DNA from: a virus
Length of the DNA: 24,115 nt
IMG/VR virus record: IMGVR_UViG_3300005288_000108
Location: 1-24,115 of that record
Reading direction: 5' to 3' (one strand)
Shown piece after piece: positions 1 to 24,115 of the stretch. Each line of letters begins with the position of its first letter. The stretch's first letter is position 1. A program made the translations under genes and the position numbers. The notes under the pieces were generated by a model. It was not told the DNA's origin. It ran no database searches and worked only from the letters and a program-made list of their open reading frames with translations.

Positions 1-770
1 TGACCATTGACCGTGGAGTATTGGTTCCGGTGCGTGATGAACCGAGGGGTCCGGCGTTCGATCACGTGTATAACCCTCAAGTGATGCTAGATCCCTTGTC
101 CTACGATTTCGCGATGCCGGATCAGCCGGACGACTTCGACGGCGTGGATGTGGAGTATTACGATCACATCACCCGTCAAGACGAAACCGTAGAGTGCCGG
201 CTGTCAGGCGACGCTGGGGAGCGAGTAGAGAAGCTTCGAGTGGACGGTATAGGCATACGGTATAAAGCTTGGCAGTGGGGTATGCGTCGACGTCGCGGCC
301 ATCTTTACCGTCAGCGGCAGTACAGCTTCAAGACAGAGCTAGACGCATTGAACAGCGCGTACTTCGATTACGTCGCCCTGGGAGTAACAACGCCCGGTTA
401 CGGGCAATCGGCCGAAGTCGTCGGCTACGCCGCAGGACCACCCGTCACTCTCGAATCATCAGAACCGCTAGATTGGTCCGTATTGGGTGTCTACAAAGTG
501 TTGGTGCGCCGTAAGGACGGCACAGCCTCGGGTCCGTACGTTGCGACACGGGTTGACGATTATTCGTTCACAATCCCAACCCTTGATTTCGTGCCGGACC
601 TGAGCGGACAGATCGACACGCCGCCGATCATCCAGTTTGGGCACGAATCGAAATGGTGTTTCCCTGCGCTGATTACGGACGTGTCGCCGCAGGGCACGAG
701 GACGTGCAGCGTGAAGGCGGTAAATTACGACGAACGTATGTACCTTGACGATGACGCGTTTCCGCCGTAG
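1..770 (+). CDS. Tail tip / host specificity protein, C-terminal part (5' end outside window)
   Basis: The frame is open from the first bases of the window, so this is the 3' end of a longer gene; internal TTG or ATG codons should not be taken as starts. The last residues (KWCFPALITDVSPQG, then AVNYDERMYLDDDAFPP) match the ending I know from J-like tail tip proteins of lambdoid and related siphoviruses. Those proteins sit at the distal end of the tail and contact the host receptor. Lysis genes follow immediately, the usual order in such genomes. Family assignment is from recalled sequence character; the N-terminal domains are not visible. Confidence 0.75.
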   Translation, partial: TIDRGVLVPVRDEPRGPAFDHVYNPQVMLDPLSYDFAMPDQPDDFDGVDVEYYDHITRQDETVECRLSGDAGERVEKLRVDGIGIRYKAWQWGMRRRRGHLYRQRQYSFKTELDALNSAYFDYVALGVTTPGYGQSAEVVGYAAGPPVTLESSEPLDWSVLGVYKVLVRRKDGTASGPYVATRVDDYSFTIPTLDFVPDLSGQIDTPPIIQFGHESKWCFPALITDVSPQGTRTCSVKAVNYDERMYLDDDAFPP

Positions 771-815
771 TGGCACATGCGTGATACACTGCCGCAAACT
801 CATTAGGGGTACGCC

Positions 816-1199
816 ATGCGGGATCAGTGCGAGACATACGCATACCTTTGGGTGTGTGCCTTACTGGCAGGGATGAACGGTTATGCGGCTGCCGGGGCGG
901 CGATAGGTTGTTGCTTCTACCTAGCGGCGCCTAAAGCTACATCGTTCAGGGAACGTTTCATGCTTACGCTGTTCTCATTGGGTATGGCTTATGGGGGCGG
1001 TGTCTACTTTTACGGTGGAGGTCCGCCCTACGATGAGAAAGCCTTGTTCGTATCCGGGGCTATCGGTGCGCTTATCGCCATCGTCTTCACAGCTCTAGGG
1101 TACATGGTTGAGAAAGATGGCCCAGTGCCAGAGTGGATTAAGACGATCATCGGTCTCATTCCATTTTTCAAAAGCCGGGGTGGCAATGATGGAGCTTAA
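816..1199 (+). CDS. Holin-like membrane protein
   Basis: This 127-aa protein has about three hydrophobic stretches (roughly residues 8-37, 47-66 and 75-97) and a short charged C-terminus. An AGGGG ribosome binding site precedes the ATG. The pattern GYAAAGAAIGCCFYLA, then GGGVYFYGGGPP, resembles a putative phage holin family found just upstream of muralytic enzymes in phages of pseudomonads and xanthomonads. By inference it makes the inner membrane lesion that starts lysis. It overlaps the next membrane protein, so the two may act as a holin/antiholin or holin pair; which is which cannot be told from sequence. Confidence 0.65.
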   Translation: MRDQCETYAYLWVCALLAGMNGYAAAGAAIGCCFYLAAPKATSFRERFMLTLFSLGMAYGGGVYFYGGGPPYDEKALFVSGAIGALIAIVFTALGYMVEKDGPVPEWIKTIIGLIPFFKSRGGNDGA

Positions 1200-1494
1200 C
1201 GTTCTTCTGCTTTGGGTAGAGTGCGTGATCCATTTCGCAACCTTCCTAATACTCTTCGTCTACAATGGTTCCCACTCACGACAACGATGGGGCGTCTCTA
1301 TGCTGGCCGTAGGGATCGCCGCATCTAACGTCGGCCTCTTTACCCTCATACTTTTCCATATCGTAAAGCCCGGTCCGGCCATGGTTCACGCGTTGCTGAT
1401 CTTGGCCTTCGGCTGCGTGTTAGGTTTACTGATCCGGGCGAAAGGTAACGTGGCGAAGATGATCCCGCCTATCAATACGAGAATGTTTCTATGA
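1186..1494 (+). CDS. Second holin-like 3TM membrane protein
   Basis: Starts at one of two tandem ATGs (1186 or 1189) inside the end of the upstream holin-like gene. An upstream in-frame ATG at 1108 lies deep in that gene and is less likely. The 102-aa product has three hydrophobic segments and ends with a basic GNVAKMIPP tail. The pattern (RWGVSMLAVG, then LLIRAKGNVAKMI) resembles the putative 3TM phage holin family (PF05449-like). The stop overlaps the next ATG by 4 bp, coupling it to the muralytic enzyme gene. Confidence 0.65.
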   Translation: MMELNVLLLWVECVIHFATFLILFVYNGSHSRQRWGVSMLAVGIAASNVGLFTLILFHIVKPGPAMVHALLILAFGCVLGLLIRAKGNVAKMIPPINTRMFL

Positions 1495-1973
1495 CTCTTA
1501 AAGCGGATATTGCTGCGGGTCTCGCGCTGTTGCCGGCTAAGATGAACTCCGGAGACGCTTCGGTCCTGCTCTACGCTACGTCTCGTCAAGAGAACCCTCA
1601 GCGCCTGCCTCAGCAAGTTGGCGGTCCGGCCGTTGGCGATTACCAGTTCGAGAAAGGCGGTGGCGTAAAAGGAGTGATGACACATGATGCTGTTAAGGAT
1701 TTGACTCGTGCAGTTTGCACGGCGCGCAAAGTGACGTTTGATAAAGGATCGATCTATCAAGCGTTGAAAACCGACCCTATCTTAGCCGCAGCACTGGCAC
1801 GCCTTCTGTACTACACCGATCCGAAGTCTATGCCCTACGCGGGCGATGAATTGGCCGCGTGGCAACTCTACCTGCGCACCTGGCGCCCTGGCGCCTACGC
1901 TCGGCAACCGGAAGAGCTACGCGCCAAGTGGACGAAGAGCTACGCGGACGCAATGAAAGCGTATGGTCTTTAA
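1491..1973 (+). CDS. Lysozyme-like muralytic enzyme (endolysin)
   Basis: A 160-aa protein without signal peptide or membrane segment, starting in an ATGA overlap with the holin-like gene. It has a lysozyme or transglycosylase-like N-terminal pattern: a predicted helix ending in SRQEN (Glu34 the probable catalytic acid), then GDYQFEKGGGVKGV and a C-terminal WQLYLRTWRPG helix. This is the pattern of an endolysin-like family I recall from pseudomonad phages. It would cleave peptidoglycan after holin triggering. Lack of an export signal fits holin-dependent release. Context between holins and spanins supports the role. Confidence 0.7.
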   Translation: MTLKADIAAGLALLPAKMNSGDASVLLYATSRQENPQRLPQQVGGPAVGDYQFEKGGGVKGVMTHDAVKDLTRAVCTARKVTFDKGSIYQALKTDPILAAALARLLYYTDPKSMPYAGDELAAWQLYLRTWRPGAYARQPEELRAKWTKSYADAMKAYGL

Positions 1974-2427
1974 CTCAGCTTACGGCTACGCGCTGGCGCT
2001 TCTAGTAGGCGCTGGCGGCGCTTGGTACGTCCAAGGGTTGCGCTGGGAGACGGATGTACAGGAACGCGACTTGGCAAGCGCTACAGCGATCAGCGCGAAC
2101 GTGGACGCGGTGAACCAACAGCTAATCGCGTCACGCACACAGACAGAAGCCATCCGGCAAACTTTCATCGAGTACAAGGCGGGTAAAGAAAATGAGACGA
2201 GTGCTCTTGAGCGTGCTGTTGCTGATGGCTCTAAGCGGCTGCGTGTCAAAGCCAGTTGTCCAGCAGTGCGCGCCGATGGAACCGTTCCCGGCGGAACTAG
2301 TGCCGGAACCGCAGAACTTGAACCTGCTGCTAGACAAGATTATTACCGTCTCAGACGAGCAGCCGACCAGCAGTTCGCAGATCTCCAGTTCTGCCGGTCG
2401 GAATTGAAGAAGCGGTCCGCTAAGTAG
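1963..2427 (+). CDS. Rz: Rz-like inner membrane spanin
   Basis: The 154-aa protein has one N-terminal membrane anchor (about residues 7-25) and then a charged, helical, probably coiled-coil periplasmic region, the classical i-spanin layout. It overlaps the end of the endolysin gene and contains the Rz1-like gene in the +1 frame. With Rz1 it would bridge the periplasm and fuse the inner and outer membranes in the last step of Gram-negative lysis. The conserved architecture (TM, coil, nested lipoprotein ORF) is the main evidence. Confidence 0.8.
   Translation: MVFNSAYGYALALLVGAGGAWYVQGLRWETDVQERDLASATAISANVDAVNQQLIASRTQTEAIRQTFIEYKAGKENETSALERAVADGSKRLRVKASCPAVRADGTVPGGTSAGTAELEPAARQDYYRLRRAADQQFADLQFCRSELKKRSAK
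2192..2407 (+). CDS. Rz1: Rz1-like outer membrane lipoprotein spanin
   Basis: Lies wholly inside the Rz gene in another frame. The 71-aa product has a signal sequence and lipobox LSGC with the lipidated Cys at residue 17. The mature part is short with a proline-rich stretch (PMEPFPAELVPEP), typical of o-spanins. A purine-rich site (GGCGGGTAAAG) precedes the ATG. It is predicted to be lipidated, sorted to the outer membrane and to bind the Rz C-terminus. Confidence 0.85.
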   Translation: MRRVLLSVLLLMALSGCVSKPVVQQCAPMEPFPAELVPEPQNLNLLLDKIITVSDEQPTSSSQISSSAGRN

Positions 2428-2593
2428 ACGGAGTGGAATTTGCTTTAACGGACGCGTCCCAAGCGCTTCGAGCCAATTTTTCTTCCGGTTCTGACATAGT
2501 GTCATATCTGTGCAGCATTACTCTTTTGCCTTGATAGAGCATGGGGGTTTTCTCGTCCATCCACTCTTCGAACTTCTCGTCTTGATCACTCAC
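2420..2593 (-). CDS. Small hypothetical protein (GTG start)
   Basis: 57-aa acidic soluble protein, last gene of the leftward operon. I chose the GTG at 2593 because GAGGAG lies 7 nt upstream and the start overlaps the stop of the preceding small gene by 8 nt; an upstream ATG at 2620 has no such site. Its stop overlaps the end of the convergent Rz gene by 8 bp, so the late and early transcripts meet here. No obvious hairpin terminator was seen between them. Function unknown. Confidence 0.55.
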   Translation of the reverse strand: MSDQDEKFEEWMDEKTPMLYQGKRVMLHRYDTMSEPEEKLARSAWDASVKANSTPST

Positions 2594-2732
2594 AGTAATA
2601 CTCCTCTTCCTCAGTTGCATTTTGCGCAGCGGCTGTCGCCTGGCAGATAACCTGGGCGTCCTGCGTGAAGTACGCGGCCACTGGCACCGGGCCGTTTGCG
2701 GTTAGCATGTAGAGCATGGCTAGGATTTTCAT
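2586..2732 (-). CDS. Small hypothetical protein with hydrophobic N-terminus
   Basis: 48-aa frame starting directly after the stop of the upstream Cys-rich gene (TAA then ATG). It begins MKILAMLYMLTANGPVPVAA, then has a Cys and an acidic EEEEYYCE end. Short proteins with a hydrophobic N-terminus followed by NGP are common in phage operons. It ends in the ribosome binding and start region of the next gene, which suggests translational coupling. Function unknown. Confidence 0.5.
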   Translation of the reverse strand: MKILAMLYMLTANGPVPVAAYFTQDAQVICQATAAAQNATEEEEYYCE

Positions 2733-2999
2733 TTAGATTCTTCTCTTGCAGCGCGTACAGGCCGCAAAGTGGCCTCCGTTCGTAATGTTGCGCAGAGGAC
2801 CGCACTCACAAACCTTTGGTGCAGGCGGGATAACAGCGGGCTCTCCACATGCCGAATACCCCATCCCGAAATCGTGTTTCGGGCAATCGCACTTCTCGGA
2901 GTCCGGCACCCCTTGGTGGTAATGCTCGAGACCTCGAAGCTCTACAACCCAAGTCGCCTTATGCCCGTTTTGGCATTGAACCGGGATACCAATTTTCAT
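2733..2999 (-). CDS. Cys-rich, probably zinc-binding hypothetical protein
   Basis: 88 aa with cysteines and histidines placed like metal-binding knuckles: C9 and H13, C37-x-C39 and H42, C51, C64-x-C66, and C80-x-x-C83. The start overlaps the upstream stop by ATGA. Likely a small soluble zinc-binding protein. No specific family recognised. Confidence 0.6.
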   Translation of the reverse strand: MKIGIPVQCQNGHKATWVVELRGLEHYHQGVPDSEKCDCPKHDFGMGYSACGEPAVIPPAPKVCECGPLRNITNGGHFAACTRCKRRI

Positions 3000-3211
3000 T
3001 TTGGTATCCTCCAGTAAGACCCAACGTTCTCCACGAGACCGCGTTTCTTAGCGCGCTGTAACGCTCCAGCTACCTGCCGAGTCGTGAAGGGGATGCCTTT
3101 CTGTGTGAAGAGCTGCATAGTGAAATGGTGGACGCAGCCGCCGGCGTCTTCGACACAATGCAGCACCATGTATTCAAGCGTCATAGGCTCCTGCAACCAT
3201 GGGTATTTCAT
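2996..3211 (-). CDS. Small winged-helix-like hypothetical protein
   Basis: 71 aa, joined by ATGA overlaps to both neighbours. The sequence reads as a short winged-helix fold: helix (TLEYMVLHCVEDAG), recognition-helix-like segment (TTRQVAGALQRAKKRGLV) and a terminal wing (GSYWRIPK). Probably nucleic-acid binding; the role is unknown. Confidence 0.55.
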   Translation of the reverse strand: MKYPWLQEPMTLEYMVLHCVEDAGGCVHHFTMQLFTQKGIPFTTRQVAGALQRAKKRGLVENVGSYWRIPK

Positions 3212-3492
3212 TCCGCTTCACTCCTTTTCGCGGCCCGCACCATGCGAGCGCCGAAGAATTCGACTTTCTCAGCGTTGTACAACGCTTTGTTGTCCGCCTT
3301 TACCGCGCCACCCATGCGGCCAGTGCAGGTACGCCAGATCGCTTTAAACGCTTCGCCTTCTGCGAATGTCATGCCGAGCGCTTCGATAATGTCGATGCTC
3401 TCGGCGGTGTACGGCTTGGCGTTTGGGTCGATGGGGTCAGCGACGTGGCATTTGTAATAGTCGACGCTGCCGCCAGTTTTCTGTTGGGTCAT
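3208..3492 (-). CDS. Conserved phage hypothetical protein
   Basis: 94 aa with the pattern YTAESIDIIEALGMTFAEG, then AFKAIWR, then NAEKVEFFG. I recall this pattern from many phage replication regions, always without a known function. ATGA overlaps on both sides place it in the helicase operon. A role in replication is only a guess from context. Confidence 0.65.
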   Translation of the reverse strand: MTQQKTGGSVDYYKCHVADPIDPNAKPYTAESIDIIEALGMTFAEGEAFKAIWRTCTGRMGGAVKADNKALYNAEKVEFFGARMVRAAKRSEAE

Positions 3493-3977
3493 AGTGTGTT
3501 GCCCGGGTGGAGTTGACGTTTAGCTGTCAGGTACGCCTGGTGCGCCGCTTCAGCCGTCCTGAAGCTACCGAGGTGAATCTTCTGTCCGTTCGCATGTATC
3601 TGCGCGAGGAAAGCGTATTTCTTTTCGGTAACGCCTAGGAAGCCGCAACCGTTATTTCTTCGGGCCCGTTTTTCATTCTGGCAATTCAGGGATTTAGAAA
3701 CGTCGCGTAAGTTGGATATACGGTTGTCGTCTTTCACGCCGTTAATATGGTCGATGTCCTTCAAGGGCATTTCACCGTAGAAAGCCAACCACGCTAAGCG
3801 GTGGGCCATGTAGGTTTTTCCGCAAACAACGATCTGGCGATGACCTTTTGAGTCATGACAGCCTGCCAAATCACCGGCTCGCGCAGTACGGGCTCTGTAC
3901 ACTTTCCAATGGAAATCGCCGGTATTCGGGTTGTACGAGAGCAGTCTATTAAACAAATCGTAATCCAAGGCGTTCAT
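3489..3977 (-). CDS. HNH homing endonuclease with AP2 DNA-binding domain
   Basis: 162-aa protein with an HNH_3-type nuclease core (H59-R60, then D76-H77-I-N-G and N85/N89) and a C-terminal AP2-like three-stranded DNA-binding domain (about residues 111-155, GFLGVTEKKYAFLAQI). This is the usual build of free-standing phage HNH endonucleases that spread themselves by cutting alleles lacking them. It starts in an ATGA overlap with the helicase stop, so it is inserted without disturbing the operon. Whether it is active is not visible. Confidence 0.85.
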   Translation of the reverse strand: MNALDYDLFNRLLSYNPNTGDFHWKVYRARTARAGDLAGCHDSKGHRQIVVCGKTYMAHRLAWLAFYGEMPLKDIDHINGVKDDNRISNLRDVSKSLNCQNEKRARRNNGCGFLGVTEKKYAFLAQIHANGQKIHLGSFRTAEAAHQAYLTAKRQLHPGNTL

Positions 3978-6295
3978 GCCGCGTCCTCTATTGGATTGAA
4001 GCCTCGGTCTCTCATCGCCCGAAGCAAGATATCTTGTACCTCGCGCTTGGTCTGCAGGCGTTCAAGCACTAGCTCGTCTACTGTGTCTGATGCGAGGATA
4101 AAATGATGGAACACGGGGCGGTTGTGCCCGGCTTGAAGCTGACGAACTGGCCCGTTACGTTCGATAATCTGTTGATGTTCTTCAAGATTCCACGAAATTG
4201 AGAAGAACACCAGAATGTTGCCACCATCCTGCAGGTTTAGACCGTGACCTGCACTGGCCGGATGGGCGAACATGATCGGGATCTCGCCGCGGTTCCACGC
4301 ATCGATCGTCTCCGGCTTCTTGTCCAGGTGTCGGCCTTGTGGAAATCTTGATAAGAGCCTTTCCAAATCGCTCTTGAAGTGATACGCCACGAGCACCGGC
4401 ATTCCGGCTGCCTCCTCTAGGATTTCCTCAAGCGCGTTCAGCTTTTCGTCGTGGATCTTTTTCCACGCCGGACCGCCCTCTACATAGGCCGCTCCGCTGG
4501 CAATTTGTAAGCAATTGTGCACGATCAATGGCTTACCGTCTTTTCCGCGAACGGTAAAGCGGTGTCTTGGACCGGCGTTGATAAGGTCATAGACAAGCCG
4601 AGCGCCTTGAAAACAGGCCATCCTTTCTTCAACCTGGCCCGAAGCGTTACGGTCTTGATATCGTAGAACCTGGCCGCCTGCGCAACCGTCATACGCCCCG
4701 CAGGAGTATTCAGCCATACGTTGAAGCGAGTGTTGTTCGATTGCTCCCGAACCGTAGCCCATCGACAGTTGTCTGCCTGATAATTGCCATTGTTGTCCTT
4801 GCGCTCGATCGTAAGATCGTCCGAATAAGTCGAGCCCATGTCTTCCCAAAAAGCGTCGAACGAATCGCGCCAGCGTTCGCAAACCGAAATGCCCCGGCCG
4901 CCGTAGTTCGGCCAATCTTTGTCGTTTGGGTTGCTGCACCTGGATTTCATGTTGCTCCAAGTGTGGAAAGCCCGGTGCTTCGACATTCCATGAGTGCCCC
5001 AAGCATCCAAGAGCATTTCCCGCCGCTTGCATCCGCAAGACTTCTTCTCGCCCCTGTTGGGGTTCCTCAAATTGGTCCCGATACACGTTACGATCTTCCC
5101 GCATACGCATCGCGCTTCCCACAGCGCTCTGCGGGCAATGGTGTCCGTAGATCCCGAGCGCCTGAGCACCGTCAGGTAACCGAACACTTTTCCGGTCAAA
5201 TCTACCGCTGGCATTGGCATGGTTTATCTCCTCGGCTGTGTGCCAACCACTTTTCGTCAGAACCTTGTGGTCTGGCGTCATGGTGACTCCGAAGCAATCT
5301 ACGACAGACTTATAACCGTGGCAAGCTAATTTGTAGACACTTACCCATTCGACCCCATCCCACACCAGATCCCCTTGGGCGAATTTCTCAATAGGTTTCC
5401 AGCCGGAGTCGGTCAAGATTTCAGTGCCTTCCGCTATGCACTTCTGCGTCTTGGCTGCAGCATTCAGCGCTTCAACCTGGGACCCTTCAAGGTCCATGAA
5501 CATCTGCTTTTCCATGTTCTTGTATAGGACACGCGCGGCCGGCGGCAGATCTATACGGATCACGTTTACGATCGGCTCTTTCAGGTCAAACCAGTCGGCT
5601 GCGTCGATCGTGATGCACACGTCGCCTAGTGCTTTTTGAATCTGCTCCTGCGCTTGATCGGTCGCCTCGACGCCAAACCCGGTATGCGAAGCGCGGAACC
5701 AGCGTTGTTTGAAGGCATCGTAGGTACGTCCGAGGCGATCGCCCTTATCCACGAACCACATCTGCCCCCACAGGTCTTGAAGGCCGTTAGGGCTCGGCGT
5801 ACCGGTCAGCAGAATGATTCGCTTGATCTTGGTATGCGCAACGCGGGCGAGTGCTTTAGCACGCCGCGTACCTTGGCGCAGCCGGAAGCCCTTGAGCTTG
5901 GTCGCTTCGTCGACTACCACTGTGCGAAACGGCCACTTGTCGCCGAAGTGCTCGACCAACCATTCCAGTTGCTCAAAGTTCACCGTGTAAACATCTGCCT
6001 TCATGCGCAGCGCGGCCTGCCGTTCCTTGAGCGCGCCGCAGATCGTCACGACGTTGCGATGCTTCAAGTGGTTCCACTTCCGGTACTCCTGCGGCCAGGT
6101 GGTGCGCGCTACGCGCAAAGGCGCGACGATCAGCACCGGGTAGACATCCTCGGTAAGCGACAGGTCTTCCAGCGCCGTGGCCGTGCTTACGCTCTTCCCA
6201 AGACCCATGCCGGCCCACACGGCCAAACGCTTGGTCGCGTGGATCGCAGACATGATCAAACCTTGGTAGGCGTGCGGCTTATATTCAATTGCCAT
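3974..6295 (-). CDS. SNF2-family DNA helicase/ATPase containing an intein
   Basis: A single 773-codon frame encodes an SNF2-type phage helicase interrupted by an intein. Extein motifs: Walker A MGLGKS (about residues 30-35), DEAT box (129-132), motif III LLTGTP (162-167), motif V AGHGLNLQ (682-689) and a motif VI-like QIIERNGPVRQ (709-719). The intein is residues 286-594, placed just before the conserved CLQIASGA segment. After splicing the helicase would be 464 aa, a normal size for phage SNF2 helicases near VRR-NUC and polymerase genes. Predicted role is ATP-driven translocation or remodelling on DNA during replication or recombination. It overlaps the preceding gene by 11 bp. Confidence 0.9.
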   Translation of the reverse strand: MAIEYKPHAYQGLIMSAIHATKRLAVWAGMGLGKSVSTATALEDLSLTEDVYPVLIVAPLRVARTTWPQEYRKWNHLKHRNVVTICGALKERQAALRMKADVYTVNFEQLEWLVEHFGDKWPFRTVVVDEATKLKGFRLRQGTRRAKALARVAHTKIKRIILLTGTPSPNGLQDLWGQMWFVDKGDRLGRTYDAFKQRWFRASHTGFGVEATDQAQEQIQKALGDVCITIDAADWFDLKEPIVNVIRIDLPPAARVLYKNMEKQMFMDLEGSQVEALNAAAKTQKCIAEGTEILTDSGWKPIEKFAQGDLVWDGVEWVSVYKLACHGYKSVVDCFGVTMTPDHKVLTKSGWHTAEEINHANASGRFDRKSVRLPDGAQALGIYGHHCPQSAVGSAMRMREDRNVYRDQFEEPQQGREEVLRMQAAGNALGCLGHSWNVEAPGFPHLEQHEIQVQQPKRQRLAELRRPGHFGLRTLARFVRRFLGRHGLDLFGRSYDRAQGQQWQLSGRQLSMGYGSGAIEQHSLQRMAEYSCGAYDGCAGGQVLRYQDRNASGQVEERMACFQGARLVYDLINAGPRHRFTVRGKDGKPLIVHNCLQIASGAAYVEGGPAWKKIHDEKLNALEEILEEAAGMPVLVAYHFKSDLERLLSRFPQGRHLDKKPETIDAWNRGEIPIMFAHPASAGHGLNLQDGGNILVFFSISWNLEEHQQIIERNGPVRQLQAGHNRPVFHHFILASDTVDELVLERLQTKREVQDILLRAMRDRGFNPIEDAA
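4525..5220 (-). CDS. HNH-type homing endonuclease nested out of frame in the intein
   Basis: 231-aa frame on the same strand as the helicase but shifted by +1, wholly inside the intein. GAGGAG (5228-5233) lies 7 nt upstream of its ATG. Domains: an N-terminal zinc-knuckle module (DLTGKVFGYLTVL, then C38-x-C40 and C62-x-C64), and a nuclease core of a common phage HNH group (HTWSNMKSRCSNP, YGGRGI, IERKDNNGNY, NCRWAT; about residues 85-157). A C-terminal NUMOD-like helix-turn-helix follows (MTVAQAARFYDIKTVTLRARL, about 177-207). All three parts look complete. By inference it is the homing nuclease that mobilises the intein. Confidence 0.85.
   Translation of the reverse strand: MPMPAVDLTGKVFGYLTVLRRSGSTDTIARRALWEARCVCGKIVTCIGTNLRNPNRGEKKSCGCKRREMLLDAWGTHGMSKHRAFHTWSNMKSRCSNPNDKDWPNYGGRGISVCERWRDSFDAFWEDMGSTYSDDLTIERKDNNGNYQADNCRWATVREQSNNTRFNVWLNTPAGRMTVAQAARFYDIKTVTLRARLKKGWPVFKALGLSMTLSTPVQDTALPFAEKTVSH
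5228..5233 (-). promoter_or_regulatory. Ribosome binding site for the nested endonuclease
   Basis: GAGGAG on the minus strand, 7 nt before the ATG at 5220 and inside intein coding sequence. It supports independent translation of the nested endonuclease from the helicase mRNA. Confidence 0.7.
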
Positions 6296-6524
6296 CTAGC
6301 ACCTCGAACGAATCTACGGTGCAAAGGAAGACGACGCGCAAGGCTTGCTCTTCGTTCATTTCGAACATATGACATTCATCCCGTGTCATTCCCATTTCTT
6401 TAGCAAGCCAGCGGTACGCCGCAGATCGGGACATACCGCCGCTTTGCCACTTCGGATCGAAGGCTTTGTGCGCCGCCATTCGCGCTTTAGCGAGTGGGCT
6501 TCCCGGTTCAGCTTTGGCGCCCAT
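6285..6524 (-). CDS. DUF3268-like small protein
   Basis: 79 aa. The pattern SGGMSRSAAYRWLAKEMGM followed by ECHMFEMNEEQALRVV matches the C-terminal part of a phage family annotated as zinc-finger-containing domain (DUF3268). The Cys-rich N-terminal half of that family is absent, so this is a short version. It sits between VRR-NUC and helicase, its usual neighbourhood. Its start shares one base with the VRR-NUC stop (TAATG). Confidence 0.6.
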   Translation of the reverse strand: MGAKAEPGSPLAKARMAAHKAFDPKWQSGGMSRSAAYRWLAKEMGMTRDECHMFEMNEEQALRVVFLCTVDSFEVLDGN

Positions 6525-6844
6525 TACCCGTACACCTGATTTGAATGAAGCGTTGCTGAAACCGGATTGTTCGTTTCGAGCGCCTTTATCACCTTGTCCA
6601 CGGCCCCTTTGCTATCCAGCCAAATCACTTCGGCACCTGCAGCACGGCGACGCTCGTGGTCGCGCACCTGAGCTTCGGTAGGCTTTTTGCCGGTCGCTTT
6701 CAGCTCAACGAACAACACGCGCCCGCCGAACGTGATAAGCCGATCGGGGACCGAACGTCGCTGGGGGCTCGTAAATTTATCAGCCAGGGCGCCAATCTCT
6801 TTGCAGCGCTTCACGAGGTACGTTTCGATATCGCGTTCTAGCAT
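6524..6844 (-). CDS. VRR-NUC domain nuclease
   Basis: 106-aa single-domain nuclease of the PD-(D/E)XK superfamily. The active site pattern is visible as PD at 33-34 (VPDRLI) and E-L-K at 47-49 (VELKA), followed by a Q-x-x-x-H-like stretch (EAQVRDHERRR). VRR-NUC proteins are structure-specific DNA nucleases and in phages are regularly encoded beside SNF2 helicases, as here. It overlaps the upstream HNH gene by 7 bp. Confidence 0.85.
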   Translation of the reverse strand: MLERDIETYLVKRCKEIGALADKFTSPQRRSVPDRLITFGGRVLFVELKATGKKPTEAQVRDHERRRAAGAEVIWLDSKGAVDKVIKALETNNPVSATLHSNQVYG

Positions 6845-7200
6845 TTTGGAATCCTCTCAAAGTAGAACACGACCGGTGCTCCAGTCTCTACGATAAGTCC
6901 GTACGCCTTAGCCAGCTTGTAGATCGGGTGATAGCTGTTCAGGCTATTGACATGGCCCTCGATCCAAAGGCGCCAACCTTCTAGTGTCTGCCGGCCTTTA
7001 CTAATGTTGCATGGGGCGCAAGCTGGCATCATATTGGCTAGGTTGTGATTCTCGGGCTGATCTGCTTCTTTCCCCTGCTGTCGAATTAAAGGCTGAAGGT
7101 GATCTGCATGCCAGCGGCCTGTCAGTACCGCCCCGCAATACGCACAGCATCCTTCGTACTTAAGTCTTACGTGCTCTCGCTCCGCTTTCTTCAATCGCAT
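6838..7200 (-). CDS. HNH endonuclease
   Basis: 120-aa protein with a zinc-ribbon type HNH motif: C19-x-x-C22, H31-A-D-H34, Asn53/54 and C61-x-x-C64, then SKGRQ. This is the McrA/restriction-like HNH layout. It is the first gene after an internal promoter and precedes VRR-NUC. It could be a homing or a host-DNA-degrading nuclease; the sequence does not tell which. Confidence 0.8.
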   Translation of the reverse strand: MRLKKAEREHVRLKYEGCCAYCGAVLTGRWHADHLQPLIRQQGKEADQPENHNLANMMPACAPCNISKGRQTLEGWRLWIEGHVNSLNSYHPIYKLAKAYGLIVETGAPVVFYFERIPKC

Positions 7201-7225
7201 AAAAGTTCTCCTCTATTTGTACGCA

Positions 7226-7254
7226 AGCTTATGCAAGATTCGACTTGTAGTCAA
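7226..7254 (-). promoter_or_regulatory. Leftward promoter for the nuclease-helicase operon
   Basis: Minus-strand TTGACT (7249-7254), a 17-bp spacer and TAAGCT (7226-7231). The spacer holds ACAAG and CTTG six bases apart, as in the other leftward promoters here. The -35 overlaps the polymerase stop codon. An AGAGGAGA site and the HNH ATG follow. Confidence 0.55.
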
Positions 7255-8243
7255 CCTTTCCGGTAGCGATACGCTTCGAAGCCGGCGGCGGCGAGCGGCA
7301 GGCCTTCTGTCCAGTCGCAACCCGCTGACATCAGTTCGGCCAGGTGTCCGTGGGTGTAGTCGTCGGTGTCCGGCGCTTCGCTGATAATCTCGTCGTGGAC
7401 TGTCAGCACGATTTCGTAACCGGCTTTCTCAATATCCGACATGCGGTAGGCCAACACATCCCGCGCGCTGGCCTGAGTCACGTTCTCCGCCAGCTTGCCC
7501 GAGTAGGTGCGCAGCCGTTCCCATTTTCGGCTGTACTGGTTGATCCCCATGTACGTAATCTGCCCGTCGTCCTCAACACGTGGCGACGGGTAGCACAGAT
7601 ATCGACCGGACGGCAGCATGACGCGCAGCCACGCGCCATCACGGCGGATCTTGTGGCGACGGCATGTCAGTGTGCGACCTGGATTGTTGATCGCGTCGCG
7701 GCAAGCGTTCTCCAGTTCCTTCCAGTAGCTGACAGTCTGCGGGTGTGCTTCACGCCACAGACGCTTAAAAGCTTCGCATACGATGAACGCCGAATCGCTA
7801 AGTCCGTATTGACTTTTGCCTTTACTCAACTGCCATTCGAGGAAGTCTTTCGCCTCCCGCAAAGTGCTATCCGGAATAGCGTTGATCGCCTTATCGGCCA
7901 TGGCTTCCAGGTCGATGTTAAAGGCGAGCGAGAAAGTTATGAACGCACCGACGCCGCCGGCGTAGCCCAAGGCAAGTTCCATCGTCTTGCCGATCTGGCG
8001 CATGTCGCCGTCCACGTCGACAGGATCAATACCGAACGCCTTTGCGTAGGCGAGTTTGTAAAGGTCAAACCCTTCGCCGGCATCGAAGTCACGGAACGCT
8101 TGAAGCTTCCACTCTTCCCCTGCCAGCCAGGCGAGCTTGCGCCCTTCGATGTTGGAAAGGTCGGCCACTACCAGCTTCTTGCCTTTGGGCGCGATCACAC
8201 AGCCGCGTGTAGCACTGCTGCAGGCTTCCATAACGGTTGTCAT
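7251..8243 (-). CDS. Family A DNA polymerase, C-terminal half (palm and fingers)
   Basis: 330 aa carrying all three polymerase motifs: motif A VVADLSNIEGR (D28, E33), motif B RQIGKTMELALGYAGG (R82, K86, Y94) and motif C VHDE (H283-D284-E285). It lacks the 3'-5' exonuclease and thumb, which are encoded by a separate gene upstream (9097-10170). The first residues (MTTVMEACSSATRGC) continue directly from the end of that protein, so the pair equals one normal phage polymerase cut in two. It starts in an ATGA overlap with the methyltransferase stop. Catalytic residues are intact, so a two-subunit enzyme is expected. Confidence 0.9.
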   Translation of the reverse strand: MTTVMEACSSATRGCVIAPKGKKLVVADLSNIEGRKLAWLAGEEWKLQAFRDFDAGEGFDLYKLAYAKAFGIDPVDVDGDMRQIGKTMELALGYAGGVGAFITFSLAFNIDLEAMADKAINAIPDSTLREAKDFLEWQLSKGKSQYGLSDSAFIVCEAFKRLWREAHPQTVSYWKELENACRDAINNPGRTLTCRRHKIRRDGAWLRVMLPSGRYLCYPSPRVEDDGQITYMGINQYSRKWERLRTYSGKLAENVTQASARDVLAYRMSDIEKAGYEIVLTVHDEIISEAPDTDDYTHGHLAELMSAGCDWTEGLPLAAAGFEAYRYRKG

Positions 8244-9100
8244 GCCAGGTCTCCATGAATCGCGGTAGCGATGGAAGCAACGCGTGCCGGGATGAACTCG
8301 GCGTACTCGGGGTTTAACTCACAGAGAACGGCTTTCCGGCCATGTGCCAAGGCTACGCCGGCTGTCGTGCCGCTTCCGCCGAAAGGATCTAGAATTACGC
8401 CTCCTACAGGGCAGCCGGCGAGAATGCACGGCTCGACAAGACGCGCGGAAAAGGAGGCACCATGACCGCTTATCCCTGTTGGGGGGATACTCCATACAGA
8501 GCCTTTTGCGAAATTCGGCAGAGAGGACCTATCAAAATAATATTTCTTAGTTTTGGAAAGAAGAAATACCTGCTCGTGCCTGTTAGGAAGACGATCTTTG
8601 CTTGGCTCGGGCTTGCCGAAATTCTTAGACCAGATGATTTCTTGCCGAAGAAACCATCCGTCTAACCGTAGAGAGAAAGCGACCCTCCATGGTATGCCGA
8701 TAGTGTCCTTCTCTTTTAAGTCTCCATCCACTATCGATAGCCGTGTCAGGCCCATTTTGGTAGCTTCTGCCCACGTAGGTTCCTTAAATCCATTTAACGA
8801 TGGCTGATGACTGGAAGTCCGTATTCGTCGGCGGTTATTCATGGTGTCCCCGAGGTTAAGCCAAAGCGTACCGTCGTCAGCGAGCACGCGGCGGACTTCA
8901 CGGAGCACAGTCACTAGTGCGTTAACGAATTCGTCAGGCGTAGCCTCTAAACCCATTTGGCCGGCGACACCGTAATCGCGCAACCCAAAGTAAGGAGGAC
9001 TCGTGACGCAGCAGTTAACCGACTGATCCGCCATGGTCTTCAGTGAAGTTAGGCAATCGCCGATATGCAATTCGTAAGGCGGCTTCGCAAGCATGTTCAT
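8240..9100 (-). CDS. DNA methyltransferase (N6-adenine or N4-cytosine) inserted between polymerase halves
   Basis: 286-aa amino-methyltransferase. Catalytic motif IV TSPPY is at 33-37 and the AdoMet-binding motif I DPFGGSGTT at 238-246, so the order is IV then I (beta class). The segment between (about 90-200) should contain the target recognition part. The modified base cannot be decided from sequence. The gene overlaps the exonuclease half and the palm half by ATGA on each side. Likely roles: protecting phage DNA from restriction, or being the cargo of an insertion into the polymerase gene. Confidence 0.9.
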   Translation of the reverse strand: MNMLAKPPYELHIGDCLTSLKTMADQSVNCCVTSPPYFGLRDYGVAGQMGLEATPDEFVNALVTVLREVRRVLADDGTLWLNLGDTMNNRRRIRTSSHQPSLNGFKEPTWAEATKMGLTRLSIVDGDLKEKDTIGIPWRVAFSLRLDGWFLRQEIIWSKNFGKPEPSKDRLPNRHEQVFLLSKTKKYYFDRSSLPNFAKGSVWSIPPTGISGHGASFSARLVEPCILAGCPVGGVILDPFGGSGTTAGVALAHGRKAVLCELNPEYAEFIPARVASIATAIHGDLA

Positions 9101-10170
9101 ACCAAATCCTCGGCATCCGCCTTCAAGGCTTCAATCCACTGTTCAATTTCTTTGTTTTTGATCGTAGGCCTGGCAAGATTCTGAGGCTGCCATAGGCGAC
9201 CCGCCCACCGGCCGGTGCGCAACGCGCCACAGAACGCAAGAAGCCCCCGCAGCCTGCCGTCAGCGCTAACCCCGTTCAGAACGCGTTTGTACTTGCTGAC
9301 CGACGTTTTGGAGGCCTGCGCGCGCACGACAAGCAACTCTTTAAGTTCCCACGGCAGATCCTCGTCCGCCAAAGCCTTTTCGATAGTGCTGCCCTTCATG
9401 TCGGCCAGGGCAATGCCGTATTCTCCCAGGATATGCTCAAGCATCCGATCTCGCTGGTTGGCACTGGTCACGGCGCCATCCGTCATTTCGTTGGCCTGCC
9501 TTGATAGTTCCTTCTGCGCACGGTCTGACGCACGAATGGCAGCGTGCGCCAAGTCGAGATCCATCAGCACCCCGCGTTCATTGATGCGCTGGTCGAGGTG
9601 CCACAATTCCTTTTCCGCACCCCGGTAGTTCCAGCGCGGCAGCTTCTTGTAAATCTCGCGCATGGCCTCAATGTCGAGACGCCCGTACTCGCGAAAGGCT
9701 TCCCACTCGACAGGATGCGTTTCGCGAGTAGCGCGCCGGAGGATCTGGTTCTTGGGCCGTGGCTTGCAAAACAACTGGATCAGCGCCTTGCCGGCCTTGT
9801 CCTTAGCCTTGTCCTTCGCGATTCCGAGAATGTCCCCAAGCTTTTCCAAAGCGCCCGGCAAGCTATGCGCCATAGCGCAGACCATCGTATCGAACGTCTC
9901 CTCTACCGGAATCGTGAAGCCAATAGCATGAGTCATTACGGTACGGTCAAACGCCGAATTCTGGATCACCTTTTCGTAAGACGGATCGGCCAGTAGCTCC
10001 ATCAGATCCGACACGTCTTCATCCCCATCGCGAATGATCACTGGCCCATCGCCGACCGCCCACTGCCACATGATGATTTCAGCGCCTTCTGCATAACGGT
10101 GCGTGCCGTTGTTGATCGGCGTTTCGCAGAAGGTTTCTGTGTCAAGGAAAATGCATTTGTCGAGGTTCAT
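9097..10170 (-). CDS. Family A DNA polymerase, N-terminal half (3'-5' exonuclease and thumb)
   Basis: 357 aa. DEDD-type exonuclease motifs are visible: Exo I LDTET (D10, E12), Exo II NSAFDR (D75) and Exo III YGRLD (Y162, D166). A thumb-like helical region follows, and near the end ALRTGRWAGRLWQPQNL (about 316-332), the conserved segment before motif A. It stops at ADAEDLV, just before where intact homologues continue into motif A. The palm is encoded separately at 7251-8243. The proofreading site looks complete. It starts in an ATGA overlap with the upstream helix-turn-helix gene. Confidence 0.9.
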   Translation of the reverse strand: MNLDKCIFLDTETFCETPINNGTHRYAEGAEIIMWQWAVGDGPVIIRDGDEDVSDLMELLADPSYEKVIQNSAFDRTVMTHAIGFTIPVEETFDTMVCAMAHSLPGALEKLGDILGIAKDKAKDKAGKALIQLFCKPRPKNQILRRATRETHPVEWEAFREYGRLDIEAMREIYKKLPRWNYRGAEKELWHLDQRINERGVLMDLDLAHAAIRASDRAQKELSRQANEMTDGAVTSANQRDRMLEHILGEYGIALADMKGSTIEKALADEDLPWELKELLVVRAQASKTSVSKYKRVLNGVSADGRLRGLLAFCGALRTGRWAGRLWQPQNLARPTIKNKEIEQWIEALKADAEDLV

Positions 10171-10682
10171 CGTCCGTGTCCTTGATCAACGTTCTGGCAC
10201 TTCTTTTTCCGTCGCTGCTGCGGCACCGGGCCGCCGCCGATTTCGTAAACCTTTTCCCAGCTCGGCCAGTTGAGGGTGAGGTCGCCGCGTTTCTGCGGAA
10301 CTGAATGGATACGCGGGCGCCCCGGGTGCTTGGAATTCATTTCCACGGTTATGCCGCGGTGCTGGGCCGCCTTCTTCAGCGTGTGCCCGTCGGAATAGCC
10401 TATAACCCGCGCTGCGTACGCCCAGCTTCGCCGTTCCTTAGCCATTCGCTCCAGCGCTTCGCGCAAGTTCTCTCCCGTGTCCCTTAAGTACGCCAAGGCG
10501 CGGGAAGAGGGTTCGAAAGGGTCTTTGCCTGGGTGGCGGGAGAGCAGATGGCAGAAGCCTGGAGGGGAATACCCTAACGCCCTGGCCGTATCGAAACGGG
10601 ACAGACCCTGCTCTGCGAAATCAGACACCAGTTGCCAGAACTCTACGCCCCACCGTGCTTCTACCAATCTTATCCCGGTCAT
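10167..10682 (-). CDS. Putative helix-turn-helix DNA-binding protein
   Basis: 171 aa, basic, with two helix-turn-helix-like stretches: about residues 32-50 (FDTARALGYSPPGFCHLLS) and 88-110 (WAYAARVIGYSDGHTLKKAAQ). The C-terminus is basic (QQRRKKK). It sits directly before the polymerase with ATGA overlaps on both sides. It could be a regulator or replication accessory protein; no family recognised. Confidence 0.6.
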   Translation of the reverse strand: MTGIRLVEARWGVEFWQLVSDFAEQGLSRFDTARALGYSPPGFCHLLSRHPGKDPFEPSSRALAYLRDTGENLREALERMAKERRSWAYAARVIGYSDGHTLKKAAQHRGITVEMNSKHPGRPRIHSVPQKRGDLTLNWPSWEKVYEIGGGPVPQQRRKKKCQNVDQGHGR

Positions 10683-10780
10683 AACTCGACCCTTTCATCC
10701 GCCCAGTGAATAGCCGCGCCGGCAATCAGAGGCACGCCAACGATAAGAATTAAAACGCCGATCACGAAGTACCAAGTCAA
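10679..10780 (-). CDS. 33-aa single-pass membrane protein (TTG start)
   Basis: A short frame beginning with TTG, which overlaps the stop of the upstream gene (TTGA); CAGGAGA lies about 7 nt upstream. It ends in an ATGA overlap with the helix-turn-helix gene. The product is almost all one hydrophobic helix (WYFVIGVLILIVGVPLIAG), then a short charged tail. The overlaps on both sides are the main evidence that it is real. Confidence 0.6.
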   Translation of the reverse strand: MTWYFVIGVLILIVGVPLIAGAAIHWADERVEL

Positions 10781-10929
10781 GTTTGCTTCTCCTGACGTGC
10801 GCGGTAGGCCTTGTTCCAACCATCCGCCCAACGCTTCAGGGAGAAGGAACACTTCTCAGCATCAAACGGGTTCTCGTCGCGCTGCAAGCCTTTCAGGAAG
10901 GCCTCGTAGCCTTGTTCAAACGCTGTCAT
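10777..10929 (-). CDS. Rmf/CrpP-like small protein
   Basis: 50 aa starting MTAFEQGYEAFLKG, then ENPFD and a KRWADGWNKAY end. This matches the short fold shared by ribosome modulation factor and CrpP-like proteins, common in pseudomonad phages. The ATG at 10929 is preceded by GAGGTG; an upstream ATG at 10977 lies inside the preceding gene and lacks support. Function in the phage is unknown; ribosome binding is an analogy only. Confidence 0.55.
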   Translation of the reverse strand: MTAFEQGYEAFLKGLQRDENPFDAEKCSFSLKRWADGWNKAYRARQEKQT

Positions 10930-11062
10930 TGCGCACCTCGAACTGAATTGGGCAGTATGGGGAGTTGAAGTCTTCACCGTACAGAAGCGCGGCTAGACCT
11001 TGCGCAGCGCGCCACGTATGCACCCACTGGACGTAACCGTTAAGAACGATAGGGGTTAGCAT
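10916..11062 (-). CDS. Small hypothetical protein
   Basis: 48-aa frame with AGGAGA about 7 nt before its ATG. It overlaps the next gene's start by 14 bp. Contains a Trp/Tyr-rich segment (NGYVQWVHTWRAAQGLAALLYGEDF). No family recognised. Confidence 0.5.
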   Translation of the reverse strand: MLTPIVLNGYVQWVHTWRAAQGLAALLYGEDFNSPYCPIQFEVRNDSV

Positions 11063-11073
11063 TTTTAGATCTC

Positions 11074-11238
11074 CTAGTCAGCGGCAAAAGCTATGTACTG
11101 AGTCGTGCCCGGCAGAACAAAGCTTTTCTTGAAACCAAAAATATTGATCAAGTCGTCGAGGTAGGCGTACGCGTCATACGCTTCGTCGAAACCCTTGGTC
11201 CGCAGAATCGCTTCATCCCCTCGGCTTAGCGGGTGCAT
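11074..11238 (-). CDS. Small hypothetical protein
   Basis: 54-aa acidic protein preceded by a near-perfect Shine-Dalgarno (AGGAGGTG, 11243-11250). The middle is rich in Asp, Tyr and Ala (DEAYDAYAYLDDL). That strong site is the best evidence that it is translated. Function unknown. Confidence 0.6.
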   Translation of the reverse strand: MHPLSRGDEAILRTKGFDEAYDAYAYLDDLINIFGFKKSFVLPGTTQYIAFAAD

Positions 11239-11248
11239 TCAACACCTC

Positions 11249-11365
11249 CTAAACGATGAACGGATAACGGGATTTGTAGAACCGGGCCGCGTAGAGCGCG
11301 GCGGCGGGTTTGTACCCCTTGGCGCGGAGCTTCTTGTAGCACTGGACGCTGAATGTGATGTTCAT
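11249..11365 (-). CDS. Small basic hypothetical protein
   Basis: 38-aa basic protein (MNITFSVQCYKKLRAKGYKP and onward) with a GAGGA site about 9 nt upstream. It ends within the ribosome binding site of the next gene, which suggests coupling. Function unknown. Confidence 0.5.
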   Translation of the reverse strand: MNITFSVQCYKKLRAKGYKPAAALYAARFYKSRYPFIV

Positions 11366-11366
11366 T

Positions 11367-11579
11367 TTAGTTTTCCTCGCGGATGTTCCAATGGGCAGAT
11401 ACCGCTCGAATAGCCTCGTTAGGCGAATCTGAGCTGTAAGCGGAGGAGACTACGACATCGCAACCTTCGCAGTGGATGCTTGCGCTCCACTTGTCGGCTT
11501 CGGTTTGATCTACAGCCAGTAGCACCACGTCTTCGCTTAGGCAGAAAGGGCATGGTAGGAAAGTGATTAATTCAGCCAT
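11367..11579 (-). CDS. Lar-like restriction alleviation protein
   Basis: 70 aa with the Lar-type zinc-ribbon layout: LPCPFC (C10, C13), then HCEGC (C37, C40), then an A-x-x-x-WN-like end (SAHWNIREEN). Lar of lambdoid prophages reduces EcoKI restriction by modulating the host system; many short homologues occur in phages with unproven function. It is the first gene after a promoter of the shared type (11617-11645). Together with the methyltransferase it suggests an anti-restriction strategy. Confidence 0.7.
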   Translation of the reverse strand: MAELITFLPCPFCLSEDVVLLAVDQTEADKWSASIHCEGCDVVVSSAYSSDSPNEAIRAVSAHWNIREEN

Positions 11580-11616
11580 CTGGCGTTACTCCCTGCTGTT
11601 TGGTTTCGATAGGCCA

Positions 11617-11664
11617 ACTGTACAACGTGTTACTTGTATTGTCTTGCGTATCCCGACGAGCGGT
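11617..11664 (-). promoter_or_regulatory. Leftward promoter with upstream box
   Basis: Minus-strand -35 AAGACA (11640-11645), 17-bp spacer, -10 TACAGT (11617-11622). The spacer contains ACAAGT. A near-dyad TACAAC / CTTGTA lies at 11621-11638. A CCCGACGAGCGGT box (plus-strand reading) at 11652-11664 sits just upstream of the -35. Drives the Lar-like gene and the small-gene/polymerase operon. Confidence 0.7.
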
Positions 11665-11668
11665 CAAC

Positions 11669-11695
11669 AAAAAGCCCGGCTTGCGTCGGGCTTTT
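11669..11695 (-). terminator. Rho-independent terminator
   Basis: AAAAGCCCG and CGGGCTTTT arms around an 8-nt loop, followed on the minus strand by a T run. It closes the transcript of the DUF2800/DUF2815/membrane protein operon, right before the next promoter. It is symmetrical and could work in both directions. Confidence 0.85.
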
Positions 11696-11700
11696 CGAAT

Positions 11701-11716
11701 GGTTATACGGATAACC
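11701..11716. repeat. TTATCC-type dyad, copy 1
   Basis: GGTTATACGGATAACC, an almost perfect 16-bp palindrome between a stop codon and a terminator. Related copies are at 19534-19549 and 23053-23069. Confidence 0.8.
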
Positions 11717-11717
11717 T

Positions 11718-11930
11718 TTATTTACGGACCGACTCGTAGAGCTTGATCAGTAAGAGGCCTACAGCGCACCCGATGAAGAAGCCGAGCACTAACGCTAGGC
11801 CGCCCCAGAACGGCGCTGTGACCCACCACCAGCTCCAGTTGATGAAACCGGTAAGCTTCAGGCCTACGAACAGGACGCCGAGCAAACCGAGTGTTGTAGC
11901 ACCGCTGGAAGAACTCGACGACTTGCTCAT
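11718..11930 (-). CDS. Small two-pass membrane protein
   Basis: 70 aa with a Ser-rich N-terminus and two hydrophobic helices (about 12-28 and 36-62). The segment LGLLGVLFVGLKLTGFINWSWWWVTAPFW matches a phage family labelled transmembrane Fragile-X-F protein in databases, whose function is unknown. It starts in an ATGA overlap with the DUF2815 gene and is followed by a dyad and a terminator. Confidence 0.7.
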   Translation of the reverse strand: MSKSSSSSSGATTLGLLGVLFVGLKLTGFINWSWWWVTAPFWGGLALVLGFFIGCAVGLLLIKLYESVRK

Positions 11931-12475
11931 GCCAGGTCTTCCGCGTCCGCGCCTTCGGCAATCTCTTCGAAGTCGCTGGCGTCTGCGGAGGTGCCGCCGC
12001 CGGAGAACGCTTCCCCGTCCTTCACAAACTGGATACCTTGAAGCTGGGCGTTGACGCGCTTCCCGTATTTATTCTCCTGTGCCCACACGTCAATGATCAC
12101 GTTCACGTAAGAGCCGGAGTACGGTTTGCCGTCTGCGGCCACCAAAGGGCTGCGATCGCGATCCACGACGGTAGGTCGCACAGTGTTGTAGGCGTTGAAG
12201 TACAGGTTGCCTTCGTACCCGGCCAGGGAAGCTTTGCTGTCACCGTTGTGGGTCAGCAGCTTGTCGCCAGCTTTTAGTTCCTTCTTTACCGCACCCCACT
12301 TGTCGCCCCACTTGGCTTTGCCCACTTGGTCGATCACCGCATCGAGGCCGGCGATGCCTGGGTGTGCAGGGTCGAACAGGAAAGCCGCACTGAATTGCAG
12401 GGAACCGCTTTCAGAAGCCTTAGGTTCGAAGATGTTCGGGAAGGAAATGCGGGCGTTTTGGAAAGTATGTTTCAT
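11927..12475 (-). CDS. DUF2815 family ssDNA-binding protein
   Basis: 182 aa beginning with the family signature (TFQNARISFPNIFEPKA), followed by the conserved middle segment around GDSKASLAGYEGNLYFNAYN and a very acidic C-terminal tail (EEIAEGADAEDLA). DUF2815 proteins are phage replication proteins thought to bind ssDNA with an OB-like fold; the acidic tail is typical of SSBs that recruit partners. Neighbours are the DUF2800 nuclease and the polymerase, the usual module. A GAGGA site precedes the ATG. Confidence 0.8.
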   Translation of the reverse strand: MKHTFQNARISFPNIFEPKASESGSLQFSAAFLFDPAHPGIAGLDAVIDQVGKAKWGDKWGAVKKELKAGDKLLTHNGDSKASLAGYEGNLYFNAYNTVRPTVVDRDRSPLVAADGKPYSGSYVNVIIDVWAQENKYGKRVNAQLQGIQFVKDGEAFSGGGTSADASDFEEIAEGADAEDLA

Positions 12476-12511
12476 GGTGAATCCTCAGTATCAGTTTAGG
12501 TTGGGTATTTC

Positions 12512-14068
12512 TTACACGAGATCGTCGAAGTTATCTTCGACAACGGTTTCTTGCTCTACAGCGACAAGCGCTTCAATGACCTGCTCGTTAGCCGTTTTGA
12601 ACTCTTCTACTTCCACCGACAGCTCTTCGAACTGCTCAGCAATCGCCATGCTCAATGCAGGACGCTTATCGCTGGCCGGTGCTACGGATGGCTTGCCATC
12701 GCTACGCCCGATCAATGGCTGGAGCTTGTTCCACTTGCGTGGGTTGGCTTCCTTCAAGACCTTCTCCGCCGTTGTGGGGCTGATCAGCTTGAAGTCGTAC
12801 ATTTGGTCGACCTTCAACCTCATCGCTTTCAATGCGGCTTCTGCTTCCGCCTCGTCCTTCCAGCTACGTGCACCCTGGCGGCCTTCGACCAGCTTGTAAC
12901 GGGCATCGGTGAACTTACCTGCCAGGAGGCGTCGCTCAACTTCAGCGCGTACAGCTTTGGCGAAGCCTTCGATCATATCGGCAGCGTCCATCAGGGTCGC
13001 CAAACGCTCATCGTCAGCCGTAGCTACCGCTTCCGTCGCCGCTTCCAGCGATGGCCGAATGCTTGGTTTCTTGACGACGAAGCAGCTCAAGTCATCGGAA
13101 GTTTCGGCTTCATGGAAACTGATCGCCGCCGGCTTCACGCCGAACGATTGCGCCAAAAGCTTTTCAGCCTGCGGCATTTCTACCTTGACGAATCCTTTTT
13201 CGAGATCCACGAACTCGCCCGCAATTAGCTCCATGGTGTGATCGGTACGCTCGTTGCATGTAGCAGCTCGCTTGCAGAACTTGCACTGCTTCTCCCCGGG
13301 TGTTGCGGGAAGCATTTCGCCTGGCGTGAACGCGATCTCCTTGGACGCTTTGCGGATCAGTTCGATACGCGCATCAAGCTCGGTCCGAGTAATTACGTGT
13401 TCGTCGAAGTGCTGCAAACGCGGCTGCAAGATGTGCAGGTGGATCTGTTCCACTTCACCTACGAAGTCGAACTCCTGCAAACCGGCGTCGGTGTACATTT
13501 CCTGCTGCTCGTTATCGGCGGCGTAAACCTGCACGCCCATGCCCCACTTAAGATCGATCGAGTGCGCAACGCTACCCTTTATGATCCACACGTCAGTGGT
13601 GCCGGTGGCCGGCTCTACTTCGTCTTCGCTGTAGAGATCGCCATTGTCGAAGTCGACATACTGGCCGGCGTCATTCTTGAAGCAAACTGCGCCGGTAACC
13701 TTGTGCCAGTGCTCTCCGGTGATGTGCGCAATGCTCAGCTTCTGTTCGGTGTAGATCGTTGCACCATCTGCGACAGCCCGAACGTAATCCAAAGCCTTCT
13801 GCATTGGGCCGATCATGTCGAGTCCGACCGGGTATTGGCCGGACGTGTGGAACTCGGTTACGCCGTCTTTAACCTGGATGCGCAGACCCTGAAAGTCTTT
13901 TGCGTCCTTATTTTCCAGCAGGCACTGCTCCATCAGGAAATGCGCTGCGGTGCCTTCGTCCGCAAAGCTGCTCGACTGGTCGGGCAACCCGCGTTCCCGA
14001 TGCGGCTTAGCCAAGCAGCGAATAGCTGCTGGCATACCGCTAGGACTTAAGAGTGCATGTGCGCCCAT
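12512..14068 (-). CDS. DUF2800 family Cas4/RecB-like nuclease
   Basis: 518-aa protein of the PD-(D/E)XK superfamily. Visible elements: SPSGMPAAIRC with C18, GTTDVW (D159), IDLKWG (D172, K174), a Q-x-x-x-Y motif (Q188, Y192) and three clustered cysteines C262, C265 and C271. The four cysteines fit an iron-sulfur cluster as in Cas4/AddB nucleases. The protein probably processes DNA ends during replication or recombination. The C-terminal third (from about 340) is helical and lacks recognised motifs. It starts in a TAATG overlap with a 56-aa gene. Confidence 0.8.
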   Translation of the reverse strand: MGAHALLSPSGMPAAIRCLAKPHRERGLPDQSSSFADEGTAAHFLMEQCLLENKDAKDFQGLRIQVKDGVTEFHTSGQYPVGLDMIGPMQKALDYVRAVADGATIYTEQKLSIAHITGEHWHKVTGAVCFKNDAGQYVDFDNGDLYSEDEVEPATGTTDVWIIKGSVAHSIDLKWGMGVQVYAADNEQQEMYTDAGLQEFDFVGEVEQIHLHILQPRLQHFDEHVITRTELDARIELIRKASKEIAFTPGEMLPATPGEKQCKFCKRAATCNERTDHTMELIAGEFVDLEKGFVKVEMPQAEKLLAQSFGVKPAAISFHEAETSDDLSCFVVKKPSIRPSLEAATEAVATADDERLATLMDAADMIEGFAKAVRAEVERRLLAGKFTDARYKLVEGRQGARSWKDEAEAEAALKAMRLKVDQMYDFKLISPTTAEKVLKEANPRKWNKLQPLIGRSDGKPSVAPASDKRPALSMAIAEQFEELSVEVEEFKTANEQVIEALVAVEQETVVEDNFDDLV

Positions 14069-14238
14069 TAGCGTTCACCGTCAAGAAGTGGCAAGTCGCC
14101 AAGCGCTTCACTGAGAAGCTCAAGGAATTCAAAGTTTGTTAGCGAATTGATCTGCCGCTCCGGGTAATCGCCTGTTTCGATTTGCTCTTGGTTAGCGCTG
14201 ACCTCGACGAATCTCACTACCGCCTCTAGAATTTTCAT
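14068..14238 (-). CDS. Small acidic hypothetical protein
   Basis: 56-aa acidic frame that fills the gap between two larger genes. It lies 4 nt downstream of one stop, with GGAGG about 10 nt before the ATG, and ends in a TAATG overlap with the nuclease. Leu/Glu-rich C-terminal helix. Function unknown. Confidence 0.6.
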   Translation of the reverse strand: MKILEAVVRFVEVSANQEQIETGDYPERQINSLTNFEFLELLSEALGDLPLLDGER

Positions 14239-14242
14239 GGCG

Positions 14243-14692
14243 TTAAACCTCCAGTGCCTGCAGATCGGCGTAGACGGCTTCCAGCTTCACCTGATCATTC
14301 ACGGTGCTGAAGTCGTCTTCTTTATCTAGAAGCACTTTGAGGTTCGCAATACCGTGCTTGGCGTTGAGCGCCTTGATCGCGTCACGCTGCGTCGGGGCCA
14401 GTTTGAGCACCAATGCGCGGACTGTTTCGTAAGGTACTGCGGTGAAGTCCGGTACGTCGTCTTTTTCTTCGACAACTTCAGCCTTCGCGGCTGCTTTGGC
14501 GTCGGCGAAAGCTTTTTTGTCTTCAGCCGAAATAACTTCGGTTACGTCTGTGGGTTTGCTGATCTTTTCAGTCTTCGCAGGCTTCTCTGCTGTAGGCGTA
14601 CGGCCGGCTAGGGAGAGGGTCAGCAGCTTGACGGCTTCGGTGTTGGTGTTCAGCGCTTCGATATGCTTTTGGATCAGGGCGTCGATCGACAT
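14243..14692 (-). CDS. Hypothetical protein with charged linker
   Basis: 149 aa. I chose the ATG at 14692 (AAGGAA upstream); a longer start at 14746 would overlap the promoter. It has an N-terminal helix (MSIDALIQKHIEALNTNTEAVKLL), an Ala/Lys/Glu-rich linker (about 30-75), and a C-terminal helical domain (TVRALVLKLAPTQRDAIKALNAKHG, LKVLL). The layout resembles phage proteins encoded beside DUF2800 genes whose function is unknown. First gene after a promoter with a consensus -35. Confidence 0.65.
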   Translation of the reverse strand: MSIDALIQKHIEALNTNTEAVKLLTLSLAGRTPTAEKPAKTEKISKPTDVTEVISAEDKKAFADAKAAAKAEVVEEKDDVPDFTAVPYETVRALVLKLAPTQRDAIKALNAKHGIANLKVLLDKEDDFSTVNDQVKLEAVYADLQALEV

Positions 14693-14727
14693 GTTGCAAG
14701 TTCCTTTTCGGTTAAGGTGTGCCGCAG

Positions 14728-14756
14728 ATGGTAGAGAGCGGCACAAGGTATGTCAA
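14728..14756 (-). promoter_or_regulatory. Leftward promoter before the 149-aa gene
   Basis: Minus-strand TTGACA (14751-14756), a 17-bp spacer and TACCAT (14728-14733). Upstream lies TACAAGCAATAGCAA, nearly identical to a stretch in the 17583-17630 promoter. Confidence 0.65.
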
Positions 14757-14781
14757 GTAGTTTAATTGCTATTGCTTGTAG

Positions 14782-15051
14782 CTATTTACCTAATGCTTCC
14801 GCGACAGCGGTTTCAGCCTCTTCGAAAAGCCAAAGCGGAATGTCGCCCTCGAAGTGGTTCAGGAAATCGTTAACGGCTTTCAGCAGTTTTGGCGAAGCGG
14901 CGATCAAATTGGCGTCTTCCTCTCGGTAGACATAGTCAACCGCCTGCTCTTGGTCTTCGTTGAAATCGATCGCGTAGGCCTTCTGCTTATGAAAAGCGCC
15001 TTCGATCTCCCGCTTGATCCATGGACCTGGTGTGCCTTTAAATTGGTTCAT
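14782..15051 (-). CDS. Conserved phage hypothetical protein (GTPGPW family)
   Basis: 89-residue frame starting at the ATG at 15051, which has AAAGGAGAAGG upstream. It has the familiar pattern GTPGPW near the N-terminus and EEDANLIAASPKLLKAV in the middle, found in very many phages with no known function. Its start overlaps the previous stop by 4 bp. Confidence 0.7.
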   Translation of the reverse strand: MNQFKGTPGPWIKREIEGAFHKQKAYAIDFNEDQEQAVDYVYREEDANLIAASPKLLKAVNDFLNHFEGDIPLWLFEEAETAVAEALGK

Positions 15052-15344
15052 TGTCCTTCTCCTTTCCTGTTGTGAATGCAGTACCAACCGTTCGAGGGGC
15101 TGGAACTACCTTTGCGGTGGGTGCCGTTGTCAAATGGGAATCCCGAGCACTGGCATCCGTACTTCTTGTGCTCAGTCCTAAGCCGATAAACGTCTACCCG
15201 GTACGTGCCGCCGCAGTCGCAATGCACGATCGGCTCTATACCTTTTGCTCGTGCTTCCCTGCACGCTTTGCACTTGCAGCCGTTGCGCATGTTCTCGGGT
15301 AGCTGCAAGTGCAAAGCGTGCCGGCGCAGCGCCGGCAGCGGCAT
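15048..15344 (-). CDS. Cys-rich, probably zinc-binding protein (start uncertain)
   Basis: Zinc-ribbon-like cysteines: CKCKAC, then CDCG, then CQC, then YC. Possible starts are a TTG at 15380, the ATG at 15344 and the ATG at 15290; none has a strong ribosome site, and 15290 would begin just before the first Cys knuckle. Between 15344 and 15290 the coding strand carries a 20-bp perfect inverted repeat and a short GC palindrome. These may mean that the N-terminal part is not coding. The ATG at 15290 would give 80 aa. Confidence 0.5.
   Translation of the reverse strand: MPLPALRRHALHLQLPENMRNGCKCKACREARAKGIEPIVHCDCGGTYRVDVYRLRTEHKKYGCQCSGFPFDNGTHRKGSSSPSNGWYCIHNRKGEGQ
15261..15336. repeat. Perfect 20-bp inverted repeat plus GC palindrome
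   Basis: Arms at 15261-15280 and 15302-15321 are exact reverse complements around a 21-nt loop. Overlapping the end of the right arm is an 8-1-8 palindrome (GCCGGCGC, A, GCGCCGGC) at 15320-15336. Both arms encode CKCKAC when read on opposite strands. Confidence 0.85.
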
Positions 15345-15354
15345 GGAAAGCGTT

Positions 15355-15549
15355 TCATTCAGGTTTGCGTATAAGGTCAAACTTTTCCAGTAGCGCTTGC
15401 ATGCCGGTTTTGGTGCAGTACTCTCCCTCTACGAAACCTTCTGCCAACAGCTCTTCAATCTCGCTATGGAGTTCGTACAGTTCAGCTTCCTCGCGGGTTG
15501 CAAACTGAGAATTGTCTTGCGTTACGAATACGTGCTTTTCAGTGATCAT
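15355..15549 (-). CDS. Small hypothetical protein
   Basis: 64 aa: a beta-like start (VFVTQDNSQFATREEAELYE) and an acidic helix. This type is common in phage early regions. It begins at the last base of the CsrA-like gene's stop. Function unknown. Confidence 0.6.
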   Translation of the reverse strand: MITEKHVFVTQDNSQFATREEAELYELHSEIEELLAEGFVEGEYCTKTGMQALLEKFDLIRKPE

Positions 15550-15833
15550 CAGATTTCTTCCTTTATCAGTTCGGTACGCAGGATCTGTACTTCCCTCGGT
15601 GCGGTGAAATTGAGCTTCGCGTGACCTTTGGCGAGGTCAACGACGCAAACCGAAATGCCTTCAGCAATTTGCAGGGAGTCACGGAACCGGACGCGTTCGG
15701 TCTGGAGCGTGGACAGGATCCGCATTTTGCAGAACCCGCCGCACACATCGAGGATGTCAACGTATTCCGCTACGCCGTCGATGATCAGCCGCACGGCTTG
15801 GCCGGCTTTACGCGTCAGTACGAGATTGGTCAT
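15549..15833 (-). CDS. CsrA/RsmA-like RNA-binding protein with internal repeat
   Basis: 94 aa. The N-terminus LVLTRKAGQAVRL matches the first CsrA strand (R8 corresponds to CsrA R6). The C-terminus KLNFTAPREVQILRTEL matches the last strands and the AP-x-EV segment (R86 corresponds to R44). About 39 extra residues lie between. Residues 24-54 (YVDILDVCGGFCKMRIL onward) look like a second copy of the unit at 61-89 (SVCVVDLAKGHAKLNF onward). Known CsrA is a 60-65 aa dimer binding GGA in mRNA leaders. This could be a single-chain variant acting on host or phage translation. Confidence 0.65.
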   Translation of the reverse strand: MTNLVLTRKAGQAVRLIIDGVAEYVDILDVCGGFCKMRILSTLQTERVRFRDSLQIAEGISVCVVDLAKGHAKLNFTAPREVQILRTELIKEEI

Positions 15834-16120
15834 ACGTCTTCCTCGACGATTTCGAATTTGCGATAACCCTCCGCTACTAGCACGGCGGCCAGTTGACGGA
15901 TCATGTCACCTTGAGCGCCGCATTTACGCCATATCAGATCGATAATGTCGTTGCGGGTTTGCTCTGCAGCATCGAAGATCGGTGTTGCGTTATGGTCAAG
16001 CCAAACCGGATGGCAATCCGATGACTCCCATCCTCGACTGCTGAACACCAGCCACTCCATTAATGTTTTACGATAGTAATACCCTGCGCTTGTATGCGTC
16101 GCACCTTTTGGAATACTCAT
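15830..16120 (-). CDS. Hypothetical protein
   Basis: 96 aa joined by ATGA overlaps to both neighbours. The N-terminal half has aromatic residues (GYYYRKTLMEWLVFSSRGW) and the C-terminal half is helical and acidic. Not recognised. Confidence 0.6.
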   Translation of the reverse strand: MSIPKGATHTSAGYYYRKTLMEWLVFSSRGWESSDCHPVWLDHNATPIFDAAEQTRNDIIDLIWRKCGAQGDMIRQLAAVLVAEGYRKFEIVEEDV

Positions 16121-16302
16121 TTGCGCATCACCTTTTCCATTATCAGATCCACTTCGTAGACAGCGGCTTGCTTATCCATTCGGTCGATCGGGTTGTCTCG
16201 TAGCCCGACCATCAGGTCGCGTTCGTTCAGTGCGTACCCGGTTTGCGTGATCCAGTGGCCGGGCAGCCATGGGGTTAAGTCAGATACTGGCGGCTGAAGC
16301 AT
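16117..16302 (-). CDS. Small hypothetical protein
   Basis: 61 aa with an AGGAGG site 4-5 nt before its ATG and an ATGA overlap downstream. Pro/Trp-rich N-terminus, helical C-terminus. Not recognised. Confidence 0.6.
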   Translation of the reverse strand: MLQPPVSDLTPWLPGHWITQTGYALNERDLMVGLRDNPIDRMDKQAAVYEVDLIMEKVMRK

Positions 16303-16310
16303 GGCGCCTC

Positions 16311-16379
16311 CTAGGCGAAGTAGAACGCGAGGAGGATTAAACAGAGCACGGTCAGGAACATGAAGTCGGCGTCGTCCAT
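16311..16379 (-). CDS. 22-aa membrane peptide
   Basis: A tiny frame starting just after the stop of the upstream gene (TAA, C, ATG). The product is an acidic MDDADF followed by one hydrophobic helix (MFLTVLCLILLAFYFA). It fills the only gap in this run of genes. Evidence is position and composition only. Confidence 0.4.
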   Translation of the reverse strand: MDDADFMFLTVLCLILLAFYFA

Positions 16380-16380
16380 G

Positions 16381-16587
16381 TTAGGTCTCGCTCTTCGGGT
16401 AAAGTCTTGAAATCTCCAAGCGTAACGAAGCTGCGCTAAGGCTGCGCAGTTCTGTCCATACACCGCGTTGCCCGTAGAACAGTTCTACTACGCCGTTGCC
16501 TGGGCATAGATTGATTTCGTTTTGCTCGCACGCTTCCAGCGACTCGGCCAGGGTTAATAACGCTTCAGCCTGTGCGCGGGTGATCAT
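16381..16587 (-). CDS. Small hypothetical protein
   Basis: 68 aa, starting in an ATGA overlap with the preceding gene. Helical N-terminus (AQAEALLTLAESLEACE). Not recognised. Confidence 0.55.
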   Translation of the reverse strand: MITRAQAEALLTLAESLEACEQNEINLCPGNGVVELFYGQRGVWTELRSLSAASLRLEISRLYPKSET

Positions 16588-16949
16588 GACTTTAACTCCT
16601 TAAGTAACGCGCGGGCTGCGATCAAACGTTGGCTGATACCTACGTCCCAGTCGTTGCCAGGGTAGCCATTCGCTAACTCTTCGAGCGAGTTGATCAATGC
16701 TTCAAACTGGGCGTCTTCCGGATATTTCTTGGCGTCACCTTTATAGGCGTGCGGTGCTTCGAGGTCGAAGCCTTCCATGGCCGCTTCTAACGCTTTGTCT
16801 AGAGTCTCCCCGTGGAACGCCTCGGAAATGGGGCTCTCGTCCCAGAGGACTGTTACTTGATACCCGTCAACCACGTAGAGAATGTCTACCTGCCGATGCA
16901 GCGTATTGGCTTTCTGAAGCCATTCGATCTTGTCGTAGTAGGTATTCAC
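16584..16949 (-). CDS. Hypothetical protein (GTG start)
   Basis: 121 aa. I chose the GTG at 16949, which forms a GTGA overlap with the stop of the 56-aa gene and has AGGAG upstream; the longer in-frame extension is Arg-rich and overlaps that gene. It has an N-terminal beta-rich part (DILYVVDGYQVTVLWD) and a helical C-terminus. Not recognised. Confidence 0.6.
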   Translation of the reverse strand: MNTYYDKIEWLQKANTLHRQVDILYVVDGYQVTVLWDESPISEAFHGETLDKALEAAMEGFDLEAPHAYKGDAKKYPEDAQFEALINSLEELANGYPGNDWDVGISQRLIAARALLKELKS

Positions 16950-17116
16950 GGCTTGCGTACTCCTAGCAGTTGTTCGGGGACGACGCGCAGGCGGGTGGCG
17001 CCTACCGTTACGTCGTAGCTCTTCGTACCGACCTTCACGACACGCGCCAGGCACTTGTGGTACTCGCTCTGCGTGTCGTTAATGCGGACGGTCTGTTCGG
17101 GTTTGAAGCGGTTCAT
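16946..17116 (-). CDS. Small KOW/SH3-like hypothetical protein
   Basis: 56 aa, beta-rich: RFKPEQTVRINDTQSEYHKC, then ARVVKVGTKSYDVTV, then LRVVPEQLL. This is the rhythm of a small SH3 or KOW-like barrel. It overlaps its neighbours and is coupled to the next gene by GTGA. Function unknown. Confidence 0.6.
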   Translation of the reverse strand: MNRFKPEQTVRINDTQSEYHKCLARVVKVGTKSYDVTVGATRLRVVPEQLLGVRKP

Positions 17117-17276
17117 CAGCTTTATCCTTTTCCAAGAATCCCGGTATGAAAGATCCTAGACATTCTGCTTCTACTGCTTGCCGTCCGGTTTCGTGTGCGA
17201 GGTCGTATAGTAGCGCTCGCACGCGGAGGAGCCAGTCTGTGTCGACCTCAGTCGTAAAGTGTTCTGAATTTGCCAT
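17079..17276 (-). CDS. Small hypothetical protein
   Basis: 65 aa, overlapping the next gene by 38 bp. It has an amphipathic helix (TDWLLRVRALLYDLAHETGRQAVEAE). Not recognised. Confidence 0.5.
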   Translation of the reverse strand: MANSEHFTTEVDTDWLLRVRALLYDLAHETGRQAVEAECLGSFIPGFLEKDKADEPLQTRTDRPH

Positions 17277-17382
17277 AGAAAGCCTCTACACCCATTTTTG
17301 GTTTACCGCCGCACTCGATATCTCGGTACGCGCAGTAATCAAAGTAGAGGCGCTTTAGCTGCGCCTCGCTTAGATGTCTCAT
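17248..17382 (-). CDS. Small hypothetical protein
   Basis: 44 aa (MRHLSEAQLKRLYFDYCAYR and onward), starting in an ATGA overlap with the upstream stop. It overlaps the next gene by 29 bp. Aromatic-rich; not recognised. Confidence 0.5.
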   Translation of the reverse strand: MRHLSEAQLKRLYFDYCAYRDIECGGKPKMGVEAFYGKFRTLYD

Positions 17383-17546
17383 TTGGCCGCTTCCATGAAG
17401 TCGCCGAAGGAGATCGCCTTACCGCAGTGAAGCCATGCTGCTACGTGTTCGGCGGCTTCTTGCTCGGTCCAGCCTTTCGCTTTGATCAGGCCCTTGACGA
17501 AAATGCTGTTTACCGAGTTTTTGATGATCTGCGCTTGGGTTTTCAT
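17379..17546 (-). CDS. Small hypothetical protein
   Basis: 55 aa starting at the ATG at 17546; a longer start at 17594 would overlap the promoter -10. It reads as two or three helices (IIKNSVNSIFVKGLIKAKG, WTEQEAAEHVAAWL) and ends GDFMEAAK. First gene after a promoter of the shared family. Not recognised. Confidence 0.6.
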   Translation of the reverse strand: MKTQAQIIKNSVNSIFVKGLIKAKGWTEQEAAEHVAAWLHCGKAISFGDFMEAAK

Positions 17547-17582
17547 TTCGTGTTGCTCCGTGTTGTTCGCTTCAGTGACTGC

Positions 17583-17630
17583 ACTATACAACACGAAACT
17601 TGCGATTGCTTGTATGTCCGACGAACGGTT
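17583..17630 (-). promoter_or_regulatory. Leftward promoter with upstream box
   Basis: Minus-strand -10 TATAGT (17583-17588). The aligned -35 position holds AAGCAA (17606-17611), weak by itself, with a 17-bp spacer containing CAAGT. The box TCCGACGAACGGT (17617-17629) begins 29 nt from the -10, exactly as at 11617 and 20118. Confidence 0.55.
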
Positions 17631-17844
17631 AGGGTTTCAGCAGATCTTGACCCGCTTCGGTTATTACCCATTTTCCACGACGGTAAAAAGACCCCGGTAT
17701 TTCTGACCACTCGATGTCGGTAAGTCCACGTCGCTTTAGGGCGTTCATGATTGAATTCGTACAAGATCCGTAGTAACCATCCGGATTTTTATTAAGATCT
17801 CTTAAGTACTGAAGCTGTTTGTAGCTCAGGTCTTTAGCTTTCAT
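17629..17844 (-). CDS. Winged-helix-like small protein
   Basis: 71 aa from the ATG at 17844, which forms an ATGA overlap with the zinc-ribbon gene. The pattern SYKQLQYLRDLNKNPDGYYG, SIMNALKRRGLTDIEW and WVITEAGQDLL reads as a small winged helix. Probably DNA binding; no family recognised. Confidence 0.55.
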   Translation of the reverse strand: MKAKDLSYKQLQYLRDLNKNPDGYYGSCTNSIMNALKRRGLTDIEWSEIPGSFYRRGKWVITEAGQDLLKP

Positions 17845-17999
17845 TTCTTCCGATCTCCTCGGTTCGTATTGATCAAAGGTTTCTGGCCGTCCTTCAACGG
17901 CCAGGGTGATTCCGTATGGCAATCCGGGCAGTGGATAATGCGCAGGCTGCTCATGCGTATCACGTCCGGGTTACCGCACTTGGGACATTGGAGGGTCAC
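17841..17999 (-). CDS. Zinc-ribbon protein (GTG start)
   Basis: 52 aa with two knuckles, CPKC (C5, C8) and CPDC (C24, C27), forming a zinc ribbon. The GTG start overlaps the upstream stop (GTGA) and the end overlaps the next start (ATGA). The basic tail (NTNRGDRKK) overlaps the next ribosome site. Confidence 0.65.
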   Translation of the reverse strand: MTLQCPKCGNPDVIRMSSLRIIHCPDCHTESPWPLKDGQKPLINTNRGDRKK

Positions 18000-18277
18000 G
18001 AATTAGCCCTTTTGATATCTGCGCCGAGGGTCCGGTAAACCGTATCGTGGTAGCGCATGAGTTTCACCGCATACGCTTTTGAAATCCGTCCCGCGTCTAT
18101 GCGCCAGAGAAAGCGAATCGTTGCTCCAGTCTGCTTGGCGGTTACGGAAATCGTGCCCGTATCTTTAGGACCTAGGTATATGCGCTTTTCGACAGTTGCC
18201 GGCTTTTCGACAGTGCATGCTGCAAGAGCTTTACACGTCATAGACTGAATTTCTCTGTTGTAGATGGCCATGTTCAT
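17996..18277 (-). CDS. Hypothetical protein
   Basis: 93 aa, starting in an ATGA overlap. Beta-rich middle (RIYLGPKDTGTISVTAKQTGATIRFLWRID) and helical end. Not recognised. Confidence 0.55.
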   Translation of the reverse strand: MNMAIYNREIQSMTCKALAACTVEKPATVEKRIYLGPKDTGTISVTAKQTGATIRFLWRIDAGRISKAYAVKLMRYHDTVYRTLGADIKRANS

Positions 18278-18504
18278 TCACCTAACAATGCGTCGCCGAG
18301 AGCGTCTAGGCATTCGTTCCATCCGGCGCACTTCCCGAGCCCGTAAGTGGAAAAAGTATCTACGGCAGATTTTCGCTCGGGCAATTTTACGCACGCATTC
18401 TTGTTCAGCTCTTGTGCCAGGGCGTGGCATTGGTTCGTGGTCAATACAGGCAGTACTTTCGCAGCTTCTACCGCCTGCATAACGCTTTTCATCGTGTGCT
18501 TCAC
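18274..18504 (-). CDS. Hypothetical protein (GTG start)
   Basis: 76 aa; the GTG at 18504 forms a GTGA overlap with the preceding stop. Helical, with Cys residues at 26, 38, 59 and 65 and a GWNECLDAL end of a kind I recall from small phage proteins. Not assigned. Confidence 0.55.
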   Translation of the reverse strand: MKHTMKSVMQAVEAAKVLPVLTTNQCHALAQELNKNACVKLPERKSAVDTFSTYGLGKCAGWNECLDALGDALLGE

Positions 18505-18626
18505 GCTATAAATCCTCCTGGCATGGTTCGAACAATTCGCTGCGCAGCCACTTCATGCATCTGGCCTTTGGCGCAGTCGCTGGTGTTGACTTTTGACATC
18601 TTGCGTTTAGCTGGGCGCTTTTTCAT
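18501..18626 (-). CDS. Small basic hypothetical protein
   Basis: 41 aa with a strongly basic N-terminus (MKKRPAKRKMSKV). It ends in a GTGA overlap with the next gene, whose ribosome site (AGGAGG) lies in its last codons. Function unknown. Confidence 0.5.
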   Translation of the reverse strand: MKKRPAKRKMSKVNTSDCAKGQMHEVAAQRIVRTMPGGFIA

Positions 18627-18638
18627 CGATTGGATTCC

Positions 18639-18851
18639 CTAGAAAGGTGGGTCATCAAGGTTTGCGAACATATCGCGGGTACCGCGTGTTTCTTCGATGC
18701 GTCGGCGTTGTGCTCTACGCTCGTTTATGATCGCCTGCCGGCGCCAAACATCGTCGAAGTCCAAACGATCTTCATCTGGCATGTCGTAGTAATCCGACAG
18801 GCCCTGTGAATAGCAGTCATCAGCTATCTCACCCATCTCAATAAGTCCCAT
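18639..18851 (-). CDS. Small charged hypothetical protein
   Basis: 70 aa, acidic first half and Arg-rich second half (WRRQAIINERRAQRRRIEE). It overlaps the lipoprotein gene end by 14 bp. Not recognised. Confidence 0.55.
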   Translation of the reverse strand: MGLIEMGEIADDCYSQGLSDYYDMPDEDRLDFDDVWRRQAIINERRAQRRRIEETRGTRDMFANLDDPPF

Positions 18852-19212
18852 TCACGTTATCAGGAAGCGAAAACATATCGCCGGAGATAGGGTCGGCGAG
18901 CATAGCCGACGCCACTGGCAGGATAATGAAGCCGACCCAGTACCAGCCAGTAACGTGCGAGTCGAGTTCCACGGTCGGCCCTTTGTCGTAGGCAACCTGG
19001 TAGGTCTGCCCGTCGAAGAAACCCGCTGCTGCGTCCAGGTTAACTGTAGCCGGCGTGACGCCTGTAGCGACGCGCTGACCATCTTCGTCGGTAACGCTGA
19101 AGTGCTGACCGCTTGGCTCGGACGTGACCTGCACGTCGGTCCTACGGTCGTTCATGATGGTCGAGCACCCGGCCAGGGTTGTGGCGAGTAAAACAGCGAG
19201 AAGGCGTTTCAT
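18838..19212 (-). CDS. Lipoprotein with PEGA-like domain
   Basis: 124 aa with a signal peptide and lipobox LAGC (Cys16), then STIMNDRRTDVQVTSEPSG, which resembles PEGA-type beta domains (TPATVNL, then GFFDGQTYQVAYDKG). A hydrophobic segment (WYWVGFIILPVASAMLA) is near the end. It should be exported and lipid-anchored in the envelope. A lipoprotein made among early genes is often a moron or a superinfection-exclusion factor; here that is inference. GGAG precedes the ATG. Confidence 0.7.
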   Translation of the reverse strand: MKRLLAVLLATTLAGCSTIMNDRRTDVQVTSEPSGQHFSVTDEDGQRVATGVTPATVNLDAAAGFFDGQTYQVAYDKGPTVELDSHVTGWYWVGFIILPVASAMLADPISGDMFSLPDNVNGTY

Positions 19213-19218
19213 GGTTGG

Positions 19219-19308
19219 TCACTCCGTTGGGTTGTGGTGAACAGGTTTGAATTTCGTTGGTTTGTTTTCGCGGAGCATGAAGCTGTAGAAGATGAGCAAA
19301 GCGAACAT
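19219..19308 (-). CDS. 29-aa small peptide with hydrophobic start
   Basis: Frame after an attenuator-like hairpin, with GGAG 7 nt before its ATG. Starts MFALLIFYSFML, then a basic tail. Its last codons supply the ribosome site for the lipoprotein gene. Confidence 0.45.
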   Translation of the reverse strand: MFALLIFYSFMLRENKPTKFKPVHHNPTE

Positions 19309-19333
19309 GGTTGGATCTCCGGGTGTCTGTACT

Positions 19334-19356
19334 GACAAAGCCCGCCTCAGCGGGCT
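19334..19356 (-). terminator. Attenuator-like hairpin
   Basis: Minus strand AGCCCGC, 4-nt loop, GCGGGCT, then TTGTC. It lies between an 11-codon leader frame and the following genes, downstream of a promoter, so readthrough would be needed to express the lipoprotein. Confidence 0.55.
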
Positions 19357-19361
19357 CGACA

Positions 19362-19397
19362 TCAGAACAGCAGGACAAGAATGAGTAAGGTAATCAT
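19362..19397 (-). CDS. 11-aa leader peptide frame
   Basis: ATG preceded by an AGGAGA site, encoding MITLLILVLLF and stop. It ends a few nucleotides before the hairpin at 19334-19356. It could be a leader peptide or a tiny membrane peptide. Confidence 0.35.
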   Translation of the reverse strand: MITLLILVLLF

Positions 19398-19444
19398 GGC
19401 GATTCTCCTAGGGTTGGTGGGTCCGTCTCAGCGGCGTTGAAGCT

Positions 19445-19497
19445 AGATTACAAGCAGTCACTTGTATTGTCTAGTGCTATTTTCGCCGTTCGTCGGG
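19445..19497 (-). promoter_or_regulatory. Leftward promoter with operator-like dyad
   Basis: Minus-strand TAGACA (19468-19473), 17-bp spacer, TAATCT (19445-19450). Dyad TACAAG and CTTGTA at 19449-19466. A box GCCGTTCGTCGGG (19485-19497) is present upstream, inverted relative to the other promoters and 6 nt further away. Confidence 0.7.
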
Positions 19498-19500
19498 CAA

Positions 19501-19524
19501 GAAAAACCCCACCGAAGTGAGGTT
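19501..19524 (-). terminator. Rho-independent terminator with TTCG loop
   Basis: Minus strand AACCTCAC, TTCG loop, GTGGGGTT, then a T run. Ends the 161-aa gene transcript just before the next promoter. Confidence 0.85.
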
Positions 19525-19533
19525 AGTTTTAAT

Positions 19534-19549
19534 GGTTATCCGGATAACC
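19534..19549. repeat. TTATCC-type dyad, copy 2
   Basis: GGTTATCCGGATAACC, a perfect 16-bp palindrome between the stop of the 161-aa gene and its terminator, as with copy 1 at 11701. Confidence 0.85.
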
Positions 19550-19550
19550 T

Positions 19551-20036
19551 TTAGGCGGTTGCGCCCAGGGTGCCGGTGACCTTCTTGCCGAACTCGGCCT
19601 GCACATCCGGCGGCAAGTACTCCCACAGTGCGCCAATGGCGATGCAGGTAGTGCTCTTGGCGAAGGTAGGGTGCTGCTCCGGCTTCTTATCGATGTCGTT
19701 CGCCGCTAGCGATACGGGAAGGTTAGTGATCGCTTCTCTCAACTGATACATGGTCTCGAACGACTTTACGTCCAGTTTGAGCGAGAAGCCGCGGCGGGCG
19801 ATGGAGAGGTAGAGCTTGACGACATCCGGGGCCGGCTTCTCTGTCGAGCCCGCTGCAGGACGCCCCCTGGTCATACTCCAACCGTTCGCTTGGTAGGCCT
19901 CGGCGGCGATCTTGTTCAGGTGCTCTACGTCGTTCACGTCTTCTTCACGCAGGACCATGAAAAAGTCCCGTGAAACGTTTTCGACTACGCCGTAGGCTTC
20001 TTCAAGGTCGGTAAATACTACTGATAAGTTTTTCAT
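19551..20036 (-). CDS. Hypothetical protein, first gene of the leftward early region
   Basis: 161 aa, soluble, no motif recognised. The middle contains basic SMTRGRPAAG and then VKLYLSIARRGFSLKLDV. It is a one-gene unit: promoter at 20118, terminator at 19501. Being first and separately controlled suggests an immediate-early product, for example a host takeover or regulatory protein, but this is inference. Confidence 0.65.
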   Translation of the reverse strand: MKNLSVVFTDLEEAYGVVENVSRDFFMVLREEDVNDVEHLNKIAAEAYQANGWSMTRGRPAAGSTEKPAPDVVKLYLSIARRGFSLKLDVKSFETMYQLREAITNLPVSLAANDIDKKPEQHPTFAKSTTCIAIGALWEYLPPDVQAEFGKKVTGTLGATA

Positions 20037-20117
20037 GATGTGCTACCTCGAATCAAAGGATTGGGTAGCGTCCGTGCCCGTACTACGCCGTCGTTATCTT
20101 GTCTGTGCGGTAATTTC

Positions 20118-20164
20118 AATATACAAGCGGTTACTTGTATTGTCTAGTATATCCGATGAACGGT
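20118..20164 (-). promoter_or_regulatory. Leftward promoter, best member of the family
   Basis: Minus-strand TAGACA (20141-20146), 17-bp spacer, TATATT (20118-20123). A perfect dyad ATACAAG / CTTGTAT with 6 bp between the arms covers 20121-20140, overlapping the spacer and -10. The box TCCGATGAACGGT is at 20152-20164. Confidence 0.75.
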
Positions 20165-20219
20165 AGCCCATGCGAATCCTCCGGGCGCACCTTGGGCTAG
20201 GTCGCAACTTTATACAAGC

Positions 20220-20249
20220 TTGCAGGCACTTGAGCAAGTGTTGTAGGAT
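20220..20249 (+). promoter_or_regulatory. Possible rightward promoter with CACTTG/CAAGTG dyad
   Basis: TTGCAG (20220-20225), 18-bp spacer, TAGGAT (20244-20249). The spacer contains CACTTG AG CAAGTG. An ATACAAG half site is at 20212-20218. Weak by sequence, but it lies before the regulator operon and opposite the leftward promoter. Confidence 0.4.
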
Positions 20250-20277
20250 GGCGCCATTCCAAAACGAGGTAAAAGAA

Positions 20278-20475
20278 ATGCGTACACCTGAAGAAAACAA
20301 GCTGCGTGACGAATTCGCGAGACACGCCCTGGTTGCTATCGCGCCCTTGGTGTGGGAGCAGTCGGACCTGTACGCAACGGAAGCCGATCTTATGCGCATG
20401 GTTGCCGAATCCTCCTATCTGATGGCGGACGCGATGATGAAAGCGCGCAACCTACAAACCGAAGGGAAAAACTGA
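20278..20475 (+). CDS. Small hypothetical protein
   Basis: 65-aa helical acidic protein (MRTPEENKLRDEFARHALVA and onward); GAGG lies about 9 nt before the ATG. A longer in-frame start at 20170 would run through the promoter region. It ends in a TGATG overlap with the regulator gene. Function unknown. Confidence 0.6.
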   Translation: MRTPEENKLRDEFARHALVAIAPLVWEQSDLYATEADLMRMVAESSYLMADAMMKARNLQTEGKN

Positions 20476-20789
20476 TGGACAAGCGACTCAAAGCACTGAC
20501 CGAACAAATGATCAAAGACGGCGTTTCCTCTACCCTCCTAAACGCCGTCATGGGCGCCAAGAAGTACAGCGGCGTGCTTCACGCCATCGTAAAGGCCGGC
20601 GGCTTCTCGCAGATGGCGCGTGAAATCGGGGTTTCCTACCAGGCCGTCCAGCAGTGGTCTAGTCAGGGTTACGTGCCCCTTACCCGGGTGACCGAGATCG
20701 AGGCGCTATATGGTGTGCCCCGCACTGAGCTGATGAATCCCAAGTACGCCGCCGCGTTGGCCGATCCTAGCTTCCCGTCAGACGTATAA
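20475..20789 (+). CDS. Cro/YdaS-like transcriptional regulator
   Basis: 104 aa. The C-terminal half holds a helix-turn-helix of the Cro/YdaS type: FSQMAREIGVSYQAVQQWSSQGYVPLTRVTEIEALYGVPRTELM (about residues 44-87). Such proteins bind phage operators as Cro-like repressors. It is encoded divergently from the strongest leftward promoter, whose dyad is a natural candidate target. It is coupled to the previous gene by TGATG, with GAAGGGA upstream. Confidence 0.75.
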   Translation: MDKRLKALTEQMIKDGVSSTLLNAVMGAKKYSGVLHAIVKAGGFSQMAREIGVSYQAVQQWSSQGYVPLTRVTEIEALYGVPRTELMNPKYAAALADPSFPSDV

Positions 20790-20807
20790 GCCGTGGGAGC
20801 CGCGAAG

Positions 20808-22784
20808 ATGGCTAAGAAATTTGAGCACCTGCGTGCGCCGGACGCGCTGCGGGATCTAAAAGGGTGGCTGGTATGGCACTGGCGCCAGAAGCCGGGTAGC
20901 CCCAAGCCCTCCAAGATGCCTTATTACGTTTCAGGGAAGGTACGCACAGGCACACACGGCTCCGATTCGGATCGCGCTAACCTGGTGACGTTTGAAGAGG
21001 CGAAGGCTTTCGCCGAGAAGAACGACTTCGCCGGCGTCGGCTTGGCCTTAATGCCGGAGTTCGGCATCACCGCCCTAGACTTCGACAACTGTGTAAAGGA
21101 TGGCGCTATAGATCCGCGTGTCGAAGAACTGACCGTCGGCACCTACGCAGAGTTAAGCCCGTCGGGTAATGGTATCCGCGCTTTCGTGATGGGTGAATCG
21201 CCCGACCACAAAGACAGTACGCCAGCCGATGGTTCGTTCGGCTTTGAGACGTTCCACGCTAAAGGCTTCGTGACCTTCACCGGCCACGTTACCGAGCTGA
21301 CTGAAATGACCGGCGTGGAAAACACGGTGGCGCCTATGAGCGATGCCGTCGTGGCGTTCTGTGGAACCCGGTTCAAGCGCGCAGCGCGGGTAAGGGCTGA
21401 ATGCGTGGGTGCAGGCAAACCGACGTTCGGCATGTCGCCTGAGCAGATCACCGAGTTGCTTAATAAGCTGCCTGACGATCTCCATTACGAAGACTGGCGC
21501 AACGTCGGCATGGCCGTCCACCACGAGACGGAAGGTGAAGGATTCGACATTTGGCACGAATGGTCGATGAATTCACCGAAGTACACGTCGCAGGAGTATT
21601 GCCAAGGGCGCTGGAGTTCGTTCGGGGTTAACAGCAGCGCCGACTACACGACCATGGGTACCATCCTCCAGATGATCCGCGAAGCTGGCGATGAGACTGG
21701 TTTCGAGACAGCTAGCGTCGACGAGTTTGAAGTGCTGCCGATGCCTAAGGGTGGAAAGTACAACATCCGTTCGCAGTCTGAGTTCACCAGCAGCTTTCGG
21801 AAAATCCCTTGGCTGATAAAAAACTTCCTGCCTAAAGCGACTCTCGGCGTTATCTATGGCGAGTCGGGCTCGGGTAAGTCCTTCTTAGCCTACGACCTCT
21901 GCGCGGCGATCTCCCGTGGCCTTGATACATGGTGCGGCAAGCGGGTAACCCAAGGGCGAGTGCTTATTGTGGTCGCTGAGGGCGCACAGGGCTTCCGGCA
22001 ACGCATCGACGCCTACTGCCATCAGCAAGGCGTAACTCCTGGTGATTTTCAGGTCGACTACATCAGCGATTTCATCCCCAACTTGACTATCCCGGCTAAC
22101 GTCACCGATTTGATAAAGGAGATCAACGATCGAGAGCCATATGATCTGATCGTCATGGATACCTTCGCCCAGGTGATGCCGGGCGCCGACGAGAACAGCG
22201 GTAAGGATGTAGGCGCAGCATTGGCACAGTGCAAGCGTATCAACGTCAAAACGGGCGCTATGGTTCTTCTGGTACACCACAGCGGTAAGGATGCCGGCAA
22301 AGGCGCCCGCGGCTGGTCCGGTCTCCGCGCAGCAGCTGACGTAGAGCTAGAGATCACCCGAAAGGAAAACGATCGGGCTATTAAGGTGACCAAGTTGAAA
22401 GATGGAGAGGATGGCGCCTCAATGGGGTTCAAGCTGCACACTGTCACGCTCGGAGAGGACGAAGACGGCGACGACATCACGAGCTGTATTGTTGAGTTCT
22501 GTGAGGTGTCGGCGAAGCTGAAGAACGACAAAGGGATTACTGGTAAGAACAAGCGTTTGGCCTTCGATAGGGCGCACGACATGGTCGGTCTGAACCCTGG
22601 CGGCGAAGTAACAACACAGGAGCTGATTGCGGCGATGATTACTGAAATGCCCCTCAAATCAGGAGAGCGAGACCAGCGAAAATCTGTAGCGGCCAGGGCG
22701 ATTACTACCCTAGTTAATGACGGTTTGCTGTGTGAAAACATGCCTGGCGTGATCTCCTTGCCGGCTGAAGGTAATGCGCAATGA
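20808..22784 (+). CDS. AEP-type primase-helicase (primase/polymerase fused to RepA-like ATPase)
   Basis: 658 aa from the ATG at 20808 (GGGAG 8 nt upstream; a GTG at 20793 has no site). The N-terminal domain has archaeo-eukaryotic primase-like motifs: ALDFDNC (about 89-95), SPSGNGIRAF (about 117-126) and GFVTFTG (about 153-159). A PriCT_2-like linker follows (LHYEDWRNVGMAVHHE, about 225-240). The C-terminal RecA-like ATPase has Walker A GESGSGKS (351-358), Walker B LIVMDT (447-452) and VHHSGKD (489-495). It would prime and unwind at the phage origin, probably the repeat region just downstream. Confidence 0.85.
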   Translation: MAKKFEHLRAPDALRDLKGWLVWHWRQKPGSPKPSKMPYYVSGKVRTGTHGSDSDRANLVTFEEAKAFAEKNDFAGVGLALMPEFGITALDFDNCVKDGAIDPRVEELTVGTYAELSPSGNGIRAFVMGESPDHKDSTPADGSFGFETFHAKGFVTFTGHVTELTEMTGVENTVAPMSDAVVAFCGTRFKRAARVRAECVGAGKPTFGMSPEQITELLNKLPDDLHYEDWRNVGMAVHHETEGEGFDIWHEWSMNSPKYTSQEYCQGRWSSFGVNSSADYTTMGTILQMIREAGDETGFETASVDEFEVLPMPKGGKYNIRSQSEFTSSFRKIPWLIKNFLPKATLGVIYGESGSGKSFLAYDLCAAISRGLDTWCGKRVTQGRVLIVVAEGAQGFRQRIDAYCHQQGVTPGDFQVDYISDFIPNLTIPANVTDLIKEINDREPYDLIVMDTFAQVMPGADENSGKDVGAALAQCKRINVKTGAMVLLVHHSGKDAGKGARGWSGLRAAADVELEITRKENDRAIKVTKLKDGEDGASMGFKLHTVTLGEDEDGDDITSCIVEFCEVSAKLKNDKGITGKNKRLAFDRAHDMVGLNPGGEVTTQELIAAMITEMPLKSGERDQRKSVAARAITTLVNDGLLCENMPGVISLPAEGNAQ

Positions 22785-22799
22785 ATGCGAATACGCAAG

Positions 22800-22945
22800 A
22801 ATTGCTGCTACATTTGCTACAAATGCTATTTTTAGCTATTTGTAGATGTAGCGGAAGGTGCTAAGTGTTCTGCTACATCTACTACATCACCCCCTTTAGG
22901 GGTGTAGTAGTGTAGCAATGTAGCATCCGGGGTTTTTGTAGCTTT
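22800..22945. repeat. GCTACA/TGTAGC iteron-like region with hairpin (candidate origin)
   Basis: Seven exact copies of GCTACA or its complement TGTAGC (starts 22807, 22816, 22847, 22872, 22911, 22919, 22937) and three one-base variants (22841, 22881, 22903). In the middle, CTACTACA (22879-22886) pairs with TGTAGTAG (22903-22910), or CACCCC with GGGGTG, in alternative hairpins. AT-rich stretches flank it. The rest of the gene-free stretch to 23085 has only the dyad at 23053. Confidence 0.6.
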
Positions 22946-23052
22946 TTGCGGATTTGAGGGAATGAGATAAACCCGCAAGAATTGCGCGTAATGCAGATAA
23001 CGACCCCTGGACGAGACGCTTATCCCTCCTCGGTGTTCGCAGGTTACGAAAA

Positions 23053-23069
23053 GGATTATCCTGATAACC
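23053..23069. repeat. TTATCC-type dyad, copy 3
   Basis: GGATTATCCTGATAACC, related to the palindromes at 11701 and 19534 with one extra base. As at those sites, CTTT follows the right arm on the plus strand. Confidence 0.65.
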
Positions 23070-23085
23070 TTTCTCAGGAAGCAAA

Positions 23086-23259
23086 ATGATGGCTTGCTCT
23101 GCGTGCGCCCGGCGACGGGCCAAACTCAAACGACTACTGGACTTAGCCAATGAACGATTCGAAGAACTCAAGCAACGGATTACTGGTGCTCAAGCTGAAG
23201 GGCGCCGCGACAGCGGAACTGATCGACAGCCTACTGGCCGTAATCACGCCGACGGCTGA
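23086..23259 (+). CDS. Small CxxC protein
   Basis: 57 aa starting MMACSACARRRAKLKRLLDL, a C-x-x-C pair followed by a basic amphipathic helix, a type found in many phages. AGGAAG lies 5 nt before the tandem ATGs. It overlaps the next frame by 110 bp. Confidence 0.55.
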   Translation: MMACSACARRRAKLKRLLDLANERFEELKQRITGAQAEGRRDSGTDRQPTGRNHADG

Positions 23260-23509
23260 AGCGTTGGGCATGGAACCCTTGGTTCTGCCACCTGGTGCGG
23301 ACGTTGAGCTGCACAGCGGCACTCACGCTTTGCTGGAGCGCGTATGCGTGGCGCTAGAGGCACTGGTCAAGCAAGGCGAGCCGCCCGAGCTTAGCGAGGC
23401 TCAGATCGCACCACAGGCGCTTAACGCTAGGTCGACAGGGTTGAACAGCCGCACGGCCCTGGACGCGGTACTCGCTAAGCCATTGCTGCCAGGTGGCCCA
23501 CGTGGCTAA
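23150..23509 (+). CDS. Hypothetical protein
   Basis: 119 aa; the start is uncertain because 110 bp overlap the CxxC gene. A later start near 23270 is possible. Leu/Ala-rich helices (ALLERVCVALEALV). It overlaps the HNH gene by 8-17 bp. Not recognised. Confidence 0.5.
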   Translation: MNDSKNSSNGLLVLKLKGAATAELIDSLLAVITPTAEALGMEPLVLPPGADVELHSGTHALLERVCVALEALVKQGEPPELSEAQIAPQALNARSTGLNSRTALDAVLAKPLLPGGPRG

Positions 23510-23849
23510 GACACGCGTCACCATGCAGCCCACCCGCGCCAAAGAGGTCAGCACGCAGGCTGTGCGGATGCTGAACCCTGACGCATGGCGCGAAGGGCTG
23601 ACCACTGCACAACGTGGGTACGGTGGGAAGTGGCAGCGATACAGGTTGAAGTTCCTTGAGAGGAACGTGCTGTGCGTCATGTGCCACGCGCAGGGCAAGG
23701 TGACTGAGGCCACGGTCGTCGACCACATCGTCGACCATCGAGGTAACCAGGCGCTGTTCTGGGATCGGGCTAACCATCAGGCCCTGTGCAAGCCATGCCA
23801 CAGCGTCAAGACGGCAGCCGAAGGCGTAGGCGCTGCGCGTCTAGGCTGA
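23493..23849 (+). CDS. HNH endonuclease of the packaging type
   Basis: 118 aa from the GTG at 23493 (a GTG at 23502 is equally possible). Zinc HNH motif: C61-x-x-C64, VVDHI (D77, H78), H82, FWDRANHQALCKPCH (C99, C102, H103). HNH proteins of this kind lie next to the small terminase gene and the cos site in HK97-like phages and assist genome cutting with terminase. Here it is the last gene before the window end, which fits a position beside the packaging site. Confidence 0.85.
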   Translation: MAHVAKTRVTMQPTRAKEVSTQAVRMLNPDAWREGLTTAQRGYGGKWQRYRLKFLERNVLCVMCHAQGKVTEATVVDHIVDHRGNQALFWDRANHQALCKPCHSVKTAAEGVGAARLG

Positions 23850-24106
23850 TCCGCACCGGTTGCGCGTTCGCGCTACCATCGATCCACCCCTAGCACAATG
23901 ACCGTTCGTCCGCGCAGCTGATGCGCGTTCGGCGTTGCATCGATCGTGCCAACTCGATCTGAATGAGAACGATTCGCGCATTTCGATGCGATAAAGGCGA
24001 TGAACGGTCGAATTTCCACGCAAATGAGAACGATTCGCGCGTTTTCGATAGGATTCTCCTATGCCGGGGGGTATGGTGATAGTCAGGGCCTAACTTGCTC
24101 CCTGAT
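23850..24106. other. Non-coding terminal region with phased repeats (possible cos-proximal region)
   Basis: No gene seen. Two repeat pairs, each exactly 61 bp apart: imperfect 24-mers at 23861 and 23922, and perfect 18-mers (AATGAGAACGATTCGCGC) at 23962 and 24023. CCGAYGAACGGT-type boxes lie at 23901-23912 and 23997-24010. A TCAGGG / CCCTGA inverted repeat (24083-24088 and 24100-24105) is at the very end. Confidence 0.6.
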
Positions 24107-24115
24107 AGATCGGAA
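24107..24115 (+). other. Possible sequencing adapter remnant
   Basis: The last nine bases, AGATCGGAA, equal the start of the common Illumina adapter. They may not belong to the phage. Confidence 0.5.

Follow-up and report, generated by a model that had tools for sequence, protein, structure and literature searches.

In Aeromonas phage Aeh1, the gene of an essential enzyme, the ribonucleotide reductase gene nrdA, is cut at the point where the homing endonuclease gene mobE is inserted; the insert is regarded as the cause of the split, and the split enzyme was reported to be functional (PMC2988022). The replicative polymerase gene 43 of Aeromonas phages 25 and 44RR is also present as two genes, which are separated by an endonuclease gene in one phage and by other sequence in the other, and the split may predate the endonuclease (PMC2988022). 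Among family A DNA polymerases, that of the Methylophilales phages MEP401 and MEP402 (OP830906, gp13-gp15) is encoded in two ORFs. According to the report on these phages, most marine genomes related to MEP401 also have a split polymerase, and an intron was suggested by its authors (PMC10580990). Phage nuclease genes have been reported at the boundaries of genetic exchange (PMC10448857). Among the closest named homologues of the polymerase described here are those of Bordetella phage BPP-1 (Bbp42) and Burkholderia phage BcepC6B, with 57-64% identity in the palm; these phages show a similar order of exonuclease, single-stranded DNA-binding protein (SSB) and polymerase genes.

The window, that is, the whole stretch of DNA analysed here, is a viral contig of 24,115 bases from an IMG/VR record. 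A megablast search of the window against phages for a close named relative gave no match. Its family A polymerase is distributed over two ORFs on the minus strand, identified from the ORF list, Pfam, PHROG and comparison with BPP-1. The N-terminal subunit (exo half; 357 aa, 9097..10170) contains the 3'-5' exonuclease domain, the thumb and the first palm segment with the TGR and QNL boxes, and ends in KADAEDLV. The C-terminal subunit (palm half; 330 aa, 7251..8243) contains motif A, the fingers with motif B, motif C and the rest of the palm. Between them lies a cargo gene for an N4/N6 DNA methyltransferase of 286 aa (8240..9100, minus strand), which belongs to the beta class, as its PF01555 domain carries motif IV (SPPY) ahead of motif I (DPFGGSGTT). 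The exo-half stop and the methyltransferase start share a 4-nt ATGA overlap (9097..9100), preceded by a Shine-Dalgarno-like GAGG (9108-9111), and the methyltransferase stop and the palm-half start share another (8240..8243), preceded by GGAG (8251-8254), all on the minus strand. Upstream, a 171-aa ORF with no Pfam or PHROG family match (10167..10682, minus strand) overlaps the exo half by 4 nt. Immediately after the palm half comes an HNH endonuclease gene (6838..7200, minus strand), found in the Pfam and PHROG searches; with a second one at 3489-3977, also on the minus strand, there are two HNH genes among the replication genes.

Pfam assigns DNA_pol_A_exo1 to the exo half (5e-9), N6_N4_Mtase to the middle ORF (9e-40) and DNA_pol_A to the palm half (2e-13). 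The PHROG profile phrog_17 is covered at 670-989 by the exo half and at 994-1232 by the palm half, so no notable part of the polymerase has been lost. Aligned to BPP-1 bbp42, a single annotated gene, the two halves match end to start: the exo half matches up to 37486 and the palm half, from its residue 3, onward from 37493, with a gap of two codons. The exonuclease motifs DTE, NSAFD and YGRLD are all on the exo half together with TGR and QNL, and motifs A (DLSNIEGR), B (RQIGK...GYAGG) and C (VHDE) are on the palm half; in the alignments of the split clade described below, the catalytic positions of both halves are invariant or nearly so. The initial annotation, which had recognized one complete polymerase broken between the TGR/QNL segment and motif A, with all catalytic residues retained and ATGA overlaps at both methyltransferase junctions, is borne out on each of these points.

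Alignment to solved Taq structures places the palm-half start at the equivalent of Taq residues ~584-590, between QNIP and IRRAF, so that the TGR/QNL part of the palm stays with the exo half and everything from motif A onward belongs to the palm half. AlphaFold2 models of each half alone have a mean pLDDT of 90.1 (exo) and 92.4 (palm). Confidence drops mainly in the stretches that flank the break, at exo-half residues ~310-340 and over the initial 20 palm-half residues, and this fits two pieces that would complete one another. In Foldseek searches of the PDB, the exo-half model matched G20c PolI, Klenow and T7 polymerase, and the palm-half model matched Taq, Klenow and Bst. When the whole fused protein was compared by sequence with the PDB, a single weak match resulted, and profiles and folds were required for these assignments.

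Relatives were collected by searches of viral contigs and genomes, with duplicates removed and unsplit outgroups picked by similarity to the window. The same break is found in 34 distinct contigs, window included, all of them metagenome contigs, and 102 others having both parts are unsplit; with so many occurrences the break is not a product of chance. Nothing lies between the halves in nine of the 34: seven have a direct ATGA overlap (L130, L150, L125, L137, L123, L051, L117) and two have neighbouring stop and start codons (TGATG, TAATG). The overlaps, which had been taken as purpose-made for the methyltransferase, are therefore real but not specific to it.

The slot between the halves is occupied in the other 25 contigs, by at least eight kinds of cargo. 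Four of these are methyltransferase types and two are HNH endonucleases, the others being proteins without an assigned function. A methyltransferase is present in 14 occupied slots: the window's type (window, L119), another PF01555 methyltransferase (L116, L157, L129, L135), a C5-methyltransferase with a second overlapping ORF (L128, L127, L131), and a 236-aa phrog_757 protein annotated as DNA methyltransferase (L152, L140, L182, L148, L142). An HNH gene occurs in seven, either of the NUMOD4-HNH type (L141, L132) or with an AP2-like domain (L138, L151, L118, L139, and L142 behind the phrog_757 protein). The remainder hold phrog_12600, of unknown function (L134, L145), or small ORFs (L144, L143, L146). 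The arrangement in L142 (8101-9353) is thus a tandem of two cargo genes. In L128, L127 and L131 the second ORF (phrog_1008/31772, "DNA methyltransferase") occupies, in a different frame, most of the same stretch as the C5-methyltransferase ORF (phrog_363). The window's methyltransferase type is present in L133 too, at a location other than the slot. When this methyltransferase alone was used as query, only four other viral contigs were matched, and no polymerase halves were found near it within their fetched flanks.

In trees of the exo and palm parts, the split contigs form one clade with support of 100/100 (exo) and 96/94 (palm), and the cargo state changes at least 22-23 times on them, both trees being built from short proteins in a recombining group. 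In two members, L126 and L120, the halves are joined in frame (DLIGGPTVMDK), giving open frames 744 and 728 aa long. These two contigs are nested deep inside the split clade beside the split L133, to which they are 96-98% identical. Forcing them out of the split clade is rejected by the AU test on the palm data (p 9e-5) and not quite rejected on the exo data (p 0.063). The fused joint has four codons between the flanking conserved residues, whereas unsplit outgroups have three, so the fusion does not look copied from these outgroups. One fission followed by later re-fusion is the simplest reading of these sequences. The topologies of the exo and palm trees reject one another (delta lnL 1067 and 1299), and the window and L128, for example, are 80% identical in the exo half and 97% identical in the palm half. 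This strong conflict indicates that the halves and the cargo reassort between phages.

It is very probable, in our assessment, that an ancient gene fission has been retained as separately translated subunits and that the stop-start joint admits passenger genes. A BPP-1-like family A polymerase gene would have undergone fission once, in an ancestor, between the QNL box and motif A, leaving two genes linked by an ATGA stop-start overlap, with a ribosome-binding sequence located in the terminal part of the first gene. Each half would be translated independently, presumably with translational coupling at the joint, and the two proteins would assemble non-covalently into one active replicative, proofreading polymerase. 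As the exo/palm joint is then an ordinary operon boundary, phage recombination could insert there any gene that brings a start and a stop of its own. Cargo would be gained and lost, halves would be swapped between phages, and a small indel could re-fuse them. The window's methyltransferase would probably be a passenger that shields the phage DNA from host restriction.

The initial annotation had instead cast the methyltransferase as the element that split the gene. This part is not supported: nine relatives are broken with no insert and 23 others have different cargo at the joint, which makes the methyltransferase one of many interchangeable occupants of the slot. Judged from these contigs, the break in the clade as a whole is not of its making. 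A more general form of the idea, in which an inserted methyltransferase or endonuclease caused the split as mobE did in Aeh1 nrdA, and the cargo-less members arose by later deletion, is unlikely, though several observations are in its favour. The slot of seven contigs contains HNH genes, in part with NUMOD4 or AP2 modules, the splitting of phage genes by nucleases of this sort is known (PMC2988022), and insertion of an endonuclease followed by its loss would give a picture similar to that of a cargo-less ancestor. However, the cargo classes are mutually unrelated and scattered over the tree, and no remnant is seen at the cargo-less joints. The cargo of the window is a methyltransferase rather than a homing endonuclease, HNH genes being confined to those seven of the 34 contigs; the methyltransferases have no known self-mobility, and the case for one as the cause is weak. 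An HNH gene may have been involved in the first event.

The fission reading was further compared with the ways in which the halves might be read as one chain or not used at all. A Shine-Dalgarno-like element lies 5-9 nt upstream of 27 of 32 palm starts, as scored with loose motifs and without a matched control. Programmed ribosomal frameshifting, which would join the halves into one product, is very unlikely: cargo-less members do have the palm half in frame -1 directly at the stop codon, but inspection by eye revealed no X-XXY-YYZ heptamer at the joints, and a whole ORF stands between the halves in 25 of the 34 contigs. Split genes are often pseudogenes, and decay of a broken gene in a phage relying on the host polymerase was also considered. 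Median dN/dS (Nei-Gojobori, saturated pairs excluded) is 0.106 for the exo half (171 pairs) and 0.125 for the palm half (151 pairs), as compared with 0.229 and 0.212 for the corresponding parts of the unsplit outgroup. With dN/dS near 0.1 in both halves, complete catalytic motifs, many independent contigs and re-fusion, there is no sign of decay, and we hold that explanation to be extremely improbable. Searches for DNA_pol_A, PolB and PolIII-alpha in 18 relatives (contigs of 40-54 kb, completeness not stated) found no second DNA polymerase, full-length or otherwise, every DNA_pol_A match in them being the split or re-fused gene. Both halves are under purifying selection, no other polymerase was found in these 18 relatives and two members are re-fused, all of which agrees with the original suggestion that the halves probably work together as a two-subunit enzyme. 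Phage polymerase genes often contain group I introns. The probability that an intron, as suspected in the MEP401 polymerase by the authors of that report (PMC10580990), lets the halves be read as one protein is nevertheless close to negligible, for the methyltransferase ORF occupies the entire insert, insert-free members are still split and out of frame, and an Rfam search run at E<1 over window positions 6500-11000 matched no intron, its sole match being to an lncRNA of no relevance.

A second break was found in seven contigs (L140, L182, L051, L135, L117, L148, L146), in which the palm ORF ends before motif C, at ...MPRIE(A/T)WRP*. Motif C is carried by a separate ORF of 61-65 aa that starts within the overlap, with ATG (GTG in L146) behind GAGGAT. 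The WRP* ending is maintained across synonymous changes (AGA/CGC/CGT, CCG/CCA, TAA/TAG), and for the small ORF within the closest group dN is ~0.01 against dS of 0.4-0.8. The polymerase of these seven contigs would consist of three proteins, motif A being on one chain and motif C on another. Other irregularities were observed in polymerase genes of the collection. In-frame insertions of ~270-350 aa that resemble inteins, starting with Cys and ending in HN or GN, are located at about palm residue 254 in L152 and L135, at about residue 91 in L117 and L148, and after TGRW in the exo part of L104. In L102 (Candidatus Sodalis endolongispinus), polymerase matches fall in several frames and resemble a degenerate prophage copy.

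The C-terminal DLV of the exo half recurs on many cargo genes. This tail was considered as a target-site duplication or insertion mark at the exo/palm joint and was rejected, since DLV also terminates homologues of these cargo genes located elsewhere in the clade, and DLV/DLA endings are found on exonuclease and SSB genes as well. In the window, the exonuclease (phrog_69, 12512-14068, minus strand) and the SSB (phrog_112, 11927-12475, minus strand) have a common short acidic C-terminal tail. Such tails differ between phages and tend to match within one: DDLV/EDLA in the window, AEAFV/AEAFV in L177, SDMI/ADMI in L167, and ADIL/SEIL in L169. Over 55 distinct tail pairs from outside the split set of the tree, the last three residues were more similar within a genome than in any of 5000 shuffles, which ignore relatedness; a few of the loci counted come from split-clade contigs left out of the split list. 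Methyltransferases of L167, L169 and L170 carry the exonuclease/SSB tail too. From its sequence pattern, the tail looks like a co-evolving recruitment tag.

Closely related proteins thus provide a natural series of fused, split, split with different cargo, three-piece and again fused forms, which makes the tolerance of an essential polymerase to fission, and the order of splitting and insertion, directly testable. The locus also presents an exchange slot for methyltransferases and endonucleases within a core replication gene. A broader proposal, offered tentatively, is that a replicative family A polymerase is made from two separately produced proteins, or three in some lineages, with the catalytic aspartates of motifs A and C on different chains in the three-piece form, and that the exo/palm joint may serve as a platform for reassorting halves and for swapping anti-restriction cargo under the polymerase's own translation.

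Compared with the known systems, Aeh1 differs in its enzyme and in its homing endonuclease insert, and gene 43 of Aeromonas phages 25 and 44RR encodes a family B polymerase and is described there from few genomes (PMC2988022). In BPP-1 and BcepC6B, unlike the window, the polymerase is an unsplit single gene, and BcepC6B has a methyltransferase just upstream of it. MEP401 is broken after the QN(L/F) box, just before motif A, at approximately the same place as the window (gp13 ends NLQNFDGEIKTLFLSRYGE and gp15 begins MILNADAKALEW), which points to a permissive site usable in split-polymerase design. Its polymerase is distant and absent among the relatives listed, and its split is therefore probably independent. 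Unlike in the window, a single small unknown ORF of 77 aa lies between its halves, and cargo variety, re-fusion and a third piece are not mentioned in the available part of its report (PMC10580990). In the open-access literature, no description was found of a joint of this kind with differing cargo, nor of re-fused or three-piece forms. A split family A phage polymerase is thus already known from MEP401, while the turnover of cargo, the re-fusion and the three-piece form appear to be new.
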